Source of the DNA: Oscillospiraceae bacterium
GTDB lineage: Bacteria; Bacillota; Clostridia; Oscillospirales; UBA929
DNA length: 64,000 nt
NCBI GenBank assembly: GCA_031265355.1
Contig: JAISCT010000069.1
Span: 1 to 64,000 of the forward strand
Direction: 5' to 3'
Each line of letters opens with the position of its first letter. Positions within the stretch are counted from its first letter, which is position 1. A program made the position numbers and the translations under genes. The notes under the pieces are model-generated. The model was given only the letters and a program-made list of their open reading frames with translations. It was not told the origin of the DNA and did no database searches. This document shows, one piece after another, positions 1-64,000 of this stretch.

Positions 1-1010
1 TTCAGCCGTTCAAACATCAAATCCACGGCGTTTTGGTATGTCTCATCTTCCTCGCGAACCTCCATCGCGTTGATGAACCTGACAAGCGTGTTCATATTCT
101 TTTCCTCCGGCCGCCCCTCATAGTGAATGTAGCCGATAAGGGCGCAGTACAGCAACACTTCTGCTTTGACCCAAAAATCCTCACCGCTCTTGGCGTCCTC
201 GCCCTTCGTATTTGCAATAAGAGCCGTGGTGAATTTCAGTATGTCCTTCTCGCCCCGAATGTACACGAACGGGTTGTAGCGCATCGACTTTTTGAAGTCA
301 ATCGTGTTCAGAACCTTGATTTCATAAGGCTGATACACGATTTTGCCATTCTTGCCGCGCACAATCTCCGTAACGTCGTTGCCGTTTTTGTCTTTCAGCG
401 GCTTGCCGTCCTTGCCGAGCTTCTTCCGTAATTTCGGCCCTCCGCGCTGCAAGAGCTTCCCGCACTCGACCAGAATTTGGCCTTTCGGGTCGGTAATGCA
501 ATACGAGCTGTGGAGGTTCATAAGGTTGGGCTTCAGCCAGAACCTCGTCTTGCCGCTGCCCGAACCGCCCACAATCAGCACGTTTTTGTTCCGCGCGTGT
601 TTGGGATTCTTTGGCCTGCCGTTGAGCATCAGGCTTTCGCTTGCCGTCAGACTGATGTTGTTGTCGGGCTTAGGGTCAACGAACGGCTCAATGTCGGCCT
701 TGTTGCCCCAACGGGCTGAGCCGTACTCGCGGTCTTTGCGCCATTTGCGGGCGTTATGCTTCTTGTACAGAACCGCCGCGTAAACCGCCGCCGCGCCGAT
801 CAGTCCGATCAGCAAATCGAACGTATCGAAGGACGGCGCGGGGCGGGCGATTGTTGTATTAAGCGTCGCTGTCGTGGCAATGAACTTGTGGAGCATATCG
901 CGCCCCGAAGCAAGCCTGTACGCCTCGCCGAGCTTGTCGAACAGCCAAAACAGGAACACATACGGCAGATTGGGCAACGCGAACCGCTTAATTTTACTTG
1001 TGTCTATCAC
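1..1010 (-). CDS. VirD4/TraG-type IV coupling protein (partial, cut by window edge)
   Basis: Type IV secretion coupling ATPase of a conjugative element; it would link the relaxosome to the mating channel at the inner membrane. Translation from GTG at 1010 gives a hydrophobic N-terminal part with a likely membrane helix (LLIGLIGAAAVYAAVLY), then the Walker A motif GGSGSGKTRFW followed by KPNLM. Further on, KSGEDFWVKAEVLLYCALIGY is typical of the TraG/VirD4 family in Firmicutes elements. The start overlaps the stop of the upstream pcfB-like gene by GTGA, indicating translational coupling. About 336 codons are visible; Walker B and the C-terminus lie outside the window. Confidence 0.88.
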   Translation of the reverse strand, partial: MIDTSKIKRFALPNLPYVFLFWLFDKLGEAYRLASGRDMLHKFIATTATLNTTIARPAPSFDTFDLLIGLIGAAAVYAAVLYKKHNARKWRKDREYGSARWGNKADIEPFVDPKPDNNISLTASESLMLNGRPKNPKHARNKNVLIVGGSGSGKTRFWLKPNLMNLHSSYCITDPKGQILVECGKLLQRGGPKLRKKLGKDGKPLKDKNGNDVTEIVRGKNGKIVYQPYEIKVLNTIDFKKSMRYNPFVYIRGEKDILKFTTALIANTKGEDAKSGEDFWVKAEVLLYCALIGYIHYEGRPEEKNMNTLVRFINAMEVREEDETYQNAVDLMFERL

Positions 1011-1477
1011 AATTCATGCCCTCCCTTGCTCCGATTCCTGACAGGGGCGGCAATGCTTTTCGCGGCTTCGATAAACTTCTCCAAGCTCGCGATGACAGAG
1101 GGCTTGCGCTCTTTTTCGCGCAGCGTGATTTTGCTGTACTCGCCAAACGCCGCCGTGAGCGCGTCCGCGTCCTTCGCCTTGAAGAACACGAACCATTTGG
1201 GCGGAGCTTCGGAATCGTCGCGTTTGAGGGCGAAGTCAACATTGTACTTTCGGGCGGTCTTTTGGAATGTGCCGATGTTGTCACCGCTGATTTCAATGTT
1301 GGACAGGCTCGCGCCCTGTTTCGTGAGCGACTTTATACTCTGCTTGCCTTGCTTGGATTTGGGGGACGCCCGCGCCTGTTGCAAAAACGCCCGCATAGCC
1401 TTTGCGAGCAGCCGCCCCGTTATCTTCACGCCTTTGACGGAGAGCGCGACGGCTTTTTCGTTTACTTGGTCTTGCAT
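1007..1477 (-). CDS. pcfB: PcfB family (DUF3801) conjugation protein
   Basis: 156 residues. PcfB-family proteins accompany the coupling protein in Gram-positive conjugation systems. The N-terminus MQDQVNEKAVALSVKGVKI and the central segment KYNVDFALKRD are characteristic; the C-terminal tail is basic. The ATG at 1477 was chosen because GGAGG lies 9-13 bases upstream, inside the end of the preceding gene; the longer reading frame has no ribosome binding site. It is coupled to the traG-like gene by a 4-base overlap. A 34-codon copy of its N-terminus is present upstream at 3730-3834. Confidence 0.82.
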   Translation of the reverse strand: MQDQVNEKAVALSVKGVKITGRLLAKAMRAFLQQARASPKSKQGKQSIKSLTKQGASLSNIEISGDNIGTFQKTARKYNVDFALKRDDSEAPPKWFVFFKAKDADALTAAFGEYSKITLREKERKPSVIASLEKFIEAAKSIAAPVRNRSKGGHEL

Positions 1478-1482
1478 AGCGC

Positions 1483-1818
1483 CTACACCTCCGTTTCGAC
1501 AGAGGTATCGTATTCCGCGCAAACTGTATCGCTAAAATCCAACAGCTCACGGTATTCTGCGGCCATTTTTGCGGCGGCCAAGAATTGCCGGATAAACTTC
1601 ACGCCCTCCTTTTCATAAAAGCCTAAGCGGACAATCTCCTCGCCGTTTGCGTCGGTTTCGCGCCGCCCATAATTTTCTATTTTCTCCCTTAACCCCTTCG
1701 CTTCTTCGGCAATGCTTCCCTCAAAATCTTCCTCGTTGCCTTTTAGGGCTTCAATCAGAAGATTGCAGGCATCCACATCAAGCGTAACGCGGATTGGAAA
1801 TTGTTTTGCATAAGACAT
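1483..1818 (-). CDS. Hypothetical conjugative-element protein, 111 aa
   Basis: I do not recognise a family. The protein is acidic and soluble, starts MSYAKQFPIRVTLDVDACN and ends in a helical segment around KFIRQFLAAAKMAAEYRELL. The start at 1818 is preceded at ideal spacing by AGGAGGAGG. It lies five bases upstream of pcfB and 35 bases after the TOPRIM gene, so it is part of the same transfer operon. It may be an accessory transfer or replication factor, but the sequence does not show which. Confidence 0.72.
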   Translation of the reverse strand: MSYAKQFPIRVTLDVDACNLLIEALKGNEEDFEGSIAEEAKGLREKIENYGRRETDANGEEIVRLGFYEKEGVKFIRQFLAAAKMAAEYRELLDFSDTVCAEYDTSVETEV

Positions 1819-1853
1819 AATAAATCCTCCTCCTAATATTTGGAATTCGTGCT

Positions 1854-3428
1854 TCAAGAACGCTCGTCGCGTTTTCTTGGCTTATCGCCCGGCGCTTTCG
1901 CGGCGTTTGTCGCGGCGACCTCTTTTTGCGTCGCCTCAAGCTCGTCGAGCAAAGACACCTTTCGCGGCTGCGGCGGTGTTGCCGGGCTTAATTCGCGCTT
2001 GTACGTCTGCGCGTGGTACGGGTGCAGACTGGTGAGCGTGTCGTTGTTCCCGCCGCCAATCCCGCATACCGCTATGCCGTCCTTTCCGCGCACCAAAGCG
2101 CCGAAAATGTATTTCTTGTCCCAATTATACAGCGTCTCCATCGTGTAATTGCCGCCGACGAGCTTTCTGACAGCCGCTTCCGTCATCGGGATTTCAACGG
2201 CTTGCAAGTCCTCTCCGTACTTCGCAGCGAGAACGTCAATCTTCGGCCTTGGATTCGGCACGGCTTCATATCTGTTGCCTACTTTCGCCGCCTTTTCGGA
2301 GAACTCATCGTTGTGGTAATATTCGCTGCCGATTTTCGTGTGCGCCTCGTCAATCCAGCGGCACTTGCATATCAATTCCTCGCCGTTGTAAGCGACTGTG
2401 ATTTTAATGCTGTCGCCGTCTTTAACCGTGAACAGCGGTTTATGGCCGCTGTCCCGAAACACAATCTCTTTCCGAACGTCTTCCATTTCTTTCACCTCTG
2501 ATTTCTGCGTGATTTGTAAAAATTCATTCCAGTCCTTGCCCTGCTTTGGCAGCTCTCGAATGGCTGAAACGTCCCATGCTTCCGCGATTTTGTCTGCGCA
2601 AGCGTTGCCCGACGCGTCGTTATCCGTGCAGACGGTGATGTTCGTAATTTCCTTATGAACATCGAGAAACCGCGTCAGCGCCGATAACGCCGTGCCGCCC
2701 AGCGACAACCGATAGCCGTCAACGTCGGGGAAAAGAGCCATGTGGCTTAGCGCGTCGATGGGCGATTCAAAGACGATAGCTGTCTTGCAGCCGCGCTCAT
2801 TCGGCGGCAGGCAGAAACCGAATTTTTTATCGCTGCCGTCCGCGTCTCGCTTGAAACTGCCGACCGTGCCGCGCAAAGCGGCGAATCGAGCTTTGCCGCT
2901 CTCGTCACGTCCTACAAAACAGGCGTTGTGATGGATTGCCGTTTCATAAAGGCAACCGCGCCGGATAGCGTCAAGAATCAGGGACTTATCAATGCCGCGG
3001 CTTTCGAGATAGGCGATAGCCCGGTTGTTGTCGCAGTTTCGCGGTGGCAAATTGAACTGGCTCCTTTCCGGCGGATTGTTGGCGGCGGTTGGTTCCAATG
3101 GGGCAGTGGGCGGTCTTGCTTTCGGCGGGATTGGCCAGGCTTTTGGAATGGTGTATGAAGCGGAACAATCATCGCCCGCCAAATGCCGTACTGCATCCAC
3201 AAAACTGTACCCGTTGATTTTTATGAGGTAATCAATGATGTTGCCGCCAATGCCGTGGCTGTGCCAATGCCAAAGATTATTGCTCACTTCCAGCGAATTG
3301 TGGTCGGGATCGCGACGGTAGTAGGCATTGCCAACGCGCTTAAAGTTATCGCCCTCGTGAGAGAGCAGATAATCAAGCAACGGCATGGCTTTCGCCCGTT
3401 CAATCTGCTCTTTGCTCACTCCCGCCAT
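1854..3428 (-). CDS. DUF3991/TOPRIM domain primase-like protein
   Basis: 524 residues. The N-terminal part (about 1-90) resembles the CHC2/DUF3991 region of element primases (LLDYLLSHEGDNFKRVGNAYY, then NNLWHWHSHGIGGNIIDYL) but lacks the zinc-binding cysteines. A DUF3991-like segment follows (YLESRGIDKSLI), then a TOPRIM fold with an acidic motif in FESPIDALSH and CTDNDASGNACADK near residues 215-280. The C-terminal 200 residues contain the low-complexity LDELEATQKEVAATNAAK. It probably makes or supports primers for transferred single-stranded DNA. It overlaps the upstream small gene by 13 bases. Confidence 0.75.
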   Translation of the reverse strand: MAGVSKEQIERAKAMPLLDYLLSHEGDNFKRVGNAYYRRDPDHNSLEVSNNLWHWHSHGIGGNIIDYLIKINGYSFVDAVRHLAGDDCSASYTIPKAWPIPPKARPPTAPLEPTAANNPPERSQFNLPPRNCDNNRAIAYLESRGIDKSLILDAIRRGCLYETAIHHNACFVGRDESGKARFAALRGTVGSFKRDADGSDKKFGFCLPPNERGCKTAIVFESPIDALSHMALFPDVDGYRLSLGGTALSALTRFLDVHKEITNITVCTDNDASGNACADKIAEAWDVSAIRELPKQGKDWNEFLQITQKSEVKEMEDVRKEIVFRDSGHKPLFTVKDGDSIKITVAYNGEELICKCRWIDEAHTKIGSEYYHNDEFSEKAAKVGNRYEAVPNPRPKIDVLAAKYGEDLQAVEIPMTEAAVRKLVGGNYTMETLYNWDKKYIFGALVRGKDGIAVCGIGGGNNDTLTSLHPYHAQTYKRELSPATPPQPRKVSLLDELEATQKEVAATNAAKAPGDKPRKRDERS

Positions 3429-3652
3429 CCGGCTTCTTCCCCCTTTCTCCGTTTAATGCGCCCCGACGCATCACACTCGTCGCGTAAGTCCCGAAACTCG
3501 CACTCAGACCGTCCGCAGCCGTGGGCGCTGCTATGTTTCACCGCCGCGTCACTGATGAAATTGGCGCAATATCGGCAGTCCAAGTCGGATAAATGATAAG
3601 CGAACTTGTTGTAAATACGGGTGTTTTTCGTGGCATTGGTTAATTGGCTCAT
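3416..3652 (-). CDS. Small cysteine-rich conjugative-element protein, 78 aa
   Basis: Start MSQLTNATKNTRIYNKFAYH, with AAGGAG upstream at good spacing. Cysteine pairs occur in LDCRYC and HGCGRSECEF, suggesting a small zinc-binding domain. Its N-terminal motif TRIYxxFxYxLxDLxC recurs in the 27-residue reading frame at 4057-4140, so the two derive from the same family. The gene overlaps the TOPRIM gene downstream. The function is unknown. Confidence 0.65.
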   Translation of the reverse strand: MSQLTNATKNTRIYNKFAYHLSDLDCRYCANFISDAAVKHSSAHGCGRSECEFRDLRDECDASGRIKRRKGEEAGWRE

Positions 3653-3729
3653 AAGATGGTCGCTCCTTCGAAATTCTGAGTAAAAGCAAAAAGCTGCCCG
3701 CTCTCCCGCAGTTGGGAAAACGAGCCGCT

Positions 3730-3834
3730 CTAGTTTTTCGTATTCAGTTTGTTTACATTTTCCAAAAGCTGCCCCGTGAGTTTTGCCGCCTTGACCGACA
3801 GGACGACGGTCTTTTCGCTTATTTGTTTCTGCAA
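3730..3834 (-). pseudogene. Remnant of a second pcfB N-terminus
   Basis: Read from TTG at 3834, the frame gives LQKQISEKTVVLSVKAAKL and continues TGQLLENV before a stop at 3730. It aligns closely with the first 25 residues of the intact PcfB (QDQVNEKAVALSVKGVKITG). No convincing ribosome binding site precedes it and only 34 codons remain. I read it as the left-over 5' end of a duplicated or recombined pcfB gene. Confidence 0.55.
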
Positions 3835-3849
3835 TTCTTAACCGCATTC

Positions 3850-4053
3850 TTACCCACCCAAGCCCTGAGCGTTGAACATGTGTTTCTCCCCGTTGTTAAA
3901 TGTGACTTCAATTGAGTATGGGTACGGCTTGATGGTGTACTGGATCGCCTTCGCCGACACCGGGCGCAAATGCGATTTCTCGCACTCCCGCGCTTCTTTG
4001 TAGGTATCAAACGTATGGAGGCATTTGGCGCACTTGAGGTAGGTTATAGGCAT
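3850..4053 (-). CDS. Small zinc-ribbon-like protein, 67 aa
   Basis: Starts MPITYLKCAKCLHTFDTYKE, with GGAAGGTGAG just upstream. It contains CxxC (CAKC) followed by an alpha-helical EARECEKSH, a C2-CH-like metal-site arrangement. The C-terminal half is a short beta-rich segment (YSIEVTFNNGEKHMF). It lies within the conjugative-element operon. The function is unknown; such small zinc-finger proteins are common cargo of clostridial elements. Confidence 0.62.
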   Translation of the reverse strand: MPITYLKCAKCLHTFDTYKEARECEKSHLRPVSAKAIQYTIKPYPYSIEVTFNNGEKHMFNAQGLGG

Positions 4054-4056
4054 AAC

Positions 4057-4140
4057 TCACCTTCCGCGCTCCCGCGCCCGACAACCTAAATCTTCAAGGC
4101 GATACTCGAAACAGTCATAAATTCTTGTGAACTGGGTCAT
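4057..4140 (-). CDS. 27-residue truncated small gene, paralogous to the 78-aa protein
   Basis: A short frame starting MTQFTRIYDCFEYRLEDLGC with a perfect AGGAGG eight to thirteen bases upstream. It matches the N-terminus of the 3416-3652 product (TRIYxxFxYxLxDLxC), then ends after seven further residues. The strong ribosome binding site suggests a once longer gene that lost its 3' part by recombination. It could still be translated as a leader for the next gene, which starts three bases after its stop. Confidence 0.45.
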   Translation of the reverse strand: MTQFTRIYDCFEYRLEDLGCRARERGR

Positions 4141-4170
4141 TCCGATCCCTCCTAAATTTTTTGGCACAAT

Positions 4171-4225
4171 GAAAAACACCCCCTCGCGTTCCCAATCCTT
4201 GTGGGTTGGGAACGCGAGGGGGTGT
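4171..4225 (-). terminator. Intrinsic terminator inside the conjugative element
   Basis: A perfect 20-bp inverted repeat (4176-4195 with 4206-4225, 10-base loop) is followed, in minus-strand direction, by GTGTTTTTC. It lies just after the 126-aa gene, so it separates the parA-parB transcription unit from the downstream transfer genes. Confidence 0.85.
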
Positions 4226-4238
4226 CTGTGATCCGCCG

Positions 4239-4619
4239 CTATTTCCTCTTAATGGCGATACTGATGTTCGAGTAATCAAACTCAGTGTGCGCGAGTACCA
4301 AACATCTGAGGATATACATCATGGTTTGCGAGCTGTAATATGTTTCGATATACATATCCTCACAGATTTTCAGCGGCCTCCGCATACCTGAATCGCTCGC
4401 GGACAGGATTCTTTGAATTTTGCCGTAAACCTTGTCGCGCAGGTACATCAGACGCTCATGCTGTTCGCTGTCGCACCGCGCCAGGATTATGCCCACGACC
4501 TGCTGCCATGTTTTCACATTCACTCGTTCGTCACCGAACAGGACGGCTGACGGTTCCTTGCCGATGAATAGGCTTGAATGAATCTGAAGTGGATAGATCA
4601 ATTCAAAAGCCGCATTCAT
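4239..4619 (-). CDS. Hypothetical protein downstream of parB, 126 aa
   Basis: Begins MNAAFELIYPLQIHSSLFIG and continues with a helical region (NVKTWQQVVGIILARC, ERLMYLRDKV). It has no signal peptide or membrane segment. The ATG overlaps the parB stop as ATGA, so it is translationally coupled to parB, and the terminator at 4171-4225 closes the unit. I do not recognise a family; a partition or copy-control accessory is possible from context only. Confidence 0.68.
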   Translation of the reverse strand: MNAAFELIYPLQIHSSLFIGKEPSAVLFGDERVNVKTWQQVVGIILARCDSEQHERLMYLRDKVYGKIQRILSASDSGMRRPLKICEDMYIETYYSSQTMMYILRCLVLAHTEFDYSNISIAIKRK

Positions 4620-5509
4620 CCCGCCACCCTCGCTTTCCAGTCTGCCAGCAGACCAATTATTACCGTCTCCATCTGTTTGGGCGAGTATTCCGGCGGGAAA
4701 AATCGCCGGAACCGCAGGGAACCTGCCGGCTCGCCTTTGTGTAGCTTTTTGTCCTCTGAGAGTACCGCGTCAATAGTCTCGGTGGTAAGCGTCCCGTCTT
4801 GCTTCAGCTTTTTCAGCCGAACAGCTTGCGAGAGCGAGGGTTTGACCTCGTACCGCGCCATCGCGTCCGCGACGGCGGTCTGCTCCGGTATGGACAGATA
4901 TGACAGTTCCACGGCGGGGTTGAACGCGAGTTTATTCGCGTCAACTTTGTCGAGCAGGGCGTCAATCAGTTCGGTAAGCCGGATATAGCGGAAGATTTGG
5001 TTTTTCTTCTCGCCGGTTTTCGCCTCCATAACCTGATACGAGTGCTGTCTTCCCCTGACGCCGCTGTGGTTCAGCGCTTCCATTTCTATATGATACGCCC
5101 ACGCCTTTTCGCTGGGCAGAATCCGCTCCCTGTGCAGGAGGTTGGAATCGACCATGATGATGGCGGCTTCATCGTCCGTGAGTTCGCGGATTATGACGGG
5201 CAGATTCGCTTTTCCAGCCAGTTCACACGCTCTCTTGCGGCGGTTGCCGACGAGCAGCTCATAGCCACCGTCCGCTCTCGGACGGACAAGTCCCGGCTCT
5301 CGGACGCCGTATTCCTTAACGCTTTCGGCAAGCCGCTCCATCTCCGCGTCGTCGTTGATTTGAAACGGGTGGAAGTCAGGCGGGAACAGTTCGGGGAGCG
5401 GCAGTTCAACGATTTGCTCGCCCCGCATGGTCAAGACCTTGCCTGTTGGACTGAAAATGTCATCAAATCCCGCGAGGGCGAGGGTTCCGGCTGTCTGATT
5501 ACGCGGCAT
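4616..5509 (-). CDS. parB: ParB/RepB/Spo0J-type DNA-binding partition protein
   Basis: 297 residues from ATG at 5509, chosen because GGAGGGGG precedes it; the longer frame runs back inside parA. The N-terminal ParB/Srx fold is seen in FHPFQINDDAEMERLAESVKE and LLVGNRRKRACELAG, the canonical GNRRxxA box. The LLHRERILPSEKAWAYH segment leads to a helix-turn-helix region. It would bind parS-like sites on the element and act with ParA. It overlaps parA by 11 bases. Confidence 0.9.
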   Translation of the reverse strand: MPRNQTAGTLALAGFDDIFSPTGKVLTMRGEQIVELPLPELFPPDFHPFQINDDAEMERLAESVKEYGVREPGLVRPRADGGYELLVGNRRKRACELAGKANLPVIIRELTDDEAAIIMVDSNLLHRERILPSEKAWAYHIEMEALNHSGVRGRQHSYQVMEAKTGEKKNQIFRYIRLTELIDALLDKVDANKLAFNPAVELSYLSIPEQTAVADAMARYEVKPSLSQAVRLKKLKQDGTLTTETIDAVLSEDKKLHKGEPAGSLRFRRFFPPEYSPKQMETVIIGLLADWKARVAG

Positions 5510-6284
5510 AACCAAGCACCCCCTCCGCGAGCGCGGCATACGCCGCCGCGACCTTACCGTTCGGATCATGCTTAAAGATACTGATTCCGCGAGCCGACGT
5601 TTCGGCGGCACGGACAGAGCGCGGGATATATTCGCTGAAAATACGGATGTTGCCGCCGTATGCGTTCTCAACGAGCGAGATAATTTCCCGCGTAAAGTTC
5701 GCTCTGCGGTCTACCATCGTCAGCAGTATGCCCTCAATGGAGAGTGCGGGATTGATTTGCCGCCGTATCTGCGCGATGCTTTTCAGCAGAAGCTCCAGCC
5801 CTTTCGCGTCCAGAAATTTTGGCGCGACGGGAATGATCACGCTGTCCGAGGCGGCGAGTGCGTTTACGGTCAGCAGGTCAAGGGTCGGCGCGGTATCAAT
5901 TAAGATGAAGTCGTACAGCGGCTTCACTGCTTCGATATACCGCCGTAACACGGTTTCCCGCCCGATGAGCGGCGCGAGAGCCAGTTCGATACCCGTCAGG
6001 CCGTCGCTGGCGGGGAGCAAATCCACGCCCTCAGCGTGGTGAATGATTCCGTCCGTGGGACTGAAATCCGTTTCGCTGATGATGCGGTTCATGGCTGTAG
6101 CGAGCGTGAACTGGAGTTTGTCCGGTTCCTTCACGCCGAGACTCACGGTGAGGGAATGCTGGCTATCCGCGTCTATGACGAGCGTCTTTTTGCCCTTGCG
6201 GGCAAGTCCCACGCCAAGGCTTGCGGCGGTCATTGTCTTACCCACGCCGCCCTTTCTGGCTCCGATAAAGATTGTTTTGCCCAT
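5499..6284 (-). CDS. parA: ParA/Soj-family ATPase
   Basis: 261 residues. The deviant Walker A motif KGGVGKT at residues 11-17 is followed by VIDADSQHS (Walker A') and FILIDTAP (Walker B), all in the correct order. It has no signal or membrane segment. ParA-type ATPases move or hold ParB-bound DNA; on integrative elements they aid maintenance while the element is circular. GAAGGAGG lies upstream of the ATG. It is the first gene of the element's transcription unit, with direct repeats upstream at 6309-6356. Confidence 0.92.
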   Translation of the reverse strand: MGKTIFIGARKGGVGKTMTAASLGVGLARKGKKTLVIDADSQHSLTVSLGVKEPDKLQFTLATAMNRIISETDFSPTDGIIHHAEGVDLLPASDGLTGIELALAPLIGRETVLRRYIEAVKPLYDFILIDTAPTLDLLTVNALAASDSVIIPVAPKFLDAKGLELLLKSIAQIRRQINPALSIEGILLTMVDRRANFTREIISLVENAYGGNIRIFSEYIPRSVRAAETSARGISIFKHDPNGKVAAAYAALAEGVLGYAA

Positions 6285-6460
6285 GAAAATCCTCCTTCAT
6301 TTTCGCGGGGCAAATTTAGTGTTTATTTAACGTCAGAGTTTTTAAGCGGCAAATTTGTCCCCGTATATTGGTTGGCATAGTGTTGGAAAAGGACTACGCC
6401 ATGCCCGCAAACCCTTGATACGACTGAGTTCTTTGGGTTTAGTGCTATTATACACTACGG
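6285..6460 (-). promoter_or_regulatory. parA upstream region: AAATTTGCC direct repeats and a possible element end
   Basis: Two copies of AAATTTGCC (minus strand; 6309-6317 and 6348-6356) flank the likely parA promoter region and could be ParA/ParB operator or parS sites. Further out, AAACCC (6409-6414) and GGGTTT (6435-6440) form inverted arms around a 20-base core, which looks like a tyrosine-recombinase core site. If so, the conjugative element ends here, about 20 bases from the CRISPR array. No integrase or second end is visible, so the boundary is inferred. Confidence 0.35.
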
Positions 6461-7281
6461 GGATCACCCCCGCTTACGCGGGGAACACAACGAATTCGGT
6501 CTGTTTTGTCTCATCATTAAAGGATCACCCCCGCTTCCGCGGGGAACACCACCGCCGTATCTTCCTGAAAAACCGTCAGATGGGATCACCCCCGCTTACG
6601 CGGGGAACACTTTTGGCCTGCGTCTTGTCTGTCGGCCACGTTAGGATCACCCCCGCTTACGCGGGGAACACAAGAACTTGAAAATGCTTCTTCAAAACGC
6701 CATAGGATCATCCCCGCTTACGCGGGGAACACCTTCCTTTCGTTTCAAAACATTTGTTATCCCGGGGATCACCCCCGCTTACGCGGGGAACACTATATAG
6801 TAGGGCACGCAAAAGTAGATACCTTAGGATCACCCCCGCTTACGCGGGGAACACGTGCTCATGCTTGTAGCAGAGTCCGCACGGACAGGATCACCCCCGC
6901 TTACGCGGGGAACACAGGGCCCGTAGGGTGTCTAGCATTTTTTGCGCGGGATCACCCCCGCTTACGCGGGGAACACAGGAGGAAATAAAAATGACAAGCA
7001 CAACGACAAGGATCACCCCCGCTTACGCGGGGAACACGCTGCCTCCGACACATCTCAACCTACTCTTGGAGGATCACCCCCGCTTACGCGGGGAACACCT
7101 AGGCCCCTGATTGTTGTGCTTGTCATTTTTAGGATCACCCCCGCTTACGCGGGGAACACTGTATACGTGCGTGGCTTTTCCCAGTCCGAGAGGGATCACC
7201 CCCGCTTACGCGGGGAACACTACAGCGGATTGTGTGTGCCGCCGCTGTACAGCGGATCACCCCCGCTTACGCGGGGAACAC
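6461..7281 (-). CRISPR. Type I-E CRISPR array: 14 repeats, 13 spacers
   Basis: Fourteen 28-bp repeats with an exact 61-bp period; every spacer is 33 nt. In crRNA sense (minus strand) repeats begin GTGTTCCCCGCGTAAGCGGG and end GGTGATCC, a typical I-E hairpin repeat. Repeat starts: 6461, 6522, 6583, 6644, 6705, 6766, 6827, 6888, 6949, 7010, 7071, 7132, 7193, 7254. Variants occur at 6522 (loop A to C) and 6705 (C to T), both toward the leader-distal end, as expected of older repeats. The newest spacer is 7221-7253. The first crRNA-sense base of each spacer is T or C in 12 of 13. Confidence 0.98.
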
Positions 7282-7368
7282 ACTAAGAAAACCCTTGTGT
7301 CATCTACACATCCAGTATCCAGAGCGCCGAAATTCATTTACTTTTCTTGTTACAAAACCATCGTGCTG
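7282..7368 (-). promoter_or_regulatory. CRISPR leader
   Basis: The 87 bases between the cas2-dnaQ stop and the first (leader-proximal) repeat are AT-richer than the flanks and must hold the leader and any array promoter. I see no strong -35/-10 pair, so the array may rely partly on read-through from the cas operon. Orientation follows from the repeat sequence, the position of the degenerate repeats at the far end, and the adjoining adaptation genes. Confidence 0.7.
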
Positions 7369-9842
<2,474 letters not shown>

Positions 9843-9846
<4 letters not shown>

Positions 9847-10475
9847 GGCATCTCCGATTCTTTAAACCAATCTATTTCATCTTCAATTTCACCAATTTGC
9901 TTTTCTGCGGAGATTTGTTCCACACAACGGAAGCCGTATTCGCGCCGTATTTGGCTGAAACTTACGGGTACATCACGAACCAAATAAACACCATCGCCAT
10001 CATAAGAAATATATTCCCATCCGGCGTCGGTTCTCAACGCGTCAAGCAACGACTCTTTTACGATCCCGAGCGCGACTTTCCCCTCAGGCGGACAACTTCT
10101 TCTTCCCAAAAATAGGGGAAACGCCGGTCGACGTAATGCCGCGTCAATATCATGGAGAAGAGCTTCTACTCCCTCCAACCCCGCCGTAAATTTTGCATCC
10201 GCCAGGTAGTACCGATTTGTAACATAGGCTGTTTTCCCACTCTTCGCCGTATGATAGTCACGCAACAATACACCCGGCCTGTCCACGCGCACACCAAATT
10301 TCAGGGAAGAAAGCTCATGTATTTTCTCTTTGTTCTCGCGTGAAATACCTATAGCGGCCGCACACAAACCGATGACCCCGCTCTTCGTAGGAACACGCTC
10401 AGTGCCGCGTCGGTCGAATTTGCTGCCGACTCCCCAAGACTGGAGCGGCGCAGCCAGCCTAAGAAGTATGGTCAT
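9843..10475 (-). CDS. cas5e: Cas5e Cascade subunit
   Basis: 210 residues. Cas5e (CasD) binds the crRNA 5' handle. The N-terminus MTILLRLAAPLQSWGVGSKF is the classic I-E Cas5 signature, followed by RRGTERVPTKSGVIGL. The C-terminus includes RDVPVSFSQIRREYGFR. It overlaps the cas7 gene by 17 bases, with GAGGAA upstream of the start. Confidence 0.95.
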
Positions 10476-11592
10476 TTAAGTATTCCTCAATTTTCTTGGC
10501 AAGAGCATCCAGCTTGACCTTTTCTACCGTCGTACCAAGCGCAGCAAGCACATCAGGCGCACCGAGCGCGGCACCCACAACAAAAGACTTTTCCGGCTCC
10601 GCAAGCCAATCCGAATATGTCTCATTAACCTTTTTAATCAGCTGTTCGACAGAGCCCGCAAAGTATCCATTTTTAGGCTTCACCGGATTTTCAAAAGCAC
10701 CAACAAAGTTTACCGGCTGATCCCCCCGAATTGTGACAAGTACCGCATCGGGAATCGTACGGTTTGCGAAGGTGTTTTGCTTACCTGTTGGCATAGCCCG
10801 TGCAAATACGTCCACAAAAGTACCTACAGCCTTCGCCGTGGCGGCGCCGAGTTTTCTCTGCAGATCATGCACCGCCACAGTCGCGTAGCGATACAGTGTC
10901 GATGAGTTGAACTCTACCGTGCCGATCATCCCCGCTCCAGCATCGGTTTTTTCTTCAGCTGGAAAGTCGTCTACGGCGGTAAAATAGTCAAATTCATTTT
11001 CGACCTTATGCGTTGAAATTGCATGCGCAACCTGCGTTGTCGCATCTGTATTCAGCCCTGGATCGTCCGCAACCATTCGTCCAAACAGCGCGACGTCAAT
11101 AGCAGGATTATCGGTCAGCGCCTTCTGCGCTTTTGGATCCGTTCCTTTCTTCTTTTGCATGTCTTTGGCGTCGCTTTTCAGAATTTCATCCTCGACAACG
11201 AGTTTTGCGAGTGCTTTCGCCTGCGATACGCTCATAAAGAACAATGGCGCATCCTTTCCGGCTTTCGTGCTCTTTTCCTGAAGACCAGCGAGCTGCAATA
11301 CTTTTTCTGCATCCGTCTTGACGGCAGTTTTGTCATACTCCGGGTTCAGCGCATAGATTTCTTTCGCGACCATATCTGCGATTCGCTTCGTGCGAACGCC
11401 GACTTCGTTCTCGGCAAGCTCCTTACTGAATATATCTCGCACAGCCTTTTTCCACGACTGGCTTGACACACGCGCGCGCGTTACACCGCCATAAACCGCC
11501 GTTTTGGGCGCTCCGACATCGTCCCGGTTTATGCAACTCGGCGGCACTGTCTGGAGTATGTGGATGTCGATATAAAGCCTATTATTGTTCAT
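10459..11592 (-). CDS. cas7e: Cas7e (Cse4/CasC) Cascade backbone
   Basis: 377 residues. Six copies of Cas7e form the Cascade filament and kink the crRNA at every sixth base. Start MNNNRLYIDIHILQTVPPSC, after GAGGAGG at nine bases. Family motifs: NRDDVGAPKTAVYGGVTRAR and SSQSWKKAVR near the N-terminus, FNSSTLYRYATVAVHDL in the middle. It overlaps cse2 by 11 bases. No frameshift or missing segment is seen. Confidence 0.95.
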   Translation of the reverse strand: MNNNRLYIDIHILQTVPPSCINRDDVGAPKTAVYGGVTRARVSSQSWKKAVRDIFSKELAENEVGVRTKRIADMVAKEIYALNPEYDKTAVKTDAEKVLQLAGLQEKSTKAGKDAPLFFMSVSQAKALAKLVVEDEILKSDAKDMQKKKGTDPKAQKALTDNPAIDVALFGRMVADDPGLNTDATTQVAHAISTHKVENEFDYFTAVDDFPAEEKTDAGAGMIGTVEFNSSTLYRYATVAVHDLQRKLGAATAKAVGTFVDVFARAMPTGKQNTFANRTIPDAVLVTIRGDQPVNFVGAFENPVKPKNGYFAGSVEQLIKKVNETYSDWLAEPEKSFVVGAALGAPDVLAALGTTVEKVKLDALAKKIEEYLNDHTS

Positions 11593-12208
11593 TGCGTTTT
11601 TCCTCCTCTTCATTATTCGTCATATCTGCATTTTTGTTCCTGTAAAAGTCGAGGCCCCACTGGCGGCGCACATCATCACGAGTTTTCAGAAAATGAAACC
11701 AGTACAGATCCTCCGCGAGCGCAGGATAATCGAGCGGTATTCCCTCAGCCCTCAGCAGCTGTACAAATCCGCGCAGATGCTGAGCAAACTCCTTTGTACT
11801 ATCCGAGGCTGCCGCGTCAACAAATCTTCGCCGCACAGGTCCCTCGCCCCACTGATCGCCATCGCGCGCTGACGCGAGCTTACGCGCTGCAGCGCCCAGC
11901 GATATGCCCGAAATGCTCATTGGCGACTGCTTCACGTCGCTGCTCTGCTGATGTAACGCGTAAAGCGTGATCGCCGTATATATCGCGTTTTCCTCCGCTA
12001 TCTGTCTGGCGTGGTCGCTGGAGAGCTTGTCAGGCACATCCGCAAATACCAATCCCCAAAGCGCCGGTATGCTCCACGGCGGTTTTCCCACCCCGCGCCT
12101 CAGTTTGGCAAGCGATGCCCGCGCTACGGACTCTCCACGCTGTGTGAGCGTTTCAATCTTCCTCTTTACACATCCAGACACAAGCCTTGCTTCCCATGCT
12201 TTGTTCAA
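11582..12208 (-). CDS. casB: Cse2 (CasB) Cascade small subunit
   Basis: 208 residues. Cse2 dimerises along the Cascade belly and stabilises the R-loop. Family features: SVARASLAKLRRGVGKPPW near the N-terminus, then NAIYTAITLYALHQQS, and GPVRRRFVDAAAS in the basic groove region. The C-terminal tail is acidic (NNEEEEEKRNEQ-like), longer than usual. It lies 13 bases before the cse1 stop in genomic order and overlaps cas7. Confidence 0.92.
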   Translation of the reverse strand: MNKAWEARLVSGCVKRKIETLTQRGESVARASLAKLRRGVGKPPWSIPALWGLVFADVPDKLSSDHARQIAEENAIYTAITLYALHQQSSDVKQSPMSISGISLGAAARKLASARDGDQWGEGPVRRRFVDAAASDSTKEFAQHLRGFVQLLRAEGIPLDYPALAEDLYWFHFLKTRDDVRRQWGLDFYRNKNADMTNNEEEEKRNEQ

Positions 12209-12221
12209 TTTTCATCACTCC

Positions 12222-13808
12222 TCATATTCGCAAAGATGTCGCGGCGAGGAAATAGCCGTACGCCCGCGGCGAGCTGTTTTCGCCTCGTCCCACAAATGCC
12301 TTCATTCCGGCGGCACTGAACAACTCCTCTCCAAGCCTTCGGACAATCCGCTGTGCGGTTTCCCGCCACTCGTACGATTTATTATCCATGTCGTCCTGTT
12401 TCGGATCAATACTCTCCAACCACCGACGGAATGGCATATCGAGGCGAAAGTACGCCTGTTCACGGGCAGAATCGCGTTCTCCCGCACCGTCTCCACCACT
12501 CGCTTTTGCGATTTTTGCGGCGAGTTCACCGACAGCATATGCCCATTTTTCGGTAACTTCAAGTTCGTCGATTATACGATATCCCCAACCTTCCTGCCCG
12601 CCATCGAGCCTAACGAGCAGTGCCATGTTGAATGTAAGCGAATCGGCAAATGTATCTGTAACTGCAGCTTGCATGCTACCATATTTGATGCCGGTCGTTC
12701 CAAACGAGATTACCGCTTTATCCAAAGTTCCTTGGTCCTTCAGGTAGGCGAGCCAAGAGATCACACCCGGACGGCGTGCTCCATCTATTGGTGCTATTAA
12801 TGCTGAATAATCACGCCACAACTGCCTACTTGCATGATGACGACGAGGACTGTATTCCGGCGGTGCATTTTTTTTATCTTTATTTGAGTGATACCACGCC
12901 GCCATCGGCTCCACAAATGCATTCACCGGTGAACAGAAATCACCACTGACAAATCGATATGAAACAACATGACCATTTTGCTGTTTCAATAAAACCAATC
13001 GTGATTGCAAAGTATACAGTTCTGAAAGATTGTCCGGTGTTCTTATGGAGCGATGCTCACGCGTCCTCTGTTCAAGCCAAGCCGGTTTTTCTTCGTTCCA
13101 CGGGCTACCATTGTCGAGTAATACAAAATTCAATACAAGCGTCTCAAAAAAATTGTCGCCCGTGGCGTATATCTGCCCGAACTTACCGAGCCAACCCGTT
13201 CCCGCAGTTCCTGGATCGCCGTGCTTCTTTCCATGCTGTTCGAGTTTCCCAAATGATTCTGCATAAGCAACAAAATAGATAAGCCACCGCGCCGCTTCAG
13301 CATATGTAATCGATACTTTCCCATCGCCGGAGCGAGGTGGAAATAGTCGCGGTTTATTTTCACTCTCCGCCAACTCTCCTATCAGTTTTGACACAGGAAA
13401 TGGACCGAACACTTCGTCTATCATATCAACAACTTTCGCCTGATAAAACGGTGTCTCATCGTGGAACAGCCAAAACCGCTCTTCATACTTTTCAAGATAG
13501 CGTTCAATCCGTTCACACGGAAACGCACCGCGGTCCCACAATGCACCCCACAGTGCAAACGCGCCGTCAATTTTATCGTCTTCGTTGTCCGGCAGCTCAT
13601 TGCCGTCGATATCTCTTCCACCAAGCGCCGCATGGAGAATCGCGAGAAGCAGCCGCAGTACAGCGATGTCCTGCGTCGGAAGCTCACCCGCGAGGGCTCG
13701 CAGTTCCGACGCACGCCGAAAAATCTCGATAAGCGATAATGCCTCCGTCTTTCCATTCAGTGTCATTACAAGGATCCATTTCTCACGCAACAGATTGAAC
13801 TCTTTCAC
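12222..13808 (-). CDS. casA: Cse1 (Cas8e/CasA) Cascade large subunit
   Basis: 528 residues from GTG at 13808. I chose this start because I-E Cse1 proteins begin M-x-F-N-L-L and this gives MKEFNLLREKWILV; TTG starts at 13841 or 13823 (after GAAAGGGG) would add 5-11 residues. Cse1 reads the PAM and recruits Cas3. Family segments include TQDIAVLRLLLAILHAAL and FQ-region residues around FGPFPVSKLIGEL. It lies 94 bases downstream of the antitoxin gene with no clear promoter between them, so the Cascade operon is probably transcribed from 14510-14538. Confidence 0.92.
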   Translation of the reverse strand: MKEFNLLREKWILVMTLNGKTEALSLIEIFRRASELRALAGELPTQDIAVLRLLLAILHAALGGRDIDGNELPDNEDDKIDGAFALWGALWDRGAFPCERIERYLEKYEERFWLFHDETPFYQAKVVDMIDEVFGPFPVSKLIGELAESENKPRLFPPRSGDGKVSITYAEAARWLIYFVAYAESFGKLEQHGKKHGDPGTAGTGWLGKFGQIYATGDNFFETLVLNFVLLDNGSPWNEEKPAWLEQRTREHRSIRTPDNLSELYTLQSRLVLLKQQNGHVVSYRFVSGDFCSPVNAFVEPMAAWYHSNKDKKNAPPEYSPRRHHASRQLWRDYSALIAPIDGARRPGVISWLAYLKDQGTLDKAVISFGTTGIKYGSMQAAVTDTFADSLTFNMALLVRLDGGQEGWGYRIIDELEVTEKWAYAVGELAAKIAKASGGDGAGERDSAREQAYFRLDMPFRRWLESIDPKQDDMDNKSYEWRETAQRIVRRLGEELFSAAGMKAFVGRGENSSPRAYGYFLAATSLRI

Positions 13809-13902
13809 AGGGCAAATCAACCCCTTTCTACAGTAAAGCAAGTTCGTTTTCTCTGTCTTTACAACATCAAACCTACCACTCGCTCACACGGAAACTGCAC
13901 CA

Positions 13903-14100
13903 TCAATTCCAGTCGATATCCTCGTGCCGCACACAATCGCCTTGCCGAAAGGCTTCTCGCCCTATCTCAATGGCCTCTATTTCGTTGGATGTCGGCGTAT
14001 CCTCAGGAATGAATTTTGAAAGCACATGATAAAGAACATCAAATTCGGAAGCATCCACTATATTAATGAGATCGTGAAGCTGTTCACGGCTTACATTCAT
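13903..14100 (-). CDS. Antitoxin of the RelE-type pair, 65 aa
   Basis: Start MNVSREQLHDLINIVDASEF at 14100, after AAAGGAG. The small acidic, helical protein ends RHEDIDWN, the kind of tail seen in clostridial RelB/Phd-like antitoxins. It follows the toxin gene by 13 bases. Toxin-first order is less usual, as in HigBA. It sits inside the cas operon between the mini-CRISPR and cse1 and should neutralise the neighbouring RelE-like toxin. Confidence 0.72.
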   Translation of the reverse strand: MNVSREQLHDLINIVDASEFDVLYHVLSKFIPEDTPTSNEIEAIEIGREAFRQGDCVRHEDIDWN

Positions 14101-14113
14101 ACGATAACTCCTT

Positions 14114-14347
14114 TCATTTTTTGTATGCCTCTCCACGCGAGAGAATGTTTGTAATCTTAATGTCTTCTCGCATATCAAACAATATTCGCCAACCACCAAC
14201 ACGCAACCGATATGCATATAGGAACCCCGTTAATTTTTTCACGTCACCAGCCGGCAGCTTTTCAATAGCCGCTTTTATTCGTTGTTTTGTATGGATATCC
14301 ATGTGAGAGATGGCCCTGACAGCCGGTCTTGAATACGTGACAATCAT
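14114..14347 (-). CDS. RelE/ParE-family toxin, 77 aa
   Basis: Starts MIVTYSRPAVRAISHMDIHT and carries the RelE/ParE fold pattern: KQRIKAAIEKL helix, then the beta hairpin AYRLRVGGWRILFDM and ITNILSRGEAYKK. The GxWRILF motif is the hallmark strand of the superfamily. RelE proteins cleave mRNA at the ribosome; ParE proteins act on gyrase; the subfamily cannot be settled here. Its ATG lies 45 bases downstream of the mini-CRISPR, so that element forms part of its 5' leader. Confidence 0.82.
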   Translation of the reverse strand: MIVTYSRPAVRAISHMDIHTKQRIKAAIEKLPAGDVKKLTGFLYAYRLRVGGWRILFDMREDIKITNILSRGEAYKK

Positions 14348-14391
14348 GCGTCACCCCGTTTTCTTATATGCATTTATACACATCGCCGCAA

Positions 14392-14469
14392 GTATCACCC
14401 CCGCTTACGCGGGGAACATTGGTAAATACATACAAATCACTGGATCACCTCCGCTTACGCGGAGAACAA
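14392..14469 (-). CRISPR. Degenerate two-repeat mini-CRISPR with a 22-nt spacer (candidate cas-regulating guide)
   Basis: Two I-E repeat relics lie at 14442-14469 and 14392-14419 (transcript order), separated by only 22 nt instead of 33. The first differs from the array consensus at three sites, two of which are a compensatory pair keeping the stem (CTCCGC/GCGGAG instead of CCCCGC/GCGGGG). The second differs at its two ends only. In crRNA sense the spacer is AGTGATTTGTATGTATTTAC followed by CA. Bases 2-16 match the promoter-proximal sequence at 14503-14489 except at guide positions 6 and 12. The layout matches the CreR class of cas-autorepressing mini-CRISPRs. Confidence 0.8.
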
Positions 14470-14482
14470 TCTGCAACGCACC

Positions 14483-14506
14483 AGTTATATATATACATAT
14501 CACATT
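14483..14506 (-). promoter_or_regulatory. Putative Cascade self-target (operator) for the mini-CRISPR guide
   Basis: On the minus strand, AAT (14506-14504) is followed by GTGATATGTATATATATAAC. Compared with the mini-CRISPR guide, 16 of 22 positions match. Counting the first spacer base as position 0, mismatches are at 6, 12, 16, 19 and 21. Positions 6 and 12 are the flipped-out bases of I-E crRNA. AA lies where the PAM is expected. The site begins at the predicted transcription start, so Cascade bound here would block the promoter. Confidence 0.6.
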
Positions 14507-14509
14507 ATT

Positions 14510-14538
14510 ATAATACCATGGTTAAATTCTTATGTCAA
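14510..14538 (-). promoter_or_regulatory. Promoter of the mini-CRISPR / toxin-antitoxin / Cascade operon
   Basis: Perfect -35 TTGACA at 14538-14533, 17-bp spacer, and extended -10 TGG-TATTAT at 14515-14510. It lies 38 bases after the cas3 stop and reads toward cse1. The predicted start is near 14503. No other convincing promoter is seen before cas2, and the genes downstream are closely packed. Confidence 0.82.
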
Positions 14539-14575
14539 TACCCTTTTCATGCTTTCCACAAATTTCTGTGTATTT

Positions 14576-17266
14576 TTACATTTTCGCCCAACTCAGTCCA
14601 TTGTCTCTATCGTACAAGACGTAATATCCGCCAAGTGCCGTCTCATCGTTTTCGTCAAACACAAGAAACAGCTCTCCCGCCAGCCACGACGAGGTCTGCC
14701 ACTGCGGGAACTTCTTGAGGCACAGTTCTTCAAGCTCTTTTATGCACTCAACTGTTGACAGCACAACGGGAAGTCGTATGCTCTGCCGCGCAAGATGACG
14801 CGCCGTCTCCTCGCTTATATCGTGTTCTGGGAGCGCCACACCGTCAGTTGTTGTAAGTTTTCCACCATGTTCAAAAACAGCGAGGACCTCAATTGCCGAA
14901 TCTGTGTCACGCACAGCGCACTCACCACGTTTGCCCGACGGATCGTCCGGGACGTCGGTGCTCAGCCAATCGACAATCGTCGCATCTTCTCTGTCCGACG
15001 GATTTGCTATCTTGAAATCTCCAGCCTTTTTTCTTTGCATCACAATCTCCGCGTCCCAAAGCGCATACAGCGACTCGTCGCCACCACCGTCATAAGCCGC
15101 TTCCACGAGTTCCGGAATGTCGCGCGGGAGCGCGACGTTGTCCGGTAGAAGCTCGCGCGTGCGAGAGAGAAGATACTCTCCGTAAACCTTGACGGAGCCC
15201 TCGTCAAAGTCCTCATCCAGTTCAATCCCCGTCACATAGCATACCGGTTGTGAAACCGCTACTGGACGCACGCGTCCCGCGTGGCGATGAAGCCGTCCGA
15301 TTCTTTGTAACAGTAAGTCCATCGGACAAACATCCGTTATGAGTACGTCGAAGTCAATATCCAGTGACTGCTCCAACACCTGCGTTCCGACGACGATCAA
15401 CCTCTGCGGGCGCTCTGGGTTGTCGGTGGGCTTACCGAGTTTCTTGAGAAGCTCTGCTTCACGCTTGACGCGCTCCGCCGCTATCAACCGTGAGTGTATG
15501 AGCAGCACATCATCGTCCCCGAATTTCTCCCGCAGGCGTTTTGCGAGACTTTGCGCCCTTTTTACCGTGTTTACGATCACCCCCGCCACTCCGCCGTCCA
15601 ACAGTAACGCCCCAAGCTTGTCCGTTATATTGTCAAACCCGAGCCTGTTGACCGCGATGACTGTATCCGAGTCCTCCTGTTCAACCTCGCACTGCCAAAC
15701 GCCGTCACCGTCGGTGTATGTAATCAGTGGATACGCACGATTGTTCGCGATTTCGACGCCGAATTTCGGCACTCTGTCACCGCGATACGCCGAAATAACC
15801 GACGCACGTTTCGCACCTGTGAGCGTCGCGGAGAGCACGATCACAGGCACACCATAAGCACCGAGCCAACGGAGCGCCGTTTCAAGGTATCGGCTCATAT
15901 ACGCGTCATAGGCATGGCATTCGTCGATGATCACAACCTTTTCGGCAAGCCCGAGATGCCGTAGCATCAGATGCTTCATCTTCAGCGCGGCAAGCAGCAC
16001 TTGATCGATCGTACCGACGGCAAAATCAGCAAGCATCGCGCGCTTCCGACCGGAAAACCATGCGTGAACACCCACTTGGCCTCTTTCTCTGTTGACATCC
16101 AAATCGTTTCCAATATTCGAATCATCACCGAATTTTGGCAATTTTTGGTATTTTTCATTGAGCCACGATTTGCCGTGTACAAGCTCCACGCTATGCGCCA
16201 TGCCGTCGTCAAAGCTGTTAATCCAATGCAAAAAACGCGGGAATATACCGTCCGATGTCGCCTGCGTTGGTAGGGCGAAGAATACGCCACCGCGCCCGGC
16301 TTTATGTGCGAAAATCTCCGCCGCCGCAAGCGCCGCTTCCGTTTTGCCCTTGCCCATAGGCGCCTCAATGACCATCATGCCGGGAATGTGGATATTCACT
16401 GCGATGTCCGCCACGGCTTTTTGCATCGCATTTGCTTGATGAAAGCCAAAACGCTCCATGTATACGTCAGGATGCACATATGGACTGTCAGCAATCCACG
16501 GCTGGGTAAACGTGAGCACATCGAATGCATTTCTCGCGCGGTCTGCGGAGTCGAGCTCGATTTCCGCGTCAATCGAAATCAAGGGAAAATAACATTCGTT
16601 CGAGGCAATCCAATCCGCCATGATGACAAGTCCGACAAGTAAGACCTGCGCGGCGGGCTTTGGTTTCGATAGATCCTTGGCGGAGCTCATACCCGCGAGC
16701 TTCAACGCCCATGTGACAATCTCCTGCTGCGCGGCCTCCCAGCACCGGTGTCCGCGTCCATAGTTATTCCTATGTGAACAGTAGGTCTTTTTGTAGCCAG
16801 CATTTGACGGCTTGCCGTGATGGGCACCCACGATGACTGCAATGTGCTTGGCGTACTCCATATTCTCCAAGAGCACCTGCGAGGCGAGCGCATGCGGCGT
16901 CGCCGACGGGTCTTTCATCGGCGGCCACTCATACCCCATAAAACGCAGCCTTTCACATATCCGCTCGTCCAAGTCTCGATTTTTCGGATATGTCTCCTTC
17001 TTCTGAAACGCCGGCGTCGCTTTGCCGAGATCATGCACCGCCGCAGTAAAAATGCACAGCGCCCGCGCCGCGGACTCATCGCACTGGCAAGCTTCTGCGA
17101 CGCGTTTTTTGACCCCGTCCGTGATATGCCTGTCCCACAGCAATTTCGCCGTTTCGGCGGTGTCCGACAAATGAACCTGGAGCGGCAACCACTGCATACC
17201 GCCGCCGCGTGACTTCTTCGCCCAGAGTACCCCGAGCGGAACGCCGCCCTGCGCCACTTCACACAC
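14576..17266 (-). CDS. cas3: Cas3 HD nuclease-helicase, type I-E
   Basis: 896 residues from GTG at 17266 (GGGAGG seven bases upstream). N-terminal HD nuclease: VHLSDTAETAKLLWDRH, AAVHDLGKATPAF, and VGAHHGKPS. Superfamily-2 helicase: IEAPMGKGKTEAALAAAE (motif I), IIDECHAYD (DECH motif II), LSATL (motif III), and a C-terminal helicase lobe with LLQRIGRLHRH (motif VI). Cas3 is recruited by Cse1 and degrades DNA at the R-loop. It is transcribed apart from the Cascade genes; a weak ATGACA/TATTCC pair is the best promoter candidate upstream. Confidence 0.96.
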   Translation of the reverse strand: MCEVAQGGVPLGVLWAKKSRGGGMQWLPLQVHLSDTAETAKLLWDRHITDGVKKRVAEACQCDESAARALCIFTAAVHDLGKATPAFQKKETYPKNRDLDERICERLRFMGYEWPPMKDPSATPHALASQVLLENMEYAKHIAVIVGAHHGKPSNAGYKKTYCSHRNNYGRGHRCWEAAQQEIVTWALKLAGMSSAKDLSKPKPAAQVLLVGLVIMADWIASNECYFPLISIDAEIELDSADRARNAFDVLTFTQPWIADSPYVHPDVYMERFGFHQANAMQKAVADIAVNIHIPGMMVIEAPMGKGKTEAALAAAEIFAHKAGRGGVFFALPTQATSDGIFPRFLHWINSFDDGMAHSVELVHGKSWLNEKYQKLPKFGDDSNIGNDLDVNRERGQVGVHAWFSGRKRAMLADFAVGTIDQVLLAALKMKHLMLRHLGLAEKVVIIDECHAYDAYMSRYLETALRWLGAYGVPVIVLSATLTGAKRASVISAYRGDRVPKFGVEIANNRAYPLITYTDGDGVWQCEVEQEDSDTVIAVNRLGFDNITDKLGALLLDGGVAGVIVNTVKRAQSLAKRLREKFGDDDVLLIHSRLIAAERVKREAELLKKLGKPTDNPERPQRLIVVGTQVLEQSLDIDFDVLITDVCPMDLLLQRIGRLHRHAGRVRPVAVSQPVCYVTGIELDEDFDEGSVKVYGEYLLSRTRELLPDNVALPRDIPELVEAAYDGGGDESLYALWDAEIVMQRKKAGDFKIANPSDREDATIVDWLSTDVPDDPSGKRGECAVRDTDSAIEVLAVFEHGGKLTTTDGVALPEHDISEETARHLARQSIRLPVVLSTVECIKELEELCLKKFPQWQTSSWLAGELFLVFDENDETALGGYYVLYDRDNGLSWAKM

Positions 17267-17408
17267 AGCACTGCCTCCCTTTTACCCCGCAGTAGCACAG
17301 TTCTTGCCACGGAATATACGTCGCCTTAAAATATGTCATATGCCGTTATGTTGTTTTGCTGTTGTGACCACGAATACGAATACATCAACACGTCTGATTG
17401 GCAAGACC

Positions 17409-18767
17409 CTACACTCTCTCCAGTAAACACACGCTCTCCACATGTGACGTGCGAGGGAACATGTCCACGGCGGTGCAACGGACGGGGGCGTAACCAAGCG
17501 ACGCGAAACGGGCAAGGTCACGGGCCAGCGTCGCGGGGTCGCAGGAGAGATAGACGACGCGAGCCGGCGTCATCTGCGCGATGGTTTCGATCAGCGCAGC
17601 CTCCAGCCCCTTCCGAGGCGGATCCACTGTGACGACGTCCGGTCGCACGCCATCGGCACGCAGACGTGCGGCCGCCTCGGCGGCGTCACCCTGCAAAAAC
17701 CGGACCTGCGGCAAGCCATTATGCACGGCGTTTTCGTGGGCTCGGCGCACGGCCTCTGCAGAGAGCTCCACCCCGTAACCGCGCGCGCCCCCGCGCGCCA
17801 GGTGCAGTGTGAGCGTGCCCACGCCACAGTAGAGGTCGAGCAAAGTGTCCCCCGCCGTCAGCGCCGCGTACTCGGCAGTCAGGGCATACAGCCGCTCGGC
17901 CTGCAGACGGTTGACCTGGTAAAAACTCGCGGCCGACAGACGAAATCGCAGCCCGCAGAGGGTGTCCTCCATCGTCTCCCGGCCCCACAACAGAGATGTC
18001 TTCCCCGACAGCACGACGTTGTCTCGTCGGGTGTTCGCCTGCAACACCAGTCCGACGAGGGAGGGACAGGCTGTACGCAGCCGCCTGACAAGCGCCTGCC
18101 GACAGGGAATCGTCGCCTCGGACGTCACCAGACAGGCAAGCGTCTCGTCCGTACCCGTACGGACAAAGAGATGCCGGATCAAACCCGTACCGGACGCCTC
18201 GTTGTAAGGCGTCACGTCACAGTCTTCCATCCAGCTCCGCAGGGCCGCGGCCAACACGTTGGCCTTCTCGCTCTGGAGCGCGCAACGCGCCACGGGCACC
18301 AGATCGTGGCTGCGTGCGCGAAAAAAACCTGTGGACGGACGGCCGTCCACCGCGCGGACGGGAAAGAGCGCCTTGTTCCGATAGCCGTCTAAGGCGGGCG
18401 CCGGCCAGATCGTCTCCACGGGCAGGTCCATTTTCCCAATGCGAACCAGCGCGTCCTCGACGCGCGTCTTCTTTAGCGCGAGCTCCTCCTCATAGCCGAT
18501 GTGCTGAAAGTGACAGCCGCCGCAGGGTCGATACACGGGGCACGCTGGCGTATGCCGGGCGGGCGACGAAACCAGCAGCGTCTCGATCGCGGCGTACACC
18601 GGCCCGTCCGGGCCGGCCTTGAGGACCCGCAGCAAACACTCGTCACCCCGCGCGCCGCCAGGCACAAACACCGCGCGGCCGTCCAGACGCGCCACACCGA
18701 ATCCCTCGCTGGTATACCCTTCGATCACCGCGCGGCAGCGCATATTTTTCTTTAAAAGACCTTCCAT
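17409..18767 (-). CDS. rlmD: 23S rRNA (uracil-5-)-methyltransferase RlmD/RumA family
   Basis: 452 residues. An N-terminal TRAM domain (MRCRAVIEGYTSEGFGVARL) precedes a [4Fe-4S] cysteine cluster (CPVYRPCGGCHF) and a SAM-dependent methyltransferase domain (LLDLYCGVGTLTL, VTVDPPRKGL). The catalytic Cys lies in VVYLSCDPATLARD near the C-terminus. The enzyme makes m5U in 23S rRNA; the exact position in this paralogue is inferred from family. The ATG at 18767 overlaps the upstream lipoprotein gene by 16 bases. Confidence 0.92.
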   Translation of the reverse strand: MEGLLKKNMRCRAVIEGYTSEGFGVARLDGRAVFVPGGARGDECLLRVLKAGPDGPVYAAIETLLVSSPARHTPACPVYRPCGGCHFQHIGYEEELALKKTRVEDALVRIGKMDLPVETIWPAPALDGYRNKALFPVRAVDGRPSTGFFRARSHDLVPVARCALQSEKANVLAAALRSWMEDCDVTPYNEASGTGLIRHLFVRTGTDETLACLVTSEATIPCRQALVRRLRTACPSLVGLVLQANTRRDNVVLSGKTSLLWGRETMEDTLCGLRFRLSAASFYQVNRLQAERLYALTAEYAALTAGDTLLDLYCGVGTLTLHLARGGARGYGVELSAEAVRRAHENAVHNGLPQVRFLQGDAAEAAARLRADGVRPDVVTVDPPRKGLEAALIETIAQMTPARVVYLSCDPATLARDLARFASLGYAPVRCTAVDMFPRTSHVESVCLLERV

Positions 18768-19633
18768 ATATCCGTCAACTGCCCGTAAGGAATTTCAAAA
18801 CGGGGAATGCCCCCGGCGAAAGGCGCCAGGGTATATGTCCCATAGTACAATGTCAGTCCGTCCTCCGTCAGAGCAAACGTCTCCTCGGGAAAATTCTCTT
18901 CGACGATGTCGCGGTAGTTTTCATAGTAATCGTCCGGATCTTGTTCGATGAGCGCACAGACAGCCTCCGCCAAGCGAGGCCGGTACACATCCCGCCCGAC
19001 GGAAAACAGGTCGTCCAAGGACAGTGTCCGCCCGTCCGTCAGCCGAAAGGTCTCCGTCTCGACCAAAATATCCCCGTGCACCCCCCCCGAGAACACGGAG
19101 ATGTCACGCACCACGCTCAGCAGTCCGTTTTGGTTATAAGAGATCATAAAATTCTGCTCCAGCGTATAGGGAGCAAAGTCGAGATCTCCGCTCCGACTGG
19201 CCTCGTAGTGGGCCTGCGCGTTGCGCTGGATCTCCTCCCCATACTGTCGGAAGGCGCGGCTCTTGCCGTCGTAATAGGCGAGGATCGCCACCGGCACGTC
19301 GTCTGGCAGCACCGGCAGAGTGCAACGGATATCGGCCACCACCCGGCCGTCCCTTGCCTGAGCCTTCTCCTCCCAGTAAGCTTCCGTCACCACCGGCTGG
19401 CCGGGGTCCGGCGTATCCAACACGGACGGACCGACGGACGCCTCCGGGGAGACGATGCCGCCATCCGGCGTAACGTCCTCCAGCGGCGTCGGAGCATCCA
19501 CATTGGGCGACACAACACCCGGCGGCGGCTGGGGCGGCGGCGAGCCGCAGGCGGCCAACAGCAGACACAGCGCGGCCGTCAAAACGACAGCCAAGATCTC
19601 CCGGCGCCGCATCCGACAGGAGTCGTTAGACAT
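18752..19633 (-). CDS. Lipoprotein with a DUF4163/DUF3298 (RsiV-like) domain
   Basis: 293 residues from ATG at 19633 (GAAAGGTGG upstream). The signal peptide ends in the lipobox LLLAAC, followed by a Pro-rich linker (PPPQPPPGVVSP). The globular part includes VADIRCTLPVLPDDVP, ISYNQNGLLSVVRDISVFSGG and FRLTDGRTLSLDDLFSVG, the pattern of DUF4163-DUF3298 proteins found at the Gram-positive surface and in RsiV. No ECF sigma gene is adjacent, so an anti-sigma role is not supported. Confidence 0.8.
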   Translation of the reverse strand: MSNDSCRMRRREILAVVLTAALCLLLAACGSPPPQPPPGVVSPNVDAPTPLEDVTPDGGIVSPEASVGPSVLDTPDPGQPVVTEAYWEEKAQARDGRVVADIRCTLPVLPDDVPVAILAYYDGKSRAFRQYGEEIQRNAQAHYEASRSGDLDFAPYTLEQNFMISYNQNGLLSVVRDISVFSGGVHGDILVETETFRLTDGRTLSLDDLFSVGRDVYRPRLAEAVCALIEQDPDDYYENYRDIVEENFPEETFALTEDGLTLYYGTYTLAPFAGGIPRFEIPYGQLTDIWKVF

Positions 19634-19741
19634 GAGAGAAATCCACCTTTCCAAGACAAATATCACGCCCCTCCATGGTCCAGGTGTCAGAAGCAGCTCC
19701 CTGCGCGTGGCTATAATTTCCAAATTTTTACTTTTTATGCC

Positions 19742-20536
19742 TCACGGCAGCGGGTGCCAAACCGGCCGCCGATTTTCGTAGACCGCCACACGCTTAAACC
19801 CGGCCTCACGCAGCAGGGCGCAACCCTCCCGGATGTACGCGCCGATCTCCCGCGCCCGGTGCGCGTCCGAGCCGACGGTGACGATCTCCCCGCCGCACGC
19901 TCGGTAGAGTTTGAGCAACGGGAGATCTGGCATAGGAAATCCGCCGGGCCGGCGCAGATTGGACACATTGACTTCCAGACCGTGCCCGCCCTCGATAAGC
20001 GCGCGGAACAGGGCGCGCAACACATCATGAAACGGAGCAAAATCCACCGCGATGCCGTCGCGTCCGACCATGTAACGCAACGGATATGTGAGATGCCCCA
20101 GCACGTCGAACCGCCCCCAACGAATCATCGCGAGCAACTCTTCGAGGTACTCGGCGATCAACGTCAGACACTCGGTTCGGTCCATACGGGGCATGTCGTA
20201 GAAATCCGACTTGTCGTGAATGCAGTGGCAGGAGCCCAACACAAAATCAAGCGGGCCGCCGGCCAGCAGCAGCGTCTCGGCCCGGGCGCCGAGCGTATGC
20301 CCCTCCCCCAGTTCCACGCCTCGCAGGAACGTCAGACGGTCGGAGACGACCGCGCGGACCGCCTCGAAAGCGACGCGGTGCAGCTCCGGGTCGAAACTGC
20401 TCCAGGTGTCAAAGTGGTCCGTGACACACAGGGCCGAAAGCCCCGCTTGCACCGCACCCTTCGCCATCACGTCCATCGCATCATGTCCGTCGGAGGAGAA
20501 GACACTGTGTGTGTGGACATCGGCCCAATAACTCAT
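19742..20536 (-). CDS. PHP-domain phosphoesterase (HisJ-like histidinol phosphatase)
   Basis: 264 residues starting MSYWADVHTHSVFSSDG, preceded by GGAAGG. PHP metal motifs: ADVHTHS, VTDHFD, LGSCHCIHDK, VLGHLTYP and TVGSDAHR. These are the standard positions for the trinuclear metal centre of HisK/HisJ-type phosphatases. No other histidine-biosynthesis gene is nearby, so the physiological substrate could be L-histidinol phosphate or another phosphate ester. Confidence 0.85.
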   Translation of the reverse strand: MSYWADVHTHSVFSSDGHDAMDVMAKGAVQAGLSALCVTDHFDTWSSFDPELHRVAFEAVRAVVSDRLTFLRGVELGEGHTLGARAETLLLAGGPLDFVLGSCHCIHDKSDFYDMPRMDRTECLTLIAEYLEELLAMIRWGRFDVLGHLTYPLRYMVGRDGIAVDFAPFHDVLRALFRALIEGGHGLEVNVSNLRRPGGFPMPDLPLLKLYRACGGEIVTVGSDAHRAREIGAYIREGCALLREAGFKRVAVYENRRPVWHPLP

Positions 20537-20586
20537 AATCCTTCCCATCCGGCCGAACCCCAAGCCCGGCCTCTCAGTATAATTTC

Positions 20587-20641
20587 TCAGACCGGCCAGG
20601 ACGGCAACCACTTCACGAAGCTTCCGGCATACCAGTGCGAC
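20587..20641 (-). pseudogene. Duplicated 3' tail of the PMT-family gene
   Basis: The 49 bases at 20593-20641 repeat those at 20684-20732 with two mismatches. They encode SHWYAGSFVKWLPSWP plus stop (20587-20589), as does the end of the intact gene. Between the copies is a hairpin (AAGTGCC/GGCACTT at 20648-20665). It is either a local tandem duplication of the gene end or the remnant of a deleted second copy. Confidence 0.6.
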
Positions 20642-20677
20642 GTATCAAAGTGCCCTTTGGCACTTATCTCTTTTCCC

Positions 20678-22621
20678 TCAGAACGGCCAGGACGGCAGCC
20701 ACTTCACGAAGCTTCCGGCGTACCAGTGCGACATGGGGAGGCCTGAGGCGGCGGGGAATAGCAGGAAGAACAAGGCTACCGCCACCCCCGTAAACAGGAT
20801 GACGCGGCTGCGATGCGCCGGATATCGCTCCCAGATCCCATTGAACACATAACACAGCGCCAGAATCAAAAAGATCATGGCCGGGAAATAGTGGTATGCG
20901 AATGTGATGCGGCTCACAAAGAACCATGGAACCACCTGGGCCAGATACCCCACCGCGATGAACAACGCGTGGCGGCTCTTGCCGCGCAGATACCCCAACA
21001 CGCACGCGCCGACGGCCGCAAGACCGCCCAGGGTCGTAAGCGGGTTTGTAAACGCACCGATGACCGCACGAGTCGCATCCGTGTACTTTTGATAGTACAG
21101 GATGGGCCGTCCGTCGAAGAGCCACTGATACCAGCGGGACTGGAACGGGTGAGTGGCACTTTCGTGGGCGTGGTATCGGAACATGGCAATCTGGTTTCGC
21201 CACATCTCATCCAGCAGCCCAGACAGGGTGAGTGCGCGCCCGTTGGCCGTCGCATACGGGATGTAAGAGACAAGATAGACGCCAAACGGGATCAAGACAA
21301 AGAAGAGGACGGACAGGCCGAGGGTGGCCAACAAGAACCTCAGATAGCGATTCCTCTGCCCAGCCGCCGCCTGATGCCGCCCCCGCGCCGCGAGATACAT
21401 CACATACAGGACCACGAGTCCAGCCGCCGCATAAAATCCCGTCCATTTGGAGGCAATCCCGAGCCCAAAGGACAGCCCGCACAGCGCAAGCGGCCAGACG
21501 GTTTTTTTGATCGGAGCCTCGTACCCGGACGTGATGAACAGATACATACACAGATACATGAGCAACGTGAAAAAAACACCGTAGGTGTCGATGGTGGCAA
21601 GACGGGTCTGCGTGAAGTGCATGGTCTCGAACGCGAAGAGAGCCGTGCCGCACACGGCAATCTGGGTCCTCCCAAAGAGCAGCTTGACAAAGACATACAG
21701 AAGCGGTACCATCAAAACACCAAACAGCGTACCCATGAAACGCCAGCCGAAGGGCGTCATGCCGAAAAGCCGGATGCCAAGGGAGAGGATACCCTTGCCG
21801 AGCGGCGGATGCGTCGTCTCATAGGGATACACGCCGCGCACATATTCGTAGGCGGTGCGGGCGTGGTAGACTTCGTCGAAGATCATACCGTTCAGCTGGG
21901 TTGGGGTAGACGGGCAGAAACGCTGTTCGTCAAACAGACGCTCCGCACCCGGCGGTTCTGACACAAAGGCGTTCACATTGAGCAACGTGCGCACGCCGCC
22001 GCGCCTGACGACAAAGACCATCTCACCCAATTCCATCGGCGGTCCGGCCGACGTGATGCGCACATAGCGGGTGGGCTGCTCCGCCTCCTCCAATTTGGCG
22101 TACTGCCACTTGAACAGATCGGGATAGTCCTGTTCCATCTCCGGCTGGTCACGCCAGGCCATGCCGTCCTCGGAGAAGGCCAGCGTCCATTCGCCGTGCC
22201 ACAGTCCGGTGTAATACATTACAGTGTCGATCGTCTCGATCCCGCCCAAGTCGACGACGGCGGCGTTTTCATCCGATGTGGCCTGCCAGAATGTCTGCGG
22301 CGCCCAGTTGTCCCCGAGCAAAACGCCGAAGGCCAGCGATGCATACACCAGCGTGAACCCAGCGGCCGCACACCAGTCGGCGCGCATCATACGCCCCCGC
22401 GCACCCTCCCAGGTAAAACGGGCGGGCGTCAGCCGTTCGATCCATTCCAGCGTACCGGCGCGCGGTTGCATGTCCCTGCCGTAGCAGATGAAAAACAACA
22501 CGACAAACACGATCACAGCCAAGGGGAAGATGAGCACCAAACCCTCCCATCCTATGGCTCTCATTTCCTCGAAAAATTGCGAGAAGGTGTCCCTGAGTCT
22601 CAGCAGGAATTCGGCCAACAC
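20678..22621 (-). CDS. PMT/GT39-family membrane glycosyltransferase
   Basis: 647 residues with many membrane helices (first at IFPLAVIVFVVLFFICY). An extracytoplasmic discoidin-like segment (ATSDENAAVVDLGGIETID) follows the second helix. The core PMT motif is FDEVYHARTAYEYVRG with ETTHPPLGK. C-terminal helices include YHYFPAMIFLILALCYVF. PMT proteins transfer mannose or other hexoses from a lipid-phosphate carrier to secreted proteins or cell-wall polymers; the acceptor is unknown here. The 3' end is duplicated immediately downstream. Confidence 0.87.
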   Translation of the reverse strand: MLAEFLLRLRDTFSQFFEEMRAIGWEGLVLIFPLAVIVFVVLFFICYGRDMQPRAGTLEWIERLTPARFTWEGARGRMMRADWCAAAGFTLVYASLAFGVLLGDNWAPQTFWQATSDENAAVVDLGGIETIDTVMYYTGLWHGEWTLAFSEDGMAWRDQPEMEQDYPDLFKWQYAKLEEAEQPTRYVRITSAGPPMELGEMVFVVRRGGVRTLLNVNAFVSEPPGAERLFDEQRFCPSTPTQLNGMIFDEVYHARTAYEYVRGVYPYETTHPPLGKGILSLGIRLFGMTPFGWRFMGTLFGVLMVPLLYVFVKLLFGRTQIAVCGTALFAFETMHFTQTRLATIDTYGVFFTLLMYLCMYLFITSGYEAPIKKTVWPLALCGLSFGLGIASKWTGFYAAAGLVVLYVMYLAARGRHQAAAGQRNRYLRFLLATLGLSVLFFVLIPFGVYLVSYIPYATANGRALTLSGLLDEMWRNQIAMFRYHAHESATHPFQSRWYQWLFDGRPILYYQKYTDATRAVIGAFTNPLTTLGGLAAVGACVLGYLRGKSRHALFIAVGYLAQVVPWFFVSRITFAYHYFPAMIFLILALCYVFNGIWERYPAHRSRVILFTGVAVALFFLLFPAASGLPMSHWYAGSFVKWLPSWPF

Positions 22622-22676
22622 GGCAACACCTCGCCTTTCATGCCTGGATCATCTCACGCCGGATGCAGTGCGCCCG

Positions 22677-23813
22677 CTATATGCCTCTGTCAAAAAAACC
22701 TTTCTTCTGGGGATAGTTGGCCTCGCCGACGGCATTGGCGAATTCTTGGAGCAGCGCTTTTTGTTTCCGACTCAGACCGCGGGGAACTTCCACGGCGATA
22801 TGGACGAACTGGTCGCCCCTGCCCCGGCCGTGCAGCGAGGGGATTCCCTTGCCGCGCAGGCGGAACACGGTCCCGTTTTGTGTACCCTCCGGCATGTTGT
22901 ACTTGACCTTTCCATCCAGCGTGGGCACCTCCAGCTCGGCGCCCAGCGCGGCCTCGGCAAAGGTGACGGGGAAATCGCAGTGGACGGACGTGCCGTCCCG
23001 CGTGAAGAGCGGATGCGGACGGATGTCGATACCAACCCGAACGTCGCCCGCCGGCCCGCCGTTTTGCCCCGCATGCCCCTGCCCGCGCAGAGAAACCGTC
23101 TGCCCGACGTCCACCCCTGCAGGGATCTTGATCTGAATCGTCACTTTACGACGGCTCAGTCCCGTACCTCGACAGGCCTGACAGGGATTTTCGATGACTT
23201 GCCCCGTGCCATGGCAGGCCTGACAAGGTGAGGCGGCGGCAAAACTGCCGAGCGGCGTCTGCCGTGTGGTGCGCACCTGACCAGCGCCCCGGCAGACTTT
23301 ACACGTCTGTGGGCTGCTGCCGTCGGCCGTGCCCTGACCGTGGCAGGCCTCGCAACGCTCAATGCGGGTGACCTCCAGTTCTTTCTCACAGCCAAACGCG
23401 GCCTCCTCAAACGAAAGCATAACATGCGTCTGGATATGCTCGCCCCGCCGGGGGGCGTTCCTCCGCCCGGCGTCTCCGGAAAATCCGCCGCCGAAAAAAG
23501 ACTCAAAGATGCTGCCGAGGTCGAATTCCGCTCCAAATCCGGAAAACCCGCCGCCATGACCACCGCCTGCCCCATAGGATGGGTCCACACCCGCGTGACC
23601 GAACTGGTCATATCGCGCCTTTTTTGTGCTGTCGGACAGGATCTCGTACGCCTCGTTTATCTCTTTAAAACGGGCCTCCGCACCTTTGTCGCCCGGATGC
23701 AGATCGGGATGGTTTTCCTTAGCCAGCTTTCTGTACGCCTTTTTGATCGCATCGTCCGAGGCGTCCTTCGGCACGCCTAGCACTTCATAAAAATCCCGTT
23801 TCCGCTCGGGCAT
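22677..23813 (-). CDS. dnaJ: DnaJ co-chaperone
   Basis: 378 residues from ATG at 23813 (AAGGAG upstream). J domain with HPD (KENHPDLHPGDKG), Gly/Phe-rich region (GGGHGGGFSGFGAEF), and four zinc motifs of the CxxCxGxG type (CEACHGQG, CKVCRGAG, CQACHGTG, CQACRGTG). The C-terminal substrate-binding domains are complete. It is the last gene of the hrcA-grpE-dnaK-dnaJ unit; a hairpin between dnaK and dnaJ may reduce its transcription. Confidence 0.97.
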   Translation of the reverse strand: MPERKRDFYEVLGVPKDASDDAIKKAYRKLAKENHPDLHPGDKGAEARFKEINEAYEILSDSTKKARYDQFGHAGVDPSYGAGGGHGGGFSGFGAEFDLGSIFESFFGGGFSGDAGRRNAPRRGEHIQTHVMLSFEEAAFGCEKELEVTRIERCEACHGQGTADGSSPQTCKVCRGAGQVRTTRQTPLGSFAAASPCQACHGTGQVIENPCQACRGTGLSRRKVTIQIKIPAGVDVGQTVSLRGQGHAGQNGGPAGDVRVGIDIRPHPLFTRDGTSVHCDFPVTFAEAALGAELEVPTLDGKVKYNMPEGTQNGTVFRLRGKGIPSLHGRGRGDQFVHIAVEVPRGLSRKQKALLQEFANAVGEANYPQKKGFFDRGI

Positions 23814-23925
23814 GTGACAAACTCCTTCCCTCGCCGTGACACCGCACCCACCGCGCGCCAAACAAACCGGTGCATTTGCTTTTCGATTATACCACGGGCA
23901 GTCAGAAATTGCAATAAAACTCATG

Positions 23926-23967
23926 ACAAGGGGCCGGCCCCAAACACCGGGGGGACCGGCCCCTTGT
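23926..23967 (-). terminator. Hairpin between dnaK and dnaJ (partial terminator)
   Basis: A 12-bp stem (ACAAGGGGCCGG with its complement; loop 18) lies right after the dnaK stop. In minus direction it is followed by CATGAGTTTTATT, a weak U-tract. It probably attenuates or processes the dnaK-dnaJ transcript rather than ending it fully. Confidence 0.6.
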
Positions 23968-23968
23968 A

Positions 23969-25810
23969 TCACTTTTCGTCCCCGTCTACCACTTCGTATT
24001 CGGCGTCGACCACGGGACCTGTGCCGGCGGCGTCTGCACCGGCGCCGGGAGGCGGCGGCGCGCCGCCCGCCTGCGGCGGCACCTGGCTGTAAAGTTTTTC
24101 ACTCACGGCGTAAAACGCCTTTGAGAGCAACTCTGTCTTCTCGCGAATGTCGCCGCAGTCGTCTGTCTTCAGACTTTCCCGGAGCGCATCGGCGGCGGCG
24201 GCTACCGGCGCCTTGTCCGCGTCCGAGAGTTTGTCGCCCATATCGGCCAGCGCCTTCTCAGACTGGTAGAGCATCTGTTCGCCGTGATTCTTTGTGTCGA
24301 TCTCCTCGCGGCGGCGTTTGTCCTCCTCGGCAAACTGCTCGGCCTCGTGGACTGCCTTGTCAATGTCGTCTTTGGACAGATTGGAAGAGGCGGTGATCGT
24401 CACATGCTGCTCCTTGCCAGTCCCGAGATCCTTCGCCGACACATGCACAATGCCGTTGGCGTCGATGTCGAAGGTGACCTCAATCTGCGGCACGCCGCGC
24501 GGCGCCGGTGGAATGCCATCCAAGTGGAATTTCCCCAGCGTCTTGTTGGCCGAGGCCATCTCACGCTCGCCCTGAAGCACATGCACCTCGACGGAAGTCT
24601 GCCCGTCGGCGGCGGTGGAGAAGACCTGCGCCTTCTTGGTAGGGATGGTCGTATTGCGATCAATCATGCGAGTGAACACGCCGCCCATGGTCTCAATGCC
24701 GAGCGACAGCGGCGTCACGTCGAGCAACAGCAGATCCTTCACGTCGCCGCCCAGCACACCCGCCTGAATAGCGGCGCCCATCGCCACGCACTCGTCTGGG
24801 TTGATCCCCTTGAACGGATCCTTGCCGGTGAACTTGGCAATGGCCTCTTGCACGGCGGGGATGCGGCTGGAACCACCCACTAGCAGGACGCGGGCCAGGT
24901 CGCCGGCGGCAAGGCCGGAGTCTTTGAGCGCCTGACGCGTCGGGCCCATCGTGGCCTCCACCAGATGCGCGGTCAGCTCGTTAAACTTGGCGCGGCTGAG
25001 CGTCGTGTCGAGATGTTTGGGACCATTGGCGTCGGCAGTGATATAGGGCAGATTGATCGACGTTGTGATCACGCCCGACAGCTCGATCTTCGCCTTCTCG
25101 GCGGCCTCCTTGAGCCGCTGCATAGCCACCTTGTCGCCTGTGAGGTCCACGCCCTCGCTCTTTTTAAACTCGCCGGCCAGCCATTTCATGACGCAGTCAT
25201 CAAAGTCGTCCCCGCCCAGCCGGTTGTTGCCGGCCGTCGCCAACACTTCTAGCACGCCGTCACCAATCTCCAGAATCGAAACGTCAAAGGTACCGCCGCC
25301 GAGGTCGTAGACGAGAATTTTCTGGTCGTGCTCCTTGTCGAGGCCGTATGCCAGCGCAGCGGCCGTCGGCTCGTTGATGATGCGCAGCACATCGAGCCCC
25401 GCTATCTTACCGGCGTCTTTCGTGGCCTGGCGCTGGCTGTCGGTAAAATACGCGGGCACAGTGATGACGGCCTGCGTCACCTTGCCGCCCAGGTAACTCT
25501 CGGCATCGGCCTTCAGCTTTTGCAAAATCATGGCCGAGATCTCCTGTGGGGAATACTGTTTGCCCTCGATCTTTACCCGGCGGTCCGTGCCCATATCGCG
25601 CTTGATGGAGGAGATCGTGTGGTCCGGATTTGTAATGGCTTGACGTTTGGCCACTTGGCCAACCATGCGTTCCCCGTCTTTAGAGAACGCAACGACGGAT
25701 GGTGTGGTGCGGGCGCCTTCGGCGTTGGCGATCACAACCGGCTCGCCGCCCTCCATCACGGCTACACAGGAATTGGTGGTACCCAAATCGATTCCAATGA
25801 TTTTCGGCAT
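23969..25810 (-). CDS. dnaK: DnaK (Hsp70) chaperone
   Basis: 613 residues. The ATPase domain begins [20 protein letters not shown]; other signatures are [14 protein letters not shown] and [17 protein letters not shown]. Substrate-binding domain with [18 protein letters not shown]. The C-terminal tail is Gly/Pro/Ala-rich ([17 protein letters not shown]) and ends [14 protein letters not shown]. As in other Gram-positive DnaKs, a stretch present in E. coli DnaK is missing from the ATPase domain (length about 613). Confidence 0.98.
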
Positions 25811-25844
25811 ACTGCAACAGTCCTCCCGTATTCCAAATAACGTC

Positions 25845-26396
25845 TCAATTTTTTACCTTCACCATACTGTGGCGGACAACGCGGTCCCCCATCACAAAGC
25901 CGGTCTGCAATACCTCGACGACCAGATTTTCTTCGCCGGAATCGTCCAAAACATGGGCCACGGCGTCGTGCCACGTGGGGTCGAACAGCTTGCCCAGCGC
26001 CTCGATGGCAGACACGCCAAAGCCGGCCATCGCGTCGGTCAGCCCCTTCATTGTGAGTTCAACGCCGCGCCGATACGCCTCGTCCTCGGTGGGTTGGGCG
26101 AGCGCCCGCTCCAAGTTGTCGTAGACAGACAAAAATTTCTCCACCGTCCCGGCCTGCACTTCCGCTTGCAGCGCGTCCCGCTCGCGCCGGGTGCGTTTGC
26201 GGTAGTTGTCGTATTCGGCGGCCAGCCGAAGGTAGCGGTCCTTGTAATCGTCCCGCTCGGCCGTCAGCGCCTCCCACGCCTCCTCGGTACAAACCGGCGG
26301 CTGCGCCTCCATCTCAGCCCGCGCGGTCTCCTCACAGACAGACTGTGCCTCGGGCATGTCCGTCTGCGGCGCCTGTTGCTTTTCTTGCTCGCTCAT
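25845..26396 (-). CDS. grpE: GrpE nucleotide exchange factor
   Basis: 183 residues from ATG at 26396 (GAGGAG upstream). An acidic N-terminus is followed by a long coiled coil ([35 protein letters not shown]). The C-terminal beta domain shows [20 protein letters not shown] and [20 protein letters not shown]. It releases ADP from DnaK. It lies 76 bases downstream of hrcA. Confidence 0.95.
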
Positions 26397-26472
26397 GGTC
26401 TCCTCTCCCCAATAACATTTCGATTGAGTGTCTCTGGCAGCTTGGAGAAGCCGTAAGAGACACTCGAATTGC

Positions 26473-27537
26473 TCAAAATTTCCATGTATCGGAAATTTCA
26501 GACATCTCTTTCTCATCGCCGGAGAGCAACTGCCCCAACCGCTCAGCAACATAGGCCAGCCGTGCTGCCAGTTTTGCGTAGTCCATACGGGTGGGGCCCA
26601 CCACGCCGATGAAACCCTGCAGATGTTCGCCGATGCGATAAGAGGCCGTCACAACGCTGGTGTCGCGCAACTCCTCCGCCTCGTTTTCCGGCCCAATGAC
26701 AAACCGCACCGGCTCGTCGGAACCGGCCACGGCCAGCCGCGCCAATTCCCGCCTGTCGGACAGATACTCAAGCAGGCGGCGCACCTTTAAAATGTCATGG
26801 TACTCCGGGTGACCCAACATGTGTGACTGTCCGGCCAAAAAGGCCCCCCGACCATCAAATTCCTCGGAGAGCTCCGCGAGAAATTCCGTCACATAGGGGA
26901 CATAGACACCGGCCTCGCCGGCCTGCCGCGCCACGCCCCGCATCCGCTCCGGCGTGACGGCGTGCAGCGCCAGCCCCGTAAGACAACCGTTCAGCACTTC
27001 AGTCAGACGCCGCAGCGCCTCTTCGACCGGCGGAAGCGGAGGGTGCACCACCTTGTTTTTGACGGTGTTGACGTCGGTGACCACAACGATGACAAAGGTA
27101 GCCACCCCCACGGTGAACAGATCAAAGCGCAACAGACGGACCTGATCGACGCGTGGGGTGAGCGCGTACACCGTGTACCGAGTGAACAGCGACAAAAACT
27201 CCCCCGCCTTCAGAATGAGGCGGTCCAGCTCCTCTGCCTTCAGCCGCATCGAAGCGTTGATGGTCTCACGCTCGGCCTCCGAGAGCCAATGATACTCCAT
27301 CAGTTCGTCAACAAACAACCGATACCCCTGCGGAGAGGGCACGCGCCCGGACGAGATGTGGGGCTGTGCCAAATAGCCCATCTCCTCTAGCTCCACCATC
27401 TCATGACGCAACGTGGCAGAAGAAAACCCCAGCCCCCGGCGCTCCACCAGCGTCTTGGAGCCAACCGGCTCCGCATATTGGATGTAATCCTCGATCAACG
27501 CCCGCAATACCGCTCTTTTTCGTGAAGTCAATTTCAT
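26473..27537 (-). CDS. hrcA: HrcA heat-inducible repressor
   Basis: 354 residues. N-terminal winged helix: SRKRAVLRALIEDYIQYAEP and SSATLRHEMVELEEMGYL. The middle GAF-like and C-terminal domains follow (VASYRIGEHLQGFIGVVGPT). HrcA binds CIRCE and needs GroEL to fold, which links repression to chaperone availability. The CIRCE site directly precedes this gene, so the operon is autoregulated. Confidence 0.96.
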   Translation of the reverse strand: MKLTSRKRAVLRALIEDYIQYAEPVGSKTLVERRGLGFSSATLRHEMVELEEMGYLAQPHISSGRVPSPQGYRLFVDELMEYHWLSEAERETINASMRLKAEELDRLILKAGEFLSLFTRYTVYALTPRVDQVRLLRFDLFTVGVATFVIVVVTDVNTVKNKVVHPPLPPVEEALRRLTEVLNGCLTGLALHAVTPERMRGVARQAGEAGVYVPYVTEFLAELSEEFDGRGAFLAGQSHMLGHPEYHDILKVRRLLEYLSDRRELARLAVAGSDEPVRFVIGPENEAEELRDTSVVTASYRIGEHLQGFIGVVGPTRMDYAKLAARLAYVAERLGQLLSGDEKEMSEISDTWKF

Positions 27538-27551
27538 AGCACATCACCCAT

Positions 27552-27578
27552 TTAGCACTCTTGCCGTCCGAGTGCCAA
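27552..27578 (-). promoter_or_regulatory. CIRCE operator
   Basis: TTAGCACTC, nine bases, GAGTGCCAA: one mismatch from the CIRCE consensus inverted repeat. It overlaps the start region of the hrcA promoter and lies 15 bases upstream of the hrcA ATG. Confidence 0.95.
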
Positions 27579-27582
27579 CGTT

Positions 27583-27611
27583 AATGTACCACCATAGACG
27601 CGGATTGTCAA
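27583..27611 (-). promoter_or_regulatory. Sigma-A promoter of the hrcA operon
   Basis: -35 TTGACA at 27611-27606, 17-bp spacer, -10 TACATT at 27588-27583, immediately upstream of CIRCE. HrcA bound at CIRCE would cover the transcription start. Confidence 0.85.
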
Positions 27612-27660
27612 GTGGGTACTTCTTAATAACTTGAAAATTCTTATCCGCACCGCGGAGGAA

Positions 27661-28908
27661 CTAACGCACCTGTCCCGTCCCGTGGACGACATACTTGATC
27701 GACGTGAGCGCCGCCAGACCCATGGGACCCCGTGCGTGCATTTTCTGCGTGGAGATGCCGATCTCGGCGCCGAGGCCAAATTCCTCCCCGTCCGTGAAAC
27801 GGGTGGAGGCGTTGACATAGACGGCCGCCGCGTCCACACGGTCGACAAAGCGCTGCGCCGTGAAATAGTTGTTTGTGATGATCACCTCGGAATGTCCGGA
27901 CCCGTAGCGGGCGATGTGAGCCATCGCCTCCCGCACGCCGGGCACCACCTTGACGGCCAGAATGTAGTCTGAAAATTCGGTCCCCCAGTCCGATTCGTCG
28001 GCCGGACGCACCGCGTCCCCCAGAATGGCGGCGGTCTCCGGGCAGCCGCGCAGCTCCACCTGTTTTTCATCCAGCTTCCTTTTGACGAGCGGCAGGAAGG
28101 CGGGCGCGATCGGACACGCTACCAGCAGCGTCTCTAACGCGTTACACACCGACGGCCGGGAAGTCTTCCCGTTGTCGACGATACGCACCGCCATCTCCAA
28201 GTCGGCCTCCGCGTCCACATAGGCGTGGCAGTTTCCGACGCCGGTCTCGATGACCGGTACATGGGCGTTTTCCACCACGCTGCGGATGAGTCCGGCGCCG
28301 CCGCGCGGGATCAGTACATCCAGCACGCCGACGAGACCCATCATGCCGACGGCGCTCTCCCGCGCCGTGTCCTCGACAAAGCACACGGCGTCCGCCGGCA
28401 GACCGCATGCGGACAGCGCCTCCCGCATGAGTGCGGAGAGGCGCCGGTTTGTGTGGATGGCCTCTTTGCCGCCGCGCAGCAGCACGGCGTTGCCCGCCTT
28501 GAGACAGAGCACCGCCGCATCCACCGTCACATTTGGGCGGGCCTCGTAGATCAACCCCACAACGCCGAGCGGCACGCGCCGAGCGCCGATGAGCAACCCG
28601 TTGGGGCGCCGCACGACATGGTCCGTCCGCCCGATGGGGTCCTCCAGCGCGACCACCTGGCGTACGCCGCCGGCCATGCCGGCGATACGCGCCGGTGTGA
28701 GCGTGAGCCGATCCAGCAAGGCCTTTGTCATCCCGCCGGCTTGCCCAGTCTCCACATCTTTTTGGTTGGCGGCCAGTATGTCTTCCTCACGCGCCTCCAG
28801 CGCGTCCGCCACGGCGAGCAGCGCGCGATTCTTGTCCGCCGTACCGGCCCCTGCGAGCGCGGGCGCCGCCGCGCGGGCCCGCCTGCCGAGTTCTTCCACT
28901 GTAACCAT
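27661..28908 (-). CDS. proA: Glutamate-5-semialdehyde dehydrogenase (gamma-glutamyl phosphate reductase)
   Basis: 415 residues. Second step of proline synthesis. Aldehyde-dehydrogenase-like segments: LIYEARPNVTVDAAVLCLKA and GNAVLLRGGKEAIHTN. The catalytic Cys region is GVGNCHAYVDAEADLE, and the C-terminal signature is FTDGEEFGLGAEIGISTQ. It lies 43 bases downstream of proB and shares its operon. Confidence 0.96.
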   Translation of the reverse strand: MVTVEELGRRARAAAPALAGAGTADKNRALLAVADALEAREEDILAANQKDVETGQAGGMTKALLDRLTLTPARIAGMAGGVRQVVALEDPIGRTDHVVRRPNGLLIGARRVPLGVVGLIYEARPNVTVDAAVLCLKAGNAVLLRGGKEAIHTNRRLSALMREALSACGLPADAVCFVEDTARESAVGMMGLVGVLDVLIPRGGAGLIRSVVENAHVPVIETGVGNCHAYVDAEADLEMAVRIVDNGKTSRPSVCNALETLLVACPIAPAFLPLVKRKLDEKQVELRGCPETAAILGDAVRPADESDWGTEFSDYILAVKVVPGVREAMAHIARYGSGHSEVIITNNYFTAQRFVDRVDAAAVYVNASTRFTDGEEFGLGAEIGISTQKMHARGPMGLAALTSIKYVVHGTGQVR

Positions 28909-28951
28909 CCAAATCCCTCCTTCTCTTTATGTTGCGTGACGCCACACCTTG

Positions 28952-29764
28952 TCAATGCTTTCTGGAAAACAGCGTGCCCGCCGGCCGACCGGCGGCGATC
29001 TCGTAGAGAATCGACGGATCCTCACCAGACGCCACCACCATGTCGAATCCGGCGGCCAGCGCCATCCGTGCGGCCGCCAGTTTCGTCATCATGCCGCCTG
29101 TGCCGCGCGCCGAACCGGCGCTGCCCGCCGCGGCGCACAGGGCATCGTCCACCGCGCGTACTACAGGGATAGGTCGGGCGTCCGGGTCTGTCCGTGGGTC
29201 TCCGCTGTAGAGCGCGTCGATATCGGTAAGCAGCACAAGCAGGTCGGCGTTCACAAGCTCCGCCACCGTAGCAGACAGCGTGTCGTTGTCGCCGAAGAGG
29301 CGCTGCCGGCCCGTCTCGATCTCGTCAAAACTCACCGAGTCGTTCTCGTTGACAATGGGGACGCTCCCCCACTCGAACAGTGTAAGAAATGTATTTTCAA
29401 GGCTCGCACGCCGCGAGGGCTCCCCCACATCGTCACGGGACAGCAGGATCTGGCCCACGGTGACGCCGTATTCGGAGAAGAACTTGTCATACAAATGAAT
29501 GAGCTGACACTGTCCGACGGCGGCGGCGGCCTGTTTGTAACGCACTTCGGAGGGCCGGCCAGGCAGCCCCAACCGGGACACCCCGACGCCGATGGCCCCT
29601 GACGTGACCAAAATGACGTCCCGGCCCGTGTGTTTGATGTCGCTAAGCACGCACACCAACCGGTCGAGCCGCCGCAAATTGGGTGCGCCGGACGCATGCG
29701 TCACGGTGGACGTACCCACTTTGACCACCAGACGCCGAAAATTTGCTATCTCTCCCATCCTCAT
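28952..29764 (-). CDS. proB: Glutamate 5-kinase, short form without PUA domain
   Basis: 270 residues. First step of proline synthesis, feedback-sensitive in many bacteria. Amino-acid kinase motifs: LVVKVGTSTVTHASG, VTSGAIGVGVSRLG, VPIVNENDSVSFDEI, FGDNDTLSATVAELVNADLL and GTGGMMTKLAAARMAL. The chain stops after the kinase fold, so the C-terminal PUA domain of the E. coli enzyme is absent, as in many Firmicutes. Confidence 0.96.
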   Translation of the reverse strand: MRMGEIANFRRLVVKVGTSTVTHASGAPNLRRLDRLVCVLSDIKHTGRDVILVTSGAIGVGVSRLGLPGRPSEVRYKQAAAAVGQCQLIHLYDKFFSEYGVTVGQILLSRDDVGEPSRRASLENTFLTLFEWGSVPIVNENDSVSFDEIETGRQRLFGDNDTLSATVAELVNADLLVLLTDIDALYSGDPRTDPDARPIPVVRAVDDALCAAAGSAGSARGTGGMMTKLAAARMALAAGFDMVVASGEDPSILYEIAAGRPAGTLFSRKH

Positions 29765-30183
29765 CCCCCGCCAGCGGCCACACCCCGCCGAGCATGGCCG
29801 CTATTTTTGGTGTTTTCTCTGTTTCCCACGCCACGCATCCCCGAACGCAGTCGCACCGGATGTCGGCGTTGGTGACATTGTATCACAACGTGCGATAAAA
29901 CTGCAAGCCCATTGCGCGCAAGCGCGCAATGGGCTCACTTCTGGTGTTGCAGCGCCACAACAGCCGTGAGTCCATTGTCAAGTCAAAATATATACCATAT
30001 TTTTCCATGTATCAGTTAAAAATATCTGCACCCTTCTCTCTTTGCGGTGGAAAAATATAATTTTATGTTATATACTGTATAGGTGTGTACACAGTGGATA
30101 CCCATTGCGGGCGCGGCCTCAGAAACTGGTGCAGCCCGCACCCCTTCGATCCCGCCTATGTATCCCGGAGAAGAGGAACCAAT
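29765..30183. other. Intergenic region between proB and the divergent membrane protein gene
   Basis: No gene is seen. A perfect 14-bp inverted repeat with a 2-base loop (29906-29919 with 29922-29935) has no U-tract, so it is not an obvious terminator. From 29985 to 30075 the DNA is AT-rich and contains TATATACTGTATAGG-like -10 sequences, the probable promoter area for the plus-strand gene starting at 30184. I could not pair it with a good -35. Confidence 0.5.
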
Positions 30184-31311
30184 GTGAAAAAAAATCAAAA
30201 AAAATTCATCCATTATAACGGTCGCAGGCCGGTTTGGCCCAGTGTCCTCAAGGTCGTTTTCTCGCTGATCGGCCTGTTGGTCCTGCTGGCCGTCTGCCTG
30301 CTGCTGTTTTTTGTCATCACGGAATACCGGCCGGCCGACAGCGCACGGGTCGGGGTGGAAGGCCGCTCCATCCGTCCCTTCGCGCGCGTGGGCCAGACCT
30401 ATTCCGCACTGACCTTCGACATCGGGTACGCCGGCCTGGATGCGGCGCAGGACCACTTCTCGGAAGGAGGCCGCCGCGCCGCGGCGGAGAGCCGGGAGAC
30501 GGTGGAAGAAAACCTGAGCGCCGTCTTAGATGTGACCGGCAACGGCTACGACTTCCTGTTTTTGCAGGAGGTGGACATAGACAGTCGGCGCAGTTTTGGC
30601 GTCGACCAACGCGCCGCGCTGGCAAACTTGTTGGAAAGTTATGTGTCCTGTTTTGCCCTCGACTACAAGTCTCCCTTTGTGCCGTTCCCGCTCTCTCAGT
30701 CCGTGGGCCGTGTGGAAAGCGGACTGATGAGCTTCTCGCAGCTCTCCATCCGCGACAGCGCGCGCATCCGATTTGACGGGAGCACGCCCTTTCCGGAGCG
30801 TCTTTTTGTCCCGAACCGCTGCTTCCTGGTCCTTCGGACGGCGGTGGAGGACGGCGGGGAGCTGGTCCTCGTGAACACCCGGTTCGCGCCGTTTGGCGAA
30901 GACGGGGCGGTTCGCGACGCACAGTTTGCACAAATGCGGTCGTTTCTTGAGGCCGAGGCCGAAAAGGGACACTATGTGGTCGTGGGCGCGGACTTCTCAC
31001 ACCTGCTGCCTGGCGCGTCGGCGCCGGCGACGCCGCCGGCCGGTTACACGGGGCTGCCGGCACAGGCGATGCCCGTGGGCTTCCACCTGGCGGTGGACAC
31101 GGACACGCCGACACGCCGGAGCCTGTCGGCGCCCTATACGGAGGAAACGTCCACTTTCACAACTGACGGCTTCTGGCTCTCGGACAACGTGGCGCTCGTC
31201 TCCGTCCAGACCAAGAACCTGGGTTTCCAAAATACCGCCCACAACCCCGTGACCATCACCTTTACGCTGTCACCGCCAGACTCCCTTGACACCACGGTCG
31301 TTTCTGACTAA
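30184..31311 (+). CDS. Membrane-anchored endonuclease/exonuclease/phosphatase family protein
   Basis: 375 residues from GTG at 30184, seven bases after GGAGAAGAGG. One N-terminal helix (VLKVVFSLIGLLVLLAVCLL) anchors an extracellular domain. EEP-fold hallmarks: NGYDFLFLQEVDID (metal-binding Glu), LVLVNTRFAP, VVVGADFSHLLPG (Asp, with Ser-His in place of the usual Asn) and a C-terminal AHNPVTITF in the catalytic His region. The substrate is unknown; relatives hydrolyse nucleic acids or phospholipids. The stop codon is the first three bases of a dispersed 74-bp repeat. Confidence 0.75.
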   Translation: MKKNQKKFIHYNGRRPVWPSVLKVVFSLIGLLVLLAVCLLLFFVITEYRPADSARVGVEGRSIRPFARVGQTYSALTFDIGYAGLDAAQDHFSEGGRRAAAESRETVEENLSAVLDVTGNGYDFLFLQEVDIDSRRSFGVDQRAALANLLESYVSCFALDYKSPFVPFPLSQSVGRVESGLMSFSQLSIRDSARIRFDGSTPFPERLFVPNRCFLVLRTAVEDGGELVLVNTRFAPFGEDGAVRDAQFAQMRSFLEAEAEKGHYVVVGADFSHLLPGASAPATPPAGYTGLPAQAMPVGFHLAVDTDTPTRRSLSAPYTEETSTFTTDGFWLSDNVALVSVQTKNLGFQNTAHNPVTITFTLSPPDSLDTTVVSD

Positions 31312-31382
31312 CGTGGGTTGCACCTACAATCCACAACCCAAATTCTTGTTTTTTATTGCCGCTCCGCGGCAATAAGGCACTA
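31309..31382 (+). repeat. 74-bp two-hairpin dispersed repeat, copy 1
   Basis: Begins TAACGTGGGTTGCACC. Hairpin 1 (GTGGGTTGCA/TGCAACCCAC in the consensus) is slightly degraded here; then AACCCAAATTCTTG and T6; hairpin 2 reads ATTGCCGC/GCGGCAAT. Its first TAA serves as the stop codon of the upstream gene. The other copies are at 48664, 59638 and 60949 (reverse). Confidence 0.9.
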
Positions 31383-31400
31383 AAATAGCACACCGACTTG

Positions 31401-31428
31401 AGGCCCCTCCCGGCGCTGGGAGGGGCCT
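31401..31428. terminator. Terminator hairpin between convergent genes
   Basis: An 11-bp perfect stem AGGCCCCTCCC/GGGAGGGGCCT with a 6-base loop lies between the plus-strand EEP gene and the minus-strand YibE/F gene. The short T-rich tail (TGGTTT) is on the plus side, so it mainly ends the EEP transcript. Confidence 0.65.
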
Positions 31429-31444
31429 TGGTTTGAGCGAGAGC

Positions 31445-32587
31445 CTACCGTTTACTCTTGCCCGTTCTGTCGCACAGCAGCATGGCGAGCAGGGCCGTCA
31501 CGGGGATCGAGGCGACGACGGCGACGCTGCTCGAAAGGCCGCGCAGGATCTCCACCACCAGGAGCTGCATGTTGAAAAGCCGCATATAGGGCAGCGCGTA
31601 CATGTAGAAGATTACGAGGGTGTTGATACTGCCCCCGGTGAAGGCCAGGATCAGCGTATCGGTCATCGTGCCCATCACGTCGCGCCCGATGTTCATGCCC
31701 GAACGGAACAACTGCGCGCGCGGCAGCTGTGGGTTCAGCGCGCGCATCTCGAAGATCGATGAGGAGATCGACATGGCCGTGTCGGTGATCGCGCCGAGGG
31801 AGGAAAACAAGACGCCGGCAAATAACAGATGCCGGAAACTGAGGTGGGTCCCCCGCGCGACGAAGAGTAGCGCCTCGGCTTCCGGCGTGTTCATCGTCGT
31901 GATGCGCGCGGCCGCGCCGAACAAAAAGGCGACCAGCCCCGCTAGGAAGGTGCAGGCCACACAACCGATGACGGCCGATATCGTCTTTGGGCTCCAGCCA
32001 TTCAGCATCCACAGCGTGACCACTGTCGAGACAGCCACGACGAGCAGTGCGGCAGCGATTGGATTGACGCCGACCACGATCAGCGGGATGAAGAAAAAGA
32101 GGATACACAACAGCGTAAAGAGCAGCGCCAGCAACGAGTGCGCCCCTTTGCGCCGGCCCAGCAACACGACGGCCGCGACAAACAACGCAACCAGCCCATA
32201 GATGATCGCCTCTCTGTCGTAGTCGACGACCAAGGCCGTGATGAAGTCGTCGTAGCTGGAGATGATGAATCGTGTGCCGACTTGTGCGGGGTTGTTGATG
32301 ATACGCTCTACCAGGTTGTAGGTGCGGATGATCTGCCCCTTGTGCGCGCCCTCCGTGATCTCCAACACCAAGTCCTGCCGGCCGATCCGGATGTCCGGAA
32401 AATCGGGATCCGGCTGGATCGTGTCGCTCTCGATCCCGATGACCCGCGCCTTGGTGTAAGCGATGCCAGCCTCGATGTCGGCCGGCCGCTGAAACCGTAG
32501 CGTCAGGTTGAAGATGAGCAAAAACAGCAAAAACACGCCAATCGCGGCGGCGGTGATCGTGGAAGACAGTCTGCGGCCTTGCTTCAT
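31445..32587 (-). CDS. YibE/F-family membrane protein
   Basis: 380 residues from ATG at 32587. One N-terminal helix (AAAIGVFLLFLLIFNL), an extracytoplasmic beta-rich domain (RVIGIESDTIQPDPDFPDI), then seven or so helices with FLAGLVAFLFGAAARITTMN and LGAITDTAMSISSSIFEM, the hallmark YibE/F segment. The function of the family is not established; transport is usually suggested. The mRNA leader contains two mutually exclusive hairpins at 32615-32673. Confidence 0.85.
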   Translation of the reverse strand: MKQGRRLSSTITAAAIGVFLLFLLIFNLTLRFQRPADIEAGIAYTKARVIGIESDTIQPDPDFPDIRIGRQDLVLEITEGAHKGQIIRTYNLVERIINNPAQVGTRFIISSYDDFITALVVDYDREAIIYGLVALFVAAVVLLGRRKGAHSLLALLFTLLCILFFFIPLIVVGVNPIAAALLVVAVSTVVTLWMLNGWSPKTISAVIGCVACTFLAGLVAFLFGAAARITTMNTPEAEALLFVARGTHLSFRHLLFAGVLFSSLGAITDTAMSISSSIFEMRALNPQLPRAQLFRSGMNIGRDVMGTMTDTLILAFTGGSINTLVIFYMYALPYMRLFNMQLLVVEILRGLSSSVAVVASIPVTALLAMLLCDRTGKSKR

Positions 32588-32614
32588 AGTCTGTCTCAGC
32601 CTTTCCGTAAAAAT

Positions 32615-32702
32615 CCGGCGCCCCGCAAAACGCGCGGAAAAGCAAGGGGCGCCGGGCCGCCTTGCTTTTCCGCCGTCTGCCCGGCCGTTTGGCCGGGCAG
32701 AC
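32615..32702 (-). promoter_or_regulatory. Candidate transcription attenuator upstream of the YibE/F gene
   Basis: In transcript order: hairpin C (12-bp stem at 32702-32675 around GGCCAAACGGCC); then arm B5 (32673-32660), arm A5 (32655-32646), arm B3 (32647-32634) and arm A3 (32624-32615). B is a perfect 14-bp stem and A a perfect 10-bp GC-rich stem followed by ATTTTTA. They interleave and share two bases, so both cannot form as simple hairpins. A looks like a terminator and B like its antiterminator. Confidence 0.6.
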
Positions 32703-32741
32703 ATGGTGGTGATATAAAGGGACAAGGAATGGTAGCGTGTG

Positions 32742-34742
32742 TCAGCGCACCTTGAGCGCGATCTCGACGATGTCCTGAATGTCGATGACGCCGTTTCCGT
32801 TGAAGTCAAAGAACCGATACTTGGCCCACGCGCTGTCCGCGCTTGTGACGCCAAAGGCATCGATGAGCTCGGAGAGATCGAGCAGCGTGACCTTGTCGTC
32901 GCCGTCCACATCGCCCGGCGTCCCGCCGACGGTGGTGAAGCGGGTATCCGCCGTCGCCGTGCGGATCGATTTTGTCCCGTCTTCTCCCCGGACGACATAG
33001 CGGGCGGTGAGGGTAAACACGCCCTCGCCGTTTCTGATGTCGGCGTTCTCCTTCGCCGTGAACAGCGCCTGCCCGTAATTGGTTGTGTTGTAGTTCGGCA
33101 CCATGACCGTGAGCTTCACGCCCGTGTCCGTGTCCGCCCGATCCAGCACCGTCACACCCGCGGCGGCGGTGAAGCCGACATAGGCGTAGACGTCGGCGTC
33201 AAACGTATAGGTGAGCTCCGCCGTGTTGCTGGCCACCGGTTCCGAGAAGCCCGCGTCGACGTGGAAGTAGTCGCCTTTTTTCACGAGATTCGCGCTGCTC
33301 GTGAGCGCCAGCTCATCCACCTGCCGTGTGACGGTCAGACTGTCGTACAGGTACTTCGGCGTCGTGATCGTATCGCTGTCTTCGTTGTATTTGAACATGT
33401 AGGTGTTGATGTCGACCGCCTCGGGGGAGATCTCCACCTCTACGATGACCTGCTCCTGCTTGACGTCGCTGCCCAGGCCGTCATGATTGTCGGCCGGACT
33501 CGCGGAGTCGATGTCAAGGAAGCTGTAGCCCGCTATCAGCGGGTCGCCGGGCGCCACGGTGTAATTGATCCGAGAATACCACTTGAGCCCGCCCGCATGA
33601 CCGCCGATCATGTAGAGCGGCGCGTCCGCGGGATCCGGCGCGGTACTGCCGGGTCCGTAGAGCTCATCGTAGGCCCTTGTGCCGTCGCCCTTCACAAACC
33701 CGCGGGAATACACGTGATCGTGGCCCTGGAGAACGAAATCCACGTCAAGCTCCGCGAAGATCGGGATCCAGTAGGTGCGCGCCGATACGACGTCGCTGTC
33801 CACGATGTGGCTCGCGCCGGTGACAAGGGACTTGTGGAAGCCGACGAGCGTCCACTGACCGCGCGCTTTCGCGTCCGCCACAGCGGCCCGCAAGAAATCC
33901 GTTTGCCGCTCGCGCGCCGTTGCATCCGCCCGTGCGGACTCCAGATTCAGGATGATGAAGGTCGCGGGACCGTAGTCAAACGCGTAGACGATGTTGCCCT
34001 GCTGTGCGGGGGCGTTGATGTGGCGGTACATCACGTTGTTGTCGTGATTGCCCTGGGTCACGGCCAGCATGTTGTGTCCGAACATATCCTGCCCGCCGTT
34101 CGGGAACGCGCCCTCGTTGTAAAAGAGCTGCTCCCACTGGCTCTCACTGGTGGCCGTGTCGGTGACGTCGCCCGCGATGTAGACGAAGTCGAGGTTCGGG
34201 ATCTGATTCACCTCATGCAGCGTCGCGCCGAGCGACTGGGCGTTGGTGGCGTTCGAGACCTGCGTGTCCGCGAGGTATGCGAACTTGATGGACCTCTGGC
34301 TGCCTTTGGGGGGCGCCGTCTTGAACTGACCGTTGTAAGTGTTGGCGCCGTAGCCGACCGTGTACTCATACACGGTGTCCGGCAGAAGGCCGTCCACTGC
34401 GATGGCGTGGAAGAACTTTCCATCCTGGCCGATGCCGGCCGTGCCCTGCAGCGTGACGGAGTCGCTCTCTCCCTGCTTGTGGATGGCAACCTGCGTGGTG
34501 GATGCTGCGACCGTCGTGTAGGTAAAATTGACTTGTGTGGACGGATCGTCGCCCATGTGGACATTGACCTGCCGCGGCGTCCGCTGCTCGTTGAGCGTTC
34601 CGTCGTCCTCGGCCACGAGCACCGTCTCGCCCTGCCCGGGTTTGAGCGAGGGGGCCGCGAGCGCCGGTATGGTGAGTGAGACCACGAGGGCGACGGCCGT
34701 CAGCAGCGCGCTCAATTTCCTCCCCTTCTCTTCTTGAAACAT
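32742..34742 (-). CDS. Secreted purple-acid-phosphatase-like enzyme with C-terminal dockerin
   Basis: 666 residues; start after GGGAGG. Signal peptide (ALLTAVALVVSLTIPALAA). Purple acid phosphatase N-terminal Fn3-like domain about residues 40-140, then a metallophosphoesterase domain with YLADTQ, YIAGDVTD, TQGNHDNN, VGFHK and LQGHDHVYSRG metal ligands. A cohesin-like/beta-sandwich segment lies about 470-600 (FHVDAGFSEPVASNTAEL). Residues 604-666 form a type I dockerin with two Ca-binding repeats (GDVDGDDKVTLLDLSELIDA and FFDFNGNGVIDIQDIVEIAL). The neighbouring gene encodes a membrane-anchored cohesin. Confidence 0.9.
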   Translation of the reverse strand: MFQEEKGRKLSALLTAVALVVSLTIPALAAPSLKPGQGETVLVAEDDGTLNEQRTPRQVNVHMGDDPSTQVNFTYTTVAASTTQVAIHKQGESDSVTLQGTAGIGQDGKFFHAIAVDGLLPDTVYEYTVGYGANTYNGQFKTAPPKGSQRSIKFAYLADTQVSNATNAQSLGATLHEVNQIPNLDFVYIAGDVTDTATSESQWEQLFYNEGAFPNGGQDMFGHNMLAVTQGNHDNNVMYRHINAPAQQGNIVYAFDYGPATFIILNLESARADATARERQTDFLRAAVADAKARGQWTLVGFHKSLVTGASHIVDSDVVSARTYWIPIFAELDVDFVLQGHDHVYSRGFVKGDGTRAYDELYGPGSTAPDPADAPLYMIGGHAGGLKWYSRINYTVAPGDPLIAGYSFLDIDSASPADNHDGLGSDVKQEQVIVEVEISPEAVDINTYMFKYNEDSDTITTPKYLYDSLTVTRQVDELALTSSANLVKKGDYFHVDAGFSEPVASNTAELTYTFDADVYAYVGFTAAAGVTVLDRADTDTGVKLTVMVPNYNTTNYGQALFTAKENADIRNGEGVFTLTARYVVRGEDGTKSIRTATADTRFTTVGGTPGDVDGDDKVTLLDLSELIDAFGVTSADSAWAKYRFFDFNGNGVIDIQDIVEIALKVR

Positions 34743-34827
34743 ATACCTACCTCCCAGATGTAATTTTATATCGCCGCCTCATCGGCGGAAATACCGTAGT
34801 GAGACGAAAAACGCATCGAACGCGTCG

Positions 34828-35661
34828 TCACCGGGCCGCCGTCACGGTCCAGCCCGGGACATTTTCCGTGTAGGTCAGATCGGACCCGACGACATGCACC
34901 GCGTCGACCGCGATGCTCTCCGATGTCGTGTCCCGCAATGCGGTGAGCATCACCCGACACACCGGCGCATCCTCCAGCGCGGCGCCCTTCTTCTGGCCGA
35001 CCATCGTGGCGCCGACGAGCAGGTACCCGTCGAATTCCTTGCCGAAAATCGTGTGGAGCTCGGGCGTCAGAGACTCAAGGTCCCCGTCGTAACGAAACGA
35101 CGCGTCGTCATAATGAAGCCGGAATTGATAACCGTACAGGTCGGACGCATGCTCCGCCGCCACCGTCAGCACCACTTTGTCTCCGGCCCGGACCTGGGCC
35201 GCCGCCGGCGCGTCGGCCTCGGGTGTGTCGACAGCGGCGTCTGATACCATGTCCGCCTCCATGTCCGCCAGAGGAACGTCCGCCTCATCCACGCCGACAC
35301 CCTTCGACGGACCGGTCCCTCCACCGGACCGCCCGACCGCCGGCCCCGCGGGCTGCGGAGCGGGCAGACCGGACTCGGCCGGCGTCTCCGCCATGCTGCC
35401 GGCCGGGCGCGCCAAATAACCATCGAGCTGCTCGCGCAGCGCCGCGAGATCCTGTTCCAGTCCCGCTGCGGAGAGCCCGTTTTCTGCGGACACGCCGGCG
35501 AGCCTTGTGTAGAGACCGTCGAGTTCCGCCCGGAGCCGCAGCGTTTCCTCCTGCGCCTGCCGCAGCGCCGTGTATGTCAGAATAGAGAACACAAGACCGC
35601 CCACCAGCGCCGCCGCCGCCACACCCGCGACAAGTTCCCGAACCCGCTTTTTCAGCCTCAT
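34828..35661 (-). CDS. Membrane-anchored cohesin-domain protein
   Basis: 277 residues; GGAGG upstream of ATG. N-terminal helix LVAGVAAAALVGGLVFSIL, a coiled coil (about 35-85, AQEETLRLRAELDGLYTRL), a Pro/Gly/Ala linker, then a cohesin domain from about residue 157 (AGDKVVLTVAAEHASDLYG, FRLHYDDASFRYDG, ending DLTYTENVPGWTVTAA). The type of cohesin is uncertain. It lies 85 bases upstream of the dockerin phosphatase in the same direction, so the two are probably co-expressed and bind each other at the cell surface. Confidence 0.8.
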   Translation of the reverse strand: MRLKKRVRELVAGVAAAALVGGLVFSILTYTALRQAQEETLRLRAELDGLYTRLAGVSAENGLSAAGLEQDLAALREQLDGYLARPAGSMAETPAESGLPAPQPAGPAVGRSGGGTGPSKGVGVDEADVPLADMEADMVSDAAVDTPEADAPAAAQVRAGDKVVLTVAAEHASDLYGYQFRLHYDDASFRYDGDLESLTPELHTIFGKEFDGYLLVGATMVGQKKGAALEDAPVCRVMLTALRDTTSESIAVDAVHVVGSDLTYTENVPGWTVTAAR

Positions 35662-35822
35662 ACCGCTGCCTCCCCGACCGTACGAGCCGTCCCGCGGTCC
35701 CTTTTTTCAAACACCCGGCTCAAACATCTGGTCAGATTTTAACACCATCTATGTAAAACCCAAAAGCAGCACGCTGTAAAAGATATGTAAAATGCAACAG
35801 CGGCCGCGCGGGCCGCCCATAG

Positions 35823-35855
35823 AAAAAGCCCGCGCCCCTGTAGAAGGGGTGCGGG
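35823..35855 (-). terminator. Intrinsic terminator after the PilZ gene
   Basis: Stem GCCCGCACCCCT/AGGGGCGCGGGC (one mismatch) followed in minus direction by TTTTTCT. It closes the dnaG-rpoD-pilZ transcription unit. Confidence 0.88.
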
Positions 35856-35901
35856 CCAAACTGTTCTGTTTTCTTGCCGGATCCGCCGGCCGCCCATGGA
35901 G

Positions 35902-36636
35902 TCAGCCGGGCAGTTCCGCCTGCGTGAAGGGCTGGTGGATGTCTACGCGCATGCGCTGCTGCTGGATGCGAAAGAGGATGTTCAGCAGACCCTCTTTGTC
36001 CAGCCTGCTCTCGAACAAAAATTTGAGACCACAGAGATATTTGAACTCCGTGTCATTTTCGCGGCGCGTGGTCCAGCGGGTCTCGGCCGTGTAGCTGACG
36101 GGTTCCTCGGTGCTGGGGATCAGCAAGCGGATCCTGACGCGCTCGTACTCGCGCAGTGGCGTGTCCACGCAGACGGCGGCGCCGCCGCCGCTCACATCGT
36201 GGGTCAGGCCGTAGATCTCCTGCGTGACCGTCGTCCCGTCCTCGCCCACCTCCTCCCAGATGATCATCGCATCCACGAGCAGGTCCAAGCGGAAGTCCTC
36301 GCGCCGCTGGGTGCGCAGGATATCGGTCATGCGCTCCACGTCGATGTAAAACATGTCGCCGCGCTTGAAGCGGTCGCGCACAACCCCCTGGAAGTCATAA
36401 CGCATCTTGTTGCGGTAATATGAGAAGAAGAGCGTGCGTCCCACACCCAGCGGATACAGGTTGCCGCGGTACATGGGGGCATCGATGATAAACCGGCCGT
36501 TTTCCGTGTCGTGCTCGAACACGGAAGAGAGCTGGAAGTCAGGGCTGACCCCAGACGACCCGTCGAGTGTGATCGTGAGCTTCGTCCCAGTCTTTATGCT
36601 TGTGGGGGCGCCGACCGGACATCTGTTTCGATCCAT
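35902..36636 (-). CDS. PilZ-domain c-di-GMP receptor (YcgR-like)
   Basis: 244 residues. An N-terminal YcgR-N-like domain (about 15-110, TLFFSYYRNKMRYDFQGVV) precedes the PilZ domain. c-di-GMP motifs are intact: RTQRREDFRLD (RxxxR) and THDVSGGGAA (D/NxSxxG). YcgR homologues slow flagellar rotation, but no flagellar gene is near, so the target may be different. It follows rpoD by 25 bases and is probably co-transcribed with it. Confidence 0.88.
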   Translation of the reverse strand: MDRNRCPVGAPTSIKTGTKLTITLDGSSGVSPDFQLSSVFEHDTENGRFIIDAPMYRGNLYPLGVGRTLFFSYYRNKMRYDFQGVVRDRFKRGDMFYIDVERMTDILRTQRREDFRLDLLVDAMIIWEEVGEDGTTVTQEIYGLTHDVSGGGAAVCVDTPLREYERVRIRLLIPSTEEPVSYTAETRWTTRRENDTEFKYLCGLKFLFESRLDKEGLLNILFRIQQQRMRVDIHQPFTQAELPG

Positions 36637-36661
36637 GCAGCGTTCATCCTCTCAGTACAAA

Positions 36662-37774
<1,113 letters not shown>

Positions 37775-37882
37775 TGCGGATCCTCCATAACCCCGGAGCG
37801 CAAAGGCGCTCCGATTTCTTTAATTGCGGCTTCCCGCGCCGTCTTCCGGCACGGACCGTTTCGCGGTTTCACAGCGTGCGGT

Positions 37883-39634
37883 TTATGAGATTTGGCTCTC
37901 GTACTTGGTTTTCTGCAGCACCAGCAGAGGGTCCTCCCCCGCCGGTCCGGCGCGGCGCAGCGCGCTCTCCGCCGCGATGACGGCGGCGGAGTCGCGCAGG
38001 GCCTGCGCTCCGTGGGCCAACGAGGCCGGCCGGCTCACAAGACGGACAAAATGAGACATCTCATCCGGCGTGAGATGACTTTCGAGTGCGTGCGGCGCGA
38101 GCGCGCGTCCCTCGCGGTACCGCTCGCACAGAACCATGAAGATGCGTCCGAGCAGAGGCACCGAGAAGTCCGCCGCCGTCACGAGACCGTCCGCCGCCTC
38201 CGACAGCGAGGGATCGTGAAAAAGCATACGGACCACCTCCTCCTCGGCGCTGGCCGAGCGCGGGTTGCCGTAGCGCACCTCGCGGACATGCGGCTGGATC
38301 GTCCGCTCCGGCCGGCTCGCGCGGCGGGCCAGCTCGCGGTCCACCCGGCGCGCCTGTTTGGCCCGTTCGCGCCTCACATCGGCGGTCAGCGCCTCAAACG
38401 ACACCCGGCACATCTCGGCGGCGCGGCGGGTGTAGACATCCCGCTCGGCGGCGCCCGGCAGCGAGGCCAGCAGCGCCGCAGCCTCGCGGCAGAACGCCAG
38501 GCGCCCCTCGTCGTCCGCCAGATCGAAGCGCGCCGCCAGCGTGCTCAGGCGATACTCCGTCTGTGTCTCGGACCCGGTCAGCAACGCAGCCAGCGCCTCC
38601 CGCCCGTAGCGGCGGAGGAACTCGTCCGGGTCTTTTGCGTCCCGCAGGCGAAGCACTTTGACAGCCACCCCAGACTGTCCCAACAGTTCGATAGCGCGGT
38701 GCGCGGCGCTCTGCCCGGCGCTGTCCATGTCGTAGGCAAGCACCACTTCTTTCGTGTACTTGGCGAGCAGCAACGCCTGCGCGTCGGTCAGCGCGGTGCC
38801 GAGCGAGGCCACGGCGCAGTCAAACCCCGCCTGGTGCAGGGAGACGACGTCCATATATCCCTCGGCCAGAATCAACCGGCCTTGCTTGGTATTTTTCGCC
38901 ATGTTCAGGGCAAAAAGCTGACGGCTCTTCGAGAACACCGGCGTGTCCGGGCTGTTTAGATACTTGGGCGCCGATCCGTCCAGCACGCGTCCGCCGAAAC
39001 CGACCACCTGCCGGCGCAAGTCGATGATAGGAAACATGAGCCGGCCGCGAAACCTGTCGTACAGCCCGCCCGTCTTGTTGCGCACCACGAGCCCGGCCTC
39101 CAGCAGATCGGACTTGGTAAAATCGGCCTCCGTCATCGCCCGGATGAGTTCGTCCCAGCGATCGGGCGCGTAGCCGATCCCAAAGCGGGTGACGGCGCCC
39201 CGAGAGAGTCCGCGCGCCCGACAGTATGCCTGCCCGGCCTGCCCGGCGGGGGACAGCAGCGTCTCGTGAAAGTAGCGCGCCGCCGCGCGGTTCAATTGAT
39301 AAATAGCATCGCGCCGCCGGCGCGCATCCCGATCGGCGCCCTCCTCCGGCACGGGCAGATTGGCCCGCTCGGCCAAAAAGTGCACCGCCCCCGCAAAATC
39401 CAAATTCTCCACGCGCATGATAAATTGCAACACGCCGCCGCCGGTGCTGCAGCCGAAACAATAGAAGAGCTGCTTGTCCGGAGAAACAGTAAATGACGGC
39501 GTCTTTTCGCTGTGAAACGGGCAGAGGCCCTTGTAATCGCTCCCCTGCCGCTTCAGCGGCACATACCGGGAGATAAGCTCCACAATGTCGGTGCGGGCAA
39601 AGAGTTCCTCCAAAAATGCGTCCGGAAAGGCCAT
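37883..39634 (-). CDS. dnaG: DNA primase DnaG
   Basis: 583 residues. N-terminal CHC2 zinc finger: CPFHSEKTPSFTVSPDKQLF then CFGC. RNA polymerase core and TOPRIM: LILAEGYMDVVSLHQAG and VVLAYDMDSAGQSAAHRAIE. The C-terminal DnaB-binding region is shorter and Arg/Ala-rich. It primes lagging-strand synthesis. It is followed after 108 bases by rpoD. Confidence 0.96.
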   Translation of the reverse strand: MAFPDAFLEELFARTDIVELISRYVPLKRQGSDYKGLCPFHSEKTPSFTVSPDKQLFYCFGCSTGGGVLQFIMRVENLDFAGAVHFLAERANLPVPEEGADRDARRRRDAIYQLNRAAARYFHETLLSPAGQAGQAYCRARGLSRGAVTRFGIGYAPDRWDELIRAMTEADFTKSDLLEAGLVVRNKTGGLYDRFRGRLMFPIIDLRRQVVGFGGRVLDGSAPKYLNSPDTPVFSKSRQLFALNMAKNTKQGRLILAEGYMDVVSLHQAGFDCAVASLGTALTDAQALLLAKYTKEVVLAYDMDSAGQSAAHRAIELLGQSGVAVKVLRLRDAKDPDEFLRRYGREALAALLTGSETQTEYRLSTLAARFDLADDEGRLAFCREAAALLASLPGAAERDVYTRRAAEMCRVSFEALTADVRRERAKQARRVDRELARRASRPERTIQPHVREVRYGNPRSASAEEEVVRMLFHDPSLSEAADGLVTAADFSVPLLGRIFMVLCERYREGRALAPHALESHLTPDEMSHFVRLVSRPASLAHGAQALRDSAAVIAAESALRRAGPAGEDPLLVLQKTKYESQIS

Positions 39635-39771
39635 CCCATCACCACCGTCACGGTACCGGCACCCACGGACGCAGACTGGGAAGCGGCCCCGCGCCCCCCG
39701 TCGCCGGCATGTACGTCATGTATATATTTACCATAAATGGAATCCGCTATGCAACATAGATGTTCGGACCA

Positions 39772-40776
39772 TCAGGTCCTCTGCCAGCCTTTCGGTACGA
39801 AAATTTCCTCAAACCGAGCCACGGCAAAACGGTCCGTCATGCCGGCGATATAGTCGCACACCGCCCGCTCTCGTCCCTCGATCTCGGCCGCCGCGCGCAT
39901 GTCCGGCGGCAGTTCGTCCGGGCAGCGGACATAGTGTTCGAAAAGTTTTTGCAAAAAATCGCGTGCCTTGGTCTCCTCGCCCTTGGCCACCGGGTTCTTG
40001 TAGACCCGCTCAAACAGAAAAGTCCGCAACGCACGCATCGCCTCCTCCATGGGCGGCGAGAGGCCAATGTCCTCCTGCGCCCGGCTGTGTGCGACGAGGT
40101 CGCTCACAAAGGCGTTGATGCGCGTCGAAAGCGTGTCGCCGAGCCGCACGCGCAACGGCTGCGGGATGTCCTCCAGCGCGAGGATGCCGGCGCGCAGCGC
40201 GTCGTCGATGTCCGCGCTGAGATAGGCGATCCGGTCGGCCTTGTGGACGAGCCGGCCCTCCAGCGTCTGAGCCCGGACAGGTCCGGAGTGGCAAACGATG
40301 CCGTCACGCACCTCCCACGTCAGGTTGAGACCCTGTCCGCCACGCTCCAAACGGTCCACAACGCGCAAGCTCTGCGCATAATGGGTAAAACCGCCCGGCA
40401 TCACAGCCGTCAGCGCCGCCTCGCCGGCGTGACCGAATGGGGTGTGCCCCAGGTCATGCCCGAGGCCGATGGCCTCGCAGAGGTCCTCGTTGAGGCGCAG
40501 GGCGCGGGCCATCGTGCGGGCCACGCGGGTGACTTCCAGCGTGTGGGTCATACGGGTACGGTAGTGGTCCCCCTCCGGGTTCAAAAACACTTGCGTCTTG
40601 TGCATCAGACGGCGGAATGCTTTGGTGTGCACGATGCGGTCCGTGTCCCGCTGAAAATCTGTGCGGAGCGGACAGGGCGTCTCCGGCTGCGCGCGCCCCC
40701 GACCTTCCGCCGCGCGCACGGCGCCGGCGGAAAGCCTCTCCGTCTCCCATCTCTCGACCGATTCGCGAGCTGTCAT
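39772..40776 (-). CDS. dGTPase-like HD-domain dNTP triphosphohydrolase
   Basis: 334 residues from ATG at 40776 (GGGGGAAGG upstream). Family start FQRDTDRIVHTKAFRRLMHK; HD-domain ligands in MTHTLEVTRVARTMARAL and GLGHDLGHTPFGHAGEAAL; later VRDGIVCHSG and RIAYLSADIDDALRAGI. It hydrolyses dNTPs to nucleosides and triphosphate; the preferred nucleotide cannot be read from sequence. Confidence 0.93.
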   Translation of the reverse strand: MTARESVERWETERLSAGAVRAAEGRGRAQPETPCPLRTDFQRDTDRIVHTKAFRRLMHKTQVFLNPEGDHYRTRMTHTLEVTRVARTMARALRLNEDLCEAIGLGHDLGHTPFGHAGEAALTAVMPGGFTHYAQSLRVVDRLERGGQGLNLTWEVRDGIVCHSGPVRAQTLEGRLVHKADRIAYLSADIDDALRAGILALEDIPQPLRVRLGDTLSTRINAFVSDLVAHSRAQEDIGLSPPMEEAMRALRTFLFERVYKNPVAKGEETKARDFLQKLFEHYVRCPDELPPDMRAAAEIEGRERAVCDYIAGMTDRFAVARFEEIFVPKGWQRT

Positions 40777-40793
40777 GGCCTTCCCCCTTGGTT

Positions 40794-41429
40794 TCAGTCC
40801 GTCTGCAAGGCGCGAAACGCCTCCTCGCCCGCCGCCGGCGTGACACGCCCGGCCGAAAGATCCACAATCCGCTCGACGAAGACTCCGGTCAGCGGAGCCG
40901 GCATCCAAAGCGCGATCGAGACGTCGGCGGCGTAGTCGACAGACTCCTCCACGCCGCCCGCGGCGGCGATCTCCTGGCGCACCGGCGTGAACAACGGATA
41001 GGGACAGGAAATCGTCAGCCGCGTCCAGCGCCGCATCGTGGCGAGACCCGCCGCGTCCAGCGCCTCCCGAGCCGCACGGGCGTAGGCACGCACCAGACCG
41101 CCCGTGCCCAGCAGCACCCCGCCGAAGTAGCGGGTGACCACGCAGATCAGGTTGTATACGCCGGCGTGGCGGAGCACGTCCAATACCGGCAGGCCCGCCG
41201 TACCCTGCGGCTCCCCGTCGTCCGAATAGCGCATGAGGTTCCCTTCGCGCAAGAGATAGGCGTACACGTTGTGAGTTGCGTCCCAGTGCTTGGCGCGGAT
41301 CTCCTGCAAAAAGGCAAGCGCCTCGGCCTCATCGCACGCAGGGCACACCCGCCCGACAAAACGGGAACGGCGCTCCACAAATACGGCTTCACCCGGCCCG
41401 CGCGGGACCTGATAGGCCTCGTCGCTCAC
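40794..41429 (-). CDS. yigZ: YigZ/IMPACT (UPF0029) family protein
   Basis: 211 residues from GTG at 41429, overlapping the stop of the flavin reductase gene by GTGA; longer frames belong to that gene. Hallmarks: RSRFVGRVCPACDEAEAL, KHWDATHNVYAYLL, YSDDGEPQGTAGLPVLDVL and VVTRYFGGVLLGTGGLVRAY. The IMPACT N-terminal domain is complete and a DUF1949 C-terminal domain follows. The precise role is not established; mammalian IMPACT affects Gcn2 signalling. Confidence 0.93.
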   Translation of the reverse strand: MSDEAYQVPRGPGEAVFVERRSRFVGRVCPACDEAEALAFLQEIRAKHWDATHNVYAYLLREGNLMRYSDDGEPQGTAGLPVLDVLRHAGVYNLICVVTRYFGGVLLGTGGLVRAYARAAREALDAAGLATMRRWTRLTISCPYPLFTPVRQEIAAAGGVEESVDYAADVSIALWMPAPLTGVFVERIVDLSAGRVTPAAGEEAFRALQTD

Positions 41430-41938
41430 ACGTCTTGGCGTAGCAGGGTGACAACCTCCCCAATATACAGGTGGTGGAAATCCCCGTCTGGATAGTGGGC
41501 GCCTATGAGCGCCGGCTCCAGGAAACGTTCTTGCTTGAAACGTCCCTTGTAGAGCTTGTGGCAGACGACGGCCAGCTTGGCCTCGGCAAAGAGCGGCACG
41601 TCCTGCGGGCCGTTTTCGAGGGTCAGGTGCGCCTCCGCCGCCTTGTCGACGTCGCGGCCGCTCTTGGTCCCGCACAGGTTCAGCGCAGCGCGGCCGGACT
41701 CTTCAAAAAAGGAGAGGCTGAAGTGGCTGGCCTCGTCGATGAACTCCCGCGTGTAACGCTGCGGACGGATGTACACGGTGGCCACGGGGCGGCCCCAAAG
41801 GACGCCAAACCCGCCCCAGCTCGCGGTCATCATATTGCACCGCGCGCCGACGCGGGCGGCGACGAGCATCCACTCATCGCCGATGAGAGTGAAGGGATTG
41901 ATGGAAAAGTCGGACTGCGCAACAGGGGTCCATGACAT
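41426..41938 (-). CDS. Flavin reductase-like FMN-binding protein
   Basis: 170 residues from ATG at 41938 (AGGAGG upstream). Flavin reductase split-barrel fold: NMMTASWGGFGVLWGRPVAT, VYIRPQRYTREFIDEASHF and SLSFF. An N-terminal INPFTLIGDEWMLV precedes the binding site. Probably binds FMN and reduces or stores flavin; the partner enzyme is not visible. It is translationally coupled to yigZ. Confidence 0.87.
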   Translation of the reverse strand: MSWTPVAQSDFSINPFTLIGDEWMLVAARVGARCNMMTASWGGFGVLWGRPVATVYIRPQRYTREFIDEASHFSLSFFEESGRAALNLCGTKSGRDVDKAAEAHLTLENGPQDVPLFAEAKLAVVCHKLYKGRFKQERFLEPALIGAHYPDGDFHHLYIGEVVTLLRQDV

Positions 41939-41995
41939 ATGCTTTCCTCCTCTTTTATCGATGGTTTCGGTGTCGGACTGAATCATTCATATGCG

Positions 41996-42024
41996 ACAAA
42001 CCCACGCCTCAGGCGTGGGTTTGT
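41996..42024 (-). terminator. Terminator hairpin after rpmE
   Basis: Nearly perfect palindrome ACAAACCCACGCCT/AGGCGTGGGTTTGT with a very short loop, eight bases after the rpmE stop. The trailing TTTGTC gives only a weak U-tract. Confidence 0.7.
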
Positions 42025-42031
42025 CCGATCC

Positions 42032-42235
42032 TCATTGTCCGAGGCCGAATTTCTTGTTGAAACGATCCACACGGCCGCCCGTGTCCACCAGCTTTTGTTT
42101 TCCGGTGTAAAAGGGGTGGCACTTTGAGCAAATTTCCACGCGAATGTTTTGCTTCGTGGAGCCCGTTTCAAAGGTCTCGCCGCAGGCACAGCGGACAGTC
42201 GTCGTCTCATAGCGGGGGTGTATCCCTTGTTTCAT
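42032..42235 (-). CDS. rpmE: Ribosomal protein bL31, zinc-binding (C+) form
   Basis: 67 residues: [20 protein letters not shown]. Cysteines in CACG and [13 protein letters not shown] complete the zinc site, so this is the zinc-containing form rather than the zinc-starvation form. The C-terminus VDRFNKKFG is typical. Confidence 0.97.
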
Positions 42236-42287
42236 GGCGGTTTCCTTCCCTTACATCCGTCTTTGATCCACTAAATCTGGTATAAAA

Positions 42288-42323
42288 CACAAAATATAGT
42301 AGCACAGACCACAAAATATAGTA
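42288..42323 (-). promoter_or_regulatory. Tandem TACTATATTTTGTG elements upstream of rpmE
   Basis: The 14-base minus-strand word TACTATATTTTGTG occurs twice, 22 bases apart (42323-42310 and 42301-42288). Each contains a TACTAT -10-like hexamer, about two helical turns apart. They could be paired promoters or operator half-sites for rpmE. Confidence 0.4.
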
Positions 42324-42470
42324 TCGTACAACCTGCCGGCGCACACCGGACGCCCACGCCGCCGTGCCACACGGGCTCGTTGGCAGAAAGGCGGATATTA
42401 TTATACCACGCCCTTTCCCGCCGCGCAAGCCCTTTGTCAAAAAATCTCTCCGCGCTCCAGCACGGCGGGT

Positions 42471-44564
42471 TCAGACCACGCTAAACAGGATCTCGCCGTA
42501 CGAGGGGAAGGGCCAGTCGCCGCGGCCCGTGAGCATCTCAAGCTCGTCCACCACACCCCGCAGCGTCTGCATGTTGAAGAAAACCTCGGCCTGGTAGTAA
42601 AACGCGGCGTCTTTCTTGTCGGCATAGCGCCCGACGCCGGTCACCGAGGCTTCCAGCTCTTCGATCTGGGACGACAGACAGCCGGCAAGCCCGGTCAGCC
42701 GCCGCAGCAGCTCTGTCTCCAGCGTGTCGTCCAGCTCGGCGGCCACACCCCGCTTGGCGAGCACGCTGTCGGCGAGCTGCTTTGTGTACCGCACCACCGC
42801 CGGCACTACCTCACGCCGCGTCATGTCGATCATCGTCAGCGCCTCGATGTGGATCGTTTTTGCATAGTTTTCCAGCATTATCTCCATACGGGAGACGACC
42901 TCTGCCCGAGAGAGCACCCCGTGGCGCTCGAAGAGCCGGATGTTCTCCTCTGAAGCGAACAGAGGCAGCGCCTCTACCGTCGTGGTCAGGTTCAAAAGTC
43001 CGCGTTTTTGCGCCTCGACCACCCATTCGCCCGCATAGTTGTTGCCGTTAAAAATGATACGTCCGTGGCGGCGCAGCGTATCCTTCACCAGCGCGTCCAA
43101 CGCCTTACTGAAATCCTCCGCGCCCTCCAGTGCGTCGGCAAACCCGGCGAGCGTGTCCGCGACGATGGTGTTCAGTATGATGTTCGGCCCCGCCAGCGAG
43201 AGCGGCGCGCCGAGCATGCGAAATTCGAATTTGTTGCCGGTGAACGCGAAGGGAGAGGTGCGATTCCGGTCTGTCATGTCCTGCGGAAAATGCGGCAGGG
43301 TGTCGACGCCGATCGCCATCTGCACCTGACTGCGGCTGTGGTAGCGGGTGCCCTCGCGGACGGCGGTGAGGATCTCCGTCAATTCGTCGCCCAGAAAGAT
43401 TGAGATGATGGCGGGCGGCGCCTCGTTGGCTCCCAAGCGGTGGTCGTTGCCCGCGGTGGCCACGGAGATGCGCAGCAGATCCTGGTGCTCGTCCACCGCT
43501 TTGATGACGGCGAGAAGGAAGAGCAGGAAGCGCGCGTTTTCGGCCGGCGTGCGGCCTGGGTCCAGCAGGTTCTCCCCCGTCGCGGTGCCAAGCGACCAGT
43601 TGTTGTGTTTCCCGCTCCCGTTGACGCCGGCGAAGGGCTTTTCGTGGAGCAAACAGACAAGGCCGTGGCGGCCCGCAATCGTCTTCATCAGCTCCATCGT
43701 GAGCTGGTTGTGGTCGACGGCGATGTTGACGGTCTCGAAGACCGGCGCGAATTCGTGTTGGGCCGGCGCCACTTCGTTGTGTTTTGTCTTGCTCAAAACG
43801 CCCAGCTTCCAGAGCTCCTCGTCCAACTCCTGCATAAACGCCGCCACACGGGGTTTGATGGCGCCAAAGTAATGGTCGTCCAGATCCTGCCCCTTGGGCG
43901 GGCGGGCGCCGAACAGTGTCCGCCCGCAGTAGATAAGATCCGGTCTCTTGTTCCAGACTGCCCTGTCGATGAGAAAATACTCCTGCTCGGCGCCGACGCA
44001 AGGCGTGACATCCCCCGGGTCTATCTCGCCGAAGAGGGCCAAAATCCGTTTGGCCTCGCGGCCGATGGCCTGCATGGACCGCAGCAGCGGCGTCTTTTGG
44101 TCCAGCGCTTCACCGCCGTAAGAACAAAACGCCGTTGGGATGTACAATGTCTTCCCTTTGAGAAAGGCGTAGGAGGTCGGGTCCCACGCGGTGTAACCGC
44201 GCGCCTCGAAGGTGGCCCGGAGCCCACCCGTCGGAAAACTGGAGGCGTCCGGTTCGCCCCGCACCAACTCCTTGCCGGAAAACTCCATGATAACCCTGCC
44301 CTCGCCGTCCGGGGCGACGAAAGCGTCGTGTTTTTCCGCCGTGACGCCCGTCATAGGCTGGAACCAATGGGTAAAATGGGTGACTCCATGCTCGCAGGCC
44401 CAGTTCTTCATCGCGGCGGCCACGACACTGGCCACCGCCGGGTCCAACGGCGTATGCGCCTCGATTGTCCTCTTCAGGGAGCGGTAGACCTCTTTGGGCA
44501 ACCGCCGGCGCATCACGGCGTCGCCAAAAACCAGGCTGCCGAAGGTACTGATGACATCGCCCAT
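42471..44564 (-). CDS. glnN: Glutamine synthetase type III
   Basis: 697 residues, the length of GSIII rather than GSI/GSII. N-terminal GSIII signature [20 protein letters not shown]; catalytic segments [70 protein letters not shown] and [19 protein letters not shown]. It assimilates ammonium into glutamine. It has its own promoter at 44656-44685; no PII gene is adjacent. Confidence 0.96.
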
Positions 44565-44655
44565 GGTTTGTTACCTCGTATATACAAAAATCCCGGCCAA
44601 AGAGCCCCGCGGCGCCTTTGCTGCCGTCTTTCCGTTCTGATCGTTCTAATTATAG

Positions 44656-44685
44656 AGTGTATCATCGAAGGGCTTCCCCTGTCAA
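44656..44685 (-). promoter_or_regulatory. Promoter of glnN
   Basis: -35 TTGACA at 44685-44680, 18-bp spacer, -10 TACACT at 44661-44656, about 90 bases upstream of the glnN start. Confidence 0.7.
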
Positions 44686-44773
44686 GGCATTTGGGGCGCC
44701 GTTTGCTCAAAATCGCGGTTTTCCGGGCGAAAAGGGTGGTGAGTGTCCGGCAAGCGGCCACGATTGGCCGGCA

Positions 44774-44823
44774 CCGCGCAAAGGAGGAGCGGCCCGTCGG
44801 TCGCTCCTCCTTTACGCGGTTTT
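44774..44823. terminator. Strong hairpin between the M14 peptidase gene and glnN
   Basis: An 18-bp stem with one mismatch (44774-44791 with 44802-44819), followed on the plus side by TTTT. It lies 37 bases after the peptidase stop and probably insulates that gene from glnN, although the U-tract favours plus-strand reading. Confidence 0.6.
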
Positions 44824-44859
44824 CGCCGTAAAGCGTCGATCTCACGTTTGCTTTTGCGC

Positions 44860-47800
44860 TTACCCGACGCTCACCGTCACAAGATGGATGAGTCCGCTGC
44901 CGTCGAGGGCGCGCAATGTGACAAGCGTGGTGCCGGCCCTGAGCGCCGTGACCATGCCGGTCTGATCCACCGTCACGATGTCGGGGTTCGCGGAGGCAAA
45001 TTCGTAGGTCTCGCTGTCGACCGAGAAGTTCAGCTTGGCCTTAGCCTTGATGCGCAGGGAGACGCGGGCCGAGGAATGCGCCTTGACGACCGTCGCGTAG
45101 ATCCGGTCGGACTGGATATCACCGTCCACAGACGCGAAGTAGCTGTGTCCGCCCAGCCAGGACTTGTCCTGCGTGACGGCTTCGGGGACCGTGAAGTCGA
45201 GGCGGCCGCGCTTGTCCGTCCGGACTTCGGCATTGTAATCGCTCGTCTCGTCCGTGGGGGCGGCGTTGTAGCGCACCGACAGGGAGACCGGCGCGTCCGG
45301 CTCATAACCGGCCCCCGTGACCGTCACGGTCCGGCTCGTCTTGTCCGCCGTGACCGTGAAGCTGCCGTGGTACTCGTCGATGACGGGCACGTCGTCCTCC
45401 CCGACAGCGCCGCCCAGCATCTTACTGTAGATCGCGTTCGAGGCGTAGCGGTAGTCGTCCTTCTGGTGCATCTTGTTGACCAGCGTGTTGGCAAAGAGTG
45501 TGAGGTCATATTTGCTGCCGCCGACGGTCCGATTGTACTCCAGCGCGACCACCGCACCCAGGTAGGGCGTGAGGTTTGTCTGACGGATGAACCCGCCAAA
45601 CGGTGTGTCGGTGGTGTTGCGGATCAGCACGCGCGCCCCCTCGGGAACTGTGCCGAAGTAGTTGCCGCCGAAGCCGTACATGATGTTGTCGCCGGCGGCG
45701 CGGTAGCTGTCGGTGACCGGGCTCTCCTCGACATATTGGACGGTCGTCAGGCAGTCTGTGGTGCTGCCACCGCTCACGGCGCCAAGCAGCGTGCCGAGCG
45801 ACGTGCCGCCGACGCTAAGCGTGAACGACCGGGCTGCCATGATCACCGCCGGCGTGCCGGAGGCGATGGCGTCGGTGACGGCGGTACGCTCATCGCCCTG
45901 TTGTGTATTTGTGTTCGCGACGATCACATCCGCCTCGGCTACGTCGCGGGTCGCCGTGAAGCCCATCTCGTCGAGGAACGCCTGTTTGCTGTAGTTGTAG
46001 CCGTATGCGCTCGTGAGGCTGTAGTGGATGTACCCGGTTGTGTTGTCGGCCGGGCGGCCCGTCAGGTAGATAGTGGGTTTTTCGATCTTGCGCGCGGCCG
46101 GCAGTTCCTTCACGCCGTACGCCTGCAGGACCTCCGTGTCGCGCACCGCCAGAAAGTCCTCGTAGGAGATAAGGAAATTGCTCTTGTACGGACCCCCGGT
46201 GATGTAGCCGACGGTCCCGCCTTGGTCGAGCAAGGTATTCACGGCCTTCACCGCCGCGACGCTGTTGTTCGCGAGCACCACGGCGTCGCCGGCCTCCCCG
46301 TCGTACCAGCTCTTACCGCCGCCGGGTTCCGTCACCGGCGCGAGCTTGCCGGCCAGCGCGCCGGGCACGCGGATCTCGTGGCAGTCGAAGCCGCGGGTCT
46401 TGTCAAACGACGTGGTCGGCTCGGAGTAGAGCTCTGGCCACGTGGTGATGAGAACGCTGTCGTACAGCGTGCCGTTGGCCACGTTGCGCTTGGCCTGGTG
46501 CATGTTGACAACCAGGCTGCCGGCCTTGTAAGTGGCCCCGCCCACCGTGACGTCCTCGGTCAGCGCGGAGAGAAGGACGTTGTTGCGCAGGAAGAAGTCT
46601 TTGATGTGGTACGCCTCGGAGAGGTTTCTCTGGTTGGCGTCGTCCAGCGGGACGACGTAGTACTCCGGGAAGAAGTTGTTGTTCTCCGGGTGGCGCGGAC
46701 GGTACACATTCGCCTCGGCGCCGGGGTTGTCGGCGGCGTCCACGTACCACGGGCGGACCGAATCTGGGTCCTCATTCTCCACGCCGCGCTTGAAACCGGC
46801 GACAAGGTTTTCCACATAGACGTCCTTGTTCTCGGCCACCTGCGTGGAGTGACCCATCATGCCGTACTCCAGCGCCTTCTTGCCCTCCTCGTTCGAGGCG
46901 GGCACCTCGACGGTGTAGGCCACCGTGCCGTGGAGCATCGAATACTGCGGGGTGTAGTTGGTCGACATGTCGTCCCACGGCTCCGGCCAGTCCAGGGTGC
47001 CGGTGACGGCGTTTTCAATCAGATAGTCGCGCAGCGGCATCTGGTAGCTGTTGTAGCGGGTGTTGTTCACGACGGCGGCCGCGCCGAACGCCTCGCCGCC
47101 CTTCACCGCCATCTCGGCAAAAAGGTCGTACTCCACATTGGGCTCGTGCGGGGGCGAGCAGGGCTCGACCTGGAAGTTTGACACGAAGCCGTGGAACTCG
47201 ATGTACGCCACGGGGTTCCAGTCGGAGATCATGTCGGTCATGTTGATCGTCTCGGCCTGCGTCTGGAACAGGTTGTCGCGGTTCAGGTCGACGCCGCCGC
47301 CGCCCTGCCGCGTGTTGTGGGTCCGGCCGTCCATATTTTCCTCCGGCACGATGATGAAGAACACGTCGTCCAAAATCGCGTCCGAATCGAAGGCTTTGCT
47401 TTTGATGTTGTAGTAACTCTCCAGCGTCGCTCTGGCGATGACGCCGGAGTTGTCATTGGCGTCCGACGGGGTGATGCCGCCCTTGAACGTCGTCCATTCT
47501 TGGATCAGCGAAGAGGTGGCCCTTTTCCCCATGCCGCCGTATCCGTCTCTATCGGTCTTCGCGCGCTGCTCTGTGAGCCGCGTCTTGCCCGCCTCGGTGA
47601 GGCTCTCAATGTCGTCGTACGGCACCGGCGTGTCGTAGCCCTCGATGACGTCCCACACGAAGTCCATCGGCGCGTCCGCGCCGTTTGTCTCGTCGGCGTG
47701 GATGTTGCTGTAGAGCACCGGCACACGGATTTCATCCTCGTACTCCCCGTAGTACGCGAGCGCCGCGGCGGGGTTTTCGATCGACAGGGCCAGGAAGGAT

Positions 47801-48543
47801 TTCCAATTATTTACATCTTCCGCGGTCTCAGCCAGAACAATATAGGGCATGTCGATGCCGAAGGTGCTCTGGCCCATGCTGTACACCTCGGCGTACAGCC
47901 CGCTCTCCTCGGCGGCGAGCTTCGCCTCCAGCAGTTCCACGGCAAACTCCTCGGCGGTGCGGTAGGAGTCATACGCGTTGACGCGGACGCTCGTCTGCCC
48001 GAGCACCGCGCCGTCGGCGTCCCGAGCGATCAGGTCGAAGTCGCCCGTATAATCCAGCATTCTGCCGCGGCTCCCGTTGATGCCGACGCTGTTGAAGAAT
48101 GTAATGTTGGCAAACGTCAGCTTCAGCGCCGGGAGGCCACCGGTCGCCGCCGCCACGGTCACGATGTTGTCGAAGACCGCCTGCAGGCCTACCCGCGGCG
48201 CGTCGACCCGCCAGTCCTCCAGCGTGTTGCCCAGGTACTGGGTCGGGTACAGCTCCGGATCTCGGATGCCCGCCTCGCGGGTCAGCGACCAGGTGACGCC
48301 GGCCGCCAGCGCCTCGGCGTCCGTGCCCTCCGGCAGCGGAAGAATGACTTCAAACGTTCTCGCGTCCGTCATGGAAATTCTGTCCATGCCCCCGTCGCCG
48401 CTCACGTTTGTGAACGTGACTTCGGGGATAGGCAGCGGTGCGGCCTCTACGGCGGCCACCGGCTGACAGAGCAGCGCCACCAGCGCGAGCACTGTCACAA
48501 GGCACAGGATGCGTTGACGCGTGTCCTTCGATTGCAGCATCAT
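44860..48543 (-). CDS. Large secreted M14-family zinc carboxypeptidase with Ig-like C-terminus
   Basis: 1227 residues; start MMLQSKDTRQRI after AAGGGAG. Signal peptide (VTVLALVALLCQPVAAV). The M14 zinc ligands are present: HxxE in SNIHADETNG (about residue 282) and His in AYIEFHGFVSNF (about 451); substrate residues in RQGGGGVDLNRD. The region after about 700 is a long mixed region with a Rossmann-like segment (PTIYLTGRPADNTTGYIHYS), and the C-terminal 80 residues are a BIG2-like bacterial Ig domain (FSVDSETYEFASANPDIVTV). It probably digests peptides or peptidoglycan outside the cell. The general protease is certain; the substrate is not. Confidence 0.87.
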   Translation of the reverse strand: MMLQSKDTRQRILCLVTVLALVALLCQPVAAVEAAPLPIPEVTFTNVSGDGGMDRISMTDARTFEVILPLPEGTDAEALAAGVTWSLTREAGIRDPELYPTQYLGNTLEDWRVDAPRVGLQAVFDNIVTVAAATGGLPALKLTFANITFFNSVGINGSRGRMLDYTGDFDLIARDADGAVLGQTSVRVNAYDSYRTAEEFAVELLEAKLAAEESGLYAEVYSMGQSTFGIDMPYIVLAETAEDVNNWKSFLALSIENPAAALAYYGEYEDEIRVPVLYSNIHADETNGADAPMDFVWDVIEGYDTPVPYDDIESLTEAGKTRLTEQRAKTDRDGYGGMGKRATSSLIQEWTTFKGGITPSDANDNSGVIARATLESYYNIKSKAFDSDAILDDVFFIIVPEENMDGRTHNTRQGGGGVDLNRDNLFQTQAETINMTDMISDWNPVAYIEFHGFVSNFQVEPCSPPHEPNVEYDLFAEMAVKGGEAFGAAAVVNNTRYNSYQMPLRDYLIENAVTGTLDWPEPWDDMSTNYTPQYSMLHGTVAYTVEVPASNEEGKKALEYGMMGHSTQVAENKDVYVENLVAGFKRGVENEDPDSVRPWYVDAADNPGAEANVYRPRHPENNNFFPEYYVVPLDDANQRNLSEAYHIKDFFLRNNVLLSALTEDVTVGGATYKAGSLVVNMHQAKRNVANGTLYDSVLITTWPELYSEPTTSFDKTRGFDCHEIRVPGALAGKLAPVTEPGGGKSWYDGEAGDAVVLANNSVAAVKAVNTLLDQGGTVGYITGGPYKSNFLISYEDFLAVRDTEVLQAYGVKELPAARKIEKPTIYLTGRPADNTTGYIHYSLTSAYGYNYSKQAFLDEMGFTATRDVAEADVIVANTNTQQGDERTAVTDAIASGTPAVIMAARSFTLSVGGTSLGTLLGAVSGGSTTDCLTTVQYVEESPVTDSYRAAGDNIMYGFGGNYFGTVPEGARVLIRNTTDTPFGGFIRQTNLTPYLGAVVALEYNRTVGGSKYDLTLFANTLVNKMHQKDDYRYASNAIYSKMLGGAVGEDDVPVIDEYHGSFTVTADKTSRTVTVTGAGYEPDAPVSLSVRYNAAPTDETSDYNAEVRTDKRGRLDFTVPEAVTQDKSWLGGHSYFASVDGDIQSDRIYATVVKAHSSARVSLRIKAKAKLNFSVDSETYEFASANPDIVTVDQTGMVTALRAGTTLVTLRALDGSGLIHLVTVSVG

Positions 48544-48663
48544 GATTGGAAACTCCCTTCTTCTTTCTGTTTTCTGTCTTATGCTTGGCACGGCGCCCCG
48601 CCTCGGGCGGCGGACGCCGAAAACCCACCGGGCAGAGCCCACCCCCTGCGGTTTGTCTGTCTC

Positions 48664-48737
48664 TAACGTGAGTTGCACCTGCAACCCACAACCCAAATTC
48701 TTGTTTTTTGTTGCCGCTTCGCGGCAGTAAGGTACTA
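48664..48737 (+). repeat. 74-bp two-hairpin dispersed repeat, copy 2
   Basis: TAACGTGAGTTGCACCTGCA at its start, then AACCCAAATTCTTG, T6, and hairpin 2 (TTGCCGC TTC GCGGCA). It lies between the ABC-transporter ATPase stop and the M14 peptidase start, 120 bases upstream of the latter. It is the same length as the other copies. Confidence 0.9.
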
Positions 48738-48754
48738 TTGAGGGGGAGGACGGG

Positions 48755-49528
48755 TCACAGGATCTTACGCAGGAACTGGGCGGTGCGGTCGCGCCGCGGG
48801 GTGGTAAAAAACACCTCCGGCACGGCCTCCTCGACGATCTGTCCCTCATCCATGAAGACGATCCGGCTGCCCACCTCGCGGGCAAAGCCCATCTCGTGGG
48901 TGACGATCACCATCGTCATCCCCTCGCGCGCTAAATCCCGCATCACCTCCAGCACCTCCCCGACCATCTCCGGGTCGAGCGCGGAGGTTGGTTCGTCAAA
49001 CAGCATGACGTCCGGGTTCATGGCCAGCGCACGGACAATGGCCACCCGCTGTTTCTGCCCGCCCGACAGCATGGCGGGGTATTCTTGCGCCTTTTCGGCG
49101 AGCCCCACCCGCCTCAGCAGGCGCATGGCGTCCGCCTCGGCTTCCGCCCGGCTCTTTTTCAGCAGGGCGATCGGCGCGGCGGTCAGGTTTTTTAGAATGG
49201 TCATGTGAGGAAAGAGGTTGAAATGCTGGAACACCATCCCCATCTTCTGCCGATGGATGTTGATGTTCACCGACAGGTCGGCCAGGTTCACGCCGTTGAA
49301 GTAGACTGCGCCGGCGGTTGGGTCCTCCAGCATGTTCAGCGTGCGCAGGAAGGTGGACTTCCCCGAGCCGGACGGACCGATGATGACGACCACCTCACCC
49401 CTGTGGATGTCGATGTTGATTTGGCTCAGCGCCGCCAGATCGCCGAACCGCTTTTCCAGGTCCTCCACCCGGATCAGGATGTTCTCATCCCCGGCGCCGG
49501 CCCGGGTGTTCCGGTCGTCAATGGTCAC
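48755..49528 (-). CDS. Polar amino-acid ABC transporter, ATP-binding subunit
   Basis: 257 residues. Walker [11 protein letters not shown]-loop [18 protein letters not shown], signature [15 protein letters not shown], Walker [17 protein letters not shown]-loop VTHEMGFA. This is the GlnQ/HisP class for polar amino acids. It overlaps the permease gene by 11 bases. The substrate (glutamine, glutamate, cystine or arginine) cannot be read. Confidence 0.94.
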
Positions 49529-50243
49529 TGGCGCGCAGCCTCCTTTCCAGTCTGGTCACGAGATGGGACAGGAAAATGACCACAATCAGGTAGATCAGCG
49601 CGACCACGATCAGCGGCATAAACGCCATATAGGTGACGCTGCGGATGATGTCCCCGCCCTTGGCCAGGTCCTCCAGCGCGATGTACCCGGATATGGAGGT
49701 CTCTTTCAGCAGCACGATGATCTCGTTGCCGAGAGACGGCAGCACGTTTTTAAACGCCTGCGGGAGGATGATGCGCATCATGGTCTGCGCGTAGGAGAAC
49801 CCCAGGCTGCGGCCCGCCTCCATCTGGCCCCGTTCGATCGACATGATGCCGGACCGGACGATCTCGGCCACATAGGCGCCGGAATTGACACCGAACGCAA
49901 TGACAGCGACCACGACCTTGCTGATGTTCACCGCGCCGAAGACGACGAAGTAAATGATCATGAGTTGTACGACGACCGGGGTCCCGCGGATCACCGTCAG
50001 ATACAGCTTGGCGATGCCGTTGAGAATGTTCAGCGCCACGCGCGGCACCGGTTTCAACCCGGTCACTTTGTCGTACGTCGAGCGGACGATGGCGATCAAA
50101 AAACCCAGTACCAGCCCAAGCAGCGCCGCCAGCAGCGTGATGAGCAGTGTGAGACCGAGCCCTCTGGCCAGCAGCGTCCAGCGGTCGTCCACGATGAAGA
50201 CCCGTTCAAAAGAATTCTGCAGTGTGTTCCAAAACGCTTCCAT
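49518..50243 (-). CDS. Polar amino-acid ABC transporter, permease subunit
   Basis: 241 residues with five or so membrane helices ([20 protein letters not shown] first). The HisM/GlnP EAA loop is seen in [20 protein letters not shown] and [14 protein letters not shown]. It lies between the binding protein and ATPase genes. Its ribosome binding site lies in one arm of a hairpin at 50251-50280. Confidence 0.94.
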
Positions 50244-50250
50244 CCCGTCT

Positions 50251-50280
50251 CCCCTTTTGCCGGCCGAAAAACAAAAGGGG
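50251..50280 (-). promoter_or_regulatory. Hairpin sequestering the permease ribosome binding site
   Basis: CCCCTTTTG (50280-50272) pairs with CAAAAGGGG (50259-50251); the second arm contains AAAAGGGGAG, the permease Shine-Dalgarno. The stem could lower permease translation relative to the upstream binding-protein gene. Confidence 0.5.
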
Positions 50281-50402
50281 CATAGACACCGTCGTTACCA
50301 TTCAGGTGTTCACGCCCCCATTGCGCTGCGTTTATCCATCCCGCCGGTCTGTCTCCGGGCCTGGCGCGCCGAGCCCGGGCCTATGCGCCGGCCAGGCTAT
50401 GA

Positions 50403-51191
50403 TTATTTGCTGCGAACAATGACCACCTGAGTCGCCGTGGTATACGAAGCGCTGAAGTCCACGCTCTCCCGGCGCTCCTCGGTGTCTGTGATAGCGGCGA
50501 TGCCGACGTCGGCCTTCCCTGTCTGCACCGCCGGGATGACGGAGTCGAAGTTCATGTTTTCGATTTGAAGCGTGAGACCCAGCTTGTCGCAGAGCGCCCG
50601 CGCCATGTCCACGTCCAGCCCGACGATCTGATCGCCCTCAAAATACTCATACGGCGGAAACTCCGCGTTTGTAGCCATGGTGAGCGTGCCCAAACGGGTG
50701 ATGCCCTCCGGGGATGTATACGGCGTCTGGCCCGCTTTGTCGCCGATGTAGTTGGCCACAATACTGGCCAGCGTGCCGTCAACGATCAACTCGGCGAGCG
50801 CGCTGTCGATCTGATTTTTCAGCTCCGTGTTACCCTTTGCCAAGGCAATTACATATTCTTCCAACTCAAAGGGATCATCCAGGATCCGCAAATCGCTGTT
50901 TTGCTGCACATAGACCTTGGCCGGTTCGTTGTCGATCAACACGCAGTCGATCTTTCCCTGCTTAAGCGCAAGCACGGCGTCGGCGCCCTTGTTGTAACGG
51001 CCCACCTCGGCGCCCTCGACGTCGCTGGCGTAGATATCGCCCGTGGTACCGAGCTGCACGCCGATGTGCTTGCCTTCTAAATCGTCGAGGCTGAAGACCG
51101 TATTTGCGGGCACAGAACTCGCACAGCCGGCGAGCAGCGCCACCACTGCCACTGCGGCGGCCAAACACGCCAGAATCTTCTTTTTCATCAT
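50403..51191 (-). CDS. Polar amino-acid-binding lipoprotein of the ABC transporter
   Basis: 262 residues. Signal peptide with lipobox LLAGCASS; the SBP family-3 fold is shown by LGTLTMATNAEFPPYEYFEG, QIVGLDVDMARALCDKLGL and TDTEERRESVDFSASYTTAT. The order of the two lobes is permuted: the segment GKHIGVQLGTTGDIYASDVE precedes TMATNAEFPPYEY, whereas in the canonical fold the latter comes first. This suggests a circular permutation of the family-3 fold. It is the first gene of the operon. Confidence 0.85.
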   Translation of the reverse strand: MMKKKILACLAAAVAVVALLAGCASSVPANTVFSLDDLEGKHIGVQLGTTGDIYASDVEGAEVGRYNKGADAVLALKQGKIDCVLIDNEPAKVYVQQNSDLRILDDPFELEEYVIALAKGNTELKNQIDSALAELIVDGTLASIVANYIGDKAGQTPYTSPEGITRLGTLTMATNAEFPPYEYFEGDQIVGLDVDMARALCDKLGLTLQIENMNFDSVIPAVQTGKADVGIAAITDTEERRESVDFSASYTTATQVVIVRSK

Positions 51192-51523
51192 CTTTCCCTC
51201 ACATCATCGTGATTTGCGGGGCCGTCGTCACATGATGTCCGACTCCCTGCGCCCACCGGAATATGGGAATACATCCCTATACACTTTCTGCAAAAGCACA
51301 CAAGTCCCACACATTTGCAGGAAATCGTTCGGATGTTTTGCCCAAGGATTCTCACTACGTATTTATTAAACCACATTTTTAGGTTTTTCGCAAGGGGGCG
51401 GCGTGTATTTTTTGCATTTTTATTCATCGGGCACGGTGCGCCGCCGGTCCGCACGAAATCCGCATAGGCCGCCGGCTGGGGGCGTATAGAATAGGGAGTG
51501 CGAAGTGAAAGGAATGATTCTCC
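51192..51523 (-). promoter_or_regulatory. Promoter and long leader of the amino-acid transporter operon
   Basis: -35 TTGCGA at 51393-51388, 17 bases, -10 TTTAAT at 51370-51365, giving a leader of about 165 nt. The leader contains CTGCAAA/TTTGCAG arms about 20 bases apart and GGGA...TCCC arms. No known riboswitch core was recognised. The remaining bases (51394-51523) hold the divergent pdaA promoter region, where I see no clear motif. Confidence 0.55.
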
Positions 51524-52318
51524 ATGTTTTGGGTCGTCAACGGAAAACGCGTCCTCTCCGTGGTCGGCGCCGGCCTGATCCTGCTCACGGCGGCCTTCTG
51601 GTCTCTGTCGAGAAGCGGCGCGCGCGCGTCGGTCGCCGCGTCCGGCGACTGGGGACTGCACTTCCCCAAAGAGGGCCGCCCCCCGACGGGCAACGCGACC
51701 GCCGATTTTTTGGCCGAGTACGGCGCTGTCTTTCTGGGCGATACAAAACAGCCCCGGCTCTACCTCACCTTCGACGCGGGTTATGAAAACGGGTACACGG
51801 CATCCATTTTAGACACGCTGAAGAAGCATGGTGTCCCGGCGGCGTTTTTCCTCGTGGGACACTACGTCGAGTCGGCGCCCGACCTGGTGCGGCGGATGCA
51901 CGAGGAGGGTCACATCGTCGGCAACCACACCTACCACCACCCCGATATGAGCGCCCTCACCGACAAAGCCGCCTTCGCGGAGGAACTCACGGCACTGGAG
52001 ACGCGCTACCGGGAGGTCACCGGCTACGAACTCTCCCGCTTCTACCGGCCGCCGCAGGGCAAATTCAGCGAACAGAACCTAGCGCTGGCCCAGGAGCTGG
52101 GCTATCGGACCGTCTTTTGGAGCCTCGCCTATGTGGACTGGCGCCAGGACCGACAGCCCACGCGCGAGGAGGCCTTTGGCAAGCTGCTGCCGCGCACGCA
52201 CAACGGTGCCATTGTATTGCTGCACACCACCTCAAAAACCAATGCGGAGATCCTCGACGAACTGCTGACGAAATGGACGGAGATGGGCTACAGTTTCGGC
52301 ACACTGGATGAATTGTAA
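51524..52318 (+). CDS. pdaA: PdaA-like polysaccharide deacetylase (muramic-delta-lactam pathway)
   Basis: 264 residues. N-terminal helix (VLSVVGAGLILLTAAFW) as anchor or signal. NodB homology domain: LYLTFDAGYENGYTASILD (Asp), VGNHTYHHPDMS (His ligands), FYRPPQGKFSEQNL, VFWSLAYVDW and IVLLHTTSKTNAEIL. The TFDAGYENGYT version is typical of PdaA, which de-N-acetylates MurNAc to form muramic delta-lactam in spore cortex, so this supports a spore-forming ancestry. Confidence 0.9.
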   Translation: MFWVVNGKRVLSVVGAGLILLTAAFWSLSRSGARASVAASGDWGLHFPKEGRPPTGNATADFLAEYGAVFLGDTKQPRLYLTFDAGYENGYTASILDTLKKHGVPAAFFLVGHYVESAPDLVRRMHEEGHIVGNHTYHHPDMSALTDKAAFAEELTALETRYREVTGYELSRFYRPPQGKFSEQNLALAQELGYRTVFWSLAYVDWRQDRQPTREEAFGKLLPRTHNGAIVLLHTTSKTNAEILDELLTKWTEMGYSFGTLDEL

Positions 52319-52382
52319 GCGGCCAACCCCTTCGCGCGCGCCACCGAGTGGGCCTTGGGCACAAAGTCCGCGGGCCCACCAC

Positions 52383-52432
52383 AAAAAGGGCACTTTCAAA
52401 ACGGTCGCAGGCCGTTTTAAAAGTGCCCTTTT
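52383..52432. terminator. Bidirectional terminator between pdaA and the DUF6514 gene
   Basis: A long imperfect palindrome AAAAGGGCACTTTCAAAACG and its complement, loop TCGCAGG, flanked by A-run and T-run on both strands. It serves both converging genes. Confidence 0.9.
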
Positions 52433-52442
52433 GCGCGTCTCC

Positions 52443-52739
52443 TTACGTCAAAGTGAGTTCAGCCAGACAATCTTCCACAATGTCACGCACTGAAACAGGG
52501 GTGACATTGTGGCGCATCAGCCGCGCGAGCAGCCCTTCAATGGTCTCCCGTGAGGTGGTCAGTCCGTGGATCTCTTCCTTGGACAGCACCTCTCCGGACC
52601 GCAACGCGACACACAACCCATATTCTTCGCAGAGAACAGAGTCGTCGCCCCTTTTGATTTCGTCAACCACAATGTCATACTGCAATTGACCGTCCAGCGT
52701 CTCCGCCTGCATGCGGCAGCTTCCAAATGAAACTTTCAT
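52443..52739 (-). CDS. DUF6514-like small protein, 98 aa
   Basis: Start MKVSFGSCRMQAETLDGQLQ at 52739 after a weak GAGG. The rest reads YDIVVDEIKRGDDSVLCEEY and GLCVALRSGEVLSKEEIHGL, with an alpha-helical C-terminus (LLARLMRHNVTPVSVRDIVE). It resembles the DUF6514 family of Clostridia. The function is unknown. Confidence 0.75.
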   Translation of the reverse strand: MKVSFGSCRMQAETLDGQLQYDIVVDEIKRGDDSVLCEEYGLCVALRSGEVLSKEEIHGLTTSRETIEGLLARLMRHNVTPVSVRDIVEDCLAELTLT

Positions 52740-53151
52740 GGCAAAAACCTCAAATCTTCCTCCAAGTCTATCCATCCGCCCCTGGGGAAATTTCCGGCGT
52801 CCCAGGGCCTACGCACCGACCGGGATTTGCCTATGCCGCAACTCGGTAATGTAACGCCCCCCCTTCCAAATATAGTCTCACATATATTATCGGCATCACA
52901 CCTCCATTAAAACACATTTTTATTGATTTTTCTAGTATTTCCATTTTATTACATATTCTTCCGTTTTCCAGATATAGTGGTTCTCACTCTTAAGAGCACT
53001 ACAGTTTTGTCTGTCTCTGTCATAAATAGATCGAAAATATGAGGAATGATTCTAAAAATCGTCGTTGTGCACAACGGTTTTCGCGCCTTTTTTTGCTTAT
53101 TTTTACTAAATTTTAGTAATTTGTGTGCCACACCCGCACCGGCGGCGCGGT
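52740..53151. other. Intergenic region: structured leader of the DUF6514 gene, then AT-rich DNA
   Basis: From 52776 to 52870 the minus strand has GC-rich potential hairpins (for example CCCTGGG/CCCAGGG around ACGCCGGAAATTTCC), probably in the 5' leader of the DUF6514 gene. From 52860 to 53130 the DNA is strongly AT-rich and no frame of support was found. I see no CRISPR repeats here in spite of the adjacent Cas6 gene. Confidence 0.5.
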
Positions 53152-54030
53152 TTATCGGAACGACGCGGAAAAGTACCCCAGTCCAAACGTGGTGTTTTTC
53201 CCGATGTGTAAGATCCGGGCCGCGTGAATCCACGGCACAAAGGGGGTCAGGTCCCCCGCAAGCGCGACGGTTCCGACAAGTCCGCCGATTTCCATCTTGG
53301 CGTGTATCCGGCCTGAGTAGCGCGTGAGGTCCCGCCAGCGCAGCGCGTATGTCTCTATGCGCACCGCCTGTGCGGCCTCGCGCAGGCGCGCCGCCTCGTC
53401 CGCATCCGCGCCGTCGCCGTACCGCTCGCAGGCCTGTACAGTCCGTGCAACCAAGTTGCGCAGCAGGGTCGGCGCGTCCACTGCGCGCAGCGGCACCCCT
53501 TTTCTGCGGATGCGCAGCGGCGTGTGAAACGCCAATTTGCAGCCGGCGACGTCCTCCAGCCGCAGGACCGGCAACGGCACCGGCCGGGCGGCGGCGGGAT
53601 AAAAGACGCCGTCGGACCAGACAAAGCGATCGTGTACGCCGTGTCGGACTTCTATGAGCTGAAACGGAACGCGGGCCACACCGAGTCCCCTGTGCTCAAT
53701 CGCCCGGAGCGCATCCACCATGGCGCGCGCATACGCGGCCGCGCCGCCCAGCAGCAACAAACGGAAGACGATTGTCTCCCCCGCCGCATACGCGGTCTTC
53801 CCCTCCGGTGGGAGCGTCAGCACATAGGGATTGGCGGTGTCGAGCCCGCTGCCGTCCACGCGCCGGTTGCAGTAAAAATAATCATACGCCTGCCTGTTGT
53901 GCAGAAGTGCGTGACCGATCACCCCGCGGAGCGCGGAGCCCAAAAAGGGAGGCAGCGTCGCCTCTCCCAGGGCGCATAGCGTCACCTCCAACGGGAGCAT
54001 TTGGAGCGAAAACGGCGGACATCTGTCCAT
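53152..54030 (-). CDS. cas6: Orphan Cas6-like CRISPR RNA-processing RAMP protein
   Basis: 292 residues from ATG at 54030 (GGGAGGG upstream). The C-terminal Cas6 domain is clear: KMEIGGLVGTVALAGDLTPF, VPWIHAARILHIGKNTTFGL and GYFSASF match the type I-A/III-like Cas6 C-terminus (G-rich loop GKNTTFGLG). It differs from the I-E Cas6e at 9211. No array, Cas10, Csm or Cmr gene lies within the window around it. It may act on a remote array or be domesticated. Confidence 0.85.
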   Translation of the reverse strand: MDRCPPFSLQMLPLEVTLCALGEATLPPFLGSALRGVIGHALLHNRQAYDYFYCNRRVDGSGLDTANPYVLTLPPEGKTAYAAGETIVFRLLLLGGAAAYARAMVDALRAIEHRGLGVARVPFQLIEVRHGVHDRFVWSDGVFYPAAARPVPLPVLRLEDVAGCKLAFHTPLRIRRKGVPLRAVDAPTLLRNLVARTVQACERYGDGADADEAARLREAAQAVRIETYALRWRDLTRYSGRIHAKMEIGGLVGTVALAGDLTPFVPWIHAARILHIGKNTTFGLGYFSASFR

Positions 54031-54100
54031 GGCCTTCCCTCCCATTTTGGACAAAAGAGACAGTTCTTTTGTGATAAGATCTCAGACGCCAAGAACAAAA

Positions 54101-56092
54101 TCAGAAGCAGACAGATGAATCGTCCCCTTTTTGTCCGATTGCGGCAAAAAGGTCGGCCCATTGGCCGTCCGGGCGGTAGAAGACGGGAGGATATCCCAGC
54201 GGCGCGGAGACGGTGTGCTCACCGCCGGAGTGGACCTGTTTGGTCCACATGTGCAGCCAGTGACCTGCCGGGAGCAACAGCGTCTGCGACCGCCGGCCCC
54301 GCCTCAGCACCGGCGACACCAGCATCTCCTCGCCCAGCATATAGCTATGGTGGACCCGGCGCAGCCTGTCGTCGTCCGGGAAAACCATCCACATCGGCCG
54401 CATCACCGGCAACCCGGTGTGGGCGTTCTCCCGAATCAGCGCCCGCATGTAGGGCGCGAGCGCCGCGTGCACACGCGTCAGCCGGGCAAACACCGACAGC
54501 GTCTCCTCGTCCGCATCGAATTCCAGCTGCGCCCCGCCCATGTCCGCCATACGCATAATAGGCGTAAACGCCGCGTACTCCGTCCAGCGCAGCAGCAACT
54601 CCTTTGTGCGGCGCGCGGCGAAGGACACGTTGCCCCCCACGTCGGACAGGCTGAGGCCTATCCCGCCGCAGGCCAGCGTGAGGGCGGCGTCCAGCGCCGA
54701 GGGCAGACCGTCTTCCGCCCCCCAACCGGTGTTGTGATCGCCCGTGGACGCCAGCATCGTCTGCCCGCCCATGGCGCCGTATCCGGCGCGGGTAAAGAAG
54801 ACCGCGTCCGCCGTGCGGCCAGCCTCCCGCACGGCTTCCCGATTGAGTTTGGCCCATAGCATGGGCCAGCGGTTGTGCATCCGATTGGAGCTCTCCCGGT
54901 TGGCCAGCACGGCCCGGGCCGGGAGGAAATATCCCATATCGGCCATGTAACCGCTAAACCCAAACTGCAGGATATTTTTTTTGATGATCTCCTTGTACCA
55001 GGCACAGGCGTCGGGGTTTGAGAGGTCGAGATGCCCGGCCATAAAACCGCCCATGTCGTTGATGAAATTGCCGCTTTCCGGCTTGCGCACCAAAAAGCCG
55101 CTGAGCGACGCCTCGGCGAACAGCCGCCCCTCGATGGAGAGATGAGGGTTTATATAGGCCAGCGTGTGGAGCCCGCGCACGCCGAATTCCCCGATCATTT
55201 TGTCCAGTTTGGGGTAGAGCTCCCGGTTCCACACCCAGTCAAAAAACACCTGCCAGCGCCGCCCCGTCTCCCGCAGACCCGACCAGTCGCGAACACAGAC
55301 CGCCGACACCCGCGCTCCGGCCGCCAGCACCCGCTCCAGCCGCTCGATCAGCCGCGCCGCGCCGCCCTGCGTCTCGATCCACGCGCCCTCCACGCACCAC
55401 TGCGGCAGGACGGGCTGGCGCCCCAGCAGCCGGGTGAGCCGCTCCATGAGCGCCGGCACATCGGCGGCCACACCGACAATCACGGCTGCCGGCAGATCCC
55501 AAAGCTCCACACGGTGGTGGCGTGGGGCACGGAAATCCAACGCGCCGTAGACTGGAGCGTCGATGTGGACAAAGATGCCGTCCTGTGTCACAAAGGTGGG
55601 CTGCGGGTGATAAGTGGCGTGGCGCCCGCTGCCCGGACGAAACGGGAGACGCGCACTTTCGCGCCCGATCCGCCGCTCGTGCACCCATAGCGGGAGCCGA
55701 TGTCCCCGCAGGTCCAGCAGGCCGTACTGGGCGCCTCCGCCGTAGACGCAGTGGCCGGGTGTCGCCGGAAACTGGAGCCACAGCCGGTTGAGCCCGGTGG
55801 TGGACCGCTGCGGGGTCAGCACCAGATTGCCGTCCGCCTCCGACAGGTGAAACGTAAGCGACAGGTCCCCCCCCCAAAAGCGGATGGATGAGCGGCCGGC
55901 GTCGTAGTGCGCGTTCGTCAGCATTGTGCGCCGGCTCAGCCGGTCGGAGATGCGCCAGTGTCCGCCATGGGCGTGGAACGCTCCGGCGCCCTGCCCGGCG
56001 ATGACAAACGGGCTGTCCGGCGTGTGCGTCAGCACCGGACGGTCCGCCAAATATACGGTCAATGCGTCGTTTTGGGCCTCCACGCGCAACAT
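54101..56092 (-). CDS. GH31 sulfoquinovosidase-like glycosidase
   Basis: 663 residues from ATG at 56092 (AAGGAG upstream). GH31 signatures: GGGAQYGLLDLRGHRLPLWV, YMADMGYFLP (nucleophile Asp near 382), STGDHNTGWGAEDG (acid/base Asp near 449), SLSDVGGNVSFAARRTKELL and LRWTEYAAFTPIMRMADMG. The overall pattern follows YihQ-type enzymes (MADxGxxLP and GDxNxxW) rather than maltases. The Arg/Trp pair that binds the sulfonate is not clearly conserved, so alpha-sulfoquinovoside is likely but another alpha-glycoside is possible. It has no signal peptide; cytoplasmic. Confidence 0.82.
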   Translation of the reverse strand: MLRVEAQNDALTVYLADRPVLTHTPDSPFVIAGQGAGAFHAHGGHWRISDRLSRRTMLTNAHYDAGRSSIRFWGGDLSLTFHLSEADGNLVLTPQRSTTGLNRLWLQFPATPGHCVYGGGAQYGLLDLRGHRLPLWVHERRIGRESARLPFRPGSGRHATYHPQPTFVTQDGIFVHIDAPVYGALDFRAPRHHRVELWDLPAAVIVGVAADVPALMERLTRLLGRQPVLPQWCVEGAWIETQGGAARLIERLERVLAAGARVSAVCVRDWSGLRETGRRWQVFFDWVWNRELYPKLDKMIGEFGVRGLHTLAYINPHLSIEGRLFAEASLSGFLVRKPESGNFINDMGGFMAGHLDLSNPDACAWYKEIIKKNILQFGFSGYMADMGYFLPARAVLANRESSNRMHNRWPMLWAKLNREAVREAGRTADAVFFTRAGYGAMGGQTMLASTGDHNTGWGAEDGLPSALDAALTLACGGIGLSLSDVGGNVSFAARRTKELLLRWTEYAAFTPIMRMADMGGAQLEFDADEETLSVFARLTRVHAALAPYMRALIRENAHTGLPVMRPMWMVFPDDDRLRRVHHSYMLGEEMLVSPVLRRGRRSQTLLLPAGHWLHMWTKQVHSGGEHTVSAPLGYPPVFYRPDGQWADLFAAIGQKGDDSSVCF

Positions 56093-56383
56093 AAAAAACT
56101 CCTTACAAAAACAGATCCAACTTCGCATCCGGCGCAGCATCAAGCGTCGCATCCGGCCCTGCCCGAGGGCTGTCGTCTCATTGTATCACGGATTTTCGGC
56201 TCCCACAAGGGACCTCAAAAATTCCCTTGGTCCAGCGTGTCTCGTGTTCACAATTTCTTCTAAAACTGTTCAAAAAGACTTCTTTTTTTTGTCATGACAC
56301 CGTCATAATTATCCCGTATGATGAAGCCATCAACCGGAAATGCTAACGTTTGTGGCGGACCACATGAACGCAAAGGAGCGATG

Positions 56384-58090
56384 ATGACTGTGTACGAACA
56401 GAAGAATCCCGACCTCTTGGGCACGAGCCCGGAAGTCACGCCGGCGTCTTTTATGCCGGCACAGCCCATAGCATCCGCGTCGGTGGAGGCGGCGCCGGCA
56501 GAACCCGCGCCGATGGACGCACCGCCGGCCGACACCGCGCCGGCAGAGACGACGCCGGTCTTCACACCCACGCAGTCCGCGCCGGCGGCCGATGCCCCCG
56601 TGGGACCGTATTATCCCGCCTATCCCGCTTACCCCGCGCCCACTCCGTCTTATCCCTCATACGCTTATCCGTATGAATATGCTCCCTATGCTTTCGGGCC
56701 CGCCCCGGAGAGCTGGCGCGCCGAGGCGCCGCCCGCCTACGCGGGGCACGATGTCTGGGGATCGGCGGAGACCGTTTCTCAGGCGCCCGCCTTCTATCCG
56801 CCGCCCGCCGTCCACACGGCGCAGGACAGCGCGCCCAAAGACAGCAAGGCCAAACATGGCAAACCCAAATCGAAGACCCGTCTCTTTCCGATCGTAGCCC
56901 TGTGCCTGATCTTCACGCTGATCGGCGGCGCCGTCGGCGGCGCGCTGGGCGTGAGCCTGCTGCCCCGCCTGCAACCGTTCGAAGCATCGATGAATAATAC
57001 GGGGACGGCACCGGTCGCCGCCGCGGGCAACGCGTTGGACACAGGGGGAACAAGAAACGACAGTGCGTTGCTGCCCGTCGCCTCGTCCGGCGCCTCGCTG
57101 ACCACGCGGCAGATTTATGAGAAGTGCAATCCCTCCGTCGTCGCCATCGCCACCGAAACCACCGTACGCAATGTGTTTGGGCAGACGGTGACCCAACCGG
57201 CGGCCGGTTCCGGATTCATCGTCTCCGCGGACGGTCGCATCGTCACAAACAATCATGTGATCGAAAACGCCAGTTCCGTCAGTGTGACGCTGCACGACGG
57301 CAAGAGTTACAAGGCCACTGTCATGGGGCGCGATTCAGAGACGGACCTGGCCGCCCTGAAGATTGACGCCACCGGTCTCATTCCGCTCGTCTGGGGCGAT
57401 TCCAAGGCGCTGAGGGTAGGCGACCCGGCCATCGCCATTGGGAATCCGCTGGGCGAACTGGCCAACACGATGACGAGCGGCATCATCAGCGCGCTGGATC
57501 GGGCCATCAACATTGACGGCACCCCTCGGAACATGCTGCAGACCGACGCCGCCATCAGCCCCGGCAACTCCGGCGGGCCGCTGATCAATGAATACGGTCA
57601 GGTGGTGGGTATTATCACCGCCAAGAGTACCGGCAGCGGCGTGGAGGGTCTCGGCTTCGCCATTCCGGCGGCCGACGCTCAGCCCATTCTCGACGAGCTC
57701 TTCAAGAACGGCCGCGTCACGGGCCGCCCCCAACTCGGCATCTCCGTACAGCGGCTCGCAGATTCTCTGGCGCAGTCCTACCGGGTAAATCCGGGCCTGT
57801 ATATCATGTCTGTAGAGGCCGGTTCCTGCTCCGACAAAGCCGGATTGCGTGCTGGTGACCAAATTTTGGAGCTCGGCGGCGTCGCGGTGAGTACTCCTGA
57901 CGAGCTCAACGCGCAGAAAAACAAGTACAAGGCCGGCGCCACCGTTAAAATCAAAATTTCTCGCAACGGCGAGACGCTGACCCTAGATGTCGTCTTTGAC
58001 GAAAAGACGGAAATTCCCAACATCGCGACGGAGACGCAGCCCCGGCTTCCGAGCGGCTTCTTCTGGCCCGAGGACTCAGGCGGCCTCTAA
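56384..58090 (+). CDS. htrA: HtrA/DegP-family serine protease with PDZ domain
   Basis: 568 residues; ATG at 56384 after AAAGGAG (56381 also possible). Long Pro/Ala/Tyr-rich cytoplasmic N-terminus (about 1-165), one helix (LFPIVALCLIFTLIGGAVGG), then an extracytoplasmic S1C protease: His in RIVTNNHVIENA (about 289), Asp in DSETDLAALK (about 318), Ser in SPGNSGGPL (about 392). A PDZ domain follows (YIMSVEAGSCSDKAGLRAGD). It handles misfolded proteins at the membrane surface. Confidence 0.95.
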   Translation: MTVYEQKNPDLLGTSPEVTPASFMPAQPIASASVEAAPAEPAPMDAPPADTAPAETTPVFTPTQSAPAADAPVGPYYPAYPAYPAPTPSYPSYAYPYEYAPYAFGPAPESWRAEAPPAYAGHDVWGSAETVSQAPAFYPPPAVHTAQDSAPKDSKAKHGKPKSKTRLFPIVALCLIFTLIGGAVGGALGVSLLPRLQPFEASMNNTGTAPVAAAGNALDTGGTRNDSALLPVASSGASLTTRQIYEKCNPSVVAIATETTVRNVFGQTVTQPAAGSGFIVSADGRIVTNNHVIENASSVSVTLHDGKSYKATVMGRDSETDLAALKIDATGLIPLVWGDSKALRVGDPAIAIGNPLGELANTMTSGIISALDRAINIDGTPRNMLQTDAAISPGNSGGPLINEYGQVVGIITAKSTGSGVEGLGFAIPAADAQPILDELFKNGRVTGRPQLGISVQRLADSLAQSYRVNPGLYIMSVEAGSCSDKAGLRAGDQILELGGVAVSTPDELNAQKNKYKAGATVKIKISRNGETLTLDVVFDEKTEIPNIATETQPRLPSGFFWPEDSGGL

Positions 58091-58481
58091 GAGCCCGTCG
58101 AAAAACAACTTTCAATTTGACTTCTTTCTTTTCTTCCTTTCGCTTACTTTCTTTTTTCCCTCCTCATTCGATTTTCCCTCCTTCTACTTTACTCCACTGA
58201 CTTCCGCACCCAGGCAAGGCCCTCTTCTCAAAACAGGAAGAGGGCCTTGTCGCGTGGCGCGCGACAATTGATTTGATGCCACTGACTTCCGCACCCAGAC
58301 AAGATCCTCTTCTCAAAACAGGAAGAGAGCCCTGTCGCGCGGTGAACAATGCACAATTGACAATGTACAATTGACAATGTACAATTGACTAAAGTTCCCC
58401 ATACGTTTTACAACAAACAGCAACCCATAGTTAACTATCAACTCTCACTTATCAACTATCAATTGTCACCGGGGGTGTCTT
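58091..58481. repeat. Intergenic region with tandem terminators and short repeats
   Basis: An 85-bp unit starting CCACTGACTTCCGCACCCAG occurs at 58194 and 58279, each holding a terminator-type hairpin (CAAGGCCCTCTTC/GAAGAGGGCCTTG in the first, degraded in the second). Next comes a 14-bp unit ACAATTGACAATGT repeated nearly three times (58352-58390), then TATCAACT words before tadA. The HtrA transcript ends here. No coding region is seen. Confidence 0.75.
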
Positions 58482-58943
58482 GTGGGCGGCGAGACGGAAT
58501 TGTATATGGAGCTGGCGCTGGCGTTGGCGCGGGAGGCTGCCGGGGCGGACGAGGTCCCCGTCGGGTGCGTCGTCGTACGGGACGGCGCTGTCGTGGGCCG
58601 CGGGCGCAACCGCCGGGAGAGCGCTCGACATGCGCTCGCGCATGCGGAGCTCATCGCCATCGACGAGGCCTGCCGGACCTTGGGCGGCTGGCGGCTGCCC
58701 GGCTGTGACCTGTATGTGACATTGGAGCCCTGCCCCATGTGCGCCGGCGCCATCATAAACGCCCGGATCGCGCGCGTCTTTTTCGGTGCGCGCGACCCCA
58801 AAGCCGGTGCCGTCCGCAGCCGAGTCGCTCTCTTTGACCTCGGTTTCAACCACAGACCCGCCGTCTTCGAGGGCCTGCTGGCAGACGAGGCAGGCGCACT
58901 GCTGTCCGACTTCTTCCGGCACAAACGCCGCCCGCCGGAGTAA
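58482..58943 (+). CDS. tadA: tRNA-specific adenosine deaminase TadA
   Basis: 153 residues from GTG at 58482 (GGGGGTG upstream). Zinc ligands in HALAHAELIAI (HAE) and TLEPCPMCAGAI (PCxxC); YMELALALAREAAGADEVPV and GRGRNRRESARHA are typical of TadA. It makes inosine at position 34 of tRNA-Arg(ACG). The C-terminal GLLADEAGALLSDFFRHKR helix is complete. Confidence 0.95.
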   Translation: MGGETELYMELALALAREAAGADEVPVGCVVVRDGAVVGRGRNRRESARHALAHAELIAIDEACRTLGGWRLPGCDLYVTLEPCPMCAGAIINARIARVFFGARDPKAGAVRSRVALFDLGFNHRPAVFEGLLADEAGALLSDFFRHKRRPPE

Positions 58944-59013
58944 GCGGCGCCCGCACGAAATTTAACAATAAGATTTAATAGTCTTTTAATATTTGTCTCT
59001 ATTTTTTTTAATA

Positions 59014-59070
59014 CTATCGGACTATACTGAAAACATCGCGAGTGATTTTTTGTTTGTTTTGTTTTTTCAT
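59014..59070 (-). CDS. Possible 18-residue peptide with strong ribosome binding site
   Basis: The frame MKKQNKQKITRDVFSIVR is preceded at five bases by AGGAGGGG. It lies downstream of yqgF on the same strand, after a hairpin. No relative was recognised. It could be a truncated gene start or a real micropeptide; the strong Shine-Dalgarno is the only support. Confidence 0.3.
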   Translation of the reverse strand: MKKQNKQKITRDVFSIVR

Positions 59071-59094
59071 CTTTTCCCCTCCTATTATGAAGCG

Positions 59095-59120
59095 AAGGAA
59101 CAGGTCATCCCTGTTCCTTT
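59095..59120 (+). terminator. Terminator hairpin between tadA and yqgF
   Basis: AAGGAACAGG, 5-base loop, CCTGTTCCTT, then TT on the plus strand. It probably ends the tadA transcript, 150 bases after its stop, and lies between two genes that converge. Confidence 0.65.
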
Positions 59121-59144
59121 TGCTGTTTTGAGATTTTGAGGTTT

Positions 59145-59588
59145 TCAGCCTTTCACGCTTTCCTCCGGCGGCGGGGCGGCCCGGCGGCTCAGCAAAAATC
59201 CTTCCAAGATCAGAGCCGCGGCCACGGCGTCGAGCTTTTCGCGGCCGCGTCGTCCGGACCGGCCGACCCCGTGCAGGATGCGCTGCGCCTCGGCTGTCGT
59301 ACGCCGCTCGTCCCACAGAAAGACGGGGAGCGCCGTTTTGGTGCGCAACACCTCCGCCAGCCGTTCGCTCTTTTGGGCGCGCTCACCCCGCGTGCCATCC
59401 ATGTTCTTGGGAAGCCCGACGACCAAACACGCCACGCGCCGCGCGGCCGCCTCTGCGGCAATCACATCCGCCAATTTGCCGGCCGAAGTTTCTTTGACCA
59501 CAAAGGCTTCGCCCACCAGACTGCCCATGGCGTCCGAGACAGCCAGTCCCGTCCTCACATCCCCATAATCGACGGCCATAACGCGCAT
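59145..59588 (-). CDS. ruvX: Putative pre-16S rRNA nuclease / Holliday junction resolvase YqgF
   Basis: 147 residues. RNase H-like fold: VMAVDYGDVRTGLAVSD (first Asp), CLVVGLPKNMDGTRG, FLWDERRTTAEAQRIL (Glu) and EKLDAVAAALILEGFL (last Asp). YqgF matures the 16S rRNA 5' end in E. coli. The catalytic residues appear intact. Confidence 0.94.
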   Translation of the reverse strand: MRVMAVDYGDVRTGLAVSDAMGSLVGEAFVVKETSAGKLADVIAAEAAARRVACLVVGLPKNMDGTRGERAQKSERLAEVLRTKTALPVFLWDERRTTAEAQRILHGVGRSGRRGREKLDAVAAALILEGFLLSRRAAPPPEESVKG

Positions 59589-59637
59589 GACAACTCCCCC
59601 TTGCTTTGACGATCTTGTACATAGAGAATAGACCGGC

Positions 59638-59711
59638 TAACGTGGGTTGCACCTGCAACTCACAACCCAAATTCTTGTTTTTTGTTGTCGCTTCGCGGCA
59701 ACAAGGTACTA
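59638..59711 (+). repeat. 74-bp two-hairpin dispersed repeat, copy 3
   Basis: TAACGTGGGTTGCACCTGCA, then CTCACAACCCAAATTCTTG, T6, and hairpin 2 TTGTTGTCGC/GCGGCAACAA. It lies between the divergent yqgF and lipoprotein genes, 95 bases upstream of the latter's ATG. Confidence 0.9.
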
Positions 59712-59806
59712 ATAGGCTGGACAAACGGTCCGATTTGCGACATACTGTAATAAAAGACTTAGCCCCGGCTTTGTCCCGATGGGGCCACCCGAAGCAGGAG
59801 GCACAT

Positions 59807-60580
59807 ATGAAAACACTGCGCGGCATCTTATCGTTTTTTCTCATCGGAACGCTGTTCCTGTCGCTGGCCGCTTGCGGCGTCGAGACGACCCCCCCGGACC
59901 CCACGCCGTCTGCCGCGCCGTCTCGCACACCCACACCGACGCCCACGCCGATGCCCACGCCTACACCAGCGCCCTCTCCCACGCTCGACCCGCCGACGCC
60001 TTCTCCCACACCGACGCCACCCTCACCTTCAAGCGACGCGCAGCCAACCACCCAGCCGGCTGCCACACCGACGCCCACACCGACACCGACGGCCCCTCCG
60101 CCCGCACCCAGTCCGGTCACCGACGCTTGGGACACCCAGCCGCTGACCATCAATGGCGTCTCGTACCGCTTGCCGCTGTCGTCGCCGGCAGAGTTGGAAG
60201 AAAATGGTTGGCATTTTGCGCCGGACAGTCTCGACGCGGACCTGTCGGCCGGCGAGGAACGCTGGATACCGGCCGGCGGCGCGGGGACCCTGATGCTGGG
60301 CATACGCAATCTGTCCGAAGAGACACAGGCGGCTCGGGCATGCGCCGTGACACATCTGAACCACAACATGGGCTATGCCGAGAGCGGCACTGTTCTCACC
60401 CTGCCGGGCGGGATCTCTCTCGGCGCCTCCCGGGCGGACGTCGAAGCGGCCTACGGACCGCCGGACACCGTCAAAGAAACGCCCCTCATCGTCCACCTGA
60501 CCTACCGCACTGCATCCGTCTCTCTGTCCCTGTCCTTAATCCGGGACGCCGTTGTGGATCTCACTTTTGAGAGCCTGTAA
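59807..60580 (+). CDS. Lipoprotein with a long Thr-Pro repeat linker
   Basis: 257 residues from ATG at 59807 (AGGAGG upstream). Signal peptide with lipobox LSLAACG, then about 75 residues of TP/SP repeats (PTPTPTPMPTPTPAPSPT) that form an extended, wall-spanning linker. The C-terminal globular domain starts near WDTQPLTINGVSYRLPLSSP and has no recognised family. It contains a repeating ISLGASRADVEAAYGPPD motif, seen in several clostridial surface proteins. Confidence 0.82.
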   Translation: MKTLRGILSFFLIGTLFLSLAACGVETTPPDPTPSAAPSRTPTPTPTPMPTPTPAPSPTLDPPTPSPTPTPPSPSSDAQPTTQPAATPTPTPTPTAPPPAPSPVTDAWDTQPLTINGVSYRLPLSSPAELEENGWHFAPDSLDADLSAGEERWIPAGGAGTLMLGIRNLSEETQAARACAVTHLNHNMGYAESGTVLTLPGGISLGASRADVEAAYGPPDTVKETPLIVHLTYRTASVSLSLSLIRDAVVDLTFESL

Positions 60581-60697
60581 CGGCATGGTATGCCGATTTG
60601 CCTCTTGAGGCAAATGTTTTTCCCATCCCTCTTTACATCGCGCAGACGGCATGGTATGATGAAAGACAGGAGCGCCAAGGCGGCTGTGTTTTGTTAT

Positions 60698-60773
60698 GCG
60701 CCCGTGGCTCAATGGATAGAGCATCAGATTCCGGTTCTGAGGGCTGGGGGTTCGAGTCCCTCCGGGCGTGCCA
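60698..60773 (+). tRNA. tRNA-Arg (anticodon CCG)
   Basis: 76-nt cloverleaf: acceptor GCGCCCG/CGGGCGT, D arm GGCTCAATGGATAGAGC, anticodon arm TCAGA-TTCCGGT-TCTGA with CCG, T arm GGGGGTTCGAGTCCCTC, discriminator G and encoded CCA. Confidence 0.95.
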
Positions 60774-60948
60774 AATATGCGGTTGACGCCGCCGTGCACC
60801 ATGAGCAGTGAACAGCATCTATGAGGAGCTGCGGCGCCGCATATTTGCATTGTTCACTGTTCTTCATTTAGGGTCTGTCGAAAAAGACCCTGTACATTTG
60901 ACTTGCCCTTTTGCGCCCCTAAAAGGCGTTGCATCCGCCAGAAATCTT
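60774..60948. other. Intergenic region after tRNA-Arg with interleaved inverted repeats
   Basis: AAATATGCGG (60773-60782) pairs with CCGCATATTT (60837-60846), while CAGTGAACA (60806-60814) pairs with TGTTCACTG (60851-60859). The two stems interleave. A separate hairpin AGGGTCT/AGACCCT (60870-60891) looks like a weak terminator for the tRNA. No gene is seen. Confidence 0.5.
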
Positions 60949-61022
60949 TAACACCTTGTTGCCGCGAAGCGGCAACAAAAAACAAGAATTTGGGTTGTGG
61001 GTTGCAGGTGCAACCCACGTTA
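60949..61022 (-). repeat. 74-bp two-hairpin dispersed repeat, copy 4 (reverse)
   Basis: In minus direction TAACGTGGGTTGCACCTGCA, then ACCCACAACCCAAATTCTTG, T6, and hairpin 2 TTGCCGC/GCGGCAA, ending GGTGTTA instead of GGTACTA. It lies just upstream of the LUD-domain gene (ATG 61054). Confidence 0.9.
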
Positions 61023-61053
61023 GAGATATCCATTTGAGAGAGGAGGCCGGTGT

Positions 61054-61722
61054 ATGCACCGGTACAGCGAGAGTTTTTCCAAACGGTGCGATCTGCTTGC
61101 GCCGCAGGTCGTCGGCGCCCTGCAAAGCCGCCGCTTCGAGGCATACTACTGCCCAACCGGCGCGGAGGCCGCCGCTCTGGCCCTCGGCCTTATCCCCGAG
61201 GGCGCGTCGGTCTCGTGGGGCGGGTCTGTGACCCTTCAGGAAATCGGCCTTCTGGACCTTGTCCGCCGCGGACCCTTCCGGCCTCTCGACAGGGACACCG
61301 CCCAAAACCCCGAGGAACGCCTCGACCTGATGCGGCAGGCGCTTTTGTGCGACGTCTACCTGACCAGCGTGAACGCCCTGAGCGAGGACGGTCAACTCAT
61401 CAACATAGACGGCGTCGGCAACCGGACGGCGGCTTTCACCTTCGGCCCACGGAGCGTCGTCGCGGTGGTGGGCATGAACAAGCTGTGCAAAACGCGCCCG
61501 GAGGCGGAGATCCGCGCCCGGACATACGCCGCCCCGCTGAACGCTCAACGCGTCCTCGCCGGCGCCGACCCGGAGACCGTAAAAACGCCCTGCCAGCGCA
61601 CCGGTACCTGCGCCGACTGCAAATCCAGCGCCTGCATCTGTTCGTTCCTCGTCACAACCCGCATGTGCCGCCCCGCCCATCGGATCAAAGTCATCCTCGT
61701 GGGCGAACCCTTGGGCTATTGA
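61054..61722 (+). CDS. LUD-domain lactate-utilisation-like protein (LutC/YkgG family)
   Basis: 222 residues. LUD fold: SRRFEAYYCPTGAEAAALAL, IPEGASVSWGGSVTLQEIGL, LLCDVYLTSVNALSEDGQLI and VVGMNKLCKTRPEAEIRART. A C-terminal cysteine cluster (CQRTGTCADCKSSACIC) may hold an iron-sulfur centre or zinc. LutAB are not adjacent, so it is a stand-alone member whose substrate is unknown. Confidence 0.88.
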   Translation: MHRYSESFSKRCDLLAPQVVGALQSRRFEAYYCPTGAEAAALALGLIPEGASVSWGGSVTLQEIGLLDLVRRGPFRPLDRDTAQNPEERLDLMRQALLCDVYLTSVNALSEDGQLINIDGVGNRTAAFTFGPRSVVAVVGMNKLCKTRPEAEIRARTYAAPLNAQRVLAGADPETVKTPCQRTGTCADCKSSACICSFLVTTRMCRPAHRIKVILVGEPLGY

Positions 61723-61741
61723 CGGCCGCACCTCATAAACC

Positions 61742-62953
61742 TCATAAAAAAGCGTTGCTCCACGAGACGGCGTCCAGATAGAGCCGCAGCAGCTGTTCTT
61801 CCGTGACCCCGAAACAGCGGCAGCGCTCCACGGCGTCCTCCCATTTGCCGTGCTCATAGGCGGCGATGATCCCCAAAATGTCGGCGATGGGCCCGCGGCT
61901 CTCGATGAGCACCTCCTCAATCTCGGTCACGCCGGAGAGCTGGGGCAGCACATCCGCCATCGGCATCTCCATGATCACATCGAGTAGGGAAAACAGGCCG
62001 CTCATAAACAGCTGCTCGGAGTCGAGCGAACGGCAGTGGCGCGCGCCAAACGTCTCGAGAAAACGCCCGCGGATCAACGAGGTGCGGATGATCTCGTCCG
62101 ACTTGCCGGACGTGATACCGATCATGGCGAGCAGGGAGATCCATTTTTTAATCTCACGCAGCCCCAAAATCGCCAGCGCATGGCGGATGCTCTTGACCTC
62201 GTGCCGCGCACCGAAGTAGGCGGAGTTCACGAGACGCAGCAGGCGGTAAGAGAGCACCACATCGCGGCGGATGATGCGGGCCAGATACGCAAAATCCACG
62301 TCCGTCCGGCTGACCTGCCGGATGAGCTGAATGTAATTGATCATCAACGGGTCAATTTTTTTGTTGGACACAATGACTGGCTTACTGAAAAAATAGCCCT
62401 GAAAATAGCTGAAGCCCATGTCCATGGCCTGCTGGAAGATCTCGTGCGTCTCCACCTTCTCCGCCAGCAGCCTGGGGGAGCGCGGCCGCAGCTTTCGGAC
62501 AACCTCCCGGATCTCCTCCGGGTCCGCGTCCAGCCAGTCGATTTTGACGATGTCGGCCCACTGGATCAGAGGTTCGAGTTCCGGCCGGTAGACAAAATCG
62601 TCCAGCGCGATGGTGTATCCCGCCTCTTTCAGCAGACGGCAAGCCTCCGCCACCGAAGGCAGCGGCGCCACATCCTCCAGAATCTCCACCACCAGGTATT
62701 GATTTGGGAAGAGCGTAGCAATGCCTGCCTCCAGCAAATTTTGCGTGAAATTAATAAACGCCGGCTTGTCCCCGGTGATCTTTTCGATGCTGTTTCCATA
62801 AAAGCTGCTCATGATTGTCTCCGAGGAGGCCTTGTCCGGATCGGACAGTATGGCGGCAAAATTTTGCGTCTCGTCAAATCGGTGGAGCAGCTCATACGCA
62901 AACACATTCATCTTGCGGTCAAAAATGGGCTGACGAGCGATGAACTGATTCAA
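61742..62953 (-). CDS. EAL-HDOD (YuxH/CdgJ-like) signalling protein
   Basis: 403 residues. N-terminal EAL-like domain (about 1-190): ARQPIFDRKMNVFAYELLHR, FINFTQNLLE, LVVEILEDV, IALDDFVYRP and VKIDWLDAD; catalytic EAL residues are partly replaced (YELL for EAL, LDDF for the metal loop), so phosphodiesterase activity is doubtful. C-terminal HDOD domain (about 195-400): SYRLLRLVNSAYFGARHEVK. It probably acts as a c-di-GMP-linked regulator. Confidence 0.9.
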   Translation of the reverse strand: MNQFIARQPIFDRKMNVFAYELLHRFDETQNFAAILSDPDKASSETIMSSFYGNSIEKITGDKPAFINFTQNLLEAGIATLFPNQYLVVEILEDVAPLPSVAEACRLLKEAGYTIALDDFVYRPELEPLIQWADIVKIDWLDADPEEIREVVRKLRPRSPRLLAEKVETHEIFQQAMDMGFSYFQGYFFSKPVIVSNKKIDPLMINYIQLIRQVSRTDVDFAYLARIIRRDVVLSYRLLRLVNSAYFGARHEVKSIRHALAILGLREIKKWISLLAMIGITSGKSDEIIRTSLIRGRFLETFGARHCRSLDSEQLFMSGLFSLLDVIMEMPMADVLPQLSGVTEIEEVLIESRGPIADILGIIAAYEHGKWEDAVERCRCFGVTEEQLLRLYLDAVSWSNAFL

Positions 62954-63319
62954 AGTTCCGTCTCCCTCTGCGGTGTTTGGCTTGTCATATGACCATAGGT
63001 CATGCGCGTCATATCGATTGTTTTTATTATATACCCTCGGCGTCCGTTCGTCAATTGGGCACTTCTTTCACAACCAAGCTCCCTAAACGCTTCGTGCCCG
63101 GCGCTGCGCCGGCTGGGGCTTTCAAAACCGAACATATGTTTTTTGTTTTTGATTTCTCCGCGTTTTCTGAAAATCGCCGAAGATTTATCTCAAACAAATG
63201 TACGAATTCCAAAAATAGTGCTTGCTTTTTGGGGCGGTATCCGATATACTAGATGAGCAGTGGGGGAAAGTGGTGAAGTAAGCTCAAATTTTTGACAATA
63301 TAACAAGTGAGGTGGGGAG
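62954..63319 (+). promoter_or_regulatory. mraZ promoter region with candidate MraZ boxes
   Basis: -35 TTGCTT at 63222-63227, 17 bases, -10 TATACT at 63245-63250. Just downstream, TGGGGG (63261-63266) and TGGTGA (63271-63276) lie 10 bp apart, like the TGGG-type boxes bound by MraZ at its own promoter. Upstream (62954-63200) no gene is seen; this part also holds the EAL-HDOD gene's promoter. Confidence 0.65.
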
Positions 63320-63733
63320 ATGCTCGGCACATACCAGTACGCGCTTGATGCGAAGGGCCGCGTGTTTGTACCCGCCAAGCTGCGCGAAGAACTGGGCGAC
63401 GTCATCTATGTCTCCAAAGGCGTCGACAACTGTCTCTTTGTCTACGGCGCCCCGGAATGGGGCAAGATAGAAGAAAAGTTGGCTGCCATGCCGGTAAGCC
63501 GCGCCCGCTACTTACAGCGCAGCCTCTTTCCCTCGGCCGCCCGCTTCGAATTGGACGCGCAGGGGCGTATCCTGCTCCCGCAGGCGCTGCGCGAGCACGC
63601 GGAGCTCACCAAGGACGTGACGATCGTGGGTGTGGGCAACCGGGCGGAGATCTGGAGCCTTGAGAACTGGACGCGCTACAACGAGCAGGCCGGCGACAAA
63701 TTGGCGGAAGCCATGGATGAGCTGGGGTTCTAA
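63320..63733 (+). CDS. mraZ: Transcriptional regulator MraZ
   Basis: 137 residues; GAGGTGGGG upstream. Two AbrB-like repeats: YQYALDAKGRVFVPAKLREE and FELDAQGRILLPQALREHAE. MraZ is first gene of the division and cell-wall (dcw) cluster and represses it. Stop and the next start overlap as TAATG. Confidence 0.96.
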   Translation: MLGTYQYALDAKGRVFVPAKLREELGDVIYVSKGVDNCLFVYGAPEWGKIEEKLAAMPVSRARYLQRSLFPSAARFELDAQGRILLPQALREHAELTKDVTIVGVGNRAEIWSLENWTRYNEQAGDKLAEAMDELGF

Positions 63734-64000
63734 TGCCGTACGATCATACCCCCGTAATGCTGACACAGTGCCTTGAGATGCTGCGCGTGCAGCCCGACGG
63801 CGTCTATGTGGACGCGACCGCAGGCGCGGGCGGACACGCCGAAGCCGTAGTCCGCGCCCTGGAGAGCGGCCGGCTTCTTTGTCTGGACAAGGACCCGGAG
63901 GCACTGGCGCGGGCCCGGGCGCGGCTGGCGCCCTTCGAAGACCGAGTGCTGTTTGTGCACAGCGACTACCGGCGCCTCTCCGATGTATTGGCGGCGCACC
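63733..64000 (+). CDS. rsmH: 16S rRNA (cytosine-1402-N4)-methyltransferase RsmH (partial)
   Basis: Starts MPYDHTPVMLTQCLEMLRVQ, continues YVDATAGAGGHAEAVV (SAM motif I) and LLCLDKDPEALARA; cut at the window end. It follows mraZ with a TAATG overlap, as in the standard dcw cluster. Confidence 0.95.
   Translation, partial: MPYDHTPVMLTQCLEMLRVQPDGVYVDATAGAGGHAEAVVRALESGRLLCLDKDPEALARARARLAPFEDRVLFVHSDYRRLSDVLAAH

Follow-up and report, generated by a model that had tools for sequence, protein, structure and literature searches.

We analyzed a 64,000-nucleotide stretch of DNA (the window) from an Oscillospiraceae bacterium, the minus strand of which carries a complete type I-E CRISPR-Cas locus. 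Along this strand, cas3 is followed by a promoter, a degenerate repeat (psiR1), a 22-nt spacer, a second degenerate repeat (psiR2), a RelE-like toxin gene, a probable antitoxin gene and the genes from cse1 to cas2. The features of the locus are:

14576..17266, minus strand: cas3, upstream of the promoter
14510..14538, minus strand: promoter, with TTGACA at 14538-14533, a 17-nt gap, TATTAT at 14515-14510 and an extended -10 (TG), from the sequence and a consensus scan (11/12)
14483..14506, minus strand: guide target, with PAM AA at 14506-14505, T0 at 14504 and positions 1-21 at 14503-14483
14442..14469, minus strand: psiR1, degenerate I-E repeat with intact 3' handle GTGATCC
14420..14441, minus strand: 22-nt spacer analogue (guide AGTGATTTGTATGTATTTACCA); spacers of the main array are 33 nt
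14392..14419, minus strand: psiR2, a degenerate I-E repeat whose hairpin is intact
14114..14347, minus strand: RelE/ParE-family toxin gene (77 aa), the first gene 3' of the mini-CRISPR, from PHROG, PDB and tblastn matches
13903..14100, minus strand: probable antitoxin gene (65 aa), from the place of the ORF after the toxin gene and its size; no family match
12222..13841, minus strand: cse1/cas8e
7369..12208, minus strand: cse2, cas7e, cas5e, cas6e, cas1e, and cas2 fused to a DnaQ-like exonuclease
6461..7284, minus strand: main CRISPR array, with 14 repeats and 33-nt spacers

The two-repeat unit thus lies between cas3 and cse1, outside the main array and adjoining the cas operon, which is the placement of a CreR. 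The original prediction had set the outer limits of the element at 14392-14538; these limits are exact, and its descriptions of the promoter, repeats, spacer and target agree with the sequence to the base.

In the consensus scan, the promoter has 11 of 12 consensus bases and a TG before the -10 element. Transcription would be expected to start at 14503, where the guide target also begins, giving a leader of ~34 nt before psiR1 at 14469. This leaves no room between promoter and psiR1 for a CreT RNA toxin gene, which was rejected as a candidate, as was antisense action on the leader RNA, the guide having the sense of the transcript. Downstream on the promoter's strand are cse1 and the following cas genes, with no minus-strand terminator predicted and the toxin-antitoxin gene pair in between; cas3 lies upstream and is therefore not under this promoter. 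The type I-E operon had been predicted as the controlled unit; the cas genes do follow on the same strand, but the intervening RelE-type gene pair had been missed. A short palindrome is present at 14486-14499. The promoter stretch TTGACATAAGAATTT...CATGGTAT has only two copies in the genome at up to 3 mismatches, the second being a near-identical copy elsewhere (L183; G000:C11:22772-22797, minus strand) that has no guide target.

Numbering the guide from position 0 at the last PAM base, we find that it pairs with 14504-14483 at positions 1-5, 7-11, 13-15, 17, 18 and 20 and is mismatched at positions 0, 6, 12, 16, 19 and 21, with an adjoining AA that makes an AAT PAM. The target at 14504-14483, the AA at the PAM position and the list of mismatches had been read correctly in the original prediction, which also called for a shuffling test of the guide. 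When this test was run on the 300-nt upstream region, 0 of 20,000 dinucleotide shuffles gave as many as the observed 14 of 15 non-flipped matches with an AA PAM, and a single one of 50,000 reached the observed match when the 112-nt promoter stretch (71% A+T) was shuffled alone. The best of 931 canonical spacers from 52 loci matched the window promoter at 11 of 15 positions, compared with 14 of 15 for the mini-CRISPR guide, and the longest seed run was 8 for canonical spacers and 13 for the guide. Across the 3.08-Mb genome, the core pattern AANGTGATNTGTATNTAT is confined to a single place, the guide target, and the reversed control pattern is absent. By these three controls (shuffles, canonical spacers and whole-genome uniqueness), the partial complementarity of the guide to a promoter upstream of cas genes, together with its PAM, is far beyond chance.

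We compared 80 I-E loci, mostly from metagenome bins, of which 62 include upstream DNA and a complete gene of cas3 size, and a further 34 stretches that came partly from genomes already sampled. Mini-CRISPRs were chosen by their repeats alone, without reference to any guide match. Most of the I-E operons examined have no such mini-CRISPR. Six further two-repeat mini-CRISPRs were found beside type I-E operons: L054 (Oscillospiraceae Glo450_bin9, of the family to which the window genome belongs), L056 (Paenibacillus ginsengihumi), L117 (Fusobacterium naviforme), L057, L112 and L171. That of L054 lies between cas3 and cse1, as in the window, and those of the other five lie upstream of cas3. A relaxed scan for repeats with guide matches yielded no extra mini-CRISPRs, only overlapping canonical spacer pairs and array register errors. 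In L112, a canonical array (4004-5182) ends ~210 nt upstream of the regulatory mini-CRISPR, which may be the broken-off end of that array.

For each mini-CRISPR, the best guide site was sought within 400 nt on either side and scored without PAM or position weighting. In the six further loci this site lies in neighbouring intergenic DNA, and in all seven (window included) it adjoins AA; position 0 is T in six of them and C in the seventh. At flipped positions 6 and 12, 12 of 14 bases are mismatched, as against 6 of 91 elsewhere in positions 1-15 (seven loci; Fisher P = 8e-10). Such a concentration is the pattern that selection on Cascade pairing would be expected to leave, since type I-E Cascade skips every sixth base (PMC5904413). 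The earlier point that positions 6 and 12 go unread fits both these counts and data on CreA, whose guide needs matches at positions 1-5 and 7-11 and can dispense with 6 and 12 (PMC8501985). In L056 and L171, the targets lie downstream of the mini-CRISPR and before cas3, and the guides appear to target the cas3 promoter region, so that strict targeting of the guide's own promoter is seen in five of the seven loci. The L056 target (4881-4940) is palindromic, giving a site on both strands and hence a second site of equal score, and the L056 mini-CRISPR has an apparent terminator of its own before the cas3 promoter.

Of the 931 canonical spacers in the compared loci, 855 begin with T or C, which implies the PAM AAY, and one phage contig contains a partial protospacer of a window spacer that adjoins AAT. 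These two lines of evidence indicate that AAT is an ordinary PAM for the window's I-E system. Two main-array spacers (7131-7099 and 7009-6977) cover one phage site from opposite strands; this site is partially matched at ~2408-2428 of viral contig L182, at the apparent start of a phage gene.

The psiR1 stem CTCCGC/GCGGAG differs from CCCCGC/GCGGGG by a compensatory change in which one C-G pair has become T-A. The six-pair stem is kept in all 17 repeats and repeat relics examined; three of its pairs are changed on both sides, and the covariation score exceeds those of all 500 shuffles. Across the seven loci, the 7-base 5' handle is conserved at 44 of 49 bases in psiR1 and at 26 of 49 in psiR2, a pattern that fits a 5' handle coming from psiR1, with psiR2 needed for its hairpin only. 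The repeat relics are not uniform, unlike those of an array under adaptation, and divergence between psiRs is known to make such units more stable (PMC9458426). An ordinary immune array would have uniform repeats and 33-nt spacers, whereas the window unit has degenerate repeats and a 22-nt spacer. A search of the viral contigs with 21 nt of the guide gave no exact match, and a role for the guide as an antiviral spacer was rejected, although this result in itself is weak evidence.

These observations bear on the simplest alternative, that the unit is a decaying two-repeat relic array with no present function, in which the likeness of spacer to promoter is due to chance in A+T-rich DNA or is left over from a self-acquired spacer. 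Both repeats are indeed degenerate and the promoter stretch is rich in A+T, but shuffles, canonical spacers and genome-wide uniqueness all speak against a fortuitous match. Nor would decay account for a design shared by seven loci with mismatches gathered on flipped bases, for compensatory changes in the stem, or for a handle that is kept only where a guide RNA needs one. We regard a functionless relic as very unlikely. The CreR-type autorepression originally predicted is instead supported by the beyond-chance match and by its recurrence in six other I-E loci with a matching PAM and mismatch pattern, and we put the probability that the window unit is a CreR-type cas-regulating mini-CRISPR with a self-repressing guide at roughly 0.87, the RNA and the repression being predicted from sequence.

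We propose that transcription from the promoter at 14538-14510 would produce a leader containing psiR1, the spacer and psiR2, followed by relE, the antitoxin gene, cse1 and the other genes for Cascade and adaptation. Cleavage by Cas6e after each of the two hairpins would release a guide RNA of ~50 nt, made up of an 8-nt handle (GUGAUCCA), a 21-nt guide and a 21-nt 3' hairpin. Loaded with this guide, Cascade would use positions 1-5, 7-11 and 13-15 to bind its own promoter at the +1 site, which AAT flanks, and would prevent initiation, and cleavage would be avoided because the pairing would be too short to license Cas3. Whenever competing crRNAs or anti-CRISPR proteins lowered the amount of free Cascade, transcription would be expected to rise again; with the guide and the Cascade genes on one promoter, such a loop would limit itself.

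This scheme can be set against what is known of Cascade binding. A PAM and five seed bases suffice for binding, while interference needs 18-25 bp of pairing (PMC5904413), and in a type I-B system spacers no longer than 24 nt give repression but no cleavage (PMC10989794). In E. coli, many partial-match Cascade sites have no effect on transcription, though few of these are on promoters (PMC5904413). The window guide is also 11 nt shorter than a canonical one, which counts against the CreR reading, as does the lack of such a mini-CRISPR in most of the I-E operons examined. Reviews describe CreRs that autorepress I-B, I-E and V-A systems by means of partial complementarity to promoters (PMC13131331, PMC12737573; CreR is also cited in PMC12948488). 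The window unit resembles them in being a mini-CRISPR beside a cas operon, in its partial complementarity to the predicted cas promoter, in the PAM by the target and in its I-E effector; it differs in its 22-nt rather than ~33-nt spacer, in the RelE-type toxin and antitoxin genes between guide and cse1, and in having cas3 outside the controlled unit.

The nature of the intervening gene pair suggests further alternatives. The product of 14114..14347 matches a PHROG RelE-like toxin (6.2e-12) and RelE3 in the PDB (2.8e-4), with tblastn matches to annotated RelE/ParE toxins. The following 65-aa product has no match in Pfam, NCBIfam, PADLOC or PHROG; 13903..14100 is probably the antitoxin gene, judging from its place and size. 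The RelE-type pair was found by tblastn in none of the other I-E loci compared (those up to L119) and is absent from the corresponding place in L054. The guide could act chiefly as a CreA-like antitoxin that silences the RelE-type toxin; the toxin would then be freed when Cascade is lost or an anti-CRISPR protein is present, following the logic of CreTA and CrePA, with cas control as a by-product. Downstream of the mini-CRISPR, at a distance of 44 nt, the toxin gene comes before any other, in the same orientation and with no terminator predicted on the minus strand, and CrePA uses a protein toxin (PMC12737573). The toxin gene nevertheless directly precedes a probable antitoxin gene of its own, L054, the nearest relative, shows this promoter-guide design with no toxin gene, and in the other loci the unit is placed immediately before cas3, all of which makes a primary antitoxin role for the guide unlikely.

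It is common for type II antitoxins to bind the promoters of their own genes, and the antitoxin protein might accordingly control this promoter, as in ordinary type II pairs, from an operator over the same A+T-rich stretch, with the guide match being secondary. The palindrome at 14486-14499 would suit such an operator, but the guide match is present in relatives that have no gene pair and the antitoxin belongs to no recognised DNA-binding family. Control chiefly by the protein is highly improbable; protein and guide could act on the promoter together.

A CreR self-brake in type I-E is already known, as is self-regulation by a guide of its own promoter in CreTA (PMC8501985). The closed loop of guide and promoter, put forward in the original prediction, is supported on sequence grounds but is not new, as CreA already autoregulates its own promoter (PMC8501985). 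The window unit shares with CreA of CreTA a divergent psiR1 and psiR2, a seed at positions 1-5 and 7-11 and, by prediction, own-promoter autoregulation (PMC8501985, PMC9458426). It differs from CreTA in that no creT RNA toxin fits the window leader and in that the targeted promoter precedes, and is predicted to drive, cas genes. A protein toxin under a Cascade-repressed promoter, as in CrePA, is possible in the window, but the window toxin resembles RelE where that of CrePA is KilA-N, and the window toxin comes with a probable protein antitoxin (PMC12737573). In L-tracrRNA autoregulation of Cas9, a CRISPR-derived guide RNA represses its own cas promoter through short pairing, but that system is type II, tracrRNA-based and relies on an unrelated effector (PMC8730458).

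Two features may be unusual, the 21-nt length of this natural guide and the placing of a RelE-type pair between guide and cse1. We tentatively raise the possibility of a CreR/CrePA hybrid, in which Cascade and a CreR-type guide would repress one transcript carrying both a type II toxin-antitoxin pair and the Cascade genes, loss or inhibition of Cascade would raise both, and the 21-nt guide would constitute a natural shortened-guide, repression-only Cascade. If true, this would place a conventional protein gene pair under RNA-guided control, and the presence of a RelE-type pair in the predicted controlled unit raises the question of whether CRISPR control is linked to conventional toxin-antitoxin genes.

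Our findings suggest that RNA-guided cas autorepression extends to type I-E operons in an Oscillospiraceae-type lineage and in several other bacteria. A PAM-flanked match between guide and promoter with mismatches on flipped positions 6 and 12 is a signature that can be recognised without expression data, and it could serve in searches across genomes for regulators of this kind. Further along the same operon, at 7369-8283 on the minus strand, Cas2 is fused to a DnaQ-like DEDDh exonuclease domain.
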